Assembly (NCBI RefSeq): GCF_900110855.1
Contig: NZ_FOFA01000006.1
Coordinates: forward strand, 124,001 to 188,000
Direction: 5' to 3'
Source of the DNA: Microlunatus flavus
GTDB lineage: Bacteria; Actinomycetota; Actinomycetes; Propionibacteriales; Propionibacteriaceae
Length of the DNA: 64,000 nt
Shown: piece by piece, positions 1 to 64,000 of the stretch
Layout of the letters: each line of letters starts with the position of its first letter
How positions within the stretch are numbered: position 1 is the stretch's first letter
The notes under the pieces: generated by a model
What the model saw: only the letters and a program-made list of their open reading frames with translations
Told to the model about the DNA's origin: nothing
The model's database searches: none
Program-made: the position numbers and the translations under genes

Positions 1-660
1 CCACCGGAGGAACGGGCCGAAGTTGCTCTTCAGCGCGGTGCTGAAGTTGCCGACCGCCGGCGAGATGTCCTGCACCAGGCGTCCGGCACCTGTCGCGTCG
101 GTGTCGACGGTGGCCTCGCCGAAGGGGTGCTTGAAGGTCACGGTGGTGCTGCGCTGCGCGCCCTTGACGACGATGCGGGTCCGCGCGAACGTCAGCTGGT
201 CGCCGGCGATCGGGTCGTCGTTGGCGAAGGCCGCCTCCAGGCCGAGGGTCAGCGTCGCGCTGCCGCCGCCCGGCAGGGTGAGGCTGCTGTCCACCAGCTG
301 GTAGAAGAACTCCCCGGGGAAGTTGTCGGGGAACGCGACCGGGACGTCGGGGTCCGGGATGTCGCCCGGCAGGAACCCGCAGAGCGGGTCGTCCCCGTCC
401 AGGCAGGGCTCGACGCGGGTGCCCGCGCTGTCGCCGTACCAGGCGGGGAAGCCGTGGTCGGTGTTGACCGGTCCGACCGCGGTCAGGCCGCCCGGGTTCG
501 TGACCGTGACGCGCGTGACGGCCTCGGAGGTCGTCGCGACCCCGACCACCAGGAGGACGGTCGCCGCCGCACCGGTGAGGCGCCGGGCACGCCGGCTTCG
601 TCGGGCAGCGCCGCTGCGGGTCTGGGAGGGGTTCGTCACCCCTCGCGAGTAGTGCTCCAT
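1..660 (-). CDS. Secreted protein of unknown function (C-terminus beyond window)
   Basis: Read on the minus strand from ATG at 660, preceded by a GGGGGAG Shine-Dalgarno 6 nt upstream; the frame stays open to the window edge, so only about 220 N-terminal residues are visible. A basic arginine-rich n-region is followed by a hydrophobic segment (about residues 28-46), consistent with a signal peptide or anchor. The mature part carries a GFPAWYGD motif, then a CLDGDDPLCG Cys pair, then a beta-rich, Ile/Val/Thr-rich region. I recognise this motif pattern only as a recurring feature of exported actinobacterial proteins and cannot assign a function. It is divergent from the receiver-domain gene at 909 and shares with it the paired palindromes at 751-788, suggesting co-regulation with the multicopper oxidase cluster. 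Confidence 0.7.
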   Translation of the reverse strand, partial: MEHYSRGVTNPSQTRSGAARRSRRARRLTGAAATVLLVVGVATTSEAVTRVTVTNPGGLTAVGPVNTDHGFPAWYGDSAGTRVEPCLDGDDPLCGFLPGDIPDPDVPVAFPDNFPGEFFYQLVDSSLTLPGGGSATLTLGLEAAFANDDPIAGDQLTFARTRIVVKGAQRSTTVTFKHPFGEATVDTDATGAGRLVQDISPAVGNFSTALKSNFGPFLRW

Positions 661-750
661 CGTCGGCTCCCCCTGTCTCAGGTGCCCGTTCGCCGGGACG
701 CGGCGCAGGCAGGTGCGATCAGGCTCCGTCGGCGCCGGGGTCGCGAGGAA

Positions 751-788
751 CCCTCGATGAGGGGGGCGGCGCACCCACAGATGAGGGG
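751..788. promoter_or_regulatory. Paired palindromic operator A
   Basis: Two imperfect palindromes, CCCTCGATGAGGG at 751-763 and CCCACAGATGAGGGG at 774-788, lie with centres about 24 bp apart between the divergent secreted-protein gene (start 660) and response-regulator gene (start 909). The same C-run / 6-7 nt / G-run layout recurs at 1323-1362 and 5367-5403. Assignment as a regulator binding site is inference from repetition, symmetry and position. Confidence 0.55.
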
Positions 789-908
789 GCAGCGCTCGAC
801 CCCCGCGTCGGTGGGGACGGGCCGCACCCACGTGCGGGTGGCCCTTTGCCGTGCCGTGCCACATGCTGGGTCGCGAGGTAGGACGACGTCTGCGGCAGGA
901 GGTGGAGC

Positions 909-1307
909 ATGACCCGGGTGCTGGTCGTCGACGACCACGACTTCTTCCGCACGTGCATGGTGGACCTCGTCGCCTCCACCGCCGACCTCCGCGCGGTCGG
1001 GGAGTGCCGCGACGGCACCGAGGTGCTGGACGCCGTCCGCGTGCTGCGGCCCGACGTCGTCCTGATGGACGTCCGGATGCGGACGCGGACGGGGCTGGAA
1101 GCGGCCGCCGACCTGCGCCGCGCCGGCGACGGCGCCCGCGTGATCCTGCTCAGCTCCGACCCGGTGCACCGGCACCGACGCGCGGCCGAGCGCGAGGGCG
1201 TGGCGGGCTACCTCATGAAGGACGCGGACGCCTCACGGGTCCTCGAGGCGATCCGGCGGGTGGCGTCCGGGGGCACCGCGTGGCCGGAAGAGCGCCTCGC
1301 CGGCTGA
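909..1307 (+). CDS. Receiver-only response regulator (CheY-like)
   Basis: 132 residues forming a single REC domain with no output domain. Visible signature residues are the acidic pair D8/D9, the phospho-acceptor D54 (in VLMDVRM), the Ser of LLSSDP and K104 (in YLMKD). The sequence most resembles NarL/FixJ receivers that have lost their LuxR helix-turn-helix. The start ATG is preceded by an AGGAGG site. It lies upstream of the multicopper oxidase gene and divergent from the secreted-protein gene. A DNA-binding response regulator with a similar receiver sits at 4719-5384, so this protein may act as a phosphate sink, partner or heterodimerising modulator; no histidine kinase is nearby. The receiver assignment is secure; its role is inferred. 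Confidence 0.85.
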   Translation: MTRVLVVDDHDFFRTCMVDLVASTADLRAVGECRDGTEVLDAVRVLRPDVVLMDVRMRTRTGLEAAADLRRAGDGARVILLSSDPVHRHRRAAEREGVAGYLMKDADASRVLEAIRRVASGGTAWPEERLAG

Positions 1308-1322
1308 TCGGGCCGGGCGGCG

Positions 1323-1362
1323 CCCCCGCATTTGTGGGGGGACGCACCCCCACTCGTGAGGG
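1323..1362. promoter_or_regulatory. Paired palindromic operator B
   Basis: CCCCCGCATTTGTGGGGG (1323-1340) and CCCCCACTCGTGAGGG (1347-1362), centres about 23 bp apart, lie in the 187-bp gap before the multicopper oxidase gene, about 135 bp upstream of its start. This is the most symmetric of the three paired sites. It probably controls the oxidase-signal peptidase-CopD-like genes. Confidence 0.6.
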
Positions 1363-1494
1363 TTCTGCCAGCACCTCGGATTCGCGAAGGTTGGGTCTCG
1401 AACGGGGATCCAGCCTTCAGCACCCGAGCAGCGCCGGCACCGGCACCTCGACGCACCTGGTCCCCGAGCCACAGATTCCCGGGGGGGACCACAC

Positions 1495-3129
1495 ATGAAC
1501 GTCACACGACGCGACGCGCTCAAGCTCGGCGGACTGGCCGCCGTCGGCACGGCGGCCTTCGGGCTGCCGCTCGGCCGTTCGGTCAGCGGCGGCACGCCCA
1601 GCCTGCTGGCCAGCAAGAACTTCCCGCCGCGCTACACCAACGCCTTCCGGCCGCTCGAGAAGCTGGTGCCGACGGTCACGTACGACGCGGACGGACCGAT
1701 CCACAACTACGACATCTGGGCCAAGCCCGGGCTCGCCGGCATCGTGCCGGGCCTGCAGACGCCGGTGCTGGGCTACGGCGGCGTGGTGCCGGCGAAGCGC
1801 ATCGACGTGGACCAGGGCACGCGCATCACGATGACGATGCACAACCGACTGCCCGCCACCCACCCGGTCTTCGGCACGCCCGTGTCGATCTCGACCCACC
1901 TGCACGGCTCGGCCTCGCTGCCCCAGTACGACGGCTACGCCAGCGACCTGACCGAGTCGCAGCAGAAGAAGGTGTACCACTACCCGAACTTCCAGCCGGC
2001 CCGGACGCTGTGGTACCACGACCACGGCGTGCACTACACCGCCCAGAACGCGTACTCGGGGCTGGCGTCGCAGTACCACCTGCACGACCCCGACGAGCGG
2101 CGCCTGCTGCCCCAGGGCGAGTTCGACGTGGCCCTGACGCTGTCGGACATGATGTTCCAGGCCAACGGCTCCCAGCTGTACGACGACCGCTCGCACTCCG
2201 GGCTCTGGGGCGACGTCATCCTCGTCAACGGCACGCCCTGGCCGGTCATGAAGGTCAAGAAGCGGGTCTACCGGTTCCGGCTCCTGAACGCCTCGCTGTC
2301 GCGCTCCTACCGGCCCACGCTGTCCACGGGGGACCCCGTGTACATGGTGGCCACCGACGGCGGCCTGATGCCCGCGGTCGTGCCGGTCTCCGAGTGGCGC
2401 CACGGCAGCGCGGAGCGCTACGAGTTCCTCGTCGACTTCCGCAAGTACGCCACGGGTCAGCGCGTCGAGCTGAAGAACCTGAGCAACCCGAACAACCGCG
2501 ACTTCGACTTCACGGGCAAGATCATGGCCTTCGACGTGGTCGGCGACTCCTTCGACAAGACCGACCCCACCTGGGACCGGCCCAAGCCGGTCATGGCGCG
2601 ACCCAACGGCGACCCCCTCGCGAGCAAGGAGGTCATGGGTCTGACCGAGACCAAGGACATGAAGGTCGTCACCATCCGGGTGCAGCGCGACGACACGACC
2701 AACGAGTGGAACCTCAACGGCGAGACCTGGCACGACGTCGTCGACTCGGAGTACAAGAAGGTGCTGGCCAGCCCCGACCTCGGCGAGACCCAGGTGTGGG
2801 AGATCCAGAACAACTCGGGCGGCTGGTTCCACCCGGTGCACATCCACCTGATCGACTTCAAGATCCTCAGCCGCAACGGGCGAGCGCCCTTCGCCTACGA
2901 GCAGGGGCCCAAGGACGTCGTGTACGTCGGCGAGGGCGAGAAGGTGCGCCTGATCATGAAGTTCGGTCCGCACCGCGGCAAGTACATGGTGCACTGCCAC
3001 AACCTGCCGCACGAGGACCACGACATGATGCACCAGTTCAGCGTGGGCCTGAAGAGCGACGACGTCGACGACAACGACCCGATCCACGCCGACCCGGCCG
3101 TCGACGACGACTCCCCCACGGGCGCCTGA
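1495..3129 (+). CDS. Tat-exported multicopper oxidase (CotA/bilirubin oxidase-like)
   Basis: 544 residues. The N-terminus has a twin-arginine motif (TRRDALKLGG) followed by a hydrophobic stretch, so the protein should be folded and copper-loaded before export. All four copper-ligand motifs of multicopper oxidases are present: HLHG (135-138), WYHDH (173-177), HPVHIH (446-451) and HCHNLPHEDHDMM (from 500), the last supplying the T1 Cys, His and axial Met. Spacing and motif wording resemble CotA, bilirubin oxidase and phenoxazinone synthase rather than CueO; there is no Met-rich insert. Such enzymes oxidise phenolics, bilirubin-like compounds or metals (Cu+, Mn2+, Fe2+) with O2 reduced to water; the substrate here is unknown. 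The signal peptidase gene starts 4 nt downstream, so the genes are likely co-transcribed. Confidence 0.93.
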   Translation: MNVTRRDALKLGGLAAVGTAAFGLPLGRSVSGGTPSLLASKNFPPRYTNAFRPLEKLVPTVTYDADGPIHNYDIWAKPGLAGIVPGLQTPVLGYGGVVPAKRIDVDQGTRITMTMHNRLPATHPVFGTPVSISTHLHGSASLPQYDGYASDLTESQQKKVYHYPNFQPARTLWYHDHGVHYTAQNAYSGLASQYHLHDPDERRLLPQGEFDVALTLSDMMFQANGSQLYDDRSHSGLWGDVILVNGTPWPVMKVKKRVYRFRLLNASLSRSYRPTLSTGDPVYMVATDGGLMPAVVPVSEWRHGSAERYEFLVDFRKYATGQRVELKNLSNPNNRDFDFTGKIMAFDVVGDSFDKTDPTWDRPKPVMARPNGDPLASKEVMGLTETKDMKVVTIRVQRDDTTNEWNLNGETWHDVVDSEYKKVLASPDLGETQVWEIQNNSGGWFHPVHIHLIDFKILSRNGRAPFAYEQGPKDVVYVGEGEKVRLIMKFGPHRGKYMVHCHNLPHEDHDMMHQFSVGLKSDDVDDNDPIHADPAVDDDSPTGA

Positions 3130-3133
3130 GCCG

Positions 3134-3619
3134 GTGCGCGTCCGGGTCCTCGTCGCCGGAGCCCTGGCCGTGGCCGGGCTCGTCGCCGCACGGTTCACGG
3201 TGTGCGACGCGGTGCGGGTGTCCTCGGGCAGCATGGCGCCCACCGTGTGCACCGGGGACGTGGTCGTGGTCGACCACCTCGCCCCGGCGCGCGGGCTCGA
3301 GGTCGGCGACATCGTCACCTTTCCCCGGCCCGGCGACGGGGCCGAGCAGATCAAGCGTGTGGTCGCCACCGCACGGCAGACGGTGGCCATCGCCGACGCC
3401 GTGCTGCTGGTGGACGGACGTCGCGTCGACGAGCCGTACGTCGACCTCGCCACCATCGACGGCGTCTACTTCGGTCCCGTGACCGTGCCCGAGGGCGGCG
3501 TCTTCGTCATGGGTGACGACCGAGAGCTCTCGATCGACTCCCGCTCCTTCGGCCCCGTGCCCGAGAAGGACGTCGACGGTCGCCTGGTCGGCACCCTCTG
3601 GACCGCCTGCCCCGCCTGA
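3134..3619 (+). CDS. Small type I signal peptidase (S26 family)
   Basis: 161 residues with one N-terminal membrane segment (about 5-20) and a periplasmic-type catalytic domain. The nucleophile lies in VSSGSMAPT, the general-base Lys in QIKRVVA, and the conserved GDDRELSIDSRSFG box follows, so this is the bacterial Ser/Lys type, not the Ser/His SipW type. It is shorter than housekeeping LepB. It starts at a GTG 4 nt after the oxidase stop and is followed after 31 nt by the CopD-like gene. Location inside the cluster suggests a dedicated peptidase that matures the cluster's exported proteins; that is inference. Confidence 0.88.
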   Translation: MRVRVLVAGALAVAGLVAARFTVCDAVRVSSGSMAPTVCTGDVVVVDHLAPARGLEVGDIVTFPRPGDGAEQIKRVVATARQTVAIADAVLLVDGRRVDEPYVDLATIDGVYFGPVTVPEGGVFVMGDDRELSIDSRSFGPVPEKDVDGRLVGTLWTACPA

Positions 3620-3650
3620 GGCGGGATCCCGCTCGAGCCAAGGAGCACCG

Positions 3651-4625
3651 ATGTCCACCCTCGTCCAGCGCACCGCGCCCAGCGTGCGAAGCGGGCCGCA
3701 CGACCTGGCCCGGACGCGGCCCGACGTCATCGGCACGGCCGTCCTGGCGGTGCTCGCGCTCCTCCTCGGCGTGCGCTGGTGGCAGCACGCGGACGGCGTG
3801 CCCCTGTCCTGGGGACCTCCGCCCGCCGAGGCGCTCTTCCTGCTGCCGGCCGCCCCCGTCCTGGCGCTCCTCGGCCTGCGCAGCGCCACTCGCGGAGGCG
3901 GCGCACCGCCCGGTCACGTCGCGCGCGCCGCCGCCCGCTGGGCCGCCGTCTGGGCCGCCGTCGGCACGGCCTGGCTGCTCACCACCGTCACCCGTCTCTA
4001 CGGCACAGGCCTCGCGGGCCTGCTCCAGGTCGACAACCTGGTCGCGGTCCTCAGCGCCAGCGACGTGGTGCTCCCCCGCCTGGCCGCCGTCTGGGTCGCC
4101 CTGCTGGTCGCCCTCTTCGCCCGGAGTCTCGATCGTGCGCAGTCGCTAGCCGCCCTCGCCCTCGTGGGTGCCGCTCTGCTCGCCGTCGCACCGGCCGGCG
4201 GCTCCGGCCACGCGCACGCCGAGCAGGCCCACCCCCTCGTGCAGGCAGCGGCAGGGGCCGAGCTGCTCGCGCTGGCACTCTGGTCGGGCTCGATCGTCGC
4301 GGCGTTCCACCTGCGCACACCGATCCTGCGGACGCGAGGCCATCTCGAGCGTTGGGGTCTTCTCGTCTCGGGCGCCGCACTCGCCCTCGGCGCGGCGCTC
4401 GTCCTCGCCGGTCTGGCTCGCCCGGAGCAGCCGGCTCCGGCCGCGTTCGCGGCAGGCCGGCTCGCCGCGGTCGCGGCGGTCGTCGGGGTCGGCCTGCGGC
4501 ACCGACGGCGCACCCTCGAAGCGGTCAGCGCGGGCCCCGCCGGGCTGATGGGAGCCCTGGTCGGCGCCGAGCTCACCGTCCTCGCGGCGGCCGTCGCCCT
4601 CACGCTGGTCCTCGAGCTCGCCTGA
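3651..4625 (+). CDS. CopD-like polytopic membrane protein
   Basis: 324 residues from ATG 3651, preceded by AAGGAG. About eight hydrophobic segments span most of the protein. The central part (HPLVQAAAGAELLALALWSG) resembles the copper-resistance CopD membrane domain, where a His-bearing helix precedes an aromatic-Gly motif; a GSGHAHAEQAHP loop supplies several His that could bind metal. It is the third gene of the apparent oxidase operon. A role in moving copper toward, or electrons around, the exported multicopper oxidase is plausible but inferred. The similarity is weak enough that an unrelated integral membrane family cannot be excluded. Confidence 0.65.
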   Translation: MSTLVQRTAPSVRSGPHDLARTRPDVIGTAVLAVLALLLGVRWWQHADGVPLSWGPPPAEALFLLPAAPVLALLGLRSATRGGGAPPGHVARAAARWAAVWAAVGTAWLLTTVTRLYGTGLAGLLQVDNLVAVLSASDVVLPRLAAVWVALLVALFARSLDRAQSLAALALVGAALLAVAPAGGSGHAHAEQAHPLVQAAAGAELLALALWSGSIVAAFHLRTPILRTRGHLERWGLLVSGAALALGAALVLAGLARPEQPAPAAFAAGRLAAVAAVVGVGLRHRRRTLEAVSAGPAGLMGALVGAELTVLAAAVALTLVLELA

Positions 4626-4693
4626 CCGCCACGCCGTGACCCAGCCGAGCCACCCTCGCAGGAGGGCCGTACCCGAGGCTTGCGTGCAGGACC

Positions 4694-4713
4694 GGTCCCC
4701 CGGGGGTAGGACC
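4694..4713. promoter_or_regulatory. Inverted repeat upstream of LuxR-type regulator
   Basis: GGTCCCCCGGGGGTAGGACC has flanking GGTCC/GGACC arms around a C5/G5 core, and ends 5 nt before the GTG start of the response regulator. It could be an autoregulatory operator or an mRNA hairpin; the C-run/G-run core recalls the cluster palindromes. Confidence 0.35.
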
Positions 4714-4718
4714 GAGAC

Positions 4719-5384
4719 GTGAGCACCGACGACGCGTCGCCGACCAGCACCGTGCTGGTGGTGGACGACCACCGGGCCTTCGCGGAGATGCTGGCGACCG
4801 CCCTCGACATGGTCCCCGGCCTGCGGTGCATCGGCACCGCCTTCACCGCCGCCGACGGCATCGCCCTCGCGGCCCGGCTGCAGCCCGACCTCGTGGTCAT
4901 GGACATCCAGATGCCGGACGAGGACGGGCTCGCGGCGACGGCCCGGCTCCGTGCCGCCGCACCGGCGGCCATGGTCGCCGTCGTCACCGCCCACACGTCG
5001 CCGGAGTGGGTGGGCCGCGCCGCCCAGGCGGGGGCGTCCGCCTTCATCCCGAAGAACGGCTCGCTCCGGGAGATGATCAGCGTCCTCACCCGGGTGCACG
5101 CCGGGCACATGTCCGTGGCGCCCTCGACCTACCTGGTCCCGCCCTCTCCTCCGCCCGCTCCACCGCCCGCCGCCCTGAACCAGCGGGAGCTCGACGTGCT
5201 GCGGCTGCTCGCCACCGGGACACCCGTGAAGGATCTGGCCGTCACCCTCGGCATCACCGTCAGCACGTGCCGGAGCTACGTGAAGTCGCTCCGGCAGAAG
5301 CTCGGGGCCAAGAGCCAGCTGGACGCCGTCCTCAAGGCCCGGGAGCAGGGCCTGCTCGGCACGGACCCCCCTGAATTGGGGTAG
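4719..5384 (+). CDS. NarL/FixJ-family response regulator with LuxR-type HTH
   Basis: 221 residues. The REC domain (about 11-130) has the acidic pair in VVDDH, phospho-acceptor D62 (in VMDIQMPDEDG) and a Lys in FIPKNG. A Pro-rich linker ([12 protein letters not shown]) leads to a GerE/LuxR helix-turn-helix near residues 152-205 with the usual LNQRELDVLRLLATG start. The start is a GTG. It closes the oxidase cluster and is the only DNA-binding regulator there, so it is the natural candidate to bind the three paired palindromes; one pair overlaps its own stop codon. No cognate histidine kinase is encoded in the window. Confidence 0.9.
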   Translation: MSTDDASPTSTVLVVDDHRAFAEMLATALDMVPGLRCIGTAFTAADGIALAARLQPDLVVMDIQMPDEDGLAATARLRAAAPAAMVAVVTAHTSPEWVGRAAQAGASAFIPKNGSLREMISVLTRVHAGHMSVAPSTYLVPPSPPPAPPPAALNQRELDVLRLLATGTPVKDLAVTLGITVSTCRSYVKSLRQKLGAKSQLDAVLKAREQGLLGTDPPELG

Positions 5385-5403
5385 CCCGACCCCTCATCTG
5401 AGG
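5367..5403. promoter_or_regulatory. Paired palindromic operator C
   Basis: CCCCCTGAATTGGGG (5367-5381) runs into the stop codon of the LuxR-type regulator, and CCCCTCATCTGAGG (5390-5403) follows with a centre-to-centre distance of about 23 bp. The arrangement matches pairs A and B. No convincing gene begins directly downstream, so its target is unclear. Confidence 0.5.
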
Positions 5404-5919
5404 ATGTCGCCCACACGCTGCCCCGCGCCACGATGACCACGACGCGCAGGTCCGCGACCGGGGGCGACCAGCCCACCGGCCGCCCCGGCTGCCGTCACCG
5501 CGCACGCGGCCACCGACCACACGCCCCTGGTCGGTGGGTCCCGCGTCGTCGAGGGTCCGCCGCGATCCCGCCGCGGCGGACCCTTCTGGTCCCCGGTCGC
5601 GAGCGAGGCCCGGGCGTGCCGTGGTTCCGACCGCCTCGCCCACGCGCCGTGCCCTGCTCGACCCTCGACCACGCCGACGGGTGCGTCGTCGTGGCAGTGC
5701 TCTGCGCCTTGCGCCGGACGGCGCCCGCGACTCTCCTGATCGCGACGAGGTTCGAGGTCCGCCCGCGGGACGGCCGGCGATCTCCGCCTCGTCGCCGTGC
5801 CTGGTCGTGGCTCGACCCTCCGCCGACCGAGTTCTTGACTGGTTCGTCCAGAATGCCTAGTGTTCTGGAACGAACAGTCAACAACGGGCGGCGCCCGTCG
5901 TCCACGAAAGGAAGCCCTC
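5385..5919. other. Intergenic region without a recognisable gene
   Basis: Starts with half of operator C and ends with a TetR-style operator-promoter at 5835-5881. The roughly 430 bases between them are open in several frames but give only Arg/Pro-rich, low-complexity translations with no family resemblance. A TetR gene would be expected divergent to the SnoaL-like gene, but I see none on either strand. Confidence 0.5.
5835..5881 (+). promoter_or_regulatory. TetR-type operator overlapping a sigma-70 promoter
   Basis: Two 19-bp arms, TTGACTGGTTCGTCCAGAA (5835-5853) and TTCTGGAACGAACAGTCAA (5863-5881), form a near-perfect inverted repeat. The left arm begins with a -35 (TTGACT); a -10 (TAGTGT, 5858-5863) follows after exactly 17 bp. 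Repressor binding would cover the promoter. The controlled gene is the SnoaL-like CDS at 5920, and probably the MFS gene after it. Confidence 0.7.
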
Positions 5920-6360
5920 ATGTCCGACGACCAGAAGATCCAGGCGAACGTCGCCCTGGCCCGCGAGTACGTCGAGAAGGTCTTCAACGACCACCGCCCC
6001 GACCTCGCCGTCGACTACGTCACGCCGGACGTCAGGTGGCACGGCGGCACGCTGGGAACCGTCGAAGGCGCGGACGACGTGACCGGTCTGCTCACCGCCT
6101 TCATCGGCGGCCTCGACGGCTTGCACGCCGTGGAGCAGGACATCATCGCGAACGAGGACACGGTGGTCCTGCGGCTCGTCGTCACGGCGACCCACAGCTC
6201 GGACCTCCTGGGGATCCCCAAGACGGGCCTGCCGCTGCGGTGGGACGCGATCGACGTCTACCGGATCCGAGACGGGAAGATCAGCGAGGAGTGGGCGGCA
6301 GACGACCTGGCCGCCTTCCTCGACCAGCTCGACGTGGTCGAGCTGCCCTGGAAGGCCTGA
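5920..6360 (+). CDS. SnoaL-like / NTF2-fold protein
   Basis: 146 residues from ATG 5920, with an AAAGGAAG site 5' of it. The sequence has the layout of SnoaL-like polyketide-cyclase-type NTF2 folds: an N-terminal helix (LAREYVEKVFN), a YVTPDVRWHG strand, a central VEQDIIANEDTVVLRLVVTATHS hairpin region and a C-terminal DVYRIRDGKISEEWAADD strand-helix. Members bind small hydrophobic ligands and some are enzymes; no substrate can be named. It lies directly behind a TetR-type operator and upstream of a drug-type MFS exporter, a context typical of stress- or xenobiotic-induced detoxification. Confidence 0.82.
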   Translation: MSDDQKIQANVALAREYVEKVFNDHRPDLAVDYVTPDVRWHGGTLGTVEGADDVTGLLTAFIGGLDGLHAVEQDIIANEDTVVLRLVVTATHSSDLLGIPKTGLPLRWDAIDVYRIRDGKISEEWAADDLAAFLDQLDVVELPWKA

Positions 6361-6882
6361 CCGGGCGGACACGTCACCGCCCGCCTGCGCGAGGGCCCCT
6401 CTCGGACCGGCAGCGCGGTCCCCGTCCAGGCAGGGGGCCGCCTCGACCAGCTCCCGAGCCGTCCAGCCGCTGAGGACCAGAGCGGGCTGAAGCAGGCGCT
6501 GGGCAGCCAGGGGTCGGGGGTGGGGGTCGGGGTCGGGGCGTCCAGCGCACGACCGTCGAGTCCCTGGCTGCCCGGTCCAGGGCCGCGACGACGACCGACC
6601 ACCGGGGAGCCGCCCGGAGTCGGGGTCCCTGCAGCATCCCGATCACGTCGGTCGTCGAGAGCGAGCAGAACGCCCAGGTTCGAGGGGCCGACGCCGAGCC
6701 GGCCGCTCGAGCATCGCGGCCTTGGCTCGCCACCGGTCACGGCGACCGCGGCCCGTGGTCCGCGCAGATCCTCATGCGCCGCCCGACCGAGGACGGCGTA
6801 CGCGCCCCCGAGCACCACCGACGACCGCCGGCCGGCGCAGGCCCCCTGTCCGAGCACCGCCACCAGGAAAGAAGCAACGACC
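6361..6882. other. Intergenic region with G-quadruplex-prone tract
   Basis: No convincing gene is visible in these 522 bases. A run of five G4-G5 blocks separated by 1-2 nt lies at 6510-6538 on the plus strand. The MFS start at 6883 has a GGAAAG site upstream. I see no clear terminator after the SnoaL-like gene, so read-through to the MFS gene is possible. Confidence 0.5.
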
Positions 6883-8067
6883 ATGACACGCACTCCACGC
6901 AACGGCTGGTTCGGGATCGCCGCGGTCGCCGTGGGTTCCTTCGGAACCGTCCTCTCCGAGTTCCTCCCCATCGGGCTCCTCCCCTCGATCGCCGCCGACC
7001 TCGGCGTCTCGATCGGGGTCGCCGGGCTGATGGTCGTCGTGACCGGCCTGGCGGCCGCCGTCGCCGCGCCCGTCGTGACCGTCGCGACCTCGCGCCTCGA
7101 CCGACGCACCGTCCTCGTCGGCCTCAGTGCGGTGCTCGTCCTCGCCGACGTCGTCGCCGCTGCTGCCGGAACGTTCCCGGTCCTGCTGCTGGCGCGGGTC
7201 CTGCTCGGCGTCGCGCTCGGCGGGTTCTGGGCCGTGGGCCCCAGCACCGCACCGCGGCTCGTCGACGCGACGGAGGCCATCCGCGCGACGTCGCTCGTCA
7301 CCGCGGGCATCTCGGTCGCGGCCGTCGTCAGCCTGCCCCTCGGCGCCTTCGTCGCCGCGACGTCGACCTGGCGCCTCGCGTTCGTCATCGGCGCCGCGCT
7401 CGGCGTGATCGCCGTCGTGCTGCAGCTGGTCGCGCTCCCCGCGATCCCCTCCCTGCAACGCGTCAAGCCCGTCGCGCTCACGGCCCTGTTCCGCGTGCCC
7501 CTCGCCCGGGTCGGTCTGGCCGTCGCGGCGCTGCTGTTCGCGGCGCAGTTCGCCGCGTACACCTACGTCAGCCCGTTCCTCCAGGACACCGCGAGGATCA
7601 GCCCCGAGGTCGTCTCCGTCGCGCTGCTCGTGTTCGGCGTCTCCGGGATCGTCGGCAACTTCGTCACCGGCGCCGCGCTCGCCCGCTCCGTGCCGACCAC
7701 GCTGGCGACCGGTGGCCTCGTGCTCGCCGCCGCCGCGGCGCTGCTCCCGTTCCTCGCGCACCGGTCCGTCGCCGTGTTCGCGCTCCTCGTGGTCTGGGGG
7801 CTCGTGTGGGGCGGGCTGCCGCTCGGCCTGCAGACCTGGATGGTCGGCGCGACACCGCAGGGAGCCCAAGCGGGCCTGGCGATGTTCGTCACGACGAACC
7901 AGATCGCCCTCGCGGTCGGCTCCACCCTCGGCGGGGTCGTCGTGACCGTGTCGGGGATCGCCGTCGACTTCCGGTTCGCCGCGGTCCTCGCGCTCCTCGG
8001 CACGGCCGTGCTGGTCCTGCTCGGCCTGCCCGCCCTGCGGGCCCGCGTCGCCGGCGCCCACGACTGA
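6883..8067 (+). CDS. MFS transporter, drug:H+ antiporter-1-like
   Basis: 394 residues with about twelve hydrophobic segments. It starts in the first helix (GWFGIAAVAVGSFGTVLSEFLPIGLLP), has an Arg-rich cytoplasmic loop after helix 2 (SRLDRRT), and a helix 4-5 region ARVLLGVALGGFWAVGPSTAPR typical of the AraJ/Cmx/PbuE branch of 12-TM exporters. It likely exports a drug or metabolite by proton antiport. It follows the SnoaL-like gene in the same direction after 522 bp, and the two may share the TetR-type operator. Substrate unknown. Confidence 0.9.
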   Translation: MTRTPRNGWFGIAAVAVGSFGTVLSEFLPIGLLPSIAADLGVSIGVAGLMVVVTGLAAAVAAPVVTVATSRLDRRTVLVGLSAVLVLADVVAAAAGTFPVLLLARVLLGVALGGFWAVGPSTAPRLVDATEAIRATSLVTAGISVAAVVSLPLGAFVAATSTWRLAFVIGAALGVIAVVLQLVALPAIPSLQRVKPVALTALFRVPLARVGLAVAALLFAAQFAAYTYVSPFLQDTARISPEVVSVALLVFGVSGIVGNFVTGAALARSVPTTLATGGLVLAAAAALLPFLAHRSVAVFALLVVWGLVWGGLPLGLQTWMVGATPQGAQAGLAMFVTTNQIALAVGSTLGGVVVTVSGIAVDFRFAAVLALLGTAVLVLLGLPALRARVAGAHD

Positions 8068-8280
8068 CACCGACAGCGGCACACACGGACGCGCGGGACG
8101 CGGTGAACGACCCGTGTCGGGCGTGAGCCCGCGGAGGACGAGGACCGAGTTCTCGACGTCAGCCGACAGGGCTCGATGCGCCGGTCCGGCTCCCACGAAC
8201 CAGCAACCCGACGAGGTCCGCGACGGGCCCGCGATGTCCCCTGGCACGCTCGATTAGCGATGACACTTTGGAGACAGCAC

Positions 8281-8336
8281 TGTGCGGCCCTGAACCAAGG
8301 GGAGAATCAGGCGTTTCCCCTGGTCAGAGCCGCACA
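8281..8336 (-). terminator. Long imperfect hairpin downstream of rpoD
   Basis: TGTGCGGCCCTGAACCAAGG and onward (8281-8303) pairs with 8316-8336 to give a stem of about 20 bp with a few mismatches and a 12-nt loop. It begins 13 nt after the rpoD stop (minus strand) and about 215 nt after the convergent MFS gene, so it can act in both directions. There is no strong U-tract, as is common in very high-GC genomes. Confidence 0.65.
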
Positions 8337-8348
8337 GCGCTCAGATCG

Positions 8349-9797
<1,449 letters not shown>

Positions 9798-10395
9798 GAA
9801 GAAAGACCTCTCGACTGCTCTGGGCGTTTACGGGCAGGGCTCGGCCAGTGGATGTCAACAGCCGCTCCAAGAAGCATTCTGGCACGGGCATCCAAAGACA
9901 CAAGGGCAGCCGAAGGGAAGTTTCTCAGGGTCGTTCAGGATGTTCGCTGGGCGAGGGCGCGTGGGACCGTGCCCACCGCCTTCCCGCCGTACCGAGCGCG
10001 AGCTCGGCGCGGCGCCCCATGGACGGTGGCGTCTGCTGCTGGATCGCGAAAGCCCTTGGCTCCTGGAGGACGCCGACCTCTTCGAGGCCCTTCGACAGGC
10101 TCAGGGAGCGTCCCCACGCCCACCTCGTCGAGGCCCTTCGACAGGCTCGGGCAGCGTCCCCACGCCCACCTCTTCGAGGCCCTTCGACAGGCTCAGGGAG
10201 CGTCCCCACGCCCACCTCTTCGAGGCCCTTCGACAGGCCCAGGGAGCGTCCCCACGCCCACCTCTTCGAGCCCTTCGACAGGCCCAGGGAGCGTCCCCAC
10301 GCCGACCTCTTCGAGGCCCTTCGACAGGCTCAGGGAGCGTTCCTGCGCCGACCTCTTGGACCCTTCGACAGGGCGAGATCAGGAAGCGAGCCGGG
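9798..10395. other. rpoD upstream region and repeat array
   Basis: About 280 bases directly upstream of rpoD (which reads leftward) should hold its promoter and a long leader; no clear -35/-10 pair can be singled out. The rest, from about 10075, is a tandem array of REP-like units that ends just before the convergent-side uspA stop. No gene is supported here. Confidence 0.5.
10075..10380. repeat. Tandem array of seven 46-bp REP-like units
   Basis: The core CCCTTCGACAGGCTCAGGG, followed by GAGCGTCCCCACGCCCACCTC and a short TTCGAGG link, begins at 10088, 10134, 10180, 10226, 10271, 10317 and 10361: a period of 44-46 bp. Individual units differ by single bases (GCTCAGGG or GCCCAGGG, ACGCCCAC or ACGCCGAC). 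The same core appears singly at 16012-16092 and 22511-22660, always between genes. Confidence 0.85.
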
Positions 10396-10806
10396 TCAGG
10401 GCTGCTCGGCCTTGACGGCCAGGACGGGGCAGGCGGCGTCCAGCAGGACGCGCTGGGCGTTGCTGCCGAGCAGGAGCTTGCCCACCGGTGAGCGGCGCCG
10501 CAGGCCAATCACGATGAACGCGGCCGACGTGGACTCGGCCAGGTCGAGCAGGTCCTCGGCGAGGTCGCCGCCGTCGGCCGAGCTCTCGAGCCGGTGGGCC
10601 ACCCCCGAGGTCTGCAGCTCCGACTCCAGCTCGGTGACGTCGTCCTCCGGCCCGTGCAGGACCACCAGGGACGCACTGCGCAGCGTCGCCTCCGCGACCG
10701 CGCGCCGCAGCGCGGCCCGGCCCTCCGGGCGCGAGCTGTAGCCGACGACGATCTGCGCCGCGTCGGGGCGCACGTCCTCGCGGCTCGTCTCGTCGACGAC
10801 GGTCAC
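10396..10806 (-). CDS. Universal stress protein family (UspA-like)
   Basis: 136 residues with one Usp domain: the first strand QIVVGYSSRPEGRAALRRAV, an acidic middle, and the nucleotide-binding tail IGLRRRSPVGKLLLGSNAQRVLLDAACPVLAV, which matches the G-2x-G-9x-G-(S/T) ATP-binding Usp motif. It starts at a GTG whose last bases overlap the TGA of the upstream ligase gene (GTGA at 10803-10806), so translation should be coupled. It likely serves as an ATP-binding stress or signalling partner of that enzyme. Confidence 0.9.
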   Translation of the reverse strand: MTVVDETSREDVRPDAAQIVVGYSSRPEGRAALRRAVAEATLRSASLVVLHGPEDDVTELESELQTSGVAHRLESSADGGDLAEDLLDLAESTSAAFIVIGLRRRSPVGKLLLGSNAQRVLLDAACPVLAVKAEQP

Positions 10807-12278
10807 GCGACCTCCCAGGTGTGGACGGGCTCGTTGCTGTGCATGAGCTCGGTGTAGCGGGCCAGCATGCCGTGCAGCGCCTCGTCGCGCGAGGCGCCGC
10901 CCTTCTCGAGCGCGGCCACCTGGTCGCTCTGCCACGTCGCCCCGTTGCGGCCGGTCAGGCAGCGCTGCTCCACGATGCCCAGCAGCCGGGTGATCTCGGA
11001 CTCCTCGACCTCCCACTGGCGCAGGCCGTTGGCGGCCAGCGGGACCAGGCGGCGCACGACCAGCTCGGTGACCGGGCACTGCCCCACCCCGGGCCAGTAG
11101 ACCTCCGCGTCGAGACCGTTGCGCACGCCGGCGGCGAAGTTGTCCGCCGCGGCCGCGAAGCTCATCTGCGACCAGACCGGGCGGTCCTGGCCGGCCAGCG
11201 CGCGGACCAGGCCGGCGAAGAAGGCCGCGTTGGCCATCGTGTCGACGACCGTCGGCCCGGCTGGCAGCACGCGGTTCTCCACCCGCAGGTGCGGAGCCCC
11301 GTCGTGGGTGTCGTAGACGGGCCGGTTCCAGCGGTAGACGGTGCCGTTGTGCAGCTTGAGCTCGGACAGCTCGGGCACGCCGCCGGACTCGAGGACGGCG
11401 ACCGGGTCCTCCTCCGAGCTGACCGGGAGGAGCACGCCGAAGTAGCGCGCGTTCTCCTCGAACAGGTCGAAGATCGAGGTGATCCAGCGCTCGCCGAACC
11501 AGACCCGGGGCCGTACGCCCTGGTTCTTGAGCTCCTCCGCGCGGGTGTCGGTGGCCTGCTCGAACAGCGGGATGCGCGACTCGGCCACGAGCCGCTTGCC
11601 GAACAGGAACGGGGAGTTCGCGCCGACCGCCACTTGGATGCCGGCGATCGCCTGCGCGGCGTTCCAGTAGCCGGCGAAGTCGTCGGGGCTGACCTGCAGG
11701 TGCACCTGGGTCGAGGTGCACGCGGCCTCCGGCATGATCGTGTCGGTCACCACGTGCAGGCGCTCGACGCCGTCGATGACGATCTCGATGTCCTCGCCCC
11801 GGGTCTCGAGGATCTGCCGGTCGAGCAGCGAGTAGCGCGGGTTCTCGCTGGTGGCGGCGGCGGTCACGTGCTCGGGCCGCAGCGTCGGCAGGATCCCGAT
11901 CATCACGGTGCTCGCCCCGGCCTCCTCGGCCCGCGGGTCGGCGTCGTTGAGCGACTGGCGCACCGACTGCTCGAAGGAGGAGAAGCCGAAGTCGGCCAGG
12001 CGGCGCGGGTCGACGTTGATCTCGATGTTGAAACGGCCGAGCTCGGTCTGGAACGACGGGTCGGCGATCTTGGCCAGCACCTCGGCGTTGCGCAGCGCCG
12101 GCTCGAAGTCGGCGTCGACCAGGTTCAGCTCGATCTCCAGCCCGGCCATCGGCCGCTCGAAGTCGAAGCGAGACTCCGTGAGCATCCGCGCGAGCACGTC
12201 GAGGCCGCGACGGACCTTCTGCCGGTGCTGCTTGCGGTCCTCGCGCGTGAACTGCGCGGCCTCGACCTCGGCTCCCAT
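10803..12278 (-). CDS. Glutamate-cysteine ligase family 2-like carboxylate-amine ligase
   Basis: 491 residues from ATG 12278, chosen because CAGGA lies about 8 nt upstream; an ATG at 12296 adds six residues but lacks such a site. The protein has the GCS2-family pattern: GLEIELNLVD near the N-terminus, TELGRFNIEINVDPRRL, ACTSTQVHLQV, a VGANSPFLFGKRL segment, and RVENRVLPAGPTVVDTMANAAFF. The conserved acidic residues of the metal and ATP site are in place. Members catalyse ATP-dependent gamma-glutamyl amide formation (as EgtA or GshA), but mycothiol-producing actinobacteria carry several paralogues with unassigned substrates. It is coupled to the Usp gene by a 4-bp overlap. Confidence 0.82.
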   Translation of the reverse strand: MGAEVEAAQFTREDRKQHRQKVRRGLDVLARMLTESRFDFERPMAGLEIELNLVDADFEPALRNAEVLAKIADPSFQTELGRFNIEINVDPRRLADFGFSSFEQSVRQSLNDADPRAEEAGASTVMIGILPTLRPEHVTAAATSENPRYSLLDRQILETRGEDIEIVIDGVERLHVVTDTIMPEAACTSTQVHLQVSPDDFAGYWNAAQAIAGIQVAVGANSPFLFGKRLVAESRIPLFEQATDTRAEELKNQGVRPRVWFGERWITSIFDLFEENARYFGVLLPVSSEEDPVAVLESGGVPELSELKLHNGTVYRWNRPVYDTHDGAPHLRVENRVLPAGPTVVDTMANAAFFAGLVRALAGQDRPVWSQMSFAAAADNFAAGVRNGLDAEVYWPGVGQCPVTELVVRRLVPLAANGLRQWEVEESEITRLLGIVEQRCLTGRNGATWQSDQVAALEKGGASRDEALHGMLARYTELMHSNEPVHTWEVA

Positions 12279-12439
12279 GGCGACATCCTGGCCCATCGCG
12301 CGCCAGCCCCGCACCCCCGTGCCCACGACCGCGCACCGAGGGCCGCCCGCGGGCCGGCACCGGCGCGTCGTCGGGTGCGCGCAGCCTGAGAAGTGCGCGG
12401 GACTTTGGGCAGAAACGGTCCACCGAAACCGCGTCCGAC

Positions 12440-12456
12440 TAGGGTCGTCGGTCGTG
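12440..12456 (+). promoter_or_regulatory. -10 element of a probable leaderless promoter
   Basis: TAGGGT (12440-12445) lies 8 nt before the GTG start of the S9 peptidase, and there is no Shine-Dalgarno. Transcription would begin at or next to the start codon. Confidence 0.5.
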
Positions 12457-14619
12457 AGTTCAGACGTATCGACCACACGCGACGACCTCCGACGACCACC
12501 CGTCGCCGATCGGCGGCCCACCGTGCGCGAGCACCACGGCGACGTGTTCACCGACCCGTACGAGTGGCTGCGCGACAAGTCCGACCCCGACGTGATCGCC
12601 TACCTCGAGGCGGAGAACGCCTACACGGCCGCGCTCACCGAGCACCTCGAACCCCTGACCGAGACGCTGTTCACCGAGCTGAAGGAGCGTACGCAGGAGA
12701 CCGACCTGTCGGTCCCCGTCTACGCCCGTCACAGCGGGCCGGAGGGCGACTCTGCCTGGTGGTACTACACCCGTACGCAGGAGGGCGCGGAGTACGCGCG
12801 CTACTGCCGGGCGCCCGCGACCGACCGGTTGGCCCCGCCGTCGCTGGACGCGCCCATCGAGGGCGAGACCGTCTACCTCGACGCGAACGTGGAGGCCGAC
12901 GGGCACGAGTTCTTCGACCTCGGCGCGCTCGCGGTCTCTCCCGGCGGTCACCTGCTCGCCTACTCCACCGACGTCACCGGCGCCGAGCGCTACACGCTGC
13001 GGGTCCGCGACCTGCGGACCGGCGAGGACCTGCCCGACACGGTCCTCGACGTCGCGCACGGTGCCTGCTGGGCCGGCGACGGCCACGTCTTCTACACCCG
13101 CTGCGACGAGGCCTGGCGGCCCTACGTCGTGCTGCGCCACCGCCTCGGCACGCCGGCCGACGACGACGCCGTGGTCCTCACCGAGACCGACGAGCGCTTC
13201 TGGCTCGGGGTCGACTCCAGCCGCGACGACCGCTGGCTCGTCTTCGGCTCCGGCAGCAAGCTGACCTCGGAGTACCGCCTGCTCGCCACCGACGACCCGG
13301 AGGGCACGCCGCGCGTCGTCGCGCCCCGCCGCCAGGGCGTCGAGTACACCGTCGAGCCGGCCGGCGACCGGCTGCTGGTCGTGCACAACGACGGCGCCGA
13401 GGACTTCGCGCTCGCGCAGGCCCCGCTCGACGCCACCAGCCACACCCAGTGGGAGCCGGTGCTGCCCGGCCAGGCCGGGGTGCGCCTGCTGGAGGTCGAC
13501 GCGTACGCCTCCCACGTCGTCGTCAGCCTGCGCCGCGACGGACTGAGCGGGCTGCACGTGATCCCCCGCGCCGAGGACGGCGCCCTGCTGCCGGGCGCCG
13601 ACGTCGGGTTCGACGAGCCGCTGTTCACCGTCGGTTCCTCCGGTTCCCCGGAGTACGTCACGCCGAGCATCCGCGTCGAGTACACCTCGATGCTCACCCC
13701 GCCGTCGGTCTACGACTACGACCTCGCGTCCGGCGGGCTGACCCTGCTCAAGCGCACCGCGGTGCTGCCCTCGGCGACGCAGGGGCCGTACGACCCCTCG
13801 GCGTACGTCCAGGAGCGGACCTGGGCGACCGCGCCCGACGGGGCCCGCGTGCCGATGTCGGTCGTGCGGCGGGCCGACGTCGCGCTCGACGGCTCCGCGC
13901 CGGCGCTGCTCTACGGCTACGGCTCCTACGAGATCCCCGTCGACCCGACGTTCTCGATCTCGCGGCTGTCGCTGCTCGACCGCGGCGTGGTCTACGCCGT
14001 CGCCCACGTCCGCGGGGGCGGCGAGCTCGGCCGCGCCTGGTACGACCAGGGCAAGGTGCTGGCCAAGGAGAACACCTTCACCGACTTCGCCGCGTGCGCG
14101 CAGCACCTCGTCGACGCGGGCTACACCAGCGCTGACCGCCTCGCCGCGCGTGGCGGCAGCGCCGGCGGCCTGCTCATGGGCGTGGTGGCCAACCGCTGGC
14201 CGGAACGGTTCGCGGCGATCCACGCGCAGGTGCCGTTCGTCGACGCGCTGACGACGATCCTGGACCCCGAGCTCCCGCTCACCGTGACCGAGTGGGAGGA
14301 GTGGGGCGACCCGCTGCACGACCCCGAGGTCTACCGCTACATGAAGGCGTACACGCCGTACGAGAACGTGACCCACGCCGACCACCCGGCCATCCTCGCC
14401 ACCACGAGCCTCAACGACACCCGCGTCTACTACGTCGAGCCGGCCAAGTGGGTCGCTGCGCTGCGCGCGACGGCCGGCGCCACGGCCACCCGGCCGGTGC
14501 TGCTCAAGACCGAGATGGTCGCCGGGCACGGGGGCGTCAGCGGGCGCTACGCGAGCTGGCGCGAGATCGCCTTCGAGAACGCGTGGGTCCTCGACCAGAT
14601 CGTGGGCAGGACTGGGTAG
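12454..14619 (+). CDS. ptrB: Oligopeptidase B / prolyl oligopeptidase family S9 peptidase
   Basis: 721 residues from GTG 12454. The N-terminal part (to about 420) is the seven-bladed propeller beginning with the typical DPYEWLRDKSDPDVIAYLEAEN; the C-terminal alpha/beta-hydrolase has the nucleophile S569 in ARGGSAGGLL, the Asp (about D655) in LNDTRV and H692 in AGHGGVSGRY. The DALTTILDPELPLTVTEWEEWGDP segment is characteristic of oligopeptidase B, which cleaves short peptides after basic residues in the cytoplasm. Divergent from the GCS2-like gene. Probably translated from a leaderless mRNA. Confidence 0.93.
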   Translation: MSSDVSTTRDDLRRPPVADRRPTVREHHGDVFTDPYEWLRDKSDPDVIAYLEAENAYTAALTEHLEPLTETLFTELKERTQETDLSVPVYARHSGPEGDSAWWYYTRTQEGAEYARYCRAPATDRLAPPSLDAPIEGETVYLDANVEADGHEFFDLGALAVSPGGHLLAYSTDVTGAERYTLRVRDLRTGEDLPDTVLDVAHGACWAGDGHVFYTRCDEAWRPYVVLRHRLGTPADDDAVVLTETDERFWLGVDSSRDDRWLVFGSGSKLTSEYRLLATDDPEGTPRVVAPRRQGVEYTVEPAGDRLLVVHNDGAEDFALAQAPLDATSHTQWEPVLPGQAGVRLLEVDAYASHVVVSLRRDGLSGLHVIPRAEDGALLPGADVGFDEPLFTVGSSGSPEYVTPSIRVEYTSMLTPPSVYDYDLASGGLTLLKRTAVLPSATQGPYDPSAYVQERTWATAPDGARVPMSVVRRADVALDGSAPALLYGYGSYEIPVDPTFSISRLSLLDRGVVYAVAHVRGGGELGRAWYDQGKVLAKENTFTDFAACAQHLVDAGYTSADRLAARGGSAGGLLMGVVANRWPERFAAIHAQVPFVDALTTILDPELPLTVTEWEEWGDPLHDPEVYRYMKAYTPYENVTHADHPAILATTSLNDTRVYYVEPAKWVAALRATAGATATRPVLLKTEMVAGHGGVSGRYASWREIAFENAWVLDQIVGRTG

Positions 14620-14784
14620 TAGACGTCTGGCACGTAAGTTCGGACGTTCCTGCATCCACCGGCGCGTCGCAGGAGAAATTACTTCCTAGGCACCCCTTGA
14701 CACCGACCCTCATCAGGGTTTCTTCAGGGCTGGCCAGGAATCCTTCGGCCCCTCTCACACGTTGAAGAGGTCGAAGGCAACGAT

Positions 14785-14800
14785 AAAGGAGGCCCACGTG
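14785..14800 (+). promoter_or_regulatory. Strong ribosome binding site deciding the sigB start
   Basis: AAAGGAGG at 14785-14792 lies 5 nt before GTG 14798. This fixes the start of the sigma factor and rules out the ATG at 14762 in the same frame. Confidence 0.85.
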
Positions 14801-15748
14801 GCCATTTCTGCTCGAAGCAGAGTGTCCGACGGCATCGATGGCAAGGACGCGGTCGGTCTATATCTCGAAGGCATTGCCAAGACGCCTCTCCTCACGGCCG
14901 AGGAGGAGGTCATGCTCGCCCGCCAGATCGAGCTCGGCCTCTACGCCGAGCACATCCTCTCGGGTGACGTGACGTCGGCCGAGCGCGGCAAGCACGCCAA
15001 GCGCCCGACCAAGGACGAGCTGGAGATCATCGTCGCCGAGGGCCAGGCGGCGATGCAGCGCTTCGTCACGGCCAACCTGCGCCTCGTGGTGTCGGTCGCC
15101 CGCAAGTACGGGCGCTCGCAGATGCCGCTGCTCGACCTGGTGCAGGAGGGCAACACGGGCCTGATCCGTGCGGTCGAGAAGTTCGACTACACCAAGGGCT
15201 TCAAGTTCTCGACCTACGGCACCTGGTGGGTCCGTCAGTCCATCAGCCGGGGCATCGCCCAGCAGGGGCGCATCGTCCGGCTGCCGGTGCACGTCGCCGA
15301 GCAGGTCAACCAGGTCGGCGCCGTGCGGCGCACCCTGGAGCGCCGCCTGGGCCGCGACCCCGAGATCGAGGAGATCGCGGCGGAGATGGACCTGGAGCCC
15401 GACCGGGTCCTCGACCTGATCCGGTACGGCCGCGACCACGTCAGCCTCGACGCCCCCGTCGAGGAGGGTGGGGACACGGCGCTCGGCGACCTCATCGCCC
15501 GCGAGCCGATGCCCGGCCCGGACGAGGTGTTCCTGGACGCCGAGGAGCACGCGCGGCTCGAGGAGATGCTCTCCACGCTCGACGAGCGGTCCGCCGACGT
15601 GGTCCGTCGTCGCTATGGCCTCGTCGACGGGCGCCAGGCTAAACTCGCCGACATCGGCGCCCTGTGGGGCATCACGGCCGAACGTGTCCGCCAGATCGAG
15701 CGGCACGCCATCGCCAAGCTGCGAGGAAAGTCGGTGCTGGCCGCGTAG
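14798..15748 (+). CDS. sigB: SigB-type RNA polymerase sigma factor, RpoD paralogue
   Basis: 316 residues from GTG 14798. It lacks the long N-terminal tail of RpoD and begins with AISARSRVSDGIDGKDAVGLYLEGIAKTPLL, region 1.2. Region 2 ([41 protein letters not shown]), region 3 (VRLPVHVAEQVNQVGAVRRTL) and region 4 (WGITAERVRQIERHAIAKLRGKS) are complete. This matches SigB of Corynebacterium/Mycobacterium and HrdD-like group 2 factors, which control general stress and stationary-phase genes with promoters close to those of SigA. A terminator follows its stop. Confidence 0.92.
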   Translation: MAISARSRVSDGIDGKDAVGLYLEGIAKTPLLTAEEEVMLARQIELGLYAEHILSGDVTSAERGKHAKRPTKDELEIIVAEGQAAMQRFVTANLRLVVSVARKYGRSQMPLLDLVQEGNTGLIRAVEKFDYTKGFKFSTYGTWWVRQSISRGIAQQGRIVRLPVHVAEQVNQVGAVRRTLERRLGRDPEIEEIAAEMDLEPDRVLDLIRYGRDHVSLDAPVEEGGDTALGDLIAREPMPGPDEVFLDAEEHARLEEMLSTLDERSADVVRRRYGLVDGRQAKLADIGALWGITAERVRQIERHAIAKLRGKSVLAA

Positions 15749-15791
15749 CCCCAACGCACAGCACGCTCGACGACCATCCCGTAGCTCTCCC

Positions 15792-15833
15792 GAGGCGACC
15801 CGGACCCCCCTCCGGGTCGCCTCGTTCTTTGTT
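15792..15833 (+). terminator. Rho-independent terminator of sigB
   Basis: GAGGCGACCCGGA (15792-15804) pairs perfectly with TCCGGGTCGCCTC (15811-15823) around a short C-rich loop, followed by a T-rich tail GTTCTTTGTT. This is the clearest intrinsic terminator in the window. Confidence 0.92.
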
Positions 15834-16011
15834 CCTCGCACCCGGTCGTGGCCCTTGCCCGTCGGGTCTTCCTCCTCGCTCGTCAGCCGCAGCCCCTCTT
15901 GCGCTGCCGCGATCTGGGCTGGGCTGACTCACTCGTCGTCCAGACTCGAGGACGGGCCGCTCCCTACCCGATGCTCGGAACGGCCGCTGCGCGTCGGGTG
16001 CGGGCCACGCT

Positions 16012-16092
16012 CCCTCAGCTGTCGAAGTGCTGGAACGCACCCTGAGCCCGTCGAGCCGCGGAACGCTCCCTGAGCTTGTCGAAGGGCCTCGA
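16012..16092. repeat. Cluster of three degenerate REP-like elements
   Basis: Units CCCTCAGCTGTCGAAG (16012), CCCTGAGCCCGTCGAG (16040) and CCCTGAGCTTGTCGAAGGG (16068) are spaced 28 bp apart and separated by GGAACGC-type links. They share the core of the 10-kb array but are in the opposite orientation. Confidence 0.7.
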
Positions 16093-16116
16093 AGAGGTTG
16101 GCGTTTCTCCTGCAGC

Positions 16117-16650
16117 TCAGAGGTCCGCGAGGAGGCGCGCCAGGGGTTCCGGGGTCGCGCCGGGCGGGAGGGCCTCGACGAGCAGGCGGGCGTAGGTGAT
16201 CTTGTGGCCGCTCCGGCCGGCGAGGAACCGGCGCAGCTGATGGACCAGCGGCCGGTCGCGCAGAGCCGGCTGGTGCTGCAGGCGGCGGAACGACGTCAGC
16301 TCGCCCTGGGCCTCCACGACCGCGAGCACCGCGCCCGGGCCGAGCGCGCGGATCAGCTCGTCCTCGAGGTCCGCGCGGCAGACCTGGAACCCCCGCTCCG
16401 CGAGCCCACCCGCACCCGCACCCACGCCCGCCCGGTCCAGGGCCCGCAGGATCCCCGGCGCCTCCGCCTCGTCGCAGAGGCCGAGGACGCGCTCGTCCGG
16501 TCCGACGAGCAGGTGGTGGACGATGCTCGTGGCCCCGCCCATCGCGACCACGTGGACCGCTGCGCCTGCGAGGTCGAGCCCCGCCGCGCCGGCGAGCGTC
16601 TCGACGGCGACCCGGTCGCTCTCCCCCTCGACGAGGACGGTCGTCGGCAC
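16117..16650 (-). CDS. Stand-alone TOPRIM-domain protein
   Basis: 177 residues. The N-terminus TTVLVEGESDRVAVETLA carries the invariant TOPRIM Glu and the GxSD motif as in OLD-family nucleases and DnaG-type domains; GATSIVHHLL and the VLGLCDEAEA segment fit the second acidic motif, although the classic DxD reads as D-E. The C-terminal half (FQVCRADLEDELIRALG, then a helical tail with GHKITYARLL) resembles the region after TOPRIM in OLD nucleases. No ATPase domain is fused or adjacent. It begins 13 nt after tesB and is probably co-transcribed with it. Role unknown; a nuclease or nucleotide-processing activity is inferred. Confidence 0.8.
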   Translation of the reverse strand: MPTTVLVEGESDRVAVETLAGAAGLDLAGAAVHVVAMGGATSIVHHLLVGPDERVLGLCDEAEAPGILRALDRAGVGAGAGGLAERGFQVCRADLEDELIRALGPGAVLAVVEAQGELTSFRRLQHQPALRDRPLVHQLRRFLAGRSGHKITYARLLVEALPPGATPEPLARLLADL

Positions 16651-16663
16651 GGCGCCGCCGAGG

Positions 16664-17527
16664 TCAGGACCGCGGACGCTGCGGGCGGATCAGCCCCTCC
16701 TGCGCCACGGTCGCGACGAGCCGCCCGTCCTGGAACAGCCGCCCCGTCGACAGCCCGAGGGCACCCGACGCGGAGGGCGAGACCTGGTCGTACAGCAGCC
16801 AGCGGTCGGCGCGGAACGGTCGGTGGAACCACATCGCGTGGTCCAGCGACGCCGCCTGCACGGTGTAGCCGACGACGACGCCGTGCGGCACCGTGCTGAC
16901 GCCGAGCAGGGTCAGGTCGCTGGTGTACGCGAGCGCCGCCTGGTGCAGCAGCGGGTCGTCGGGCAGCGCGCCGGCCACACGGACCCAGGCCCGCGCCCGC
17001 GCGGGGTGCGCCGGGTCCGCGATGGCCCCGCCGGGGCGCGAGTCGCCGACGTAGCGCACGTCGATCGCCCCCCACTCGTGCAGCCACCCCGACGCCGGTC
17101 GCCCGGTGAGGCCGGCGAGCACGTCGGACAGCGGCGCGGTGTCTTCGGGGGCGGGCGCCTCGGGCATCACGTCGGCGTGCTCGAAGCCGTCCTCGTGCAC
17201 GTGGAAGGACGCCGACAGGTAGAACATCACCTGCCCGCCCTGGCGGGCCACCACCCGGCGCGAGGAGAACGAGCCGCCGTCGCGGACCTGCTCGACGTCG
17301 TACACGATCGGCAGGTCGGTGCGCCCGGCGACGAGGAAGTAGCCGTGCAGCGAGTGCACGACCCGCTCGGCCGGCACCGTACGGGTCGCCGCCGTCAGCG
17401 CCTGCGCGAGGACCTGGCCGCCGAAGACGCGCTGCAGCGCCGTCCGCGGCTGCCGCGCCCGGAACAGCCCGACCTCGATCTCCTCGAGGTCGAGCAGCGA
17501 CACCAGCTCGTCGACCGACTCGGGCAT
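16664..17527 (-). CDS. tesB: Acyl-CoA thioesterase II
   Basis: 287 residues from ATG 17527 (PESVDELVSLLDLEEIEVGLFRARQ); a TTG six codons upstream is less likely. Two hot-dog domains are visible: the first with RVFGGQVLAQALTAA and HSLHGYFLVAGRTDLPIVYDVEQVRDGGSFSSRRV, the second ending in ASLDHAMWFHRPFRADRWLLYDQ, with the conserved Asp-Thr/Ser-Gln type catalytic positions of TesB (D in SLDHAMWFH). It hydrolyses acyl-CoA to free fatty acid and CoA. The stand-alone TOPRIM gene follows after 13 nt. Confidence 0.93.
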   Translation of the reverse strand: MPESVDELVSLLDLEEIEVGLFRARQPRTALQRVFGGQVLAQALTAATRTVPAERVVHSLHGYFLVAGRTDLPIVYDVEQVRDGGSFSSRRVVARQGGQVMFYLSASFHVHEDGFEHADVMPEAPAPEDTAPLSDVLAGLTGRPASGWLHEWGAIDVRYVGDSRPGGAIADPAHPARARAWVRVAGALPDDPLLHQAALAYTSDLTLLGVSTVPHGVVVGYTVQAASLDHAMWFHRPFRADRWLLYDQVSPSASGALGLSTGRLFQDGRLVATVAQEGLIRPQRPRS

Positions 17528-17599
17528 GGGCGCGAGCCTACGCAAGCCGCACGGGGCGCGAGTCGCGTCCCTGGCCGCGACGCGGAGCGAGCAGCGCGC

Positions 17600-18490
17600 C
17601 TAGTCGTCGTCCTTGGTCTCGCGCTCGGCGAGGAAGCGCTCGAACTCGGCCGCGATCTCCTCGGCGCTGGGGACGCCCTGGTGCTCGACCTGGAGGGCGT
17701 CGTACTGCTGCTCGAGGCTGGCGACCAGCTCCTGGACCTCCTGCGAGCCCTGCATCTCCCCGGCGATGTCCTCGAGGTTGCTGGCCGAGGCCTTCTCGAG
17801 GGGTTCCAGCGGCACGGCGAGGCCGGTGGCCGCGTTGATCGAGCGGGTCAGCGACAGCGTCGCCTCCGGGAACGTCGCCTGCGCCAGGTAGTGCGGCACG
17901 TGCGCGGCGAAGCCCATCGCGCGCCGGTCGGCCTGCCCGAGGCGGTACTCGAGCAGCCCGGTGAAGCTGGCGGGCACCTCGACGCGGTCGATCCAGCTGC
18001 GGTAGCCGGTGACGAGCGACGCGTCCGTCGCGTGCGCGGTCATGGTGATGGGCCGCGTGTGCGGAACGGCCATCGGGATGCCGTGCGCGGTGATCGTGAG
18101 CCGCACGCCGAGCTGCTCGATCAGGCCCATGACGGCCGCGGCGAAGCGCTCCCACTGCACGTCGGGCTCGGGCCCGGACAGGAGCAGGAACACCTCACCC
18201 TGCTCGTCGACGACGCGGTGCAGGCGCAGGTGGAGGTCGGCGTACGACTTCCACTGGTTGGTGTCGAAGACCATGATCGGGCGCCGGCTGCGGTAGTCGT
18301 GCAGCTGGTCGTGGTCGAAGGTCGCGACGACCTGGTGCTCGAGGTGCTCGAGGACGTGGCTCGTGAGCAGCCGTCCGGCGCCGCCGGCGTCGACGAACCC
18401 GTCGAGCTGGTGGATCAGCACGGGGTGCGCGTCCTGCAGGCTGGCCACGACCTCCTCGTCCAGCGTGTACAGCAGACGTGGATCCAGCAT
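17600..18490 (-). CDS. PAC2 family protein (proteasome-assembly-chaperone-like)
   Basis: 296 residues from ATG 18490 (LDPRLLYTLDEEVVASL). The sequence HPVLIHQLDGFVDAGGAGRLLTSHVLEHL and FDTNQWKSYADLHLRLHRVVDEQGEVFLLLSGPEPDVQWERFA matches the PAC2/COG2047 family found next to proteasome-containing actinobacteria. The C-terminus is a long acidic helical stretch with coiled-coil potential (about residues 235-296). The molecular function of bacterial PAC2 proteins is not established; an ATP-grasp partner role has been proposed for relatives. Transcribed in the same direction as tesB with a 72-nt gap. Confidence 0.88.
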   Translation of the reverse strand: MLDPRLLYTLDEEVVASLQDAHPVLIHQLDGFVDAGGAGRLLTSHVLEHLEHQVVATFDHDQLHDYRSRRPIMVFDTNQWKSYADLHLRLHRVVDEQGEVFLLLSGPEPDVQWERFAAAVMGLIEQLGVRLTITAHGIPMAVPHTRPITMTAHATDASLVTGYRSWIDRVEVPASFTGLLEYRLGQADRRAMGFAAHVPHYLAQATFPEATLSLTRSINAATGLAVPLEPLEKASASNLEDIAGEMQGSQEVQELVASLEQQYDALQVEHQGVPSAEEIAAEFERFLAERETKDDD

Positions 18491-18560
18491 GCGGCCCAAT
18501 CTACCCGCGGCCGCTGACGGCGCACTCCGTCGTGGACGGCAGTGGCTGCGGGGCCCCGGC

Positions 18561-21500
18561 TCAGCCCAGCCGGGCCCGCGCCGCCTCGACCGCGCTGCGC
18601 ACGCGCTTCTCCGACACCGGGACCTTCGTGCGCAGGCCCTGGGCGAACAGGCTCACGCGGAGCTCCTCGAGCAGCCAGCCGACCTCGGCGACGACGGGCG
18701 GCAACGGGCCCGGCGGCACCTCGGCGACGAGCGCGGCGTACGCGTCCTCGCAGCGCAGCACCGTCTCCAGCGCGGGCCGGTCGCGGGTCGGCTGGGTCTG
18801 CAGGGTGGTGACGCGCTGCTGGGCCGCCTGCAGGTAGCGGGGCAGGTCGACCAGGTGCTCGTACGGCGTGGCCGACAGGAAGCCGGTGAAGACGAGGTTC
18901 GCCAGCTGCTCGCGCAGGTCGTCCGCGGCCTCCTGGCTGCGCGCTGCCACCTGCGGCAGCCCGCTCTGCAACGGGCCCCAGGCCCGCAGCACCTCGGCGG
19001 CCAGGGCCACGACGCTGCGCATCAGGTCGGGGTTGTCCTGCCGCACGGCGTCGCAGAGCCGGGTGAAGGCGTCGGCGTCTTGGACGGGGACCTGCTGATG
19101 ACGCCGGACCAGCTCCCCGACCGACGCCAGCCGGGCGTCGGCGAGCAGGGCCGGGACGCCGGCGTACGGGCTGGAGCCGAGCGCCAGCTTGTCGAGGTTC
19201 GACAGGTGGCCGACGACCCAGCGGGTCGGGTCGGGCGTGCCGAGCAGGACGAGGCGCCGCAGGCCCGCCGCGGTCGCGTGGGCCTGGCGCGCCGGCGTGT
19301 CCAGGAGGCGGAGCGTCACGCTGGTCTGCTCGTCGACGAGGCTCGGGTAGCCGACGACGCTGCGCCCGTCCCGGGTCACGGTCAGCTCGGGCTCCAGGCG
19401 CCCGAAGTCCCAGCGGGTGATCCCGGTCCGGGTGAACGTGTCCGCCGTTGCCGCGAGCGCCGCGTTGACCTGCGCGCTGAGCTCGGTCTTGAGCGCGGCG
19501 AGGTCCTTGCCCTCGGCGAGCACCTCCCCGGCGGCGTCGACGACCACGAAGGTCACGCGGAGGTGGGCAGGGACGGCCTCGAGGTCCCAGGCGTCCGCCG
19601 GCACCGTCTCGCCGGTGAGCACCCGGACGGCCCGGCCGAGCGCCGCGGTGAAGCCCTCGCCGAACGGTCCCGGGTGGTCGCGCACCCAGGCGAGCGCCCG
19701 CTCCGCGTTCTCCGGGGCGGGCACGAGCAGGCGCCGGACCGCGCGCGGCAGCGAGCGCACCAGCTCGGTGGCCAGCTCGAGCCGGAGGCCCGGCACCTGC
19801 CAGCCGAACGGCGCCGGCCCGACCTGGTTGAGCACGTCGACGGGCACCGTCACGCTGACGCCGTCACGTGGGTCACCCGGGGAGAAGCGGTAGGCGACGG
19901 GCAGGCGGTGGCCGGCGACGTCCCAGTGGTCGGGGTAGGCCTCGGCGGTGGCGAGGCCGGACGGCCCGGTCGTGAGGTCGGCCAGGCTCAGGTCGAGCAG
20001 CTCGGGCGTCTCGTGGCGCGCGGTCTTCCACCACGCGTCGAAGGCCGCGCCGGAGGTGGCGTCGGCGGGGACGCGGGCGTCGTAGAAGGCGAAGATCGTC
20101 TCGTCGTCGACGGCGAGGTCCCGGCGCCGGGTGCGCTCCTCGAGCTCCTCGACCTCGGCCCGGACCTCGGCGTTGTGCTTGAGGAACCGGTGCCGCGTGT
20201 GCCAGCGGCCCTCGACCAGCGCCGCGCGCAGGAAGATCTCGCGGGCCTCCGCGGGGTTGACCCGCGCATAGCCGACCCGGCGGCGCGAGACGACCGGGAC
20301 GCCGTAGAGGGTGACCTGCTCGTACGCCATCACCGAGCCCGCTCGCGAGGACCAGTGCGGCTCGGAGTAGGTGCGGTGCAGCAGGTGCTGCCCGACCTCC
20401 TCCACCTGCGCCGGGGTGATCCCGGCGACCGTGCGGGCGAACAGCCGGCTGGTCTCGACGATCTCGGCGGCGACCACGAGCTGCGGCGGGCGGGCGGCGG
20501 CGGCGGACCCGGGGTTGATGACGAACCGGGTCCCGCGGGCGCCGAGGTACTCGCGGCTGACCCGCCGCCTGCTGCGCGGCGCGGGCTTGGCGCCCCGACC
20601 CGTACGGGCCTCCTCGCGCTCGTCGAGGAGCCCGACGTGCGACAGCAGGCCGGCCAGCGCGGCGGCGTGCACGCGGTCGGCCCCGGCCGGTTCCTCGTTG
20701 CTGCTCATGCCGAGGTCCTTGCAGACCTGCTTCAGCTGGGTGTGCAGGTCCTGCCACTCGCGGATGCGCAGGTAGTGCAGGAACTCCTCCCGCACCCGGC
20801 GCCGGAACGCGTTGCCCGACAGCTCCTTGCGCGAGGCGCGCAGGTAGTCCCACAGCCGCAGCAGCGCGAGGAAGTCGCTGCCGTCGTTGACGGGAGGCTC
20901 GGGCTCCTGCGCGGCCGTCGAGCCGGCCGGCGCGGCGTCCTTCTGGCCCTCGGCGCCGCTCGTGCGGTCGCTCGGCATGGCGGCCCAGAAGCGGCGGTGG
21001 AGGGCGTCGGCCCGCTCGCGCTGCTCGGCCGGGCGTTCGCGCGGGTCGGGGATGGAGAGCCCGGCGACGACGACGAGCATCTCGCGCAGGCAGCCCTGAC
21101 GTTCCGCGGCGAGCAGCATCCGGCCCATCCGCGGGTCGACCGGGATGGCGGCGAGTCGCTGCCCGACCTTGGTCAGCCGGACCGCGCCCTCGACGCGCTG
21201 CGGGCGCGACCCGTCCCGCTCGTCGCCGCGGATCGCCCCCAGCTCGGCGAGCAGGCGCAGGCCGTCGCTCACCTGGCTGCGGTCGGGCGCCTCGACGAAC
21301 GGGAAGGACGCGATGTCGCCGAGCTCGGCCGCGGCCATCTGGAGGATGACCGAGGCGAGGTTGGTGCGCAGGATCTCGGGCTCGGTGAACAGCGGCCGGG
21401 CGGCGAAGTCCTCCTCGCTGTAGAGGCGGATGCAGACGCCGGGGGCGACGCGGCCGCAGCGACCGGCGCGCTGGTTGGCCGAGGCCTGCGACACGGGCTC

Positions 21501-22484
21501 GATCGGCAGGCGCTGCACCTTGGTGCGCGCCGAGTAGCGCGAGATGCGCGCGGTGCCGACGTCGACGACGTAACGGATGCCCGGGACCGTCAACGAGGTC
21601 TCGGCGACGTTCGTGGCGAGGACGACCCGACGGCCGGGGTGCGGCGCGAAGACGCGGTGCTGCTCGGCGGTCGACAGCCGGGCGAACAGCGGCAGGACCT
21701 CCGTGGAGCGCAGCCCCGCGCCGTTCAGCGCGTCAGCGGCGTCGCGGATCTCCCGCTCGCCGGAGAGGAAGACGAGGACGTCGCCACCGCCCAGCGCGCT
21801 CAGCTCCTTCACCGCCTCGACGACGGCCGCGTTCTGGTCGGCGGTGCCCGCACCCTCGTCCAGGATCGGGCGGTAACGCATCTCCACCGGGTACGTGCGC
21901 CCCGAGACCTCGACGACGGGCGCCGGCGTGCCGTCCGGGCCGGCGAAGTGCTCGGCGAACCGTGCGGTGTCGATCGTGGCGGAGGTGATGATCACCCGCA
22001 GGTCGTCGCGGCGGGTCAGCAGCTGCTTGAGGTAGCCGAGCAGGAAGTCGATGTTCAGCGAGCGCTCGTGCGCCTCGTCGACGATGATCGTGTCGTAGCG
22101 GCGCAGGTCGCGGTCGCGGCCGATCTCGGCGAGCAGGACGCCGTCGGTCATGATCTTGAGCAGGGTCGCGCGCGAGGTCTGGCGGGTGAACCGCACCTGG
22201 TAGCCCACGACGTCGCCGAGCGTGGTCTCCATCTCGTCGGCGACGCGCTGCGCGACGGTCCGGGCGGCGAGCCGCCGGGGCTGAGTGTGCGCGATCGAGC
22301 GTCGGCCCAGCTCCAGGCAGATCTTGGGCAGCTGGGTCGTCTTGCCCGACCCGGTCTCCCCCGCCACGACCACCACCGGGTGGTCCCGCACGAGCCCGGC
22401 GATCTCGTCGTGCCACGCCGTGATCGGCAGCGCCTCGTCGTACGTGAGGTGCAGCGGTTCCTCGACCACCGCCACGTCACTCAC
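18561..22484 (-). CDS. hrpA: DEAH-box RNA helicase HrpA
   Basis: 1307 residues from GTG 22484. Motifs: Walker A AGETGSGKTT (41-50), Walker B/DEAH in IIVDEAHERSLNIDFLLGYLKQ, SATIDT, TNVAETSLTVPGIRYVVD and QRAGRCGR. A helicase-associated domain with an OB fold follows, then the long C-terminal DUF3418 region typical of HrpA (from about 720 on). The length is usual for actinobacterial HrpA (about 1300). HrpA acts on structured mRNA and stalled ribosomes. The start is likely leaderless: TAGCCT (22492-22497) lies 7 nt upstream, no Shine-Dalgarno is present, and REP-like DNA lies immediately behind. Monocistronic. Confidence 0.95.
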   Translation of the reverse strand: MSDVAVVEEPLHLTYDEALPITAWHDEIAGLVRDHPVVVVAGETGSGKTTQLPKICLELGRRSIAHTQPRRLAARTVAQRVADEMETTLGDVVGYQVRFTRQTSRATLLKIMTDGVLLAEIGRDRDLRRYDTIIVDEAHERSLNIDFLLGYLKQLLTRRDDLRVIITSATIDTARFAEHFAGPDGTPAPVVEVSGRTYPVEMRYRPILDEGAGTADQNAAVVEAVKELSALGGGDVLVFLSGEREIRDAADALNGAGLRSTEVLPLFARLSTAEQHRVFAPHPGRRVVLATNVAETSLTVPGIRYVVDVGTARISRYSARTKVQRLPIEPVSQASANQRAGRCGRVAPGVCIRLYSEEDFAARPLFTEPEILRTNLASVILQMAAAELGDIASFPFVEAPDRSQVSDGLRLLAELGAIRGDERDGSRPQRVEGAVRLTKVGQRLAAIPVDPRMGRMLLAAERQGCLREMLVVVAGLSIPDPRERPAEQRERADALHRRFWAAMPSDRTSGAEGQKDAAPAGSTAAQEPEPPVNDGSDFLALLRLWDYLRASRKELSGNAFRRRVREEFLHYLRIREWQDLHTQLKQVCKDLGMSSNEEPAGADRVHAAALAGLLSHVGLLDEREEARTGRGAKPAPRSRRRVSREYLGARGTRFVINPGSAAAARPPQLVVAAEIVETSRLFARTVAGITPAQVEEVGQHLLHRTYSEPHWSSRAGSVMAYEQVTLYGVPVVSRRRVGYARVNPAEAREIFLRAALVEGRWHTRHRFLKHNAEVRAEVEELEERTRRRDLAVDDETIFAFYDARVPADATSGAAFDAWWKTARHETPELLDLSLADLTTGPSGLATAEAYPDHWDVAGHRLPVAYRFSPGDPRDGVSVTVPVDVLNQVGPAPFGWQVPGLRLELATELVRSLPRAVRRLLVPAPENAERALAWVRDHPGPFGEGFTAALGRAVRVLTGETVPADAWDLEAVPAHLRVTFVVVDAAGEVLAEGKDLAALKTELSAQVNAALAATADTFTRTGITRWDFGRLEPELTVTRDGRSVVGYPSLVDEQTSVTLRLLDTPARQAHATAAGLRRLVLLGTPDPTRWVVGHLSNLDKLALGSSPYAGVPALLADARLASVGELVRRHQQVPVQDADAFTRLCDAVRQDNPDLMRSVVALAAEVLRAWGPLQSGLPQVAARSQEAADDLREQLANLVFTGFLSATPYEHLVDLPRYLQAAQQRVTTLQTQPTRDRPALETVLRCEDAYAALVAEVPPGPLPPVVAEVGWLLEELRVSLFAQGLRTKVPVSEKRVRSAVEAARARLG

Positions 22485-22491
22485 TGGACCC

Positions 22492-22497
22492 AGGCTA
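22492..22497 (-). promoter_or_regulatory. -10 element of hrpA (leaderless)
   Basis: TAGCCT on the minus strand, 7 nt before GTG 22484, without a ribosome binding site. Confidence 0.5.
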
Positions 22498-22510
22498 GTC
22501 GCAGCGCGCG

Positions 22511-22660
22511 GCCCGGCCCTGAGCCTGGCCAGGGGCGCTCGACCGAGGACGCACCCTGAGCCTGTCGAAGGGCCACGAAGTGGTCGGCGTCCCAGCAGGA
22601 GTGCCAACCTCTGACGAGGCCCTTCGACAAGCTCAGGGAGCGCTCGACGAGCTCAGGGAG
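22511..22660. repeat. REP-like elements in opposing orientation
   Basis: CCCTGAGCCTGTCGAAGGG (22554-22572) and its inverse CCCTTCGACAAGCTCAGGG (22620-22638) face each other 47 bp apart, with degenerate copies on either side (CCCTGAGCCTGGCCAGG near 22518 and CTCGACGAGCTCAGGG near 22643). Together they can form one large hairpin in the 190-bp gap between hrpA and the YbjN-like gene. Confidence 0.75.
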
Positions 22661-22674
22661 CGTCCCCGGTCCAC

Positions 22675-23658
22675 CTAGAACGTGGTTCTGCCGTCCAGCT
22701 TGGCGGCCAGGTCCTCGTCGATGCCGTCGGCGACGTCGGAGAGGACGCGTACGGCCTGGTGCAGGTGCGCGGGCACGAAGGGCTGGGCGAGGACCGAGAT
22801 GCTGGCGAACACGCGGTCGCGCACCAGCTGGAACTTGACCCAGCGCGACTCGACGTTGAGGTCGTTGACGACCTCCGCGGCGCGGGAGCGGCCCGAGACG
22901 TCGTGCACGACCGCGGCGAAGACGGTGACCTCCTTGCCGTCGGCGCTGGTGCGGAGGAAGAGCATCGTCGACCCGACCCGGATCGCCACGTCGCCCTCGT
23001 TGTCGCGGTAGGGCGGGTGGCCGTACATGTCGGTGAGCTCGGCGTCGACGAGCCGGTTCAGGTGGCCGGGCCCGTCGGGCAGGGTGGCGGTCAGGTCCTC
23101 GGGGTCGATCTCGACCGCGCTGCCGCGCACGGGGAGGTTCGCGGGCTCGAGGACGGGCCCGCTCGAACCGTTGGTCCGGGGCGGTGCGACCTCGGTCGGC
23201 TCGGGGACCACGTCGGGCTGCAGGACCTCGGCGAGCTGGTCGGGGGCGAGGAACACGGGGTGCTGGACCCCGAACACGTCCCGCAGGGCCCGGACGGCCT
23301 GCTCGGCGAGGGTCTCGCAGTGCTCCTGCGGGCACTCGGCGGCGACCAGGACGACTCCGGCGGCACCCCCGTGGTCCCCGGTGGTGCGCTCCCAGCCGTC
23401 GGTCACCAGCGCCTCGACCTGCTCGGCCTGCGTCCGACCGGCCGCGACGCCGGCCACCGCCCGTACGCGGTCGCGTGCGGGGCCGGAGAACCGGACGTAG
23501 CTGTCGGGCGCCCCGTCACCCTTGGGCGTGCCGATGGTCAGGTCACCGGACTCGTCGACCATCGAGAGCACCTCGGCGAGCCGGGCGCCGAAGTCGGTCC
23601 AGGCCTGCTCGATGGCACGGTCGATGTCGAAGTCGTCGATCCCGTCGACTCCGCTCAA
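22675..23658 (-). CDS. YbjN / TY-chaperone-like protein
   Basis: 327 residues if TTG 23658 is used: GGGGAGG lies 8 nt before it, whereas the GTG at 23667 overlaps that site. The C-terminal half (about 185-320) has the YbjN pattern: a PPYRDNEGDVAIRVGSTMLFLR strand pair, VTVFAAVVHDVSG, then the VVNDLNVESRWVKFQLVRDRVFASISVL helix-strand region. The N-terminal half resembles the TY-Chap N-terminal domain found with it in actinobacteria (AWTDFGARLAEVLSM...). Such domains are related to type III secretion chaperones and are thought to bind peptides; no client is known. No operon partner is obvious. Confidence 0.75.
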   Translation of the reverse strand: MSGVDGIDDFDIDRAIEQAWTDFGARLAEVLSMVDESGDLTIGTPKGDGAPDSYVRFSGPARDRVRAVAGVAAGRTQAEQVEALVTDGWERTTGDHGGAAGVVLVAAECPQEHCETLAEQAVRALRDVFGVQHPVFLAPDQLAEVLQPDVVPEPTEVAPPRTNGSSGPVLEPANLPVRGSAVEIDPEDLTATLPDGPGHLNRLVDAELTDMYGHPPYRDNEGDVAIRVGSTMLFLRTSADGKEVTVFAAVVHDVSGRSRAAEVVNDLNVESRWVKFQLVRDRVFASISVLAQPFVPAHLHQAVRVLSDVADGIDEDLAAKLDGRTTF

Positions 23659-23858
23659 TCGGCCCACCTCCCCTCGCGCTCGAACCTAGCGCACAGGTCG
23701 GGTCCTGGCCCCGACCCGGACCCGCCCCCTGCGCGTCGGCCCCTGGCGGCGAGCTCCCGGTCCGCACCGCTGCGCGGGCGCCGTCCCATCGGACGCCGAA
23801 CTTTTCTAGGCTGGCCCCGGCGCACCCGGAACCACCCTGCGTCGAGAAGGAGTCGAGC

Positions 23859-25124
23859 ATGAGTGGTCCGTCGCCGGTGCCCGTGCCGGTCGGCCAGCCC
23901 GTCGTCCCCCCGGCGCTCCTGCGCCACCCGCGCTCGGCGCTGACCTGGGTGACGACGGTGGTGCTCGGGCTGGGCGCCCTGGTGATCGCCGGCGTGTTCG
24001 TCGCGTTCGGCGGTCTCGGCCCGGTCGCGCTCGTGACGTTCCTCGCGGCGCTCGCCTTCCCCGTCATCCTGCTGGTGATCTTCTGGCTCGACCGCTACGA
24101 GCCGGAACCGGCCCGCTACCGCCTGGCCGCCCTCGGCTGGGGCGGTGTCGTCGCGGTCATCCTCAGCTTCGTCGTCGAGTCGGCCGCGTCGTTCGTGACG
24201 GGGCAGGAGTCGTTCGTCTCGTTCGCGGTCGTGGCGCCCGTCGTCGAGGAGACCGGCAAGGGGCTGTTCCTCGTCGCGGTCGTGCTGCTGCGGCGCCAGC
24301 AGATCCACGGCCTGCTGGACGGCGTCGTCTACGGCGCGCTCGTGGGCGTCGGCTTCGCCTTCGTCGAGGACATCCTCTACTACCTCTCGGCCCTGCAGCA
24401 GGAAGGCCCGGCCGGCCTCACGGCCACGGTGGTGCTGCGTGGGGTGATGAGCCCCTTCGCCCACCCGCTGTTCACGTCGGCGACCGGGCTCGGCTTCGGC
24501 ATCGGCCTGACGTCGCGGTCGAGGGCCAAGCAGGTCGTGGCCCCCGTGCTCGGCTTCCTCACCGCGGTCGCGCTGCACGGCATCTGGAACGGCAGCGCCG
24601 GCTTCGGCACGCGCAACTTCCTCATCGCCTACGGGGTCGTCATGCTCCCGCTGCTCCTCGTCGTCGTGGGCGTGGCCATCTGGGCGCGGTCACGCGAAGG
24701 CCGGATGCTCGTCGCCGCCCTGCAGCAGACCGTGCAGATGGGCTGGACGCGGCCCGAGGAGGTCCGCTGGGTCGCGCGCCTGTCCGACCGCGTCTCCGCG
24801 CGCCACTACGCGGGCGCGCGGGGTGGCAAGCCCGGGGCGCGGGCGATGCGCGCGTTCCAGCAGACGATGATCGAGATCGCGTTCCTGCACAACCGCTTCG
24901 TCAACGGCACCGCGCCGCGCGACGTGAACCAGCGCATGCTCGGCCTCCTCGACCGGGCCGCCGCGCTGCGCCCGTACGTGATCCTGCCGCCGGAGGTCCC
25001 CAGACCGGGCTACGGCGGCGGTCCGCAGCCGCCGGCGACGGTGCCCGCCTGGGTGCCGCCGGGGCTGCCCGAGTGGTACGGGCCCGGCGCGGGGACGCGT
25101 CCGTCCGGTGCCGGCTGGTCCTGA
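23859..25124 (+). CDS. PrsW family intramembrane metalloprotease
   Basis: 421 residues. About eight hydrophobic segments span 28-285. Catalytic signatures of the PrsW/CAAX-protease-like fold are present: EETGKG (the EExxxK motif), FVEDILYY and two His-bearing helices (MSPFAHPLFTS, ALHGIWN). PrsW-type proteases cut anti-sigma factors or other membrane proteins in the bilayer. A cytoplasmic tail of about 130 residues ends in a Pro/Gly-rich sequence. The start ATG has an AAGGAG site. Its last 17 nt overlap the GTG of the next gene, so the two are likely translated from one mRNA. Confidence 0.9.
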   Translation: MSGPSPVPVPVGQPVVPPALLRHPRSALTWVTTVVLGLGALVIAGVFVAFGGLGPVALVTFLAALAFPVILLVIFWLDRYEPEPARYRLAALGWGGVVAVILSFVVESAASFVTGQESFVSFAVVAPVVEETGKGLFLVAVVLLRRQQIHGLLDGVVYGALVGVGFAFVEDILYYLSALQQEGPAGLTATVVLRGVMSPFAHPLFTSATGLGFGIGLTSRSRAKQVVAPVLGFLTAVALHGIWNGSAGFGTRNFLIAYGVVMLPLLLVVVGVAIWARSREGRMLVAALQQTVQMGWTRPEEVRWVARLSDRVSARHYAGARGGKPGARAMRAFQQTMIEIAFLHNRFVNGTAPRDVNQRMLGLLDRAAALRPYVILPPEVPRPGYGGGPQPPATVPAWVPPGLPEWYGPGAGTRPSGAGWS

Positions 25125-26172
25125 CGCGGGCACGGCGCCCCCACGGGCGCCGGCCCGCCGCGCTCGCGCCGCCGCCCTGCTGCGGCGGGCCGGCCGCCGG
25201 ACGAACGCCGGTCTGCTGCTCCTCCTGGTCGGCAGCCTGGCGACCGGCGGGCTGGCCTTCGCCACGGCGGGCCCGGTCTCGGCGCGCGCGGCGGCGGTCG
25301 CCCACGGCGTCGTCGGGCTGGGCCTGGTCGTGCTCGCGCCCTGGAAGGTCGTCGTGGCGCGGCGGGCACCCCGGCTGACCGCGACCAGCCTGACGCTGGC
25401 CGGCCTCGTCGTGGTCTGCCTCGTGGCCGGAGTCGTGGAGGTCCTCGCCGGGCCCGACCTCACGGCCCCGCTGACCCCGATCCAGGTGCACGTCGGCGCG
25501 GCGGTCGGGATCGTGGTCCTGCTCGTCGTGCACGTCACCCGCCACTGGCGCCCCCGCCTGGTCCGGCGCACCGACGCCGGGCGACGCCAGCTGCTGCGCA
25601 CCGCCACGTTCGGCGCCGCGGCCGCCGGGGCGTACGTGGTCGTCGAGGGTGTCGCCACCGCGACCGGCGTCGCGCGCGAGCGCACTGCGACCGGGTCGCA
25701 CCCGATCGCCGCGAGCGCGATCCCCGCGACCATCTGGCTGCTCGACCGCGTCCCGGGGCCGAGCGACCGCGCCCAGCGGGTGCTGGTCGACGGTGTCGGC
25801 GTCGACGCGGCTGAGCTCGACGCACGCGGGACGCCCGTCCGGGCGCGGCTGGACTGCACCACCGGCTGGTACGCCGACGCCACCTGGACCGGTGTCGCGC
25901 TGGCCGACCTGCTCCCGGCTGCGGCCGTCGCGCAGGCGCGCAGCGTGGTGGTCACGAGCGTGACCGGCTACCGGCGGCGGTTCAACGTGCAGGCGCTGGC
26001 CGAGCTGCACCTCTGCACGCGCGTCGAGGGCGAGCGCCTCAGCCCCGGCACCGGCGCACCCGTCCGCCTCGTCGCCCCCGGGCACCGCGGCTTCTGGTGG
26101 GTCAAGTGGGTCGCCTCCGTCGAGCTCAGCCCCCTTCCCGCGGCAGCCCAGTCGCCGTTCCCGCTGCAGTGA
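25108..26172 (+). CDS. Membrane-anchored molybdopterin-dependent oxidoreductase
   Basis: 354 residues beginning at GTG 25108 inside the end of the PrsW gene. The N-terminal third has about four membrane helices with His residues (AHGVVGL, IQVHVGAA, VVHVTRHW) that could bind haem. The C-terminal domain (about 200-340) is of the sulfite-oxidase type: the Mo-ligand Cys in LDCTTGWYADATWTGVALADLL and a RLVAPGHRGFWWVKWV end motif. Such proteins, relatives of MsrP/YedY, reduce or oxidise small oxygen- or sulfur-containing molecules outside the membrane. The substrate is unknown. Confidence 0.85.
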   Translation: MPAGPDAGTAPPRAPARRARAAALLRRAGRRTNAGLLLLLVGSLATGGLAFATAGPVSARAAAVAHGVVGLGLVVLAPWKVVVARRAPRLTATSLTLAGLVVVCLVAGVVEVLAGPDLTAPLTPIQVHVGAAVGIVVLLVVHVTRHWRPRLVRRTDAGRRQLLRTATFGAAAAGAYVVVEGVATATGVARERTATGSHPIAASAIPATIWLLDRVPGPSDRAQRVLVDGVGVDAAELDARGTPVRARLDCTTGWYADATWTGVALADLLPAAAVAQARSVVVTSVTGYRRRFNVQALAELHLCTRVEGERLSPGTGAPVRLVAPGHRGFWWVKWVASVELSPLPAAAQSPFPLQ

Positions 26173-26232
26173 TCCGCTTCCGGCCGGGGTCGGTTCCCGT
26201 GCCTCTGGTCCTCCCCCGGTCGACCTCCGTTC

Positions 26233-26276
26233 TTGACAGCACGCTGTCGTTCTTGCGATGATGACAGCACACTGTC
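26233..26276 (+). promoter_or_regulatory. Promoter with two identical-type palindromic operators (MarR)
   Basis: GACAGCACGCTGTC (26235-26248) and GACAGCACACTGTC (26263-26276) are 14-bp palindromes with GACAG/CTGTC arms, centres 28 bp apart. The first overlaps a -35 (TTGACA, 26233-26238); GATGAT at 26257-26262 is a possible -10 (18-bp spacer). The second ends 12 nt before the start of the DJ-1-like gene, which is followed by a MarR gene: a typical autoregulation design. Confidence 0.75.
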
Positions 26277-26288
26277 AAAGGAGCAGCG

Positions 26289-26891
26289 ATGAGCGACGTG
26301 GTGCTGTACGCGACGGACACGATCGCCGACTGGGAGTACGCCTACCTCACGACCGGGCTGGCGTGGGCCGAGGGCGGGCCGTACCGGCTCCGGGTCCTCG
26401 GCGACGGGCCCGAGGTCGTGACCACCAAGGGAGGGCTGCACCTCCAGACCGACGGTTCCCTCGCCGAGCTCGCGGAGGACGACGTTGCGATGCTCGTGCT
26501 GCCCGGCGCCGACACCTGGGGCACGGGCCACGCGGCAACCCTCGCCCTGGCCGCCCGGCTCCTGACGCGCCGCGTCCCGGTGGCGGCGATCTGCGGGGCG
26601 ACGTTCGGGCTCGCGCGGGCCGGGCTGCTGGACGACCGGGCGCACACCAGCAACGCGCGGGACTTCCTCACCCCCTCGGGCTACGCGGGCGCCGACCGTT
26701 ACCGGGAGGCCGCGGTGGTCGAGGACCGCGACGTCATCACGGCTCCGGCCACGAAGCCCGTCGACTTCAGCGCCGCGGTGTTCCGCCGGCTGGGCGTCTT
26801 CCCGCCGGCGGTGGTCGACGCCTGGTACGGCCTCTACACGACCGGCGAGCGGCGCTACTTCGACCAGCTGGCGGGTGCCGGTGCCGCGTAG
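26289..26891 (+). CDS. DJ-1/PfpI family protein
   Basis: 200 residues, preceded by AAAGGAG. Class-I glutamine-amidotransferase-like fold with the nucleophile elbow AAICGATFGLARAGLLDDR (C102) and the upstream acidic strand MLVLPGADTWG. The C102 context without a following His-His fits stress-related DJ-1/PfpI and ThiJ-type proteins rather than true amidotransferases. Activity could be glyoxalase, deglycase-like or hydrolase; not decidable from sequence. It overlaps the MarR gene and shares its operator-bearing promoter. Confidence 0.87.
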   Translation: MSDVVLYATDTIADWEYAYLTTGLAWAEGGPYRLRVLGDGPEVVTTKGGLHLQTDGSLAELAEDDVAMLVLPGADTWGTGHAATLALAARLLTRRVPVAAICGATFGLARAGLLDDRAHTSNARDFLTPSGYAGADRYREAAVVEDRDVITAPATKPVDFSAAVFRRLGVFPPAVVDAWYGLYTTGERRYFDQLAGAGAA

Positions 26892-27339
26892 GACCCCGGC
26901 CGGGGACGCGCTGACGGCGCTCGTGCTGCCGGCCTTCGAGCTGAACGGCGAGCTCCTCGCGGCTGCGGAGGACATGACCCGTCCGGTGGGTCTGACGCCG
27001 GCCTGGTGGCAGGTGCTCGGCGCGACGCTCGACGAGGCGCTGCCCGTCGCGGAGATCGCTCGCCGGGTGGGCCTCGGCCTCGCGCGCCAGAGCGTGCAGC
27101 GTGTCGCCGACCTGCTGGTCGAGCGGGGGTGGGCGCGCTACGGCGACAACCCCGCGCACCGCCGCGCCAAGCTGCTCGAACCCACCGAGGCCGGTCGCGA
27201 GGCCGTGGGCCGACTGGCGGACGCCCAGCACGCGTGGGCCGACGCGGTCGGGGCGGAGGTCGGCGAGGACGAGCTGCGGCGGACGCTCGAGAGCCTGCGC
27301 CGCATCGTCGCCGCCTCGCGCGCTTACCGCGCCGGATGA
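26875..27339 (+). CDS. MarR family transcriptional regulator
   Basis: 154 residues from GTG 26875, overlapping the DJ-1-like gene by 17 nt (a second GTG at 26881 is also possible). The winged helix-turn-helix spans about 45-110: LTPAWWQVLGATLDEALPVAEIARRVGLGLARQSVQRVADLLVERGWARY, with the wing ending at RRAKLLEPTEAG. It is the probable repressor acting on the two GACAG-N4-CTGTC palindromes before the operon. The inducer is unknown. Confidence 0.9.
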   Translation: MPVPRRTPAGDALTALVLPAFELNGELLAAAEDMTRPVGLTPAWWQVLGATLDEALPVAEIARRVGLGLARQSVQRVADLLVERGWARYGDNPAHRRAKLLEPTEAGREAVGRLADAQHAWADAVGAEVGEDELRRTLESLRRIVAASRAYRAG

Positions 27340-27355
27340 CGCCGGGCCGGAGGGT

Positions 27356-28246
27356 TCAGCGGTCGAGCACCGCGTGCAGGCGGGCCGCGAATCCGTCCGG
27401 GTCGCCGTGCTGCCCGAACTCGTCCCCGAGGAACCCGCCGTGGTGGCTGGGGAAGTCGGTCACCGCCAGCCCGAGCGTGCGGGCCACCTGCCGGCCGCCG
27501 CGCGCCGCCATGGTGTCGCCGGACTCGACGCCGACGGCGATGACGACGCGGTCGCCCAGCGGACCCAGCCGCGCGGGGTCGACCGCGAGCGCGTTGCACG
27601 CAGGGCCGTTACGGAACAGCGCCTGGGTGCGGTCGCCGTCGTCCTCGGTCGGCAGGCCGAAGGCGGCGGGATCCGGTGCGGGCCGGGCGAGCCAGTCGTC
27701 CGGCAGCGGCCCGTCGTGCATCACGAGGGCCATGAACTTCGCCATCGCGGGTCCCTGGCCCGAGGACGCGTACGTGGCGGCCAGGTCGGCGCAGGCGTCG
27801 AGCAGGACGTCCTGGTCGGGCAGCCCCATCGCGGTCGGGGGTTCGTGCGCCACCACGCGTCGCACGTCCTCGGGGTGCGCTGCGGCGAGCGCGAGGGCGT
27901 TGACCGCCCCCCCGCTGCTGCCCATCAGGTCGACCGGGCCGGCCTCGAGCGCGGTGATCACCCGGTGCAGGTCCTCGGCGTGCTGCTCCGGCGTCACCGG
28001 GGTGGTGCCCTTCGGGTTGCGGCCCGTCCCGCGTGGGTCGTACGTCACGACGGGTCGGTCGGTGAACCGCGCGGCCAGCGGACCGAACCCGCCCGCGTCC
28101 ATCGGCGAGCCGAACATCACGAGCACGGGCCGCGCGGGCGTCGCGTCGGCGAGGTCGCCGCGGACGTCGTACGTGATCAGGTCCTCACCCTCCCCCACCG
28201 TGCGCGTCACGGTCGGGACCTGGGTGGTCGGGCTGCTGGTGGTCAT
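27356..28246 (-). CDS. Alpha/beta hydrolase
   Basis: 296 residues. The nucleophile elbow is GSSGGAVNAL, the oxyanion strand PVLVMFGSPMDAGGF, a Pro-rich TYDPRGTGRNPKG segment follows strand 4, and the C-terminal His lies in FPSHHGGFLGDEFG. The presence of all triad regions suggests an active esterase or epoxide/haloalkane-type hydrolase; no substrate can be named. Convergent with the MarR gene, divergent from the VOC gene. Confidence 0.88.
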   Translation of the reverse strand: MTTSSPTTQVPTVTRTVGEGEDLITYDVRGDLADATPARPVLVMFGSPMDAGGFGPLAARFTDRPVVTYDPRGTGRNPKGTTPVTPEQHAEDLHRVITALEAGPVDLMGSSGGAVNALALAAAHPEDVRRVVAHEPPTAMGLPDQDVLLDACADLAATYASSGQGPAMAKFMALVMHDGPLPDDWLARPAPDPAAFGLPTEDDGDRTQALFRNGPACNALAVDPARLGPLGDRVVIAVGVESGDTMAARGGRQVARTLGLAVTDFPSHHGGFLGDEFGQHGDPDGFAARLHAVLDR

Positions 28247-28346
28247 GTCTGGTCAGACCGTTGGCGCCTCGCCGAGTCATCGGCCGCCGACCACAAGCCC
28301 GTACCCCCGTGCTGGTCCGTGCGCGCGCCACGCGGGAGGCTGCGCC

Positions 28347-28712
28347 ATGACCTCTTCCTCGCACGGGTGGATCTGCTACCTCGAGATCCCTGCGGTCGAC
28401 GTCGCGCAGTCGTCCGCGTTCTACCGCGACGCGTTCGGCTGGCGGCTGCGCCAGCACGACGACGGCACCACCGCCTTCGACGACGGCAGCGACGGTCGCG
28501 TCGTCAGCGGCATGTGGGTGACCGACCGGCCGCCGATGACCGAGCCCGGCATCGTCATCTCGATCATGGTCGACGACGTCGTTGCCGCCTCGGACCGCAT
28601 CGAAGCGTCCGGGGGCACGGTCGTGCGCCCGTACGACCCGGACGGCCCCGAGAAGATCGCGTGGTTCCGTGACCCGGGCGGCAACGTGATGGGCGTCTAC
28701 GCGGAGCCCTGA
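28347..28712 (+). CDS. VOC family (glyoxalase/bleomycin-resistance-like) protein
   Basis: 121 residues, start ATG with GGGAGG upstream. Two beta-alpha-beta3 units are visible: CYLEIPAVDVAQSSAFYRDAFGWRL and ISIMVDDVVAASDRIEASGG, with the closing WFRDPGGNVMGVYAEP. Metal-ligand positions (His/Glu) are only partly conserved, so enzymatic function is uncertain. Its last 16 nt overlap the tail of the convergent serine hydrolase. Confidence 0.88.
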   Translation: MTSSSHGWICYLEIPAVDVAQSSAFYRDAFGWRLRQHDDGTTAFDDGSDGRVVSGMWVTDRPPMTEPGIVISIMVDDVVAASDRIEASGGTVVRPYDPDGPEKIAWFRDPGGNVMGVYAEP

Positions 28713-29874
28713 GCGTCGGCGGGCTGGGGTCGCAGGGCCTGGAACTCCTCGACCAACGGCCAGACGTGCTCGCCGAGCTCGACCTGCGTGAGCAGCACAC
28801 CGATGGTTCCGTCGGGGTCGACGAAGAAGTCGGTGCCCTGCCCGCCCGACCAGCCGAAGCGGCCCCGCCGGGGTCCCCCGGTCTGCACGCCGACGCCGAA
28901 GCCCCAGCCCATCTGGTTCCAGAAGCCCGGGAAGAAGCTCTCGGGAGTCTTGGACGCGGCCGGGACCTGGTCCGTCGTCATCAGGCGGCGGTGCTCCCGT
29001 GAGACCAGCGGTGCGCCCGCTGCGCCGTCGTCGGTGAGGGCGCGCAGGAAGCGGTGGTAGTCGCGCACGTCGACACCAGCTCGCCGTGGCTGACGTCCAC
29101 GGCCGGCGGACCGGCGTACGGTCCGCCACCCGCCGGTTCCGTCTCCAGGAAGCGCCCGTCGTCGAACCGGTACGCCGCGGGCAGCCGGTCGAGCGCCGTC
29201 TCGGGCACCCAGAAGCCGGTGTCGACCATCCCGAGCGGGCCGAAGAGGTCCTCGGCGAGGTGCTCCGCGAGCGGGCGACCCGTGAGCCGGGCGAGGAGGA
29301 TCCCGAGCACGGCGAAGGAGTGGTGGTAGCGCCACCCCTCCCCCGGCTGGAAGGTCAGCGGCAGCTCGGCCAGCCGGGCCAGCCAGGCGTCCGCGCCGAG
29401 CGGGGACGGTTCCGGGCCGGCCTCCGTGCCGTTGGCCGCCATCGCCCGCGTGAGCGGGGACTCGTCGAGCGCCATGCCGTAGCCGGAGGCGTTCGTGAGC
29501 AGGTGGCGCAGCGTGATCGGCCGGACGGCGGCCACGGTGTCGTCGAGCGCCGCGTCCGGACGCACGAGCACCCGACGGTGCGACAGCTCGGGCAGCCAGG
29601 GCTCGACGCCGTCGTCGAGCCCGATCCGCCCGGCCTCGACCTCCCGCAGCGCCGCGACCGCGGTCACGGCCTTGGTCATCGACTGGATGCGCACGACGGC
29701 GTCGGCCCCGAGGGGGCGACCGCCCACGCTCGCCACGCCCGCGGCGACCACCTCGGGCTCGTCCGTGCCGAGCAGCCCGACGGCGCCGGGCACCGTGCCC
29801 GCCTCGACGTGGCGACGCAGCAGGTCCTCCAGCGCACCGGTCACGACGTCGATCGTGGCAGGCGACGGGCCCAC
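28697..29874 (-). pseudogene. Beta-lactamase-fold serine hydrolase with a -1 frameshift
   Basis: The first about 268 residues (from GTG 29874) show class C beta-lactamase/esterase features: VVRIQSMTKAVTAVAALREVEAGRI with the S-x-x-K nucleophile, and the YHHSFAVLG Tyr motif. At 29068 the frame breaks; the C-terminal half continues in another frame as VRDYHRFLRALTDDG...FFPGFWNQMGWGFGVGV to the stop at 28697, with GWSGGQG as the third (KTG-like) motif. A single missing G (ACGTG where ACGGTG would restore the frame) explains it. Either a recent pseudogene or a sequence error; both halves are otherwise intact. Confidence 0.85.
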
Positions 29875-29881
29875 GAACCAG

Positions 29882-29915
29882 ACCGGCCCGGCCCCTAGAC
29901 GGGGACCGGGCCGGT
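29882..29915 (-). terminator. Hairpin downstream of nrdJ
   Basis: ACCGGCCCGGCCCC pairs with GGGGACCGGGCCGGT around TAGAC, with one bulged base. It lies about 50 nt after the nrdJ stop and just before the next leftward gene. Confidence 0.7.
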
Positions 29916-29964
29916 CGGTGCTCAGCGTGCGGTGATCAGCACGCGCTGGTCAGCGAACCGTCGA

Positions 29965-32850
29965 TCAGCTGCAGCCACTGGTCGAGCCGCAGCCCTCGCA
30001 GACGTAGCAGCTGCCGCTCGGGCGCATCTTGGTCCCGCAGGTGAGGCAGAGCGGGGCGTCGACGCTGGTGCCGGTGAGCCGCTCGAACAGCTCCGACGTG
30101 GTGTGCGCGGTGCTCGGCGCCGGCTTGGCCGCCGCGACCGGCACCTCGACCTCGACCGCGTCGGTGTCGACCGTGTCGCCCGCATCGCTCTTCAGCGACT
30201 CCGACTCGATCTCGAGCTCCGGCTCGGGGAGGTAGGACCCCGTCTCGACCTGGCGGGCCCGCTCCGTCGCCGTGTAGATGCCGAGCTCGGCCCGGTCGTC
30301 GAAGGTGAGGTACTCCAGGGCGAGGCGCCGGAAGATGTAGTCCATGATCGACTGCGCCATCCGGATGTCGGAGTCGTCGGTCAGACCGGCCGGCTCGAAC
30401 TTGAGGTTCGTGAACTTCTGCACGAAGGTCTCCAGCGGCACGCCGTACTGCAGGCCGATCGACACCGCGATGGAGAAGGCGTCCATCACCCCGGCCAGGG
30501 TCGAGCCCTGCTTGCCGAGCTTGAGGAAGACCTCGCCCAGGCCGCCGTCCTCGTACGCGCCCGAGGTCATGTAGCCCTCGGCCCCGCCGACGGAGAACGA
30601 CCGCGTCAGGCTCGAGCGCGACTTCGGCATGCGCTTGCGCTGCGGCTTGTAGACGACCTTCTCGACCACGGTCGGCTCGGCCGCGGCGACCGGCGTCTCG
30701 TCGGCCTTCTTCTCCGCCTTGCCGTCGCTCAGCGGCTGGCCGACCTTGCAGTTGTCGCGGTAGACCGCGAGCGCCTTGAGCCCGTAGTGCCAGCCCTGCA
30801 GGTAGACGTCGGCGATCTCCTCGACCGTCGCGGTCTCCGGGAGGTTGACCGTCTTGGAGATCGCGCCGGACAGGAACGGCTGCGCCGCCGCCATCATCCG
30901 CACGTGGCCCATCGGCTTGATCGCCCGGCGGCCCATGGCCGTGTCGAACACCTCGTAGTGCTCCGGCTTGAGGCCGGGGGCGTCGACGACGTGACCGTTC
31001 TCGGCGATGTACTCGACGATCGCCTCGACCGTCTCGTCGGCGTAGCCGAGCTTGGCCAGCGCCCGCGGGATCGTCTGGTTGACGATCTGCATCGAGCCGC
31101 CGCCGACGAGCTTCTTGAACTTGACCAGCGAGAAGTCCGGCTCGATGCCGGTCGTGTCGCAGTCCATCATGAAGCCGATGGTGCCGGTCGGCGCGAGCAC
31201 CGAGGCCTGCGCGTTGCGGAAGCCGTTGGCCTCACCGGTCTTGATCACGCCGTCCCAGGCCTTGGTCGCCCGGGCGTGGATCGAGGCACCCATCGCGTCG
31301 ACGTCGCGCAGCGAGTCGTCGGCGGCTTGGTGCTTGCGCATGACGCGGCGGTGCGCGTCGGCGTTGCGGGCGAAGCCGGCGTACGGGCCCACGATCCCCG
31401 CGAGCTCGGCCGAGCGGCGGTAGGAGACGCCGGTCATCAGCGAGGTGATCGCGCCGGCCAGCGCACGGCCGCCGTCGGAGTCGTACCCGTGGCCGGTGGC
31501 CATGAGCAGCGCGCCGAGGTTGGCGTAGCCGATGCCGAGCTGGCGGAAGTCGCGCGTCGTGGCGCCGATCGACTCGGTCGGGAAGTCCGCGAAGCAGATC
31601 GAGATGTCCATCGCGGTGATGATCAGCTCGACGGCCTTCTCGAAGCGCTCGGGGTCGAAGGTGTCGTCGTCGCGGAGGAACTTGAGCAGGTTGAGGCTGG
31701 CCAGGTTGCAGGAGCTGTTGTCCAGGCTCATGTACTCCGAGCACGGGTTGGACGCGTTGATGCGGCCCGACTCGGGGTTGGTGTGCCAGTCGTTGATCGT
31801 GTCGTCGTACTGGATGCCCGGGTCGGCGCACTCCCAGGCCGCCTTGGCGATCTTGCCCCACAGGTCACGCGCGTCGACGGTCTCGATGACCTCGCCGGTC
31901 GTGCGCGAGCGCAGCCCGAACGGCGTGCCGTTCTCGACCGCCCGCATGAACTCGTCGTTCACCCGGACCGAGTTGTTGGCGTTCTGGTACTGCACCGAGG
32001 TGATGTCGCGCCCGCCGAGGTCCATGTCGAAGCCGGCGTCGCGCAGCGCGCGGATCTTGTCCTCCTCGCGCGCCTTGGTCTCGACGAACTCCTCGATGTC
32101 GGGGTGGTCGACGTCGAGCACGACCATCTTGGCCGCGCGACGCGTGGCGCCACCCGACTTGATCGTGCCCGCGCTGGCGTCCGCGCCGCGCATGAAGGAG
32201 ACGGGGCCCGAGGCGGTGCCGCCCGAGGTCAGCAGCTCCTTGCTGGAGCGGATGCGGGAGAGGTTGAGGCCGGCGCCGGAGCCGCCCTTGAAGATGAAGC
32301 CCTCCTCGCGGTACCAGTTGAGGATCGAGTCCATCGAGTCGTCGACCGAGAGGATGAAGCAGGCGCTGACCTGCTGCGGCGACTGGGTCCCGACGTTGAA
32401 CCACACCGGCGAGTTGAACGAGAAGTGCTGGTGCAGCAGCAGCCAGGTCAGCTCGTGCTCGAAGATCTCCGCGGACTCGGCGTCGGCGAAGTAGCCGTAG
32501 TCCTCGCCCGCCTTGCGGTAGGTGAGCACGACGCGGTCGATGAGCTGCTTGAGGCCCTGCTCGCGGGCGGCGGTGCCGAGCGCGCCGCGGAAGTACTTGG
32601 TCGTGACGATGGTGGAGGCGTTGACGCTCCAGAAGTCGGGGAACTCCACGTTCTTCTGCTCGAAGACCGTCTCGCCGGTCTTCCAGTTCGTCTGGACGAC
32701 GTCGCGACGCTCCCAGGTGACCTCGTCGTAGGGGTGTACGCCGCTGCTGAAGACGCGCTCGAGCACGAGCCCGGCGCTCTTGCGGCCGTTCTTCGCACCG
32801 TTCTTCGCGGTCTCGCCGCGGCCGTTGGCCGCACGGGTGGTCTCGGTCAT
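29965..32850 (-). CDS. nrdJ: Vitamin-B12-dependent ribonucleotide reductase (class II)
   Basis: 961 residues. It uses adenosylcobalamin to generate the thiyl radical that reduces ribonucleotides to deoxyribonucleotides. Visible features: SFNSPVWFNVGTQSPQQVSACF, the GSGAGLNLSRIRS nucleotide-site region, the active-site motif NPCSEYMSLDNSSCNLASLN (C370), APTGTIGFMMDCDTTGIEP, and a C-terminal Cys-rich zinc-finger-like tail with CLTCGTKMRPSGSCYVCEGCG. Long actinobacterial NrdJ type (about 950). It starts 270 nt downstream of nrdR in the same direction. The spacer contains several hairpins but no recognisable cobalamin riboswitch or NrdR box, so transcription may come from the nrdR promoter or from an unseen one in the spacer. 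Confidence 0.97.
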   Translation of the reverse strand: MTETTRAANGRGETAKNGAKNGRKSAGLVLERVFSSGVHPYDEVTWERRDVVQTNWKTGETVFEQKNVEFPDFWSVNASTIVTTKYFRGALGTAAREQGLKQLIDRVVLTYRKAGEDYGYFADAESAEIFEHELTWLLLHQHFSFNSPVWFNVGTQSPQQVSACFILSVDDSMDSILNWYREEGFIFKGGSGAGLNLSRIRSSKELLTSGGTASGPVSFMRGADASAGTIKSGGATRRAAKMVVLDVDHPDIEEFVETKAREEDKIRALRDAGFDMDLGGRDITSVQYQNANNSVRVNDEFMRAVENGTPFGLRSRTTGEVIETVDARDLWGKIAKAAWECADPGIQYDDTINDWHTNPESGRINASNPCSEYMSLDNSSCNLASLNLLKFLRDDDTFDPERFEKAVELIITAMDISICFADFPTESIGATTRDFRQLGIGYANLGALLMATGHGYDSDGGRALAGAITSLMTGVSYRRSAELAGIVGPYAGFARNADAHRRVMRKHQAADDSLRDVDAMGASIHARATKAWDGVIKTGEANGFRNAQASVLAPTGTIGFMMDCDTTGIEPDFSLVKFKKLVGGGSMQIVNQTIPRALAKLGYADETVEAIVEYIAENGHVVDAPGLKPEHYEVFDTAMGRRAIKPMGHVRMMAAAQPFLSGAISKTVNLPETATVEEIADVYLQGWHYGLKALAVYRDNCKVGQPLSDGKAEKKADETPVAAAEPTVVEKVVYKPQRKRMPKSRSSLTRSFSVGGAEGYMTSGAYEDGGLGEVFLKLGKQGSTLAGVMDAFSIAVSIGLQYGVPLETFVQKFTNLKFEPAGLTDDSDIRMAQSIMDYIFRRLALEYLTFDDRAELGIYTATERARQVETGSYLPEPELEIESESLKSDAGDTVDTDAVEVEVPVAAAKPAPSTAHTTSELFERLTGTSVDAPLCLTCGTKMRPSGSCYVCEGCGSTSGCS

Positions 32851-33016
32851 CTGTCCTTCTTCCTGACGTGCATCCCGTCCCCTCTAGAACGGTCTGCGCT
32901 GGGCTGGTAGTCCCCGGGTCGTGCTCGGTGGTGCTCTGGTTCACTGCCCGGGCCTGGGGCGCCCGGGGTGGTGCTCCGACCCGTCAGGACCGGCCGTGCT
33001 CGGCGGGACGCGGTCT

Positions 33017-33037
33017 CGTCACCCGGGGGTGGTGACG
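33017..33037 (-). other. Perfect hairpin in the nrdR-nrdJ spacer
   Basis: CGTCACC (33017-33023) and GGTGACG (33031-33037) form a 7-bp stem with a 7-nt loop. With the hairpin at 33060-33105 it gives the nrdJ leader a structured 5' end. Confidence 0.45.
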
Positions 33038-33059
33038 GTGCCCGCGTCGGGCTGGGACC

Positions 33060-33105
33060 GGGGCTGAGAGCGCGCTGCCTTCCCCAGCGACGCGCTCCCA
33101 GCCCC
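33060..33105 (-). terminator. Hairpin after nrdR
   Basis: GGGGCTGAGAGCGCG (33060-33074) pairs with CGCGCTCCCAGCCCC (33091-33105), 14 of 15 positions, loop 16 nt, starting 15 nt after the nrdR stop. It lacks a U-tract; it could terminate nrdR transcripts or attenuate read-through into nrdJ. Confidence 0.5.
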
Positions 33106-33120
33106 GGAGACTGGGGCCGC

Positions 33121-33690
33121 TCAGGGCGGCGGCTCCCCCGCGCCGCCGGCAGGGCGGCGTCGGGGGGTCAGGCGGTGGGGCTGGAAGGTGCCGACCTTCG
33201 CGTCGGCGACCGGGTCGGGGATCAGCGGCTCGATGCCCGCCGGCTCCCCCTCCGCCCGCAGCAGCGCGATCTCGGACTCGAAGTCGTCGACCGAGCGGAA
33301 CTGCCGGTAGACGCTCGCGAACCGCAGGTAGGCGACCTGGTCGAGCTCACGGAGCGGGCCGAGGATCGCGACCCCGACCTCGTCGGCCGGGACCTCGGGC
33401 TGCCCGGAGGCCCGCAGCGAGTCCTCCACCAGCTGCCCGAGCCGCGCGAGCTGCGTCTCGGTGACCGGCCGGCCCTTGCAGGCCTTGCGCACCCCGGAGA
33501 CGACCTTGTCGCGGCTGAAGGGCTCGACGACGCCGCTGCGCTTGACCACCACGAGCTGCATCTGCTCGATCGTGGTGAAGCGCCGCTCGCACGCCGGGCA
33601 CTGCCGCCGGCGGCGGATGCTGCCGCCGTCCTCGGCCGTGCGCGAGTCGAGCACCTTGGAGTCGCCGTGACGGCAGTACGGGCAGTGCAC
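33121..33690 (-). CDS. nrdR: Transcriptional repressor NrdR
   Basis: 189 residues. The N-terminal zinc ribbon has the [15 protein letters not shown] and [13 protein letters not shown] Cys pairs; the ATP-cone domain (about 45-140) includes [28 protein letters not shown] and [22 protein letters not shown]. NrdR senses ATP/dATP and represses ribonucleotide reductase genes. The C-terminus is about 35 residues longer than the usual 150. Two NrdR boxes lie upstream of its own start, and nrdJ follows. Confidence 0.97.
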
Positions 33691-34099
33691 GGACAGCTCC
33701 TCTCGTCGGCCTCGCGATGGTTCCGGACCCCGTCCGCCCCGCTCCCTGGGGACAACCCTGGGGATCAGGTGTGGACCGGGCTGTGGACTTCTGTGGGTAA
33801 CCGACCACTAGTTGTGGATGAACTACAGCCGTGTAACCACTAGATGTAGTGACCTTACGACTGGGATCCAGCATGCGCAAGAGGTCTGACACTTTCCGCG
33901 TGGCGCGTGCCGCGACACGCCGGGACGCAGCACGCGACGACGTCGGCGACCGGTCAGGCGGACCGCTGGCAGGGCGTACCCGCGGGACGGTGGACGTCGG
34001 CGGAGCCGCGCCGCACCGGGGCGGACCCGGCTCGAGCCCGTGCCGACGGCGCGCCGGGCCCCGGCGACGGGAGCGGCAGCGTTCGGCCGGGCCGGGACC
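33691..34099. other. Intergenic region: nrdR promoter, then no gene
   Basis: The first 165 bases hold the nrdR promoter with two NrdR boxes and an unusually A/T-rich stretch. The remainder (33852-34099) shows no supported gene on either strand; it lies downstream of the leftward DUF2752 gene. Confidence 0.5.
33804..33851 (-). promoter_or_regulatory. Pair of NrdR boxes
   Basis: ACCACTAGTTGTGGAT (33804-33819) and ACCACTAGATGTAGTG (33836-33851) match the NrdR-box pattern (ACwwTATATwGT-like palindrome with CACTA/TAGTG arms). They are 32 bp apart, three helical turns, which is the known spacing for cooperative NrdR binding. Position 115-160 bp before nrdR indicates autoregulation. Confidence 0.8.
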
Positions 34100-34576
34100 T
34101 CAGAGGAGGTTGCGGAGGACCGTCCACACGGCGGCCACGGCGAGGAACGCGACGAGACGCTGCGTCGTCGTGGTGCGGCCCCACAGCCGGCGGAGGGCGA
34201 GGGGCGGCCGCACGGCCGGGCCGCCGAGCGCCTCGAGCACCCAGAGCACACCCGAGACGCCCAGCAGGGCGATCCCGACGAGGGCGAGCGCGTTGTCGGC
34301 GAAGGCCGTCCCGACGTCACCGTGGAGCAGCGCGCTGCCCATGCGCGTCCCGCCGCAGAGGGGGCAGTCCCAGCCGGTGACCACGCGGAATGGGCACGGG
34401 AGCCCGACACCCGTCGTCGCGTAGAGGGCGCTCAGACCCAGACCGGCGGCGAAGAACCCGGCCAGCGGACGCAGCGCCTCCTGCGGACGGAACCCGTGCT
34501 CGGCCCGGGCGGCGACCCCGGCCGGCCCCACCCCGCTCGGGATGCCTCGGCCGGGTCGACTCGCCACGCCCGTCAT
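34100..34576 (-). CDS. DUF2752 membrane protein
   Basis: 158 residues. Three hydrophobic segments (about 36-54, 91-115, 138-154) and the family signature TGWDCPLCGGTRMGSALLHGDVGTAF, with a CPxC pair followed by a TR and a hydrophobic helix starting NALALV. The function of DUF2752 is unknown; the Cys pair may bind metal or form a disulfide. Divergent from the RDD gene. Confidence 0.88.
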   Translation of the reverse strand: MTGVASRPGRGIPSGVGPAGVAARAEHGFRPQEALRPLAGFFAAGLGLSALYATTGVGLPCPFRVVTGWDCPLCGGTRMGSALLHGDVGTAFADNALALVGIALLGVSGVLWVLEALGGPAVRPPLALRRLWGRTTTTQRLVAFLAVAAVWTVLRNLL

Positions 34577-34643
34577 TCTGCCCCGGAACCGGCTCGTCCG
34601 AGCTCACGACGCCCTAACCTGACGTCCGGCCCGAGGGGCGACC

Positions 34644-35621
34644 GTGGCAGGGGGACAGGTGGACGAGCAGGGGTCCGAGCGGCAGGGGTCCGAGCGGCAG
34701 CGGTTCGAGCGGCAGCGGTTCGAGGAGCTGGACTCCCGGCCGCCGGCGCAGCGGCACCAGGACGCCGGCGGTCGCCCGGCCCCGCCCGGTTACCTCGACG
34801 CTGCACGCGATCCCCAGGCCCAGCCCCAGGTCCCCGACGCCCAGCGACGCCAGACGACGCCCGACCCGGTCTACGGACGCGTGACGCGCTTCGGCGCGCC
34901 CGCCGACCAGGGTGCGCAGATCGGTTCCGCGCCACTCAGCGGATCGTGGCCCGCACCGTACGGGCCGCCCGTCCCGGGCCCGGTCCCCCCGCCGTACGCA
35001 CCGGCGCCGTACGCACCGGAGCCGTACGCACCCCCCGCGCCACCCGGACCTCCCGGCGACCGGTCCGCCTGGGCGTACGGCCCTGCCGGCTGGGGACCTC
35101 CGCCGGGGGGCTGGCCACCGCCGGCACCGCGCTGGCGACGCGAGGAGCACGCCTCCTGGTGGAACCGTGTGGGCAGCGACGTCATCGACCGCGTCCCCGC
35201 CTACGTCGGGCTGGTCTTCCTGGTCGTGGGCTACCTCCCCCTGTACGCCGGCCTGCTGCATGGCGACCTGACCGCGCGGCCGACCTGGTGGGCGCTCGTC
35301 GTGGGGGTGCTGCTGAGCTTCGCCGCGACCGGCTGGACCGTCTACAACCGCTGGGTGGTCGCGGGCCGCACGGGCCAGTCGCTGGGCAAGAGGGTCACCC
35401 GCACGTGGCTCGTCGGCGTCGACGACGGGCGGCCGATCGGCGTGCTCAACGCCTTCCTGCGCGACCTGCTGCACGTCGTGGACGGCATCGCCTACGTCGG
35501 CTACCTCTGGCCGCTCTGGGACGAGCAGCGCCAGACGCTGGCCGACAAGATCATCCGGACCGTCGTCGTGCGCACCCCGGTGCCGCCCCTCACCGACCGG
35601 GAACGCGTCACCAGGGTCTGA
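34644..35621 (+). CDS. RDD family membrane protein with disordered N-terminus
   Basis: 325 residues from GTG 34644. The first about 170 residues are low complexity: four direct 15-bp repeats (34668-34727) encode a charged ERQGSERQRFE ladder, and a Pro/Tyr-rich stretch with YAP repeats follows (about 105-165). The RDD domain starts at WWNRVGSDVIDRVPAYVGL with two or three membrane helices and GQSLGKRVTRTWLVGVDDGRPIG, then DKIIRTVVVR. RDD proteins are of unsettled function, some acting as ion exchangers; the intrinsically disordered head suggests cytoplasmic interactions. Confidence 0.85.
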   Translation: MAGGQVDEQGSERQGSERQRFERQRFEELDSRPPAQRHQDAGGRPAPPGYLDAARDPQAQPQVPDAQRRQTTPDPVYGRVTRFGAPADQGAQIGSAPLSGSWPAPYGPPVPGPVPPPYAPAPYAPEPYAPPAPPGPPGDRSAWAYGPAGWGPPPGGWPPPAPRWRREEHASWWNRVGSDVIDRVPAYVGLVFLVVGYLPLYAGLLHGDLTARPTWWALVVGVLLSFAATGWTVYNRWVVAGRTGQSLGKRVTRTWLVGVDDGRPIGVLNAFLRDLLHVVDGIAYVGYLWPLWDEQRQTLADKIIRTVVVRTPVPPLTDRERVTRV

Positions 35622-35649
35622 GGTCTCCCCCGGCGCCGGTCCTCGACGC

Positions 35650-36057
35650 TCAGGGCTGCGCGACGACCGGCGCGGCGGCGCTGTGCGCCGGGTGGTAGCT
35701 CTCGCCCGTCACGCGCAGCGCGGTCAGGGCGACCACCGCGACGCTGGCCGCGACGAGCGCGGCGGCGACGACGAGCACCAGGGCCAGGCCCCGCTCCGTC
35801 AGGTGGCCCGATCGCGGGGCCTCGGGGACGACCGGGGCGGGCACGCGGCACGCGGCCGGGGTCGCCGGCGCGGCGGGTGCGGTGAACCGCAGGCGGCGCG
35901 GCCGGGCGACGGGCCCGACACCCGGACCCGACCGGCGCGGACGGGTGCGCGTCGGGGTCGCCGTCGGCACGAGGTCGGTGTCCGGGACCAGGGTCAGGAC
36001 CGGCCGCGACCGCTCCGGAACGGGTGCGGCGGTGGGCTCGGCGAGCGCGAGACTCAT
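35650..36057 (-). CDS. SOS-controlled single-span membrane protein (putative cell-division inhibitor)
   Basis: 135 residues from ATG 36057 with AAGGAG upstream. An N-terminal Pro/Arg-rich cytoplasmic region of about 85 residues leads to one membrane helix (about 89-113) and a short 22-residue outer tail. No LysM domain is present, unlike the usual lexA-neighbour cell-division suppressors (ChiZ/YneA/DivS type). Divergent from lexA; its promoter (-35 TTGCGC 36144-36149, 17 bp, -10 TACACA 36121-36126, minus strand) is bracketed by LexA boxes. The inhibitor role is inferred from position, topology and control, not from homology. Confidence 0.65.
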
Positions 36058-36088
36058 GACGGTGCTCCTTGACGGGTCGGGCGTGCGG

Positions 36089-36120
36089 TCGAACGTCCGT
36101 TCGATCGAACGCGTGTTCGA
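36089..36120. promoter_or_regulatory. Two abutting perfect LexA boxes
   Basis: TCGAACGTCCGTTCGA (36089-36104) and TCGAACGCGTGTTCGA (36105-36120) both match the actinobacterial SOS consensus TCGAAC-N4-GTTCGA with no spacer between them. They lie immediately downstream of the -10 of the leftward gene and cover its transcription start. Confidence 0.93.
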
Positions 36121-36155
36121 TGTGTACCGCACCGCGCGACCGAGCGCAAGCACAT

Positions 36156-36171
36156 TCGAATCGGTGTTCGA
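36156..36171. promoter_or_regulatory. Third LexA box, one mismatch
   Basis: TCGAATCGGTGTTCGA sits just upstream of the -35 of the leftward SOS membrane gene, 51 bp (centre to centre) from the nearer perfect box. Confidence 0.7.
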
Positions 36172-36391
36172 GAAGTTCATGGACCTGAGTCCAGCAGGAG
36201 GGTCTGACAAAAAGCGTCGGCCGACACCGCCGGCACCGGCACGCCACCCCGACGACCTCGGGCCCGACGTCCGACGGCCGACCGCGGCGGGAGCGGCGCC
36301 GCGCCGGACCACGTCAGGCCCGTCGCGCTCGGCGGGCGGGTCCTCCCCGGGCCCGCTCTCCCACGGACGTTCGAACGCCTGCGCGACACGC

Positions 36392-36407
36392 TCGAACAGG
36401 TGTTTGA
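36392..36407 (+). promoter_or_regulatory. LexA box of lexA
   Basis: TCGAACAGGTGTTTGA (one mismatch from consensus) overlaps the presumed -35 (TTTGAA, 36403-36408) of lexA. An 18-bp spacer leads to the -10 TACAGT at 36427-36432, which is 7 nt before the ATG. This indicates autorepression of a leaderless lexA mRNA. Confidence 0.85.
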
Positions 36408-36439
36408 ATGTCTCGGGCGTCTTTCCTACAGTGCCGTTC

Positions 36440-37273
36440 ATGGCCCACGACGACACGCCTGACAGCCCTGCCGACCCCGCTCGCCCGGCGCGCCGACGCG
36501 GCCGGCCGACCAAGGCCGAGATCGCTGCGCAGCTCGGCGAGTCGGCCTCGGTGAGCTCGTTGCCCGACGGGCCGGCCGACAGCTCGGGCCTCACGCCGCG
36601 GCAGCGGCGCATCCTCGAGGTCATCCGCGACACCGTGGAGTCGCGGGGCTACCCGCCGAGCATCCGGGAGATGGGCGAGGCCGTCGGGCTCGCCAGCTCG
36701 TCGAGCGTGTCGCACCAGCTGCGGGCCCTCGAGCAGAAGGGCTTCCTGCGCCGCGACCCCAACCGGCCGCGCGCGCTCGAGGTGCTGCTGCCGGGCGAGG
36801 ACCGGCGCGCGGTCGACGCGGCGCCCGCCACCCGCTCGTCGGCACCCGTCCGACCCCCGCTGGTGGAGGTCGACGACAACGGCGTCAACGCGTTCCCCGA
36901 GCCCGTGCACGTGCCTGTGCTCGGGCGCATCGCCGCCGGCGGCCCGATCCTGGCCGAGGAGCGGATCGAGGACGTCTTCGCGCTCCCCCGCCAGCTGGTC
37001 GGCGAGGGCACGATGTTCACCCTCGAGGTCCGTGGCGACTCGATGATCGACGCAGCCATCTGCGACGGCGACTGGGTCGTCGTGCGGCAGCAGCCGACGG
37101 CGAACAACGGCGACATCGTCGCGGCGCTGCTCGACAACGAGGCGACGGTCAAGACGTTCAAGCGCGAGCCCGGCCAGCTCTGGCTGATGCCGCACAACCC
37201 GGCGTACGACCCGATCGACGGCAACCACGCGACGATCCTCGGCAAGGTCGTCGCCGTCCTGCGCCGCCTTTAG
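36440..37273 (+). CDS. lexA: LexA repressor
   Basis: 277 residues from ATG 36440. An N-terminal extension of about 48 residues with an AT-hook-like [10 protein letters not shown] precedes the helix-turn-helix ([16 protein letters not shown]...[24 protein letters not shown]). The self-cleavage site is A166-G167 (RIAAGG), the catalytic dyad S201 (GDSM) and K238 (ATVKTF), all intact. It represses SOS genes by binding TCGAAC-N4-GTTCGA; boxes occur at its own promoter, the divergent membrane gene and recA. An unrelated downstream start would remove part of the extension, but the -10 spacing supports this one. Confidence 0.96.
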
Positions 37274-37333
37274 GCGTCCGCCGGTCCGCCTGCGGTCGGC
37301 GGGAGCCGGTCGCCCACCCGGACAGCAGGTTGC

Positions 37334-37350
37334 GCTCCCGCGACGGGAGC
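37334..37350. terminator. Hairpin between convergent lexA and dinG
   Basis: GCTCCCG-CGA-CGGGAGC is a perfect 7-bp stem with a 3-nt loop, 61 nt after lexA and 45 nt after dinG. It can work in both directions; no U-tract. Confidence 0.55.
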
Positions 37351-37394
37351 GGGGCCCGCGCCGGAGCCGCGGGCCACGAGCCACGAGCCGTGGT

Positions 37395-39485
37395 TCAGTT
37401 CTGGCCGGAGGGCTCCTCGGCCAGCCGACGCAGGGCGCCGATCACGGTCTCGCGGTCGGTGGTCTGCCACATGTCCGGCATCGAGGCGCGCAGGAACGAC
37501 CCGTAGCGCGCGGTCACCAGGCGTGGGTCGAGGACCGCGACGACTCCCCGGTCGCTGCTGCGCCGCACGAGTCGCCCGGAACCCTGGGCGAGCAGCAGCG
37601 CGGCGTGCGTGGCCGCGACGCTCATGAAGCCGTTCCCGCCGGCGTCGGCGACGGCCTTCTGCCGGGCCAGCGTGAGCGGGTCGTCCGGGCGCGGGAACGG
37701 GATCCGGTCGATGATCACCAGCTGGCAGGTGGCGCCGGGGACGTCGACGCCCTGCCACAGCGACAGCGTGCCGAACAGGCTCGTCGTCTCCTCGCTCGTG
37801 AAGCGTCGCGTGAGCTCCGACAGCTGGGCGTCGCCCTGGCACAGCACGGTCAGCCTGGGCAGCTGCTTGCGCACGTGGACGGCCGCGGCCTCCGCCGCCC
37901 GGCGGCTCGAGAACAGCCCGAGGGTCCGCCCACCGGCCGCCCAGACCAGCTCGGCGATCTCGTCGAGGACCTCCTTGGACATGCCGTCGCGCCCGGGGGC
38001 CGGCAGCGTCCTGGCGACGTAGCGGATGCCCTGCCGCTGGTAGTCGAACGGCGACCCGACGTCGAGGGCGCGCCACGCGACGGGCGGGTCGTCGGGTGCG
38101 TCCTCGTCGCCCGCCGGCTCGTACGGCTCCGGCGAGTCGTCGCGGTCGCGGGCACGCAGCCCGAGCGCCGCGGCCGAGGGCCCGAAGTCGTCGCCCAGCT
38201 TGAGCGTCGCCGAGGTCAGGACCACGGTGCGGTCGGCGAAGACCGAGGAGCGCATCAGCCCGGCGACCGACAGCGGCGCCACCCGCGCCTCCCGCCCCGA
38301 ACGCTCGCGCTCGGTCACCCAGACGACGTCGTACGCCGACAGGCCGGCCATCCGCTCGGCGACGTCGAGGACCTCGCCGACGGCGGCGGCCGCCTGCCGC
38401 TGCTCGGGGCTCGGCTTCTCGGTGCCGCTCGTGAGCCCGGACACGGCGGCCCGGGCGGCCGCCCGCACGCGCTGGGCGGCGACGACGAAGGGCGAGCCCG
38501 GGTCCTCGACCCGTTCGAGGGGCATCTCGTCGAGGGCCGTGCGCAGCTCGTCGGCCGACTCGAGCAGGTCGAGGGCCGTCTCGTCGGACAGGAACGTCAG
38601 CGCCCGCCGGGCGACCCGCTCGACCTGCTGCGGGCTCAGCTCGGCCGACGCCGCGCCGGTGACCCGCGCGACGAGCTCGTGGGCCTCGTCGACGACGACC
38701 GCGTGGTGCTCGGGGAGGGCCGTGCCCCCGTGCATCGCGTCGATGGCGAGCAGGGCGTGGTTGGTGACGACGAGGCCCGCGGCGCGGGCCCGGTCCCGCG
38801 ACTTCTCGACCAGGCAGACGTCGCCGTACGGGCAGCGCTGCGCGCCGAGGCACTCCCGCACCGGCACCGACACCTGCTGCCAGGCCCGGTCGCCGTGGGA
38901 CGGGGCGTCGTCGCGGTCGGCCACGCCGCCGCTCGAGGCCTCCTCCTCGGCCCACTCGCGCAGGGCGAGGACCTCGGTGCCCAGCGCCGACTCCGGCGTG
39001 GCGCTGGTCCGGGCCGTGGCCGCGAGGTCGCCGGCGGAGATGAGGGTGCCCTGCTCCGAGACCCCGCCGTCGCGGACCCGCAGCAGGCAGGCGTAGTTGC
39101 TGCGCCCCTTGAGCACGGAGAACTCGGGCCGCCGGCCGGTCACCCGCTCGACCGCGTCCAGCGCCGCCGGGATGTCGGAGTGGGCGAGCTGCGACTGCAG
39201 GGCGAGGGTCGCGGTGGCGACGACGACGCGCTCACCGGGGTGCTCGCTCAGCCAGACCAGGGCCGGGGCGAGGTAGCCGAGCGACTTGCCCGTCCCCGTC
39301 CCCGCCTGCACCAGCACGTGGCGCCCGTCGTCGAACGCCTGCGCGACGGCGTCGGCCATCGCGTGCTGGCCGGGGCGGTCGGCGCCGCCGATCCCGGCGA
39401 CCGCGTCGTCGAGGACACGTCGGTGCCCGGGCGCCGAGCGGTCCTGCCCGGGGGCCCGTGGGGGTGCGAGGGTCTGCTCAGCCAC
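37395..39485 (-). CDS. dinG: DinG-like ATP-dependent DNA helicase (XPD/Rad3 family)
   Basis: 696 residues from GTG 39485 (an in-frame GTG at 39500 would add five). Walker A is AGTGTGKSLGYLAP; the Fe-S Cys cluster is seen as YACLLRV...CLGAQRCPYGDVCLVE; DEAH is VVVDEAHELV; motif VI is QGSGRLVRR. DinG unwinds 5'-3', removing R-loops and structured DNA. The start overlaps the hflX stop by a few bases (8 or 22 nt), so the two genes are translationally coupled. No LexA box is visible near it, since it lies inside the hflX operon. Confidence 0.93.
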   Translation of the reverse strand: MAEQTLAPPRAPGQDRSAPGHRRVLDDAVAGIGGADRPGQHAMADAVAQAFDDGRHVLVQAGTGTGKSLGYLAPALVWLSEHPGERVVVATATLALQSQLAHSDIPAALDAVERVTGRRPEFSVLKGRSNYACLLRVRDGGVSEQGTLISAGDLAATARTSATPESALGTEVLALREWAEEEASSGGVADRDDAPSHGDRAWQQVSVPVRECLGAQRCPYGDVCLVEKSRDRARAAGLVVTNHALLAIDAMHGGTALPEHHAVVVDEAHELVARVTGAASAELSPQQVERVARRALTFLSDETALDLLESADELRTALDEMPLERVEDPGSPFVVAAQRVRAAARAAVSGLTSGTEKPSPEQRQAAAAVGEVLDVAERMAGLSAYDVVWVTERERSGREARVAPLSVAGLMRSSVFADRTVVLTSATLKLGDDFGPSAAALGLRARDRDDSPEPYEPAGDEDAPDDPPVAWRALDVGSPFDYQRQGIRYVARTLPAPGRDGMSKEVLDEIAELVWAAGGRTLGLFSSRRAAEAAAVHVRKQLPRLTVLCQGDAQLSELTRRFTSEETTSLFGTLSLWQGVDVPGATCQLVIIDRIPFPRPDDPLTLARQKAVADAGGNGFMSVAATHAALLLAQGSGRLVRRSSDRGVVAVLDPRLVTARYGSFLRASMPDMWQTTDRETVIGALRRLAEEPSGQN

Positions 39486-40998
39486 CGTGCACGGGGGCAC
39501 CGACCGCGGCGCTGCCCTGCTCGAACGGCGCCAGCTCGCCGGCCAGGTCGCCGTGCACGCGGGCCACCACGAGCGTGCCGTCGGCCGTGTGCTCGGTGGT
39601 GAGGAGCTCGCCCTCCTGGTGGATGCGGTTCAGCAGGTCGCCGCGCTCGTACGGGACGAGGGCCCGCACGTCGACCTCCGGGCGCGGCAGCCGCGCCTCG
39701 GTGGTGCGGTGCAGCTCGTCGAGCCCCGCCCCGGTGCGCGCCGAGACCACGACCGCGTCGCGGTAGCGGCTGCGCAGGGTCGCGATCGCCTCCGGCGTCG
39801 CGGCGTCCGCCTTGTTGATGACGATCAGCTCCGGGACCTTGCCCGCCCCGATCTCCGCGAGGACGTCGTGCACCGCGCGGATCTGGCCCTCCGGGTCGGG
39901 ATCGGACCCGTCGACCACGTGCAGCAGGAGGTCGGCCTGCGCCGACTCCTCCAGCGTCGAGGCGAAGGCCTCGACCAGGTCGTGCGGCAGGTGCCGGACG
40001 AACCCCACGGTGTCGGTGAGGGTGTAGAAGCGCCCGTCGGCGGTCGTCGAGCGGCGCACCGTCGGGTCGAGCGTGGCGAACAGCGCGTCCTCGACGAGCA
40101 CGCCCGCACCGGTCAGCCGGTTGAGCAGGCTGGACTTGCCGGCGTTGGTGTAGCCGACGATGGCGACCGACGGGACCTGGTTGCGACGGCGCTCGGCGCG
40201 CTTGGTCTCGCGCGTGCCGTCCATCTCGCGCAGCGCGCTGCGCAGCCGGGCGATCCGGCTGTTGATGCGACGCCGGTCGGTCTCGAGCTTGGTCTCACCC
40301 GGTCCGCGACCACCGATGCCCGCACCGCCCGCGGCCCGTCCACCGGCCTGCCGGGACAGGTTGCCGCCCCAGCCGCGCAGGCGCTGCTTGAGGTAGTTCA
40401 GCTGGGCGAGCTCGACCTGCGCCTTGCCCTCCGCGCTCTTGGCGTGCTGGGCGAAGATGTCGAGGATCAGGGCGGTCCGGTCGATGACCTTGACCTTGAC
40501 CCGGTCCTCCAGGTTGCGCAGCTGCGCCGGGCTCAGCTCGCCGTCGCAGATGACGGTGTCGGCGCCGGTCGCGACGACGACGTCGCGCAGCTCGGCCACC
40601 TTGCCGGACCCGATGTAGGTGGCGGGGTCGGGCACCGGGCGGCGCTGCACCAGCCCGTCGAGCACCTCCGAGCCCGCCGTCTCGGCGAGCAGCTTGAGCT
40701 CGGCGAGCGAGTTGTCGGCGTCGACCTGGCTGCCCGTCGTCCAGACGCTGACCAGCACGACGCGCTCGAGGAGCAGCTGGCGGTACTCGACCTCGGTGAT
40801 GTCGGACAGCTCGGTCGACATGCCGCCCACGCGGCGCAGCGACTGCCGGTCGGCGAGGTCCAGCTGGTCGCCGTCAACCGGGTCGGGTGCAGCGGGCGCG
40901 CTCGGCCGGGACCGTTGGAGGGTCTCGACGACGAGCTCGTCGTCGGGGGCGGGGCTGGTGTCGTGCAGCGTGGCGGCGTCGGGTCGAGGAAGACTCAT
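39478..40998 (-). CDS. hflX: Ribosome-associated GTPase HflX
   Basis: 506 residues from ATG 40998 (GGGAAG upstream). The N-terminal HflX domain (about 75-190) includes SLAELKLLAETAGSEVLDGLVQRR and YIGSGKVAELRDVV; a coiled-coil linker with GGRGPGETKLETDRRRI follows; the G domain starts with G1 GYTNAGKSSL, G3 DTVGFVRHLP and G4 NKAD. HflX splits stalled or hibernating ribosomes. Co-transcribed with dinG downstream. Confidence 0.96.
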   Translation of the reverse strand: MSLPRPDAATLHDTSPAPDDELVVETLQRSRPSAPAAPDPVDGDQLDLADRQSLRRVGGMSTELSDITEVEYRQLLLERVVLVSVWTTGSQVDADNSLAELKLLAETAGSEVLDGLVQRRPVPDPATYIGSGKVAELRDVVVATGADTVICDGELSPAQLRNLEDRVKVKVIDRTALILDIFAQHAKSAEGKAQVELAQLNYLKQRLRGWGGNLSRQAGGRAAGGAGIGGRGPGETKLETDRRRINSRIARLRSALREMDGTRETKRAERRRNQVPSVAIVGYTNAGKSSLLNRLTGAGVLVEDALFATLDPTVRRSTTADGRFYTLTDTVGFVRHLPHDLVEAFASTLEESAQADLLLHVVDGSDPDPEGQIRAVHDVLAEIGAGKVPELIVINKADAATPEAIATLRSRYRDAVVVSARTGAGLDELHRTTEARLPRPEVDVRALVPYERGDLLNRIHQEGELLTTEHTADGTLVVARVHGDLAGELAPFEQGSAAVGAPVHGG

Positions 40999-41243
40999 CG
41001 TGCTTCCCAGGTTCTCACGCGACACCAAGCATCAGCACGTGCTTTCGGGGTTGTCCACAGGCCGTTCCGTACGCGGGCGGGAGCGGGCCTCCCCGTCCTC
41101 CCCCGGGCCCGGAGCGCTGCGGCCGCGTCGACGACTGACATCGAGACATCTCAGCGCCGTCGGTCGTCCTGTGGCGGGGCGCTTGCTACGCTTGGCGGTG
41201 ACATCGTTGTCAGTTCCTGAACCCGAACGGAAAGACAACGCTC

Positions 41244-41414
41244 ATGACCACTCTGGTCCCCGTCCTGCTCCTGGTCGTCGCCGTCACCTGCGTGGCCATC
41301 CCGCTGACCGCCGTCGCCGCCGTCTACCGCGACGAGCTGCGCCCCCTGGGGAACGCGGTGCGCCGCGCCGTGGCCTTCGACCCCCGCCATCCGGCGTTCG
41401 GCCACCTCGGCTGA
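41244..41414 (+). CDS. Small single-span membrane protein, 56 aa
   Basis: ATG 41244 to TGA 41414. A hydrophobic helix occupies residues 3-27 (LVPVLLLVVAVTCVAIPLTAV in outline), followed by a charged cytoplasmic tail (YRDELRPLGN...FDPRHPAFGHLG). Gene placement in a 475-bp gap between hflX and dapF, an AACGGAAAG site upstream and a TACGCT -10 candidate at 41190-41195 support it. I do not recognise a family; dedicated small-protein conservation would settle it. Confidence 0.55.
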   Translation: MTTLVPVLLLVVAVTCVAIPLTAVAAVYRDELRPLGNAVRRAVAFDPRHPAFGHLG

Positions 41415-41474
41415 TCTCGTCGTCGCGGTTCCGCGCGGTGCGCGGACCCGGCGCGACCCCGGGCTGCCCCGGCC

Positions 41475-42299
41475 TCAGTGGCCCGGGAGCGTCACCTCGC
41501 CGTGCGCGACGAGCACGGCCGGCCCGGTGAGGGTCGCCTCGTCCCCGGACAGCTCGACCTCGACCCGTCCTCCGGGCACGTCGACCGTCCAGACGCCGTC
41601 GCCCCCGCCGAGGCGTTCCCGGGCCGCTGCGGCGACCGCGACCGTCCCCGTCCCGCACGAGCGGGTCTCCCCCACCCCGCGCTCGAAGACGCGCATCGCG
41701 ACGTGCCGTTCACCCCGGGGTTCGACGAACTCGAGGTTGACGCCCTCGGGGAAGGCGTCGGCGGGCTCCCAGCGCGGGGCGTGCGTCAGGTCCAGCGCCT
41801 CGATGCCGGTGGTGAGGGCGACGGCGTGCGGGTTGCCGACGTCGGCGGGGGTGGCGTCGAACGCCGCTCCGTCGGCCGTCGTCACGCGGACGCTGCCGGC
41901 TCCCACCGCCACCTGCCCCATGCCCACCCGGATCCTGCCGTCGGGCAGGACGGTCGCGGGCCTGAGGCCCGCGCGGGTGGCGACGGGGACCTCGGGGCCG
42001 GTCGCCAGCCCCTCGTCGAGGAGGTAGCGCACGAACACGCGGACGCCGTTGCCGCACATCTGCGCGACGGAACCGTCGGCGTTGCGGTAGTCCATGAACC
42101 ACACGGACGGGTCCCCGTCCCACTCGGGCACGTGCCGCGCGAGGACCGCCCGCAGCAGGCCGTCGCCGCCGATCCCGGCGCGCCGGTCGCACAGCCAGCG
42201 CACGTCCTCCACCGTCGGCTGGAGCGTGTTGTCCCGGTCCAGCAGGACGACGAAGTCGTTCTGCGTCCCGTGCCCCTTGCTGAACCGCCACCGCCGCAC
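41475..42299 (-). CDS. dapF: Diaminopimelate epimerase
   Basis: 274 residues from GTG 42299 (RRWRFSKGHGTQNDFVVL), which gives the usual family start; a GTG at 42344 four nt after the miaA stop would add 15 residues. The two catalytic Cys are in MCGNGVRVFVRYL and RSCGTGTVAVAAA; DYRNADGS, GNPHAVAL and FPEGVNLEFVEP are the family motifs. Converts LL- to meso-diaminopimelate for lysine and peptidoglycan. Downstream of miaA and probably in one operon. Confidence 0.96.
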   Translation of the reverse strand: MRRWRFSKGHGTQNDFVVLLDRDNTLQPTVEDVRWLCDRRAGIGGDGLLRAVLARHVPEWDGDPSVWFMDYRNADGSVAQMCGNGVRVFVRYLLDEGLATGPEVPVATRAGLRPATVLPDGRIRVGMGQVAVGAGSVRVTTADGAAFDATPADVGNPHAVALTTGIEALDLTHAPRWEPADAFPEGVNLEFVEPRGERHVAMRVFERGVGETRSCGTGTVAVAAAARERLGGGDGVWTVDVPGGRVEVELSGDEATLTGPAVLVAHGEVTLPGH

Positions 42300-42347
42300 C
42301 CGACGATGATCCCACCGCCGCACCAGCCCGCCCGACGGAGCCACCGC

Positions 42348-43283
42348 TCAGGCGGCGACGCGGCCCCGGCCCTGCGGTCCGGCGACGACGAGCGCGGCCG
42401 CGACCAGGTCGGGCCGGTCGTGGTCGAGCCAGGTGATGCGGTCGTCCTTGCGGAACCACGAGTCCTGGCGGCGGGCGAAGCGGCGCGTCGCGACCACCGT
42501 CGCCTCGCGTGCGGCGTCCTCGTCGACCTCGCCGTCGAGGAGCTGGAGCACCTGGCGGTAGCCGAGCGCCCGCGAGGCCGTCAGCCCCTCCCGCAGCCCC
42601 GCGGCCTCCAGCAGCCGGACCTCGTCGACCAGCCCCGCCGCCCACATCGCGTCCACCCGTGCGCGGATGCGCCGGTCGAGCACGTCGCGCGGCACGTCGA
42701 GCCCGATCTGCACGACGTCGGGCAGGGCGTAGCGCCGCTCGGGCAGCTCGGCGGCGTACGGGCGGCCGGTCAGCTCGACGACCTCGAGCGCCCGGACGAC
42801 GCGTCGCGCGTTGCCCGGCAGGATCACCGCGGCGGCGGCGGGGTCCCGCTCGGCGAGCCGCGCGTGCATCGCCTCCGCCCCCACCGCCTCCAGGTCGGCC
42901 TCCAGGCTGGCTCGCAGGGCGGCGTCCGTGCCCGGGAACTCGAACGCGTCCACCACGGCGCGGACGTACAGCGCCGACCCGCCGGCCAGGACCGGGACCA
43001 CGCCGCGGGCGAGGCAGTCGGCGACCGCGGCCCGGGCCATCGCCTGGAACTGCGCCACCGTCGCCGTCTCGCGCACGTCGAGCACGTCCACGAGGTGGTG
43101 CACGACGCCCGCCCGCTCGCGGGACGTCGGCTTGGCGGTCCCGACGTCCATGCCGCGGTAGACGAGCATCGAGTCGGCGCTGACGACCTCGGCCGGCTGG
43201 CCGCGCTCCGCGTACGCCCGCGCCAGTGCCACCGCGAGGCCGGACTTGCCGGAGGCGGTGGGGCCCGCGAGCACGACGGTCAC
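42348..43283 (-). CDS. miaA: tRNA dimethylallyltransferase
   Basis: 311 residues from GTG 43283. P-loop GPTASGKSGLAVALA, the SADSMLVYRGMDVGTAKPT motif, HHLVDVLDV, GGSALYVRAVVD and the tRNA-binding RRFARRQDSWFRKD. Adds the dimethylallyl group to A37 of tRNAs reading UNN codons; the MiaB gene further right adds the 2-methylthio group. The Streptomyces/Nocardioides order miaB...miaA-dapF is kept, interrupted by the 521-aa unknown and an antitoxin-like gene. Confidence 0.96.
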   Translation of the reverse strand: MTVVLAGPTASGKSGLAVALARAYAERGQPAEVVSADSMLVYRGMDVGTAKPTSRERAGVVHHLVDVLDVRETATVAQFQAMARAAVADCLARGVVPVLAGGSALYVRAVVDAFEFPGTDAALRASLEADLEAVGAEAMHARLAERDPAAAAVILPGNARRVVRALEVVELTGRPYAAELPERRYALPDVVQIGLDVPRDVLDRRIRARVDAMWAAGLVDEVRLLEAAGLREGLTASRALGYRQVLQLLDGEVDEDAAREATVVATRRFARRQDSWFRKDDRITWLDHDRPDLVAAALVVAGPQGRGRVAA

Positions 43284-43326
43284 GCGACCAGTCTGCCTGC
43301 CGCGGGGCCCTCGCTACCCTTCCTGC

Positions 43327-43563
43327 ATGGGCATCTTCGACAAGGCACGAGACGCGCTCCAGCAGCACGCCGACAAGATCGACGGTGTCGTCGACCGCGT
43401 GGCCGAGGAGGCCGACCGCCGCACCGGGGGCCAGCACGGCGCCCAGATCGACAAGGGCGCGGCGCTCGCGAAGGACAAGCTCGGCGACTACGCCCGGCGC
43501 GACGGGGCGCCCGACGCGGGTGCCCCGGGGACCGGTGCACCGGAGAGCGGCCGCCCGGCCTGA
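43327..43563 (+). CDS. MT0933-like antitoxin-family protein
   Basis: 78 residues: a helix with GIFDKARDALQQHADKIDGVVDRVAEEADRRTGGQHGAQIDKGAALAKDKLGDYARR and a disordered Gly/Ala/Pro tail. This matches the MT0933/Rv0909-type antitoxin family. No toxin gene (Rv0910-like SRPBCC) lies on either side, so it may be an orphan with a different, possibly stress-related role. Convergent with the 521-aa unknown and divergent from miaA. Confidence 0.82.
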   Translation: MGIFDKARDALQQHADKIDGVVDRVAEEADRRTGGQHGAQIDKGAALAKDKLGDYARRDGAPDAGAPGTGAPESGRPA

Positions 43564-43645
43564 GCACGACCCGGCGCCGGACCCCGGCGGGCTGAGCCCG
43601 CCGTCAGGCCCTGACCCTCAGGCCAGCACGGTCAGAGCAGGGCGG

Positions 43646-45211
43646 TCAGGACAGGGCCGGCGCCGCCGCTGCGGCCGGGACCGACGGCGCCTCGCCGGTG
43701 ACGGTCCGGGCGAGCGCCGCGACCTCGGCCTGGGTCGCGCGGGCCTCGGACTCGTCGGCGGCGGCCGCGGCACGCCCGTCCTCCACGCGCTTGCGGGTAC
43801 GCGCCCGGACGGCCTCGAGCTCGGTCCGGGCGCCGCGGGCGTGCAGCACCGCCCGCACCGCGACGCCGCCCAGCACGAGGGCCACGACGAGCAGCAGGGC
43901 GGCCCAGCCCGGGCGACCCACCGCGAGCAGCACGACGCCCACGAGCAGCGCCGCGGCCGCCGCGGCGCCGGGGACGACCACCGCGGAGCGCGGCGACGCG
44001 GCCCGCTCGACCGCCTGCGCGTCCAGGGCGGCGAGCCTGCCCGCGTCGGCGCCGGCGCCGGTCACCTCGACCGGGCCCAGCTCCGTGTGCACGGTGCGCG
44101 GACCCGGCCGGCGGGCGGCGACCGAGGCCGCGACGCCCGTGACCGCCGCGTCCAGCCCCGGGCGCACCCAGGTGACGAGCTCCTGGCGCACCTCGGGCGC
44201 CACCTCCTCCTCGAGCAGGGCCTGCTGGACGAGCTCGGTGACCGGGGTGCGCGGGGGTTCACGCTGGGGGTCCGGCTCCGGCGCGCCCGGGTCCTCGATG
44301 CGGGCCCGCAGGACCCGCGCCCGTTCGAGCAGGGCGCGCTCCGACCCGATGCCCATCCCGACCAGGGCCTCGACGAGGCGACGCAGGGCGGTGCGGTCGT
44401 CGGTCGGCCCCCCGCCCGTGGCGACCGCCGGTCCGGACGACGTCCCGTCGCCCGACCGGACCGGCTCCGGAGAGTCCGGCCGGGTCGGCGACCAGCGGCC
44501 CTCCACGAGCGCCTGCACCCAGCGCAGCGTCTGCACGGGGCCGTCGGCGTGCGAGCCCGTCGCGGCGAACCGGTCCCAGGTGGCCGCCTGCAGGTCGAGG
44601 TCGCGCGCCCACACGTCGCGCACCGAGGGCAGCGCGCCGGGGAAGCACCCGTGGGTGAGCGCGCGCCACAGCACGACCTGGGGGGCGGCGAGCACGCCGT
44701 CGCCGACCAGCAGCGGGGCGACGCGGTCACGCACGACCTCGCCCCGTCCGAGCCAGCCGAGCGCCGCGACCACGAAGGTCTCGTGCTCCTGGTCCGGCCG
44801 TCCCTCCGACCCGCCGTGCGGCGCGGCCGGCCCGCCGCTCGCGAGGGCGATGACCTCGTGCGTCGCCCGGACCAGCCAGTAGTCCACGTCCGGCGCCTCG
44901 AGCGGCTCGGGGACCCCACCCTGCTCGAGGACGGTCAGCGCGGCCAGCGCCTCGCGACGGACGGCGCTGGTGTCGGGGTGGCCCGCCAGCTGCTCACGCA
45001 CGTCCCCCAGCTCGACGTAGGCGTCGAACGCGGTGGAGAGCGCCTGCAGCCGGGACTCGATCGAGCCCTGCAGCGTCCGCAGCTGGCTGCTCAGCCGCGC
45101 CGACTGGGCCGAGGCCGCGTACGCGGTGCTCTGCAGGCCCTCGATCTCCTCGCGCAGGAGGTTGTCGCGGCCGTTCTCGCCGGCCCAGAACCAGCTCCAG
45201 TCGTCAGGCAT
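43646..45211 (-). CDS. Uncharacterised protein with N-terminal coiled coil and C-terminal membrane hairpin
   Basis: 521 residues; family not recognised. The N-terminus PDDWSWFWAGENGRDNLLREEI is aromatic and polar; residues about 20-75 form a probable coiled coil (LSSQLRTLQGSIESRLQALSTAFDAYVELGDVREQL). A helical, HEAT-like middle follows (to about 250), then a disordered Gly/Ser/Asp linker, a second helical part, two membrane helices (about 422-465) and a basic, helical tail. It lies between miaB and the antitoxin-like gene, 78 nt after miaB in the same direction. The layout suggests a membrane-tethered scaffold; no function can be assigned. Confidence 0.72.
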   Translation of the reverse strand: MPDDWSWFWAGENGRDNLLREEIEGLQSTAYAASAQSARLSSQLRTLQGSIESRLQALSTAFDAYVELGDVREQLAGHPDTSAVRREALAALTVLEQGGVPEPLEAPDVDYWLVRATHEVIALASGGPAAPHGGSEGRPDQEHETFVVAALGWLGRGEVVRDRVAPLLVGDGVLAAPQVVLWRALTHGCFPGALPSVRDVWARDLDLQAATWDRFAATGSHADGPVQTLRWVQALVEGRWSPTRPDSPEPVRSGDGTSSGPAVATGGGPTDDRTALRRLVEALVGMGIGSERALLERARVLRARIEDPGAPEPDPQREPPRTPVTELVQQALLEEEVAPEVRQELVTWVRPGLDAAVTGVAASVAARRPGPRTVHTELGPVEVTGAGADAGRLAALDAQAVERAASPRSAVVVPGAAAAAALLVGVVLLAVGRPGWAALLLVVALVLGGVAVRAVLHARGARTELEAVRARTRKRVEDGRAAAAADESEARATQAEVAALARTVTGEAPSVPAAAAAPALS

Positions 45212-45289
45212 GGCAGCAGGATCGCAGCCCAGGGGCTCAGCGGGGCCGGTTCCGCCGCGGTCGCCCCGCCGTCGTGGGTGGCGCGGCGG

Positions 45290-46858
45290 TCAGCCGCAGA
45301 CGGGCGCCGCGGGCAGCGGCGCGGGGACCCCGACCGTCGGCAGCCCGAGCCCGACCACCGGCCGGGCGGCCGTGGCTCCGGCCTGCCGCGCGGCCCAGGC
45401 GTCGCCGCCCCGGGTGCGGCGCAGGGCGAGCAGGCCGTCGTCGGCGGTGAGGTGGTGCGGGGCTGCGTAGGTCACGACGACGTCGACCAGGTCGCCGGGC
45501 CGTGGCCGCAGCGCCGGGTCCTCGGGGACCCGCACGTGGACCAGCCGGTTGTCGCGGGCCCGGCCCGACATGCGCGCGGTGGCGGCGTCCTTGCGGCCCT
45601 CGCCGTCGGCGAGCATGACATCGACGGTGCGGCCGACCTGGGCTCGGTTCTCCGTCCAGGCGACGTCCTCGACGAGCGCGACGAGGCGCTCGTAGCGCTC
45701 CTGCACCACGGTGCGCGGCACCTGGTCGGGCATCGTCGCCGCCGGCGTACCGGGGCGGATCGAGTACTGGAACGTGAAGGCGGCGGCGAAGCGGGACGCC
45801 GCGGCGACGTCGAGCGTGGCCTGGAAGTCCTCCTCGGTCTCGCCGGGGAAGCCGACGATGATGTCGGTGGTGATCGCGGCGTGCGGCAGCGCGGCGCGCA
45901 CGTCGTCGATGATGCGCAGGTACTTGTCGCGGCGGTAGGAGCGGCGCATCGCGCGGAGCACGCGGTCCGAGCCCGACTGCAGCGGCATGTGCAGCTGCGG
46001 CATCACGTTGGGCGTCTCGGCCATGGCGGCGATGACGTCGGGGGTGAAGTCGCGCGGGTGCGGCGACGTGAAGCGCACGCGCTCCAGCCCCTCGACCTCC
46101 CCGCAGGCGCGCAGCAGCTTGGCGAACGCGCCCCGGTCGCCGAACTCGACGCCGTACGCGTTGACGTTCTGCCCCAGCAGGGTGATCTCCTGCACGCCCT
46201 CGGCCACGAGCATCTCGATCTCGGCGAGGATGTCGCCGGGCCGGCGGTCCTCCTCGCGCCCGCGCAGCGCGGGCACGATGCAGAACGTGCAGGTGTTGTT
46301 GCAGCCCACGCTCACCGACACCCACGCGGCGTACGCCGAGTCGCGCCGGGTGGGCAGCGTCGACGGGAAGCGCTCGAGGGACTCCGCGATCTCGACCTGG
46401 GCGGCCTCCTCGACGCGGGCCCGCTCGAGCAGCGTCGGCAGCGCGCCGATGTTGTGGGTGCCGAAGACGACGTCGACCCACGGCGCCCGGCGGGTGATCT
46501 CGCCGCGGTCCTTCTGGGCCAGGCAGCCGCCCACCGCGATCTGCATGCCGGGCCGTGCGGCCTTGTCCTTGGCCAGGTGGCCGAGGTTGCCGTAGAGCTT
46601 GTTGTCGGCGTTCTCGCGCACGGCGCAGGTGTTGAAGACGACGACGTCGGCGGTCCCCGTCCCGTCGCCCTCGGCGCGGGCGTACCCGGCGTCCTCCAGC
46701 AGCCCGGCCAGCCGCTCGGAGTCGTGGACGTTCATCTGGCAGCCGTGCGTGCGGATCGCGTAGGTGCGCGGCGCGGACGGCTCGGTCCCCGGGACGGCCG
46801 ACGGGGCGGCTGACGGGGCGGGCGGCGGTGCGGGCGGCGGTGCGGTGGTGAGCGACAT
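45290..46858 (-). CDS. miaB: tRNA-2-methylthio-N6-dimethylallyladenosine synthase
   Basis: 522 residues from ATG 46858. A Pro/Ala-rich N-terminal tail of about 30 residues precedes the MTTase domain ([38 protein letters not shown]: three Cys of one cluster). The radical-SAM site is C186/C190/C193 (GCNNTCTFC), with GQNVNAYG and [11 protein letters not shown] later and a TRAM domain at the end (about 440-505). The C-terminal 45 residues are extra. Adds the methylthio group to i6A37 of tRNA. A TACGCT element 9 nt before the ATG suggests a near-leaderless transcript. Confidence 0.97.
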
Positions 46859-46887
46859 GGCCGGGCCAGCGTAGTTCCGCCCGGCCC

Positions 46888-46903
46888 TAGAGTTCGACGC
46901 GTG
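46888..46903 (+). promoter_or_regulatory. -10 element of the aldose epimerase gene (leaderless)
   Basis: TAGAGT (46888-46893) is 7 nt before GTG 46901, and no ribosome binding site is present. The divergent miaB start is 42 bp away, so the two promoters lie back to back. Confidence 0.55.
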
Positions 46904-47803
46904 ACCCACCCCACCGGGACCCAGCTCGACATCACGCTGGGCGACCAGTCCGCCACCGTCACCGGGCTCGGCGCCGGCCTGCGGCGCTACGCGGTCGAGG
47001 GCCGCGACGTGGTCAAGGGCTTCGGCGCCGACGAGCCGGTCTCCGGCGGCCGCGGGCAGCAGCTCGTCCCCTGGCCCAACCGGATCCGCGACGGCCGCTA
47101 CCCCTGGGGCGGCACCACGCAGCAGCTGTGGCTCACCGAGCCGGCGCGGCACAACGCCAGCCACGGTCTCGCCCGCTACGTGCCGTGGACGGTCACCGAG
47201 CACGGCGACTCCCACGTCGTCTGCACGCTGACGATCTACCCGCAGCCGGGCTGGCCCGGGATCCTGCACGTCCGGCTCCGGTACGCCCTCACCGACGACG
47301 GCCTGCACGTCACCGTGGAGGCCCGCAACGACGGCGACGCCGACGTCCCCTTCGGCTACGGCGCCCACCCCTACCTCACGGTCGGCGAGAGCAGCGTCGA
47401 CGAGGTCGAGGTGACGCTGCCCGCCGCGAGCCGGCTCGAGGTCGACGACCGGCTGCTGCCCGTCGCCGTGTCGCCCGTCGAGGGCACCGGCCTGGACCTG
47501 CGCGAACGGTCGCGCGTCGGCGACCGCGTGCTCGACACCGCCTACACCGACCTCGCCCGCGAGGCCGACGGCGGCTGGACGGCCACCCTGTCCCGCGAGG
47601 ACCGGACCGCCGAGCTGTGGGCCGACTCCTCCTTCGGGTGGGCCCAGGTCTTCACCGGCGAGAAGCGCCGCGACGTCGGGCTCGCGGTCGAGCCGATGAC
47701 CTGCGGCCCCGACGCCTTCAACCCGGGCCCGACGCACGACGGGATGCGCACCCTGGCGCCGGGCCAAAGCCTGCGGCTGCGATGGGGCATCCGCGGTAGT
47801 TAG
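46901..47803 (+). CDS. Aldose 1-epimerase family protein
   Basis: 300 residues from GTG 46901. A galactose-mutarotase-like beta-sandwich is indicated by [19 protein letters not shown], the catalytic His pair in [12 protein letters not shown] and FGYGAHPYL, and the Glu near the C-terminus in [18 protein letters not shown]. Interconverts the anomers of a hexose or phosphorylated hexose; the exact sugar is unknown. Divergent from miaB; the amino-acid ABC operon begins 101 bp downstream. Confidence 0.92.
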
Positions 47804-47892
47804 ACGATGTATATGCCGCTGACGCGGTAACAATTGCGGTTCAACCACGTCACCGCGTGCGTCCCGGAGGTGCTCTCCCGCGGTTTCCGCAC

Positions 47893-47907
47893 TAGGTTCG
47901 GACGATG
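47893..47907 (+). promoter_or_regulatory. -10 element of the amino-acid ABC operon (leaderless)
   Basis: TAGGTT (47893-47898) lies 6 nt before ATG 47905 with no ribosome binding site. Confidence 0.5.
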
Positions 47908-48714
47908 GCGGACCGAGAACAGGCGGAGCACGGTGCCACGACGGACGTCCACCCGGGGTCCGCGCCGCAGGCGGTCGGCCCACCGCTGCTCGTCCTGAGG
48001 GGCGTCGACAAGCACTTCGGCGAGCTGCACGTCCTGCAGGACGTCGACCTCACCGTCGGCAAGGGCGAGGTGGTGGTCGTGCTCGGGCCGTCCGGGTCCG
48101 GCAAGTCGACGCTGTGCCGGGTGATCAACCGGCTCGAGACCATCGGCTCGGGCTCGATCACCATCGACGGCCAGGAGCTGCCCGAGGAGGGCAAGGGGCT
48201 CGCCCAGCTCCGGGCGGACGTCGGGATGGTCTTCCAGTCGTTCAACCTGTTCGCCCACAAGACCGTGCTCGAGAACGTGACGCTGGGCCCGATGAAGGTT
48301 CGCAAGGTGCCGGCGTCCCAGGCGCGTGAGCGGGCCCGCGAGCTGCTGCGCCGCGTGGGCGTCGAGTCGCAGGCCGACAAGTACCCCGCCCAGCTCTCGG
48401 GCGGGCAGCAGCAGCGGGTCGCCATCGCGCGGGCGCTGGCGATGGAGCCGAAGATCATCCTGTTCGACGAGCCGACCTCGGCCCTCGACCCGGAGATGGT
48501 CACCGAGGTGCTCGACGTGATGGTCTCCCTCGCCCGCGCCGGCATGACGATGGTCGTCGTCACCCACGAGATGGGCTTCGCCCGCCGGGCGGCGAACCGG
48601 GTCGTCTTCATGGCCGACGGCAAGGTCGTCGAGGAGGGCGACCCCGAGTCGTTCTTCACCGCCCCGCGCACGGCGCGGGCGCAGGACTTCCTGAGCAAGA
48701 TCCTCACCCACTGA
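47905..48714 (+). CDS. gluA: Glutamate-type amino-acid ABC transporter, ATP-binding protein
   Basis: 269 residues. Walker [20 protein letters not shown]-loop [13 protein letters not shown], signature [16 protein letters not shown], Walker [16 protein letters not shown] and H-loop [10 protein letters not shown] are intact. The sequence closely follows GluA/GlnQ-type polar amino-acid ATPases, with about 24 extra residues at the N-terminus. First gene of a four-gene uptake operon (ATPase, binding lipoprotein, two permeases). Confidence 0.94.
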
Positions 48715-48824
48715 GCGACTCGGGGCGTCCCGTGGCGGCTCCCACCAGCGCGCCACCGGCGCGGCAGGACCGACGACAGCGGGGCCGGCGGACCGTCGGC
48801 TCCCGGAACAAGCGGAGGCAGATG

Positions 48825-49679
48825 ATGACACCCACCCAGAAGATCCTCGGCGTCGCCGCGGCGACAGGGCTGGCGCTGGCGATGGGCGCGTGCGCCCGGG
48901 CCGAGAACGCCGTCCCGGAGGGCGGCGCCGGCGGCGACGCGGGCTCCGGCGGGCCGGTGACGATCGGCATCAAGTTCGACCAGCCGGGCCTCGGCCAGCA
49001 GGTCGGCAGCGACTTCAAGGGCTTCGACGTCGAGGTCGCCAGGTACGTGGCCAAGGAGCTCGGCTACACCGACGTCACCTTCAAGGAGGCGCCGTCGGCC
49101 CAGCGCGAGACGCTGCTGCAGAGCGGGCAGGTCAAGATGATCTTCGCGACGTACTCGATCACCGACGACCGCAAGCAGAAGGTCTCGTTCGGCGGCCCGT
49201 ACTTCGTCGCCGGCCAGGACCTGCTGGTCAAGGCCGACGACACCGCGATCACGGGCCCGGACTCGCTGAACGGCAAGAAGCTGTGCTCGGTCACCGGCTC
49301 CACCTCGGCCAAGAAGGTCAAGGACCAGTTCGCGAGCTCGGTGCAGCTGCAGGAGTACGACACGTACTCCAAGTGCGTCGAGGCCCTCAACAGCGGCCGG
49401 ATCGACGCGGTCACCACCGACGACGTCATCCTCGCGGGCTTTGCCGCGCAGCCGCAGTACCAGGGCAAGCTCAAGGTCGTCGGCCAGACGTTCTCGACCG
49501 AGAAGTACGGCGTCGGGCTCGCCAAGGGCGACACCGCGACGTGCGAGAAGGTCAACGCCGCCATCACCAAGATGGTCGACGACGGTTCCTGGCAGAAGGC
49601 CCTCGACGACACCGTCGGCGCGGCGGACTTCAAGCCGGACACGAGCACCAACCCGCCGAAGCCCGAGCCGTGCTCGTGA
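48825..49679 (+). CDS. gluB: Glutamate-type ABC transporter substrate-binding lipoprotein
   Basis: 284 residues from ATG 48825 (GGAGG 6 nt upstream; an ATG one codon before is too close). The signal peptide ends in a lipobox LAMGAC, followed by a Gly-rich linker. The mature protein has the family-3 solute-binding pattern: VTIGIKFDQPGLGQQVGSDFKGFDVEVARYVAKELGY, FATYSITDDRKQKVSFGGPYF and GRIDAVTTDDVILAGFA. The ligand is probably glutamate or a related acidic/amide amino acid, by similarity to GluB of Corynebacterium. Confidence 0.92.
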   Translation: MTPTQKILGVAAATGLALAMGACARAENAVPEGGAGGDAGSGGPVTIGIKFDQPGLGQQVGSDFKGFDVEVARYVAKELGYTDVTFKEAPSAQRETLLQSGQVKMIFATYSITDDRKQKVSFGGPYFVAGQDLLVKADDTAITGPDSLNGKKLCSVTGSTSAKKVKDQFASSVQLQEYDTYSKCVEALNSGRIDAVTTDDVILAGFAAQPQYQGKLKVVGQTFSTEKYGVGLAKGDTATCEKVNAAITKMVDDGSWQKALDDTVGAADFKPDTSTNPPKPEPCS

Positions 49680-49767
49680 CCCGCTGCCCCTGAACCACTC
49701 CTGACCCAGCGTCCGGCGGGCGTCGCGCGACGCCCGCCGGGCCACGTCCGCCCGACCCGGAGGTGCG

Positions 49768-50457
49768 ATGGACGCGATCACGACCCTGCTCCAGAACTAC
49801 GACGTCCCGGCGGCGTTCTGGATGACGGTCAAGCTGACCGTGCTGTCCGCGATCGGGGCGCTCGTCCTCGGCACCGTCGTCGCCGTCTGCCGGGTCTCCC
49901 CGGTCGGCGTGCTGCGCGGGTTCGGGACGGCCTACGTGACCCTGGTCCGCAACACGCCGCTCACGCTGATCGTCTTCTTCTGCGCCTTCGGCCTGCTGAA
50001 CACGCTCAACCTGAGCCTCGCGTCCGCCGGCTCCCCCACCGAGGTGATCGACAACAACTTCCGCTACGGCGTCGTGGCCCTGTCGGTCTACCACGCGTCG
50101 TTCGTCGCCGAGGCGCTGCGCAGCGGCATCAACACCGTTCCGCAGGGCCAGGCCGAGGCGGCGCGGGCGATCGGGCTGGGCTTCGGGGCGTCGCTGCGCG
50201 AGGTGATCCTGCCGCAGGCGTTCCGCGGGGCCGTCGCGCCGCTCGGCAACACGCTGATCGCGCTCACCAAGAACACGACGGTCGTCGCCACCATCGGCGT
50301 GGCCGAGCTCGCCTACCTGATGCGCGGGATGATCGAGTTCAACCCGTCGCTGCTCTACGCGATCTTCCTGCTCGTCGCCGCCTGCTTCGTGCTGCTCACC
50401 CTGCCGACCGGGCTGCTCTTCACCGCGCTGTCGCGCCGGCTGGTGGTGCAGCGGTGA
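49768..50457 (+). CDS. gluC: Glutamate-type ABC transporter permease
   Basis: 229 residues with GGAGG upstream. About five membrane helices and the His/Glu/Gln-type EAA loop ALRSGINTVPQGQAEAARAIGLGFGASLREVILPQA, which docks on the ATPase. Its stop overlaps the start of the next permease (GTGA at 50454-50457). Confidence 0.92.
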   Translation: MDAITTLLQNYDVPAAFWMTVKLTVLSAIGALVLGTVVAVCRVSPVGVLRGFGTAYVTLVRNTPLTLIVFFCAFGLLNTLNLSLASAGSPTEVIDNNFRYGVVALSVYHASFVAEALRSGINTVPQGQAEAARAIGLGFGASLREVILPQAFRGAVAPLGNTLIALTKNTTVVATIGVAELAYLMRGMIEFNPSLLYAIFLLVAACFVLLTLPTGLLFTALSRRLVVQR

Positions 50458-51368
50458 GCGCGCCGACCGTCCTCTTCGACGCCGCCGGGCCCCGGGCCCG
50501 CGCACGGCACCGACTGCTGGGCGTCGTCGGCGCCCTCGTCATCGCGGGCCTGCTGGTGCTCGTCGTCCGCGGCCTGGCCAACCCGGAGAACAACCAGCTG
50601 ACCGCGGAGAAGTGGGCGCCGTTCCTCGACGGCGAGACCTGGACCGCGTACCTCCTGCCCGGCCTCGCGGCGACCCTGAAGGCCGCCGGGGTGGCCGTCG
50701 TCCTGTCCGGCGTGCTGGGCGTCCTGCTCGGTCTCGGCCGGCTGTCCCAGGCGCGCGTCGTCCGGGGCGTGTGCGGGGCGCTCGTCGAGTTCCTGCGCTC
50801 GGTGCCGGTCCTCGTGATGATGCTGTTCGTCTACTACTTCTGCATCTTCGTGCTCGGCGTGCTCGGCGACACCTCGACGTTCGTCGGGGTGGTCGGCGGC
50901 CTGACGCTCTACAACTCGGCCGTCATCGCGGAGCTGATCCGTTCCGGGGTCTTCGCACTGCCCCGGGGCCAGCGCGAGGCGGGGCTCGCCATCGGGCTCA
51001 CGCCGCGCCAGACGCTCGTCACGGTCCTGCTGCCTCAGGCGGTGACCGCCATGCTGCCGTCGCTGATCAGCCAGCTCGTCGTCATCCTCAAGGACACCGC
51101 GCTCGGCTACATCATCAGCTTCACCGACCTGCTGCGCTCCGGCACGACCCTGTCGTCGGCCTACGGCAACCTCATCCCGACCCTGATCGTCGTGGCCGCG
51201 ATGTTCGTCGCCATCAACTACGCGCTGAGCCTGGCCGCACGCCTCGTCGAACGCCGCCTGCAGCAGTCGCGACGCGGCGCGGGCTCCGTCCCGGGCGCGT
51301 CGGCCGGTGTGGAGGTCGCCGCCCCCGGGCCGACCGCGCTGGTCGCGGACGGCGCCCCCGAGCGCTGA
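50454..51368 (+). CDS. gluD: Glutamate-type ABC transporter permease
   Basis: 304 residues from GTG 50454. Membrane helices at about 20-42, 65-90, 112-135, 190-215 and 245-265, with the EAA loop RSGVFALPRGQREAGLAIGLTPRQTLVTVLLPQA. The C-terminal 40 residues are hydrophilic and longer than usual. It is convergent with rny, separated by 31 nt. Confidence 0.92.
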   Translation: MSAPTVLFDAAGPRARARHRLLGVVGALVIAGLLVLVVRGLANPENNQLTAEKWAPFLDGETWTAYLLPGLAATLKAAGVAVVLSGVLGVLLGLGRLSQARVVRGVCGALVEFLRSVPVLVMMLFVYYFCIFVLGVLGDTSTFVGVVGGLTLYNSAVIAELIRSGVFALPRGQREAGLAIGLTPRQTLVTVLLPQAVTAMLPSLISQLVVILKDTALGYIISFTDLLRSGTTLSSAYGNLIPTLIVVAAMFVAINYALSLAARLVERRLQQSRRGAGSVPGASAGVEVAAPGPTALVADGAPER

Positions 51369-51399
51369 CCGGCGCTGACCGGCGCCGACGGAGCCGGGC

Positions 51400-53067
51400 T
51401 CAGCGGGCGGTCTCGGTCGCCCGCGACTCGCGGACGACCACGACCTTGATCTGACCGGGGTAGGTGAGGTCCTCCTCGATCTGCTTGGCGATGTCGCGGG
51501 CCAGGACCTGCGCCGCGATGTCGTCGATCTCCTCGGGCGCGACCATCACCCGGATCTCGCGACCGGCCTGCATGGCGAAGACCTTCTCCACGCCCTCGTG
51601 GACGCCGGCGATCTGCTCGAGCTTTTCCAGGCGCTGCACGTACGCCTCGAGCGTCTCGCGCCGCGCCCCCGGACGCCCGCCGCTGATGGCGTCGGCGGCC
51701 TGGGTGAGGACGGCCTCGACCGTGCGGACCTCGACCTCGTTGTGGTGGGCCTCGATGGCGTGGACCACGTCCGGGTTCTCGCCGTAGCGGCGGGCCAGGT
51801 CGGCCCCGACGAGCGCGTGCGACCCCTCGACCTCGTGGGTCAGCGCCTTGCCGATGTCGTGCAGGAAGGCCGAGCGCTTGCACTGCGCGACGTCGAGGCC
51901 CAGCTCGCCGGCCATGAGCCCCGCGATGTGGGCGCTCTCGACGAGGTGCTTGAGGACGTTCTGCCCGTAGGAGGTGCGGTAGCGCAGCGTGCCCAGGATC
52001 GGCACGAGCGCGGGATGGAGGTCGGTGATGCCCACCTCGGCCATCGCGTCCTCGGCGGCCTGGAGGCACAGCGCCTCGATCTGGCTGCGGCTGCGCTCGT
52101 GGACCTCCTCGATGCGCGCCGGGTGGATCCGGCCGTCCTTGACCAGCTCGCTGAGGGTGAGCCGGGCGGTCTCGCGCCGGACCGGGTCGAAGCAGGAGAG
52201 CAGGACGGACTCCGGGGTGTCGTCGATCATGACGTTGACCCCGGTCACCTGCTCGAAGGCGCGGATGTTGCGGCCCTCGCGACCGATGATGCGGCCCTTC
52301 ATCTCGTCGCCCGGCAGGTGCACCGCCGACACCACCGACTCCGAGGTCTGGTCCGAGGCCACCCGCTGGATGGCTCCCACGACGATGTTGCGGGCCCGCT
52401 CGTCGGCCTCGCGCAGCGCCTTGCGCTCGATCTCGCGCGCGACCAGCACCGCCTGCCGCTTCGCGTCGTGCTCGACGCCCGCCACGAGCTCGGCCTTCGC
52501 CTGCTCCGTGGTCAGGCCCGCGACGCGCTCGAGGGCCGCCAGCCGCTCGGCCTCGGCCTCCTCGAGCCGGGTGCGCCGGTCGGCCAGCTCGGCCTTGGTG
52601 CGGTCCACCGCACCCAGCTGGTCGTTCAGCGTGCGCAGCTCGACGTCCAGCCGCTCCTCGCGCTCGGTGAGCCGGTGCTCGCGGCGCTCGACGTCGGAGC
52701 GCTGGGCACGCAGCTCCTCGCGCCGCGCCTGCATCTGCTCCTCGAACGCGGCACGGGCCTGGGTGACGGAGGCCATCAGCTCGGCGGCGCGCTCCGACTC
52801 CTGCGCCACGACCCGCGACCGTTCCGCGTCCGCCTCCGCAGCAGCCGTCGACCGGGCCGCGGCCTCCTCCTCCTGAACGCGTCGCGCCTCGGCCGCCGCC
52901 TCCTCGCTCTCGCGCACCAGGGCGCTGCGGGTCTCATCGGCCTCCGCGTGCGGAGCCGGCGTCGGGGTCCTCGGACGTCGCAGCAGGGCGGCCGCGACGA
53001 CCACCACCACGATCACGACGACCAGCAGCAGGACGAGGACGAGGGCTTGGAACGCTCCACCCGTCAT
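51400..53067 (-). CDS. rny: Ribonuclease Y
   Basis: 555 residues. One N-terminal membrane helix (about 7-28), a long charged coiled coil (about 45-235), a KH domain (VHLPGDEMKGRIIGREGRNIRAFEQVTGVNV with the GxxG loop), and an HD domain with the HDIGKALTHE metal site and AIEAHHNEVE. RNase Y starts mRNA decay at the membrane; in actinobacteria its presence beside RNase E/J is variable. Downstream of recX in the same direction with a 400-bp gap that contains its promoter region. Confidence 0.95.
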   Translation of the reverse strand: MTGGAFQALVLVLLLVVVIVVVVVAAALLRRPRTPTPAPHAEADETRSALVRESEEAAAEARRVQEEEAAARSTAAAEADAERSRVVAQESERAAELMASVTQARAAFEEQMQARREELRAQRSDVERREHRLTEREERLDVELRTLNDQLGAVDRTKAELADRRTRLEEAEAERLAALERVAGLTTEQAKAELVAGVEHDAKRQAVLVAREIERKALREADERARNIVVGAIQRVASDQTSESVVSAVHLPGDEMKGRIIGREGRNIRAFEQVTGVNVMIDDTPESVLLSCFDPVRRETARLTLSELVKDGRIHPARIEEVHERSRSQIEALCLQAAEDAMAEVGITDLHPALVPILGTLRYRTSYGQNVLKHLVESAHIAGLMAGELGLDVAQCKRSAFLHDIGKALTHEVEGSHALVGADLARRYGENPDVVHAIEAHHNEVEVRTVEAVLTQAADAISGGRPGARRETLEAYVQRLEKLEQIAGVHEGVEKVFAMQAGREIRVMVAPEEIDDIAAQVLARDIAKQIEEDLTYPGQIKVVVVRESRATETAR

Positions 53068-53470
53068 GGTGACTCCCTCCTCACGCGCGTACGCGCACCA
53101 CCGAGGGATTCACCAGCGCCCACCGCGCCACCTCACCCTGGGAGCACCTCTCCCGGGCGGGCACCACGGTGCCGTCACCTATCGCAGTCCGCCGCAGCGG
53201 GACATCGTCACTCCGACAGGTTCCTTCCCGGAACCCGCGGCCACACACAAAAATATCGAGCAAGCGTTGCAGAACACCTCGTCTTGGCAGGTTAGGTCTG
53301 GGCCCCGAACCGGTCAAGCACCGAGCGTCCGAACACCCTGACGGGTCGCCCGCGGGTCCGACAGGTGGACGCGCAGGCCCCGCCTGCGGGCCGCGGCCCG
53401 CGGTTCGCCGTGCCGGTCCGTCCACCCTCGATCCGCTGCGCTCCCTCGGCCGCCCTCGATCCGCCGAGCG
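53068..53470. other. recX-rny intergenic region
   Basis: No gene is supported. An A/T-rich pocket (ACACACAAAAATATCGAGC, 53224-53242) is the most AT-rich stretch nearby and probably marks the rny promoter or leader. A perfect GCGGGCCGCGGCCCGC palindrome (53386-53401) 70 nt after recX could be its terminator. Confidence 0.5.
53386..53401 (-). terminator. Palindromic hairpin after recX (weak)
   Basis: GCGGGCCGCGGCCCGC is a 16-bp perfect palindrome with no U-tract. Its position after recX and before rny is its main support. Confidence 0.3.
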
Positions 53471-54481
53471 TCAGTCCGTCGACCACCCGTCGAGGACCTC
53501 GCCCAGCACCTGCGCCGTGACCGAGCCGGAGAACCCGCGTCGCGCCAGCGCGCCGCCCAGGCGGCGGTAGGCCACCTCGCGCTCCAGGCCGGCCATCGTG
53601 CGGGCCTTCCGTTGCGCGAGGTCGAGGGCCGCCCGGTGCTCGTCTCCCCCGTCGACGGCCTCCAGCGCCTCCTCGATCACGTCGCGGTCGACCCCCTTGG
53701 TCTGCAGCTCGCGCCGCAGCGCCGTACGGCTCAGGTGCCGACGCTGCTGCCGCGAGGCCACCCAGTCGCGCGAGAACGCGACGTCGTCGACCAGGCCGAC
53801 CTCCGTCATGCGGTCGAGGACGGCGCTCGCCGCCTCCTCCGGCACCTCCCGGCTCGTCAGCGCACGCGCCAGCTCGGTCCTCGTCCGCGCCGACGCCGCC
53901 AGCTTGCGCAGCACGATCGTCCGGGCGACCTCCTCGGGGTCGGCGTCCGGGTCGAGGCCGGCCGGTGCCGACCCACGGCCGGGGCCAGGGCTCCCCCCGC
54001 TCGCGACACCCGACCGTCGCGACCCCTCGCGCCGACCACGACGCCCTCGGCCACCCCGACGCTCGCCGCGGTCTCCGTCGTCGTCCTGCTCGACGTCGTC
54101 GCCGACCCCGAGATCCGCGAAAGACCCGGCCGCTGAGACTCTGACGGGCTCACCCTCGACCTCGACCTCAGGCTCGGTCGAACTCTCGACCTCTCCTCGA
54201 GACCTGGACCGTCGCCGACCAGCCGCGACCGTCGAGCGCCGTCCAGCCGTAGGAAGGACCGTCTCGACCTCCGGAGCCTCGACGCCGTGACCCCTCAGCC
54301 AGGCGCGGGCCACGTCGACCTGGTCGGCCGGTCCGGTCGACTCAGTTGCGGCCGCCTCAGCCGGTGCGTCGCCGTCAGCGCCCTCGCGCCGCTCGGTCGC
54401 GTCCACGCCGCGCCTCCTCCTGCTGTGGGACTCGTCGCTGGTCTCGCCGCCGCCCGTGGCCGTGACCGCCAAGGTCCCCAC
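53471..54481 (-). CDS. recX: Recombination regulator RecX with long N-terminal extension
   Basis: 336 residues from GTG 54481, about twice the usual RecX. The RecX three-helix repeats start near 182: DPEEVARTIVLRKLAASARTRTELARALTSREVPEEAASAVLDRMTEVGLVDDVAFSRDWV, followed by RHLSRTALRRELQTKGVDRDVIEEAL and the final YRRLGGALARRGFSGSVTAQVLGEVL. The N-terminal 180 residues are low complexity (SR-, E- and G/R-rich) and probably disordered. The true start could lie further downstream. RecX inhibits RecA filaments; it lies 250 bp after recA in the same direction. Confidence 0.88.
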   Translation of the reverse strand: MGTLAVTATGGGETSDESHSRRRRGVDATERREGADGDAPAEAAATESTGPADQVDVARAWLRGHGVEAPEVETVLPTAGRRSTVAAGRRRSRSRGEVESSTEPEVEVEGEPVRVSAAGSFADLGVGDDVEQDDDGDRGERRGGRGRRGRREGSRRSGVASGGSPGPGRGSAPAGLDPDADPEEVARTIVLRKLAASARTRTELARALTSREVPEEAASAVLDRMTEVGLVDDVAFSRDWVASRQQRRHLSRTALRRELQTKGVDRDVIEEALEAVDGGDEHRAALDLAQRKARTMAGLEREVAYRRLGGALARRGFSGSVTAQVLGEVLDGWSTD

Positions 54482-54576
54482 CCGTCACGCGTCGCGCGTC
54501 GAGGTCGGGTGGGCGGTTCCCGAGGTCGGCGAGCCTCCCGGCCAATGAACCAGTGACTCCGCACGCGCGACCCCGA

Positions 54577-54593
54577 CCCCAGTTGTGCTGGGG
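54577..54593 (-). terminator. Hairpin between recA and recX
   Basis: CCCCAG-TTGTG-CTGGGG is a 6-bp GC-rich stem with a 5-nt loop, extendable with mismatches. It lies about 140 nt after the recA stop and before recX, and may limit recX expression relative to recA. Confidence 0.5.
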
Positions 54594-54731
54594 CCGCGAC
54601 CGCTCGCGGTCGCCGCACCCGACGGGTCAGCCGCGAGCAGCCGGAACCTTTCCCGCCAGGGGAGCGTCCCGACCACCCTCGGTCAGACCGGAAGCCGGAC
54701 GCGGCGGGCGCATCCGTCCGCCGCCGGCGAC

Positions 54732-55778
54732 CTAGAAGTCGACCTCGCCGGTCACCGGGTCGACCCCGGCCGGGGCGTCGACCCGCGGGCCGATCCCCAT
54801 CTTCTCCTTGATCTTCTTCTCGAGCTCGTCGGCGAGGTCGGGGTTGGTCTTGAGGTAGGTGCGGGCGTTCTCCTTGCCCTGCCCCAGCTGGTCGGCCTCG
54901 TAGGTGAACCACGCGCCGGCCTTGCGGACGATGCCGCAGTCGACGCCCAGGTCGATCAGGCTGCCCTCGCGGCTGATGCCACGGCCGTACAGGATGTCGA
55001 ACTCGGCCTGCTTGAAGGGCGGGGCCACCTTGTTCTTGACGACCTTGACCCGGGTGCGGTTGCCGACCATCTCCTGGCCGTCCTTGAGCGTCTCGATGCG
55101 GCGGACGTCAAGGCGGATCGAGGAGTAGAACTTCAGCGCGCGACCACCCGTGGTGGTCTCGGGCGAGCCGAACATGACGCCGATCTTCTCGCGCAGCTGG
55201 TTGATGAAGATGGCCGTCGTGCCGGCGCCGCTGAGCGCACCGGTCATCTTGCGCAGCGCCTGGCTCATCAGCCGGGCCTGGAGGCCGACATGGCTGTCGC
55301 CCATCTCGCCCTCGATCTCCGCGCGCGGGGTCAGCGCGGCGACCGAGTCGATGACGATGAGCGCCAGCGCACCGGACCGCACCAGCATGTCGGCGATCTC
55401 GAGGGCCTGCTCGCCGTTGTCCGGCTGGCTCACGAGCAGCGAGTCGGTGTCGACGCCGAGCCGGGCGGCGTAGTCGGGGTCGAGCGCGTGCTCGGCGTCG
55501 ATGAAGGCGCAGATGCCGCCCGCCGCCTGCGCGTTGGCGATCGCGTGCAGCGCGACCGTCGTCTTTCCGCTGGACTCGGGGCCGTAGATCTCGATCACGC
55601 GTCCGCGGGGCAGCCCGCCGATGCCGAGCGCGACGTCGAGCGCGATCGAGCCCGTGGGGATCACCTCGATCGGGGCGCGCACCTCGTCCCCGAGGCGCAT
55701 CACCGAACCCTTGCCGTACTGCTTGTCGATCTGCGCGAGTGCTGACTCGAGTGCCTTGTCGCGGTCACCTGCGGCCAT
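54732..55778 (-). CDS. recA: Recombinase RecA
   Basis: 348 residues from ATG 55778. Walker [11 protein letters not shown] (66-75), Walker [11 protein letters not shown], the L1 loop near [17 protein letters not shown]2 in [30 protein letters not shown], and a short acidic C-terminus. No intein is present. Catalyses strand exchange and LexA self-cleavage. A LexA box lies 163 bp upstream of the start, so it has a long leader. Confidence 0.98.
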
Positions 55779-55940
55779 CGTGGTCCTCTTCCTTCGCCCG
55801 TGGGGCCTCGTGTCGTCGCCTCGCGGCGTGACTGCTGTGGTCGTTGTCAGGGACTGTAGGGACGGGCACTGACAACCGGCCGCCCTCGGCACCCGACCTG
55901 TGGAGAACTCCGGTCGCGGCGCCGAACGGTGGACAACTTA

Positions 55941-55956
55941 CCGAACACGTGTTCGA
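55941..55956 (-). promoter_or_regulatory. LexA box upstream of recA
   Basis: CCGAACACGTGTTCGA (minus strand TCGAACACGTGTTCGG) matches the SOS consensus with one mismatch. It is 163 bp before the recA ATG and close to the divergent DinB-fold gene at 56111. Confidence 0.85.
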
Positions 55957-56110
55957 CAGGCTAGGCGACACGCCACGTCCGGCGAGCCTTCTGCGAGCGG
56001 GCTCCGGACAGGGCCGGCGACGGCACGCCTCCCGCCCCGGGACGGACGCAGGGGACGTCAGAGCGGCCGCGGCACTGGTCGCGCGGGTCGCCCTGGTCCA
56101 CGATGGGGCG

Positions 56111-56695
56111 ATGAGCACCAGCCTGCCCGACGCCGTCGTCGGCGCCTGCGACGCGGTCGACGCCGCGCTCGCCGACCTGCCCGCCACCGACCTGGACGCG
56201 CGCACGCCGTGCGCCGACTTCGCGCTGCGGGCGCTCGTCGAGCACTTCGTCGGCACGAGCGGTGCGATGGCGAGGCTCGGCGTCGGCGAGCCGCTGGACC
56301 CCGAGGACCCGTGGGGCGGCGGCGACCACGCGACCGAGGGCGACTGGGTGGGACGGCTGCGCGAGAACCTCGCCCGCATCGCCGAGGGCTGGGGCCGGCC
56401 CGAGGCGTGGGAGGGCGAGGCGCAGGTGGGCGGCAACGCCATGCCGCGCCCGATGCTGGGTCAGATGGCCCTGATCGAGGTGGCCACCCACGGCTGGGAC
56501 GTCGCCCGCTCGGCCGGTCGCGACGTCCGGCTCGACCCCGGTGTCGCGGACGCGCTGGACGACGCGGCGGCGCAGACGGCAGAGCTCGGCCGCCGGATGG
56601 GGGCGTACGGGCCGGAGGTCCACGTCGGCCCCGACGCCGACGGCCTCGCGCGGGCGCTGGGCCGGACGGGCCGGGACCCCGCCTGGCGCGGCTGA
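56111..56695 (+). CDS. TIGR03086 family metal-binding protein (mycothiol-transferase/DinB fold)
   Basis: 194 residues. The N-terminal helix-bundle carries DLDARTPCADFALRALVEHFVGTSGAMARL with the metal-ligand His, and MALIEVATHGWDVARSAGRDVRLDPGVADAL supplies the second His pair of the MDMPI (mycothiol-dependent maleylpyruvate isomerase-like) fold. Mycothiol or bacillithiol S-transferase activity is possible. It is divergent from recA. Confidence 0.85.
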   Translation: MSTSLPDAVVGACDAVDAALADLPATDLDARTPCADFALRALVEHFVGTSGAMARLGVGEPLDPEDPWGGGDHATEGDWVGRLRENLARIAEGWGRPEAWEGEAQVGGNAMPRPMLGQMALIEVATHGWDVARSAGRDVRLDPGVADALDDAAAQTAELGRRMGAYGPEVHVGPDADGLARALGRTGRDPAWRG

Positions 56696-56723
56696 GCGCC
56701 CGCGGGTGGCCCGCCGCCCCGGC

Positions 56724-56918
56724 TCAGCGCTCGCGGGCCGGCAGCTCGAGGGCGGCCCAGGCGGCGCGCCAGATGTCCTTGCTCGCCACGCCGGCGGCGA
56801 GGGCCTCGACGACCGTCCGTCCGCCGAGGTCGCCCAGGCTCTGCTCGGCGGCCCACACGCGGTAGTAGCCCGCGCCGAGGTGCTGCTGCAGTCGCGCCCA
56901 GAGCTCGGTCTCCTTCAC
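56724..56918 (-). CDS. DUF3046 protein
   Basis: 64 residues from GTG 56918: KETELWARLQQHLGAGYYRVWAAEQSLGDLGGRTVVEALAAGVASKDIWRAAW matches DUF3046, a small actinobacterial family that is usually found next to recA, as here. Its function is unknown. A longer frame upstream exists but lacks the family start. Confidence 0.88.
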   Translation of the reverse strand: MKETELWARLQQHLGAGYYRVWAAEQSLGDLGGRTVVEALAAGVASKDIWRAAWAALELPARER

Positions 56919-57054
56919 GCCCACCACCCCGCCGCTCGTCCGGGCGCGCGGTGCGCCCGGCACGCCACCGTAGCCCCCGCGCGCCCCGCGACCCACGGCC
57001 CGTGGACCCGGTCACCGTCCGCTGCGGGCACAACTGTCGGACCACGCGGGCAAG

Positions 57055-60000
57055 ATGGACGACGTGACCACGACCGCCGCGCCCGCCCACCCGCTGGACG
57101 GCTTCACGCCGGCGACGGCGACGTGGTTCCGGGAGGTGTTCGCGGAGCCCACCGGGGCGCAGCGGGGCGCGTGGGACAGCATCGCCGCCGGCCGCAACGC
57201 CCTCGTCGTCGCCCCGACCGGCTCGGGCAAGACGCTCGCGGCCTTCCTGTGGGCGCTGGACGAGCTGACGCGGGAGCCGGTGCCGGCACCCAAGGAGCGG
57301 TGCCGCGTCCTCTACGTCTCCCCGCTCAAGGCGCTCGCGGTCGACGTGGAGCGCAACCTGAGGGCACCCCTGACCGGGATCACCCAGACCGCGCTGCGGC
57401 TCGGTCAGACCCCGCCCAGCGTGACCGTCGGCGTGCGCTCCGGCGACACCAGCCCGGCCGAGCGGCGCGCCATCGCCAGCCGCCCGCCGGACATCCTCAT
57501 CACGACACCCGAGTCGCTGTTCCTCATGCTGACCTCGTCGGCGCGCGAGGTGCTGCGCTCGGTCCGCACCGTCATCGTCGACGAGGTCCACGCGCTGGCC
57601 GGCAGCAAGCGCGGCGCGCACCTCGCCGTCTCCATCGAGCGCCTCGAGGCCCTCGTGCAGGAGTCCGGGTCCGGGCGGCCGCTGCAGCGGATCGGCCTGT
57701 CGGCGACGGTCCGGCCGGCCTCCCGGGTCGCCGCGTACCTGGGTGGTCCCTACGACGTCGACGTCGTCGCGCCGCCGGCGGAGAAGCGCTGGGACCTCGA
57801 CATCGTCGTGCCGGTCGAGGACATGAGCGACCTCGGGGCGTCCTCCGCGCCGGGAGCGGTCACCCTCGACTCCGAGCAGCCGGCCCGGGCGCCGTCGATC
57901 TGGCCCCACGTGGAGAACCGGATCCTGGACGTCATCGAGCAGCACCGCTCGACCATCGTCTTCGCCAACTCGCGTCGGCTGGCGGAGCGCCTCACCTCCC
58001 ACCTCAACGAGCTGCACGCCGAACGCCTGCAGGCGACGGCCGAGGCAGACGCCGCCGCCCAGGCGGAGGTGGACGCTGACGCTGACGCTGACGACGTCGA
58101 CCCCCACGACACCGACGCCGACGACGCCGATGACTCCGAGGACGCCGAGGACCGGCTCGCGGACGTCGGGGCGCCGTCCCTGGCCGCCCCGCCCCGCCCG
58201 ACGCGGCCGCCGGCGCAGGTGATGGCGCAGTCGGGCGCGTCGAGCGGTCACGACGGCACCTGGTCGCCCGTCGTCGCCCGCGCGCACCACGGCTCGGTGA
58301 GCAAGGAGCAGCGTGCCCAGATCGAGGCCGACCTCAAGTCGGGTCAGCTGCCGTGCGTGGTCGCGACGTCCTCCCTCGAGCTGGGCATCGACATGGGCGC
58401 CGTGGACGTCGTCGTCCAGGTCGAGGCGCCGCCCTCGGTGGCGAGCGGCCTGCAGCGCGTCGGCCGCGCCGGCCACCAGGTCGGCGCGGTCTCGCGCGGC
58501 GTCTTCTTCCCCAACCACCGCGGCGACCTGATCGAGTCGGCGGTCGTCGTCGAGCGCATGCGCGCCGGGGCGATCGAGGAGGTCGCGGAGCTGCGCAACC
58601 CGCTCGACGTCCTGGCCCAGCAGGTCGTGGCGTCCGTCGCGATGGAGGAGACCAAGGTCGACGAGCTGTACGCGCTCGTGCGGCGCGCCGGGGTGTTCCG
58701 CGACCTGCCGTGGAGCGCGTACGAGTCCGTCCTCGACATGCTCAGCGGGCGCTACCCGTCGGAGGACTTCGCCGAGCTGCGGCCCCGCATCGTCTGGCAG
58801 CGCGACACCGGTGTGCTCACCTCCCGCCCCGGGGCGCAGCGGCTCGCCGTCACCTCGGGCGGCACCATCCCCGACCGCGGCATGTTCGGCGTGTTCCTCG
58901 TCGGCGAGGGCAACGCCTCCGGGCGCCACGAGGCCGGCCGCCGGGTGGGCGAGCTCGACGAGGAGATGGTCTACGAGACCCGCGTCAGCGACGTCTTCAC
59001 CCTCGGCACGACCAGCTGGCGGGTCGAGGCCATCACCCACGACCAGGTCCTGGTCTCCCCCGCCCCGGGCGTGCCCGGGCGGCTGCCCTTCTGGAAGGGC
59101 GACGCCCCCGGGCGCCCCCTGGAGCTCGGCCGGGCCTTCGGGTCGTTCGTCCGCGAGGTCGGGAGCCTGGCGCCGGAGCAGGCGGAGGCGCGGCTGGCCG
59201 AGGCGGGGCTCGACGACTTCGCCGCCGGCAACCTGCTCACCTACCTGCGCGAGCAGCAGGCCGCGACCGGCTCGCTGCCGACCGACTCCACCATCGTGTT
59301 CGAACGCTTCCGTGACGAGCTGGGCGACTGGCGCGTCTGCGTGCACTCCGCGCTGGGCACCGGCGTCCTCACGCCGTGGGCCCTCGCCGTCGAGCGCGCG
59401 GCCCGCGAGCGCTACGGCCTCGAGGTCCAGGCGACCGCCACCAACGACGGCATGGTGCTGCGCGTCCCCGACACCGAGTCGGCTCCGCCCGGAGCGGACC
59501 TCATCGTGCTCGACCCCGAGACGATCGAGAGCGTCGTGACCGACGAGGTCGGCGGCTCCGCGCTGTTCGCCTCGCGGTTCCGCGAGTGCGCCGCCCGGGC
59601 CCTGCTGCTGCCCCGCCGCGACCCCAAGTCGCGCTCGCCGCTGTGGCAGCAGCGGATGCGGTCGGCCCAGCTGCTGAGCGTCGCGGCGCAGTACCCGGAG
59701 TTCCCCATCGTCCTGGAGACGATGCGCGAGTGCCTGACCGACGTCTTCGACCTCGACGGGCTGCTCGACGTGCAGCGCCAGATGGCCTCGCGCGCCGTCC
59801 GGGTCATCGAGGTGGAGACCTCGGAGGCGTCGCCCTTCGCCCGCTCGCTGCTCTTCGGCTACGTCGGCGCCTTCGTCTACGAGGGGGACGTCCCGCTCGC
59901 GGAGAAGAAGGCGGCCGCGCTCTCGCTCGACGCCACCCTGCTCGCCGAGCTGCTCGGCAAGGACGGCCTCAAGCAGCTGCTCGACGGCGACGTCATCGCC

Positions 60001-61809
60001 AGCACCGAGGCCGACCTCCAGGGTCTCAGCGCCGAACGGCAGGCGACCGACGCCGAGCGGCTCTACGACCTCGTCCGCACGGCCGGACCGTTCACACGTC
60101 CCGAGCTGCGGCTGCGCTCGGCCGAGGGCTTCGACCCCGGGCCGGCCGTGGAGACCCTCCTCCTGGACCGCCGCCTGGTCGAGGTGCGCATCGCCGGCCA
60201 GCCGATGGTCGCCGTCGCCGAGGACGTCCCGCGGCTGCGCGACGGGCTCGGCGTGCCCGTCCCGCCCGGCGTGGCCGCGAGCTTCACGGAACCGTCGGCG
60301 CACCCCATCGAAGACCTCGTCCTGCGCTGGGCCCGCACCCACGGACCCTTCCTCGCCGCGACCGTCGCCACGCGCTACGGGCTCGGCCGGGCGGTCGTCG
60401 AGGCGGCCTGCGACAGCCTGGTCGCGGCGGGCACCGTGGTCGCCGGGTCGTTCGTCGAGCTCGGCGACGCCGAGGCGGACCGCCGCCAGTACTGCCACGG
60501 CAAGGTCCTGGCGCTCGTCAAGCGCCGGACGCTGGCGGCGCTGCGCCGCGAGGTCGAGCCGGTGGAGCAGGTGGCGTACAGCCGCTTCCTCACCGACTGG
60601 CAGGGCGTCGGTTCGGGCACCCGCGGCACCGACGCCGTCCTGGCCGTGCTCGAGCAGCTCGACGGCTGCGCCGTGCCCGCCAGCGCCGTGGAGACGCTGA
60701 TCCTGCCGGCGCGGGTCGCCGACTACCGCCCGGCGATGCTCGACGAGCTGATGACGGCCGGCGAGATCGGCTGGGTGGGCGACGGGGCGATCGGCGACAA
60801 CGACGGGTGGGTGCGCTTCGTCGTGTCCGGCAGCGAGCCGCCCCGGGCCGGCGCGGAACCGTCGCACTACCGCGGCCAGGAGCTGCTGGCCGCGCTGGAC
60901 GCGGGAGGGGCGCGGTTCTTCGACGCGATCCTGCCCGTCGGCGTGACCGACCGCGAGGAGTACGTCGCGGCCCTGTGGGACCTCGCGTGGGCGGGGCTGG
61001 TCACCTCCGACACGTTCAACCCCGTACGGGCGCTCGTGGGCGGCGGCGGTGCGCACCGCAAGTCGTCACGTCCGACGGTCCGCACCCACCGGGCGCGGCT
61101 CAGCGGCCAGGGGCTGCGGCGCCCGACCCGGACGCCCCGGATCAGCTCCCCCGCCACGGCGGGCCGGTGGTCCCTCGTCGAACGTTCGCCGGGGACGCCC
61201 GCCGAAGAGCTGGCGGGTCACGTCTTCGGCCTGCTCGACCGCTACGGCGTCGTCACGCGCGGGACGGTGCTGACCGAGGACGTCGACGGCGGCTTCGGCG
61301 CGGCCTACCGCGCGATGGCCACGATGGAGGAGACCGGCCAGTGCCGGCGCGGCTACTTCGTCGAGGGCCTGGGCGCCGCGCAGTTCGCCCTCAGCGGCGC
61401 CGTGGACCGGCTGCGCGGGCAGCAGGGCGAGCCGGACGTGCCGACCGCCCTGGTCCTGGCGGCGTGCGACCCGGCCAACGCGTACGGCGCCGGGCTGCCC
61501 TGGCCCGAGCGGGAGGGGCACCGGCCCGGGCGCAAGGCGGGAGCGCTGGTCGTCCTCGTCGACGGCGCCCTGGTCTTCTACGTCGAGCGGGGCGGCAAGA
61601 CCCTGCTGTCCTTCACCGAGGACGAGCAGCGGCTGCGGCCGGCCGCGGTGGCGCTGGCCACGGCGGTCCAGCAGGGCCACCTGGGCAAGCTGACCGTCGA
61701 GCGGGCCGACGGCGGGCACGTCTTCGGTTCGGCGGGCGTGAGCACCGCGCTGCAGGAGGCCGGGTTCCGGATGACCCCGCAGGGGCTCCGGCTGCGTCCC
61801 TCGGTGTGA
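57055..61809 (+). CDS. lhr: Lhr family ATP-dependent helicase
   Basis: 1584 residues from ATG 57055; a GTG three codons later (57064) is an alternative, with CAAGAT 7 nt before it. Walker A PTGSGKT (54-60), DEVH (176-179), SATVRP, the second RecA domain with VATSSLELGIDMGAVDVVVQVEAPPS and QRVGRAGH. After that the Lhr core (winged-helix and SSO-like domains) and a long C-terminal extension (from about 860) occur as in bacterial Lhr (about 1500). An acidic insert of about 30 residues (near 340-372, Asp/Ala repeats) separates two halves of the helicase core. Lhr is a DNA-repair helicase unwinding RNA:DNA hybrids. Confidence 0.94.
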   Translation: MDDVTTTAAPAHPLDGFTPATATWFREVFAEPTGAQRGAWDSIAAGRNALVVAPTGSGKTLAAFLWALDELTREPVPAPKERCRVLYVSPLKALAVDVERNLRAPLTGITQTALRLGQTPPSVTVGVRSGDTSPAERRAIASRPPDILITTPESLFLMLTSSAREVLRSVRTVIVDEVHALAGSKRGAHLAVSIERLEALVQESGSGRPLQRIGLSATVRPASRVAAYLGGPYDVDVVAPPAEKRWDLDIVVPVEDMSDLGASSAPGAVTLDSEQPARAPSIWPHVENRILDVIEQHRSTIVFANSRRLAERLTSHLNELHAERLQATAEADAAAQAEVDADADADDVDPHDTDADDADDSEDAEDRLADVGAPSLAAPPRPTRPPAQVMAQSGASSGHDGTWSPVVARAHHGSVSKEQRAQIEADLKSGQLPCVVATSSLELGIDMGAVDVVVQVEAPPSVASGLQRVGRAGHQVGAVSRGVFFPNHRGDLIESAVVVERMRAGAIEEVAELRNPLDVLAQQVVASVAMEETKVDELYALVRRAGVFRDLPWSAYESVLDMLSGRYPSEDFAELRPRIVWQRDTGVLTSRPGAQRLAVTSGGTIPDRGMFGVFLVGEGNASGRHEAGRRVGELDEEMVYETRVSDVFTLGTTSWRVEAITHDQVLVSPAPGVPGRLPFWKGDAPGRPLELGRAFGSFVREVGSLAPEQAEARLAEAGLDDFAAGNLLTYLREQQAATGSLPTDSTIVFERFRDELGDWRVCVHSALGTGVLTPWALAVERAARERYGLEVQATATNDGMVLRVPDTESAPPGADLIVLDPETIESVVTDEVGGSALFASRFRECAARALLLPRRDPKSRSPLWQQRMRSAQLLSVAAQYPEFPIVLETMRECLTDVFDLDGLLDVQRQMASRAVRVIEVETSEASPFARSLLFGYVGAFVYEGDVPLAEKKAAALSLDATLLAELLGKDGLKQLLDGDVIASTEADLQGLSAERQATDAERLYDLVRTAGPFTRPELRLRSAEGFDPGPAVETLLLDRRLVEVRIAGQPMVAVAEDVPRLRDGLGVPVPPGVAASFTEPSAHPIEDLVLRWARTHGPFLAATVATRYGLGRAVVEAACDSLVAAGTVVAGSFVELGDAEADRRQYCHGKVLALVKRRTLAALRREVEPVEQVAYSRFLTDWQGVGSGTRGTDAVLAVLEQLDGCAVPASAVETLILPARVADYRPAMLDELMTAGEIGWVGDGAIGDNDGWVRFVVSGSEPPRAGAEPSHYRGQELLAALDAGGARFFDAILPVGVTDREEYVAALWDLAWAGLVTSDTFNPVRALVGGGGAHRKSSRPTVRTHRARLSGQGLRRPTRTPRISSPATAGRWSLVERSPGTPAEELAGHVFGLLDRYGVVTRGTVLTEDVDGGFGAAYRAMATMEETGQCRRGYFVEGLGAAQFALSGAVDRLRGQQGEPDVPTALVLAACDPANAYGAGLPWPEREGHRPGRKAGALVVLVDGALVFYVERGGKTLLSFTEDEQRLRPAAVALATAVQQGHLGKLTVERADGGHVFGSAGVSTALQEAGFRMTPQGLRLRPSV

Positions 61810-61884
61810 GGTCCGGCTGGGCCCTCGGGCCCGGCAGGACGGCGCCCGTCGGCCCGGGGCTCGGGCCCGGGCGTCACACGGGGA

Positions 61885-62202
61885 TCAGGCCGCGGCGGCC
61901 ATCGCGCGGACGCGCGGCAGGGCGGTGACGCGGCTGTCGAGGCTCTCGACGGCCGCCATCTTCTCGCTCGTCAGGTTGAGGACGACCGAGAGCGGCAGGT
62001 CGAGGGCCGCGCAGATGGAGGCGAGCAGCTCGCTCGACGCCTCCTTCTGGCCCCGCTCGACCTCGGACAGGTAGCCCAGGCTGACCCGGGCGGCCTTGGA
62101 GACCTCGCGCAGCGTGCGTCCCTGGTCGATGCGCGCCTCGCGCAGCGACTCCCCGATCAGCTCACGGACCAGCACCTGCTTGATCGGCGTCGGAGAGGAC
62201 AT
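61885..62202 (-). CDS. clgR: ClgR-like XRE-family regulator
   Basis: 105 residues. The helix-turn-helix is [51 protein letters not shown], the form typical of ClgR (activator of clpP/clpC and stress genes). The C-terminus ends in hydrophobic [12 protein letters not shown]; the Ala-rich end resembles ClgR's ClpP degron, which makes the protein unstable in unstressed cells. Order rimO-pgsA-cinA-clgR is conserved in actinobacteria. Confidence 0.9.
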
Positions 62203-62274
62203 GGAGAAACTGTACCCACCGGGTGGTCAGCGCCAGAGCGCACCACGCTCAACCGCGGACGGACGCGGTCCGCG

Positions 62275-62760
62275 TCAGCCCAGGGCGGACGACGAGGCCG
62301 CCAGCGCGTCCAGCGCGAGGGCGAGCACGGCGTCCACGGTCTGCGCGCGGATCGCGTCGCGCGAGCCGGACAGGTGCAGCCGGCGGACCTCAGGCTCGGC
62401 ACCGGGCAGCGCGACGGCGACGTAGACCTCGCCGACCGGGTGGCCGTCCTGCGGGCTCGGTCCGGCCACGCCGGTCGTCGCCAGGCCGACGTCCGCCCCG
62501 CAGGCCCCGGCGACGCCACGGGCCAGGGCCGCCGCCGTCTCGGGGGCCACCGGGCCGTGCTCGGCGAGCAGGGCCTCGGGCACGCGGGCAAGCGTGGCCT
62601 TGAGGTCGGTGGCGTAGCAGACGACGCCCCCGCGGTAGACGTCGGAGGAACCCGCGACGGCGGTCAGGCCGGCGCCCACCAGGCCGCCGGTGAGCGACTC
62701 CGCCGTCGCCAGCGTGAGGCCCCGGCCCCGCAGGGTCTGGAGGACCTGGGCCGCGCTCAC
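62275..62760 (-). CDS. CinA-family nicotinamide-nucleotide amidohydrolase
   Basis: 161 residues from GTG 62760, which overlaps the pgsA stop by 4 nt (GTGA). The sequence LTLATAESLTGGLVGAGLTAVAGSSDVYRGGVVCYATDLK and VGLATTGVAGPSPQDGHPVGEVYVAV matches the C-terminal CinA (PncC) domain, which converts NMN to NaMN. The N-terminal CinA domain is absent. Precedes clgR. Confidence 0.93.
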   Translation of the reverse strand: MSAAQVLQTLRGRGLTLATAESLTGGLVGAGLTAVAGSSDVYRGGVVCYATDLKATLARVPEALLAEHGPVAPETAAALARGVAGACGADVGLATTGVAGPSPQDGHPVGEVYVAVALPGAEPEVRRLHLSGSRDAIRAQTVDAVLALALDALAASSSALG

Positions 62761-63365
62761 GCCGCCGGCCGGGCCGAACGGCGCAGACGCAGGGCGGAGC
62801 GGACGTAGTTGGCGCCGGTCAGGACCGTGAGGACCAGGGCGGCGACCATGACCACCCAGCCGACGACGTGGAGCCAGCCCAGGCCGGCGACCATCGTCAG
62901 GGGCAGCAGGAACAGGGTCAGGGCGACCGCCTGCAGCAGCGTCTTGAGCTTGCCGCCCCGGTCGGCGGCGATGACGCCGTAGCGGATCACCACGAACCGC
63001 AGCACGGTGATCCCCCACTCGCGCACCAGGATCACGATCGTGATCCACCACGGCAGCTCGCCGAGGACGGACAGCCCGATGAAGGCCATCCCGGTGAGCG
63101 CCTTGTCGGCGATCGGGTCGGCCAGCTTGCCGAAGCTGGTGACGAGGTCGTACTTGCGGGCCAGCTTGCCGTCGAGGGCGTCGGTGAGGATGGCGACCAC
63201 GAAGATCACCGTCGAGGCGACGCGCCACCCGACCGACTCCGGGTGCGCCAGCAGCGCCCAGGCGAACACGGGCACCATGACCAGCCGCAGGACGGTCAGC
63301 GCGTTGGGGACGTTCCAGGAGCTGACCTTGCGCGGCGCGGTCGGGGTGCCGGCCGTCGCGCTCAT
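62757..63365 (-). CDS. pgsA: CDP-diacylglycerol-glycerol-3-phosphate phosphatidyltransferase
   Basis: 202 residues with about five membrane helices. The CDP-alcohol phosphotransferase motif [27 protein letters not shown] gives the D-x2-D-G-x2-A-R-x8-G-x3-D-x3-D pattern. Makes phosphatidylglycerol phosphate. It overlaps rimO (ATGA) and cinA by 4 nt each, so the trio is translationally coupled. Confidence 0.95.
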
Positions 63366-64000
63366 GCGACCGGGCGGGCGACCAGGTCCACCCCGTCGCT
63401 GGCGACCACCAGCGCGTCCACGAACTCGCCCACGGCTCCAGCATGCCCCAGCGGCAGCGTCGTCGAACCGTCGACCTCCGGCCCCTGGTGCGCCGCCCGG
63501 CCGACGGTCTCGTCGCCGTCCTCGCCGCCGACCTCCTCGACCAGCACCCGGACCCGCTCCCCCACGCGCTCCTCGGCGCGCTGGGCCACGAGCTCCTCGA
63601 CCAGGTCGGACACGGCCGAACGCCGGGCCTCGACCTGGTCGGGGTCGATCTGCCCCTCGAGCCGGGCCGCCTCGGTGCCGTCCTCGTCGGAGTAGCCGAA
63701 CACGCCGACGACGTCGAGCCGCGCGGCGACCAGGAAGTCCTGGAGCACCGCCACGTCGGCGTCGGTCTCACCGGGGAAGCCGCAGATGACGTTGCTGCGG
63801 ATGCCGGCCGTCGGGGCCGCGGCGCGGATGCTCTCGACCAGGCCCAGGAACGCGTCCGGGTCGCCGAAGCGGCGCATCCGCCGCAGCACCGTCGGCGAGG
63901 CGTGCTGGAACGACAGGTCGAAGTACGGCGCCACGTGCGGCAGCGAGGTCATCACCTCGACGAGGCCGGGCCGCATCTCGGCGGGCTGGAGGTAGGACAC
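63362..64000 (-). CDS. rimO: Ribosomal protein S12 methylthiotransferase RimO (N-terminus beyond window)
   Basis: The last 212 residues are visible. They begin inside the radical-SAM barrel ([58 protein letters not shown]) and end with the TRAM domain (about the last 60 residues, [14 protein letters not shown]...). Lacks the N-terminal Cys motifs and the CxxxCxxC site because the window ends. RimO adds a methylthio group to Asp88 of ribosomal protein S12; YFDLSFQH and the [11 protein letters not shown] segment favour RimO over MiaB. Confidence 0.9.

Follow-up and report, generated by a model that had tools for sequence, protein, structure and literature searches.

Tandem inverted repeats, predicted operators of a NarL-family two-component system, precede secreted oxidase genes in Microlunatus

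Analysis of a 64,000-nucleotide stretch of the Microlunatus flavus genome (hereafter the window; its genome is G000) identified pairs of inverted repeats that are probably operators of a NarL-family two-component system switching secreted oxidases together. The sites, their conservation and spacing, the genes behind the pairs and their shared distribution are direct observations. Because the sites are real and recur before secreted oxidases, peroxidases and their companions, one shared two-component switch is the most likely reading. The regulon is larger than first noted, and includes haem peroxidases and further oxidase loci.

Paired sites around the multicopper oxidase

The first-pass annotation had described three pairs of palindromes near a multicopper oxidase gene, and all three lie where it placed them and share one paired layout, with starts 23, 24 and 23 bp apart (Table 1). 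The palindromes stood; as a common frame CCC-N8-GGG suits them best, in place of the C4-N(6-7)-G(3-4) assigned earlier, and each site is a 16-bp inverted repeat, CCCCyCA-nn-TGrGGGG (7-2-7). Judged by sequence, this is the inverted-repeat form expected of operators in a NarL-family regulon. Conservation extends to positions that do not pair, with CCCCACYCGTGAGGGT present in all four B-type pairs of the window genome and two relatives, G018 and G088.

Array A sits between two divergent genes and contains two sites that the earlier annotation missed (A3 and A4). The step to A3 is 28 bp; this larger step (28-29 bp) is kept for the third site in G018 and G088 (29 bp), where the orthologous sites lie at L050 7756 and L051 7810. 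A fourth array-A site is visible in G018 too, and the weak 801/826 pair of the window is matched by the pair model R1, described below, at 124801-124838 with an E-value of 1.05.

Table 1. Sites, genes and other features of the oxidase cluster, in window coordinates
Feature	Positions	Strand	Details
Secreted protein (SEC), N-terminal part	1..660	-	Runs on left of window: L010 12706-14661, 651 aa
Site A1, array A	750..765	.	PWM 11.8
Site A2, array A	773..788	.	PWM 16.8, top PWM site of window; rank 2 de novo
Site A3, array A	801..816	.	PWM 8.8
Weak site A4, array A	826..841	.	Pair 801/826 scores 15.2
Single-domain response regulator (RR1), receiver only	909..1307	+	PF00072, E 2e-20
Site B1, upstream of multicopper oxidase	1324..1339	.	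PWM 14.8
Site B2, upstream of multicopper oxidase	1348..1363	.	PWM 12.5; end 131 bp 5' of ATG
Multicopper oxidase, bilirubin oxidase/CotA type	1495..3129	+	PF07731, PF07732; copper ligand motifs by eye
Signal peptidase I	3134..3619	+	PF10502, TIGR02227
Membrane protein without Pfam match	3651..4625	+	Similar genes in G018, G088 and G140 clusters
NarL/LuxR-type response regulator RR-b, candidate binder	4719..5384	+	PF00072 and PF00196 (receiver and GerE helix-turn-helix)
Site C1, within final codons of LuxR-type regulator (4719-5384)	5367..5382	.	PWM 11.4
Site C2	5390..5405	.	PWM 12.3; 8.9 in de novo test
Structured stretch	5404..5585	+	Terminator-like hairpin 5551-5585

Among solved chains, the oxidase is nearest to bilirubin oxidase (E 3e-82) and CotA (6e-59). 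No output domain was found in Pfam for RR1. The stretch behind pair C is a possible small RNA: the fold of 5404-5600 has a z of -2.9, with 2 of 200 shuffles as good, and the hairpin is kept in G018 and G088; no Rfam match was found for this stretch. In these two relatives, the orthologue of the 4719 regulator is followed by pair C, a second pair and then a haem peroxidase gene, which in the window genome is on another contig.

Strength of the motif

A position weight matrix (PWM) was trained on nine stretches from other genomes, picked by eye, with a seed consensus written after the window had been seen. The symmetric frame was imposed on this PWM, not on the de novo motif; the pair models had the spacing as part of their design. 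Overlapping shifts aside, the six sites of the three described pairs are the top six PWM places in the 64-kb window (16.8, 14.8, 12.5, 12.3, 11.8 and 11.4), followed by A3 at 8.8 and an unrelated place at 8.2. A de novo control that used no window information (it tried 1300 of the 2703 seeds available, every one taken from 2893 bases of intergenic DNA from relatives) also put five of the six on top in the window, with one overlapping shift dropped; the sixth, at 5390, scored 8.9 and ranked 15th of the 16 places listed. Without symmetrisation, the de novo motif, nCCCTCATnnGnGGnG, falls on the axis of the 7-2-7 frame.

At a spacing of 23-25, four pairs in the window score at least 14, namely the three described originally (28.6, 27.3 and 23.7) and 801/826 (15.2). 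Sixty first-order Markov versions of the window yielded two pairs of at least 17 (maximum 17.3), and genuine DNA away from the known places (218,014 bases) contained no such pair. Strict CCC-N-GGG pair expressions were dropped as too strict for G140 and the second clusters. A sigma-70 promoter scan found none, and none was expected.

Regulon members and distribution

There is good support for the proposal that the oxidase belongs to an undescribed regulon, in that sites are kept at orthologous promoters (G018, G088 and G140) and new members were predicted and then found. The scan of related genomes that the first-pass annotation had suggested found the motif conserved at orthologous clusters; the loss of sites there that was to count against the regulon did not occur. 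In the window genome a pair also lies 5' of a second oxidase cluster and of an animal-type haem peroxidase gene, and in three other genomes of the genus pairs lie 5' of multicopper oxidases, haem peroxidases and secreted companions. At orthologous promoters the position of the pair is almost constant: 131, 140, 133, 146 and 156 bp from pair to oxidase ATG in five promoters, and 58 and 62 bp from pair to peroxidase ATG in two, with 64 bp in a third (counted by hand).

Of 20 genus genomes, the same four carry the oxidase, the NarL-type regulator and the haem peroxidase, as judged with cut-offs of E<=1e-60 for the oxidase, E<=1e-40 for the regulator family and E<=1e-8 for the haem peroxidase. In a SigA tree these carriers fall in three separate places, with the non-carriers G074 and G152 sister to G000 and G140 (supports 0.98 and 0.97).

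Model R1, built from 14 pairs, found seven places outside its training set at E<=0.3, five of them before a secreted oxidase or companion: the haem peroxidase genes of G000 and G088, the SEC and SEC2 homologues of G140, and a third oxidase locus of G088. Pair-model E-values are per genome, so that with 20 genomes searched at E<=0.3 chance alone should give about six matches, and it is through gene context only that these five of seven are convincing. Two R1 matches at E<=0.3 fall in non-carriers (G148 and G130). Model R2 found a SEC homologue at G140:C134 (PWM pair 28.1) and a multicopper oxidase of another type at G140:C120 (18.0). SEC homologues stand behind a pair in G140, whose pairs (PWM 17.9-28.1) are on C84, C131, C34, C54, C70, C120 and C134. 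The second G088 cluster (L055) has a weaker pair, 9.5 and 9.3.

Four pairs adjoin genes unlike the set (L120 4259, L124 4627, L053 14661 and L118 5533). In the stretches with the long peroxidases of G088 (L116) and of G140:C18 at 36.8 kb (L117), no pair reached 14; before the oxidase genes of G140:C11 (L053) and G124 (L054), which are more distant, no site scored above 2.4. Several candidates were set aside: G000:C11, inside a coding frame; G088:C1:3885852, borderline, before a Tat-like secreted protein and with no PWM pair; G140:C28, borderline; G018:C1:3096266 (L120), adjoining a relaxase-like gene; and L121 and L123, with no PWM pair. Single weak members of the regulon may be chance matches.

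A kinase and a NarL-type regulator are present in all six clusters compared (window/L010, L009, L046, L050, L051 and L055). Neither was found at E<=1e-10 in the available stretches of loci away from clusters (L099-L102, L116, L119, L126 and L052), which fits a regulon whose regulators work from elsewhere in the genome. Sampling covered 394 genomes from the class and 197 from the family. Outside the genus, the oxidase homologues of Cellulomonas, Nocardioidaceae and Geodermatophilus (L047-L049) matched neither the NarL regulators nor the kinase, and none had a pair scoring 14 or more. Regulator homologues in G198 and G507 (L066 and L067) adjoin a kinase but have no oxidase match and no pair, and the G124 oxidase locus (L054) has distant regulators and no pair. 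With no pair-bearing cluster at these loci, the regulon was not traced beyond the genus.

Candidate regulators and alternative explanations

About 6 kb left of the window lies RR-a, a NarL-type paralogue of RR-b, together with its histidine kinase (L010 7967-10020). The adjacent kinase (8638-10020) is of the HisKA_3 type, with PF07730 and PF02518 (8638-10017). No pair of at least 17 was found near this kinase/regulator operon. Either RR-b or the kinase-linked RR-a may be the binder; the two differ at several helix-turn-helix positions, so that binding of one motif by both is an assumption.

In the mechanism we propose, the membrane histidine kinase would sense an outside signal and phosphorylate RR-a, RR-b or both. 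Regulator dimers would bind the 7-2-7 inverted repeats, with some two and a quarter helical turns between two dimers that would cooperate in their action on RNA polymerase; at these promoters the pair ends 58-156 bp 5' of the start codon. The targets would be the multicopper oxidase, the secreted companion, the single-domain response regulator, animal-type haem peroxidases and further oxidase loci. Binding by NarL regulators, phosphorylation, cooperation, activation rather than repression, and the signal are all features that we infer.

It is unlikely that the sites serve RR-b alone and that the kinase-linked paralogue serves other genes. RR-b does lie within the oxidase cluster of G000, G018 and G088, as well as in the second G000 cluster; however, G140 (a draft genome of 130 contigs) keeps its pairs with one family regulator at E<=1e-40, which is kinase-linked and branches on the RR-a side of the tree (support 0.92). 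Likewise, the second G088 cluster has RR-a and a kinase, with no RR-b within L055, and its weaker pair is still present.

A metal-sensing repressor such as CsoR is a very improbable binder. CsoR operators are of a G-tract type resembling these sites, and C/G-tract palindromes here stand beside the copper-type genes CopC, CopD and DUF1775 of the cluster; yet CCC-N8-GGG and paired sites are not known as a form of CsoR operator. Moreover, PF02583 is found in 19 of 20 genus genomes, whereas good pair-model matches (R1 E<0.09, R2 E<0.39) occur in four, and the sole copy found in the window genome is on another contig (C16). Looser limits let chance-level matches raise the pair-model genome counts to 13 (R1) and 9 (R2). 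We rejected CsoR since its occurrence across genomes is out of step with that of the sites.

Each site could form a hairpin once transcribed, so the pairs might instead work as RNA hairpins or G-tract DNA structures. The conserved non-pairing positions, the near-constant step, the placement of array A between divergent genes, and the distribution common to the pairs and a DNA-binding regulator argue against this, and we hold it to be scarcely credible. Finally, that a GC-rich genome often yields such palindromes agrees with a loose single-site 14-base pattern showing no excess (99 genome matches vs 107 for the control), but for the set chance is refuted by the PWM and de novo rankings, the Markov control and positional conservation, leaving it a negligible probability.

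Discussion

Starting from a few palindromes, the analysis arrives at an operator motif that can be used to locate secreted oxidase genes in different genomes, even of types absent from the training set. The NarL-type reading links multicopper oxidases and animal-type haem peroxidases with a single two-component system. Our literature search found no such oxidase/peroxidase two-component system for actinobacteria. In its genes the set is similar to the Mn-oxidase set known from Pseudomonas putida, and Mn oxidation here is putative. We tentatively suggest, as a possible but doubtful extension, a dedicated actinobacterial Mn(II)-oxidation regulon in which one NarL-type system and a tandem operator drive unrelated secreted oxidases and companions, gained and lost as a unit. 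The oxidases would comprise bilirubin-oxidase-type and other multicopper oxidases and short animal-type haem peroxidases; in G140 they would be joined by a MopA-like long peroxidase that neighbours a single-domain regulator. If the enzymes oxidize manganese, bacterial Mn oxidation would have a second regulatory design, unrelated to the first; it is a process whose regulatory mechanisms are called unknown in the text cited (PMC11930936).

In their geometry the sites resemble known NarL-family operators, for which 7-2-7 repeats and tandem sites are described as habitual: Escherichia coli NarL at ogt uses inverted heptamers with a 2-bp gap in tandem sites, and the Dev boxes of DevR/DosR come as at least two packed sites per promoter (PMC7419079, PMC3029386). 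As in NarL/FixJ regulons, the window system has a receiver and GerE regulator and a HisKA_3 kinase. It differs in a tighter step, 23-25 bp, than that of the NarL ogt sites as reported (centres -44.5 and -77.5), in the operator CCCCyCA-nn-TGrGGGG, in its targets and in an extra single-domain regulator.

In its gene content the system recalls MnxS1/S2-MnxR of P. putida GB-1, a two-component system controlling Mn oxidases, with multicopper oxidases, in an organism that also has a haem peroxidase, MopA (PMC11930936, PMC11409713). In the portions of these reports that treat mopA, no activity is described in wild type and the gene does not figure as a demonstrated target of MnxR. As a regulator MnxR is sigma54-dependent, unlike the NarL-type regulators here: the 4719 regulator has GerE and no sigma54 activator domain in Pfam, and its paralogues align over the same length. 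MopA has peroxidase and calcium-binding domains (PMC6247904). Long proteins of G088 (L116 2817-11390) and G140 (L118 7308-12503) are similar to it in combining PF03098, an animal haem peroxidase domain, with haemolysin-type calcium repeats (PF00353) and fn3, while the three short peroxidases scanned (L050, L099 and L119) differ from it in having no calcium repeats in Pfam. Among long-peroxidase loci, only that of G140 (L118) has a pair nearby, a weak one (16.8) 5' of a divergent RR1 homologue. The window multicopper oxidase, for its part, belongs to the sequence family of CotA and bilirubin oxidase, and CotA of Bacillus pumilus is reported to oxidize Mn(II) in vitro (PMC3618234).

The window sites form pairs with a shared layout

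The first-pass annotation had reported three pairs of palindromic C/G sites with one layout (751-788, 1323-1362 and 5367-5403; pairs A, B and C), and all three are present in the window sequence. Their common frame is CCCCyCA-nn-TGrGGGG, that is, inverted heptamers with a 2-bp gap. A 16-bp weight matrix trained on 20 sites from nine promoter stretches in other genomes (loci L046, L050, L051 and L052) returned the six reported sites as the six top non-overlapping matches in the window (16.8 to 11.4). Next in rank came position 801, the third site of array A (8.8), and then an unrelated position (8.2). Because the seed consensus of this matrix had been composed after inspection of the window and its training stretches chosen by eye, we ran a control whose seeds, 1300 of the 2703 possible, all came from 2893 bases of intergenic DNA of the relatives. 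The best relatives-only motif, nCCCTCATnnGnGGnG, put five of the six reported sites on top, with one overlapping shift dropped; the sixth (5390) scored 8.9, place 15 of 16 listed.

Scanning the window for pairs spaced 23-25 bp gave 28.6, 27.3 and 23.7 for the three reported pairs, and the sole further pair reaching 14 was 801/826 (15.2). Across sixty first-order Markov versions of the window, a score of 17 or more was reached by two pairs (maximum 17.3); no pair did so in 218,014 bases of real sequence away from the known places. The reported sites are real. Among 22 aligned pairs (alignment A3), 21 have starts 23-25 bp apart and the remaining one, at peroxidase locus L119, 22 bp; a spacing rule was built into the search for later members, with none in the single-site ranking. 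Array A holds at least three sites plus a weak fourth, in steps of 23 and 28 bp in the window versus 24 and 29 in the relatives G018 and G088.

Pairs are conserved at oxidase promoters of relatives

The oxidase occurs in four of the 20 genus genomes (E<=1e-60) and in five of 197 genomes of the family sample. The other three genus carriers, G018, G088 and G140, retain much of the gene order and have a pair at the oxidase promoter (in G140 on contigs C84 and C131), ending 133-156 bp before the oxidase ATG versus 131 in the window. This conservation lends good support to the earlier proposal of an undescribed regulon around the multicopper oxidase. More distant oxidase genes on G140 contig C11 and in genome G124 have no such site. 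A second M. flavus (G000) cluster, on contig C9 (L009), encodes an Fn3-type secreted protein, oxidase, membrane protein, both regulators and the kinase; the pair upstream of it comprises the two top sites within its 18 kb (15.6 and 11.1). The receiver-only regulator RR1 stays with the oxidase in the window, L046, L050 and L051, four clusters where it might serve as a phosphate sink or as a partner of the NarL regulators.

The oxidase, the regulator family (E<=1e-40) and haem peroxidase (PF03098, E<=1e-8) share an identical distribution in the genus, the same four of the 20 genomes. In a SigA tree, which as a single gene is a weak species tree, carriers occupy three separate spots: G000 beside non-carrier G074 (support 0.98), G018 with G088 (1.00), and G140 beside non-carrier G152 (0.97). 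SigA identity to G000 is 91% and 89% in non-carriers G074 and G114 versus 84% and 81% in carriers G018 and G088; the 93% of G140 spans residues 110-482 only.

Features at and around the paired sites
Feature	Location	Remark
Secreted protein SEC	beside window sites
RR1, receiver-only response regulator	909-1307
Multicopper oxidase	beside window sites	bilirubin-oxidase/CotA type
Signal peptidase I	beside window sites
Membrane protein	beside window sites
RR-b, NarL-type regulator	4719-5384
RR-a, second NarL-type regulator	left of window	with HisKA_3 kinase
CopC-CopD fusion	left of window
DUF1775 protein	left of window
Structured stretch	5404-5585	from pair C to a strong GC-rich hairpin
Near-identical short-repeat array	about 9900-10450	upstream of a sigma-70 gene; repeated peptides in several frames
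G000 haem peroxidase	L099 4027-5740 (G000:C7)	split over two frames; R1 match in front
G088 haem peroxidase	G088	R1 match in front
SEC homologue	G140:C54	R1 match in front
SEC2 (secreted companion) homologue	G140:C34	R1 match in front
Degenerate-looking SEC2-like frame	L100 4397-5094 (G140:C34)	second pair copy before it; adjoins intact SEC2 gene with own pair
Third oxidase locus	G088:C1:1699080	R1 match in front
G088 second and third oxidase genes, second kinase	L055 16471-18754, 13189-14530; L102 2558-5903	each split into two matches in separate frames, resembling frameshifts
Receiver-only RR1 homologue, divergent from a 1731-aa animal haem peroxidase	L118 6422-12503 (G140:C18)	peroxidase MopA-like, with RTX calcium repeats; RR1 start has a weak pair close by

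Predicted members beyond the oxidase

Each carrier has one short haem peroxidase with a pair in front (L099, L050, L051 and L119). The pair lies 58 and 62 bp from the ATG in two, 64 bp in L051 (counted by hand), and 15 or 114 bp in L119, depending on which of two candidate start codons is chosen. The gene lies behind RR-b in G018 and G088, so at the position of window pair C these relatives carry two pairs together with a structured stretch and the peroxidase. The G000 peroxidase is on a different contig, with an apparently disrupted frame that may reflect either a broken gene or an assembly error; the frames are intact in G018 and G140. The stretch behind pair C has a fold z, hairpin included, of about -2.9 (-3.0 in G018), and its GC-rich hairpin is conserved in G018 and G088; it is possibly a small RNA under the regulon.

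Searching all 20 genomes with R1, a sequence-only model of 14 pairs, gave seven places outside the training set at E<=0.3. Five precede secreted oxidase-set genes; the other two, in non-carriers G148 and G130, match only in part. Since R1 E-values are per genome, chance alone would give about six matches in 20 genomes at this threshold; the gene context carries the weight of the test. R2, built from 22 pairs, had no non-carrier match below E 0.39 and added two places in G140: a pair scoring 28.1 before a SEC homologue (E 3e-25 at 34% identity) and one scoring 18.0 before a multicopper oxidase of different type. A scan of G140 also found a weak pair (16.8) before the RR1 homologue divergent from the MopA-like long peroxidase. 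Four pairs lack a fitting neighbor gene (L120, L124, L053 and L118 at 5533), and the stretches of two other long peroxidases (L116, L117) contain no pair.

The kinase-linked regulator is a candidate binder

RR-b, the LuxR-type regulator at 4719, had been proposed as a possible binder of the sites. G140 keeps the pairs with a single regulator of this family, adjoining the kinase. The second G088 cluster likewise has RR-a and a kinase, and the stretch analyzed contains no RR-b. These arrangements make RR-a, alone or with its paralogue, a more probable binder than RR-b by itself. Eight off-cluster stretches (L099-L102, L116, L119, L126 and L052) contain no NarL-type regulator or kinase of the regulon's kind. 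CsoR, present in 19 of 20 genomes, does not track the sites.

Comparison with known systems

Among the papers listed in the literature searched, which mostly excludes subscription journals, none describes this regulon or its operator. Published accounts describe 7-2-7 sites for NarL, in tandem at ogt (PMC7419079), and at least two packed sites for DevR, the near one over the -35 element (PMC3029386). By analogy, the gene set behind the pairs would work like a NarL-type regulon, with predicted binding. For its purpose, manganese oxidation is only a proposal, and the regulon may instead serve phenol oxidation, pigment formation or the handling of copper. The targets recall the manganese-oxidase set of P. 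putida GB-1, which has two multicopper Mn oxidases and MopA, a haem peroxidase, together with a two-component pathway whose regulator, MnxR, is of the sigma54 type (PMC11930936, PMC11409713). Membership in an MnxR-type system fails on regulator class, NarL-type here versus sigma54-type in P. putida.
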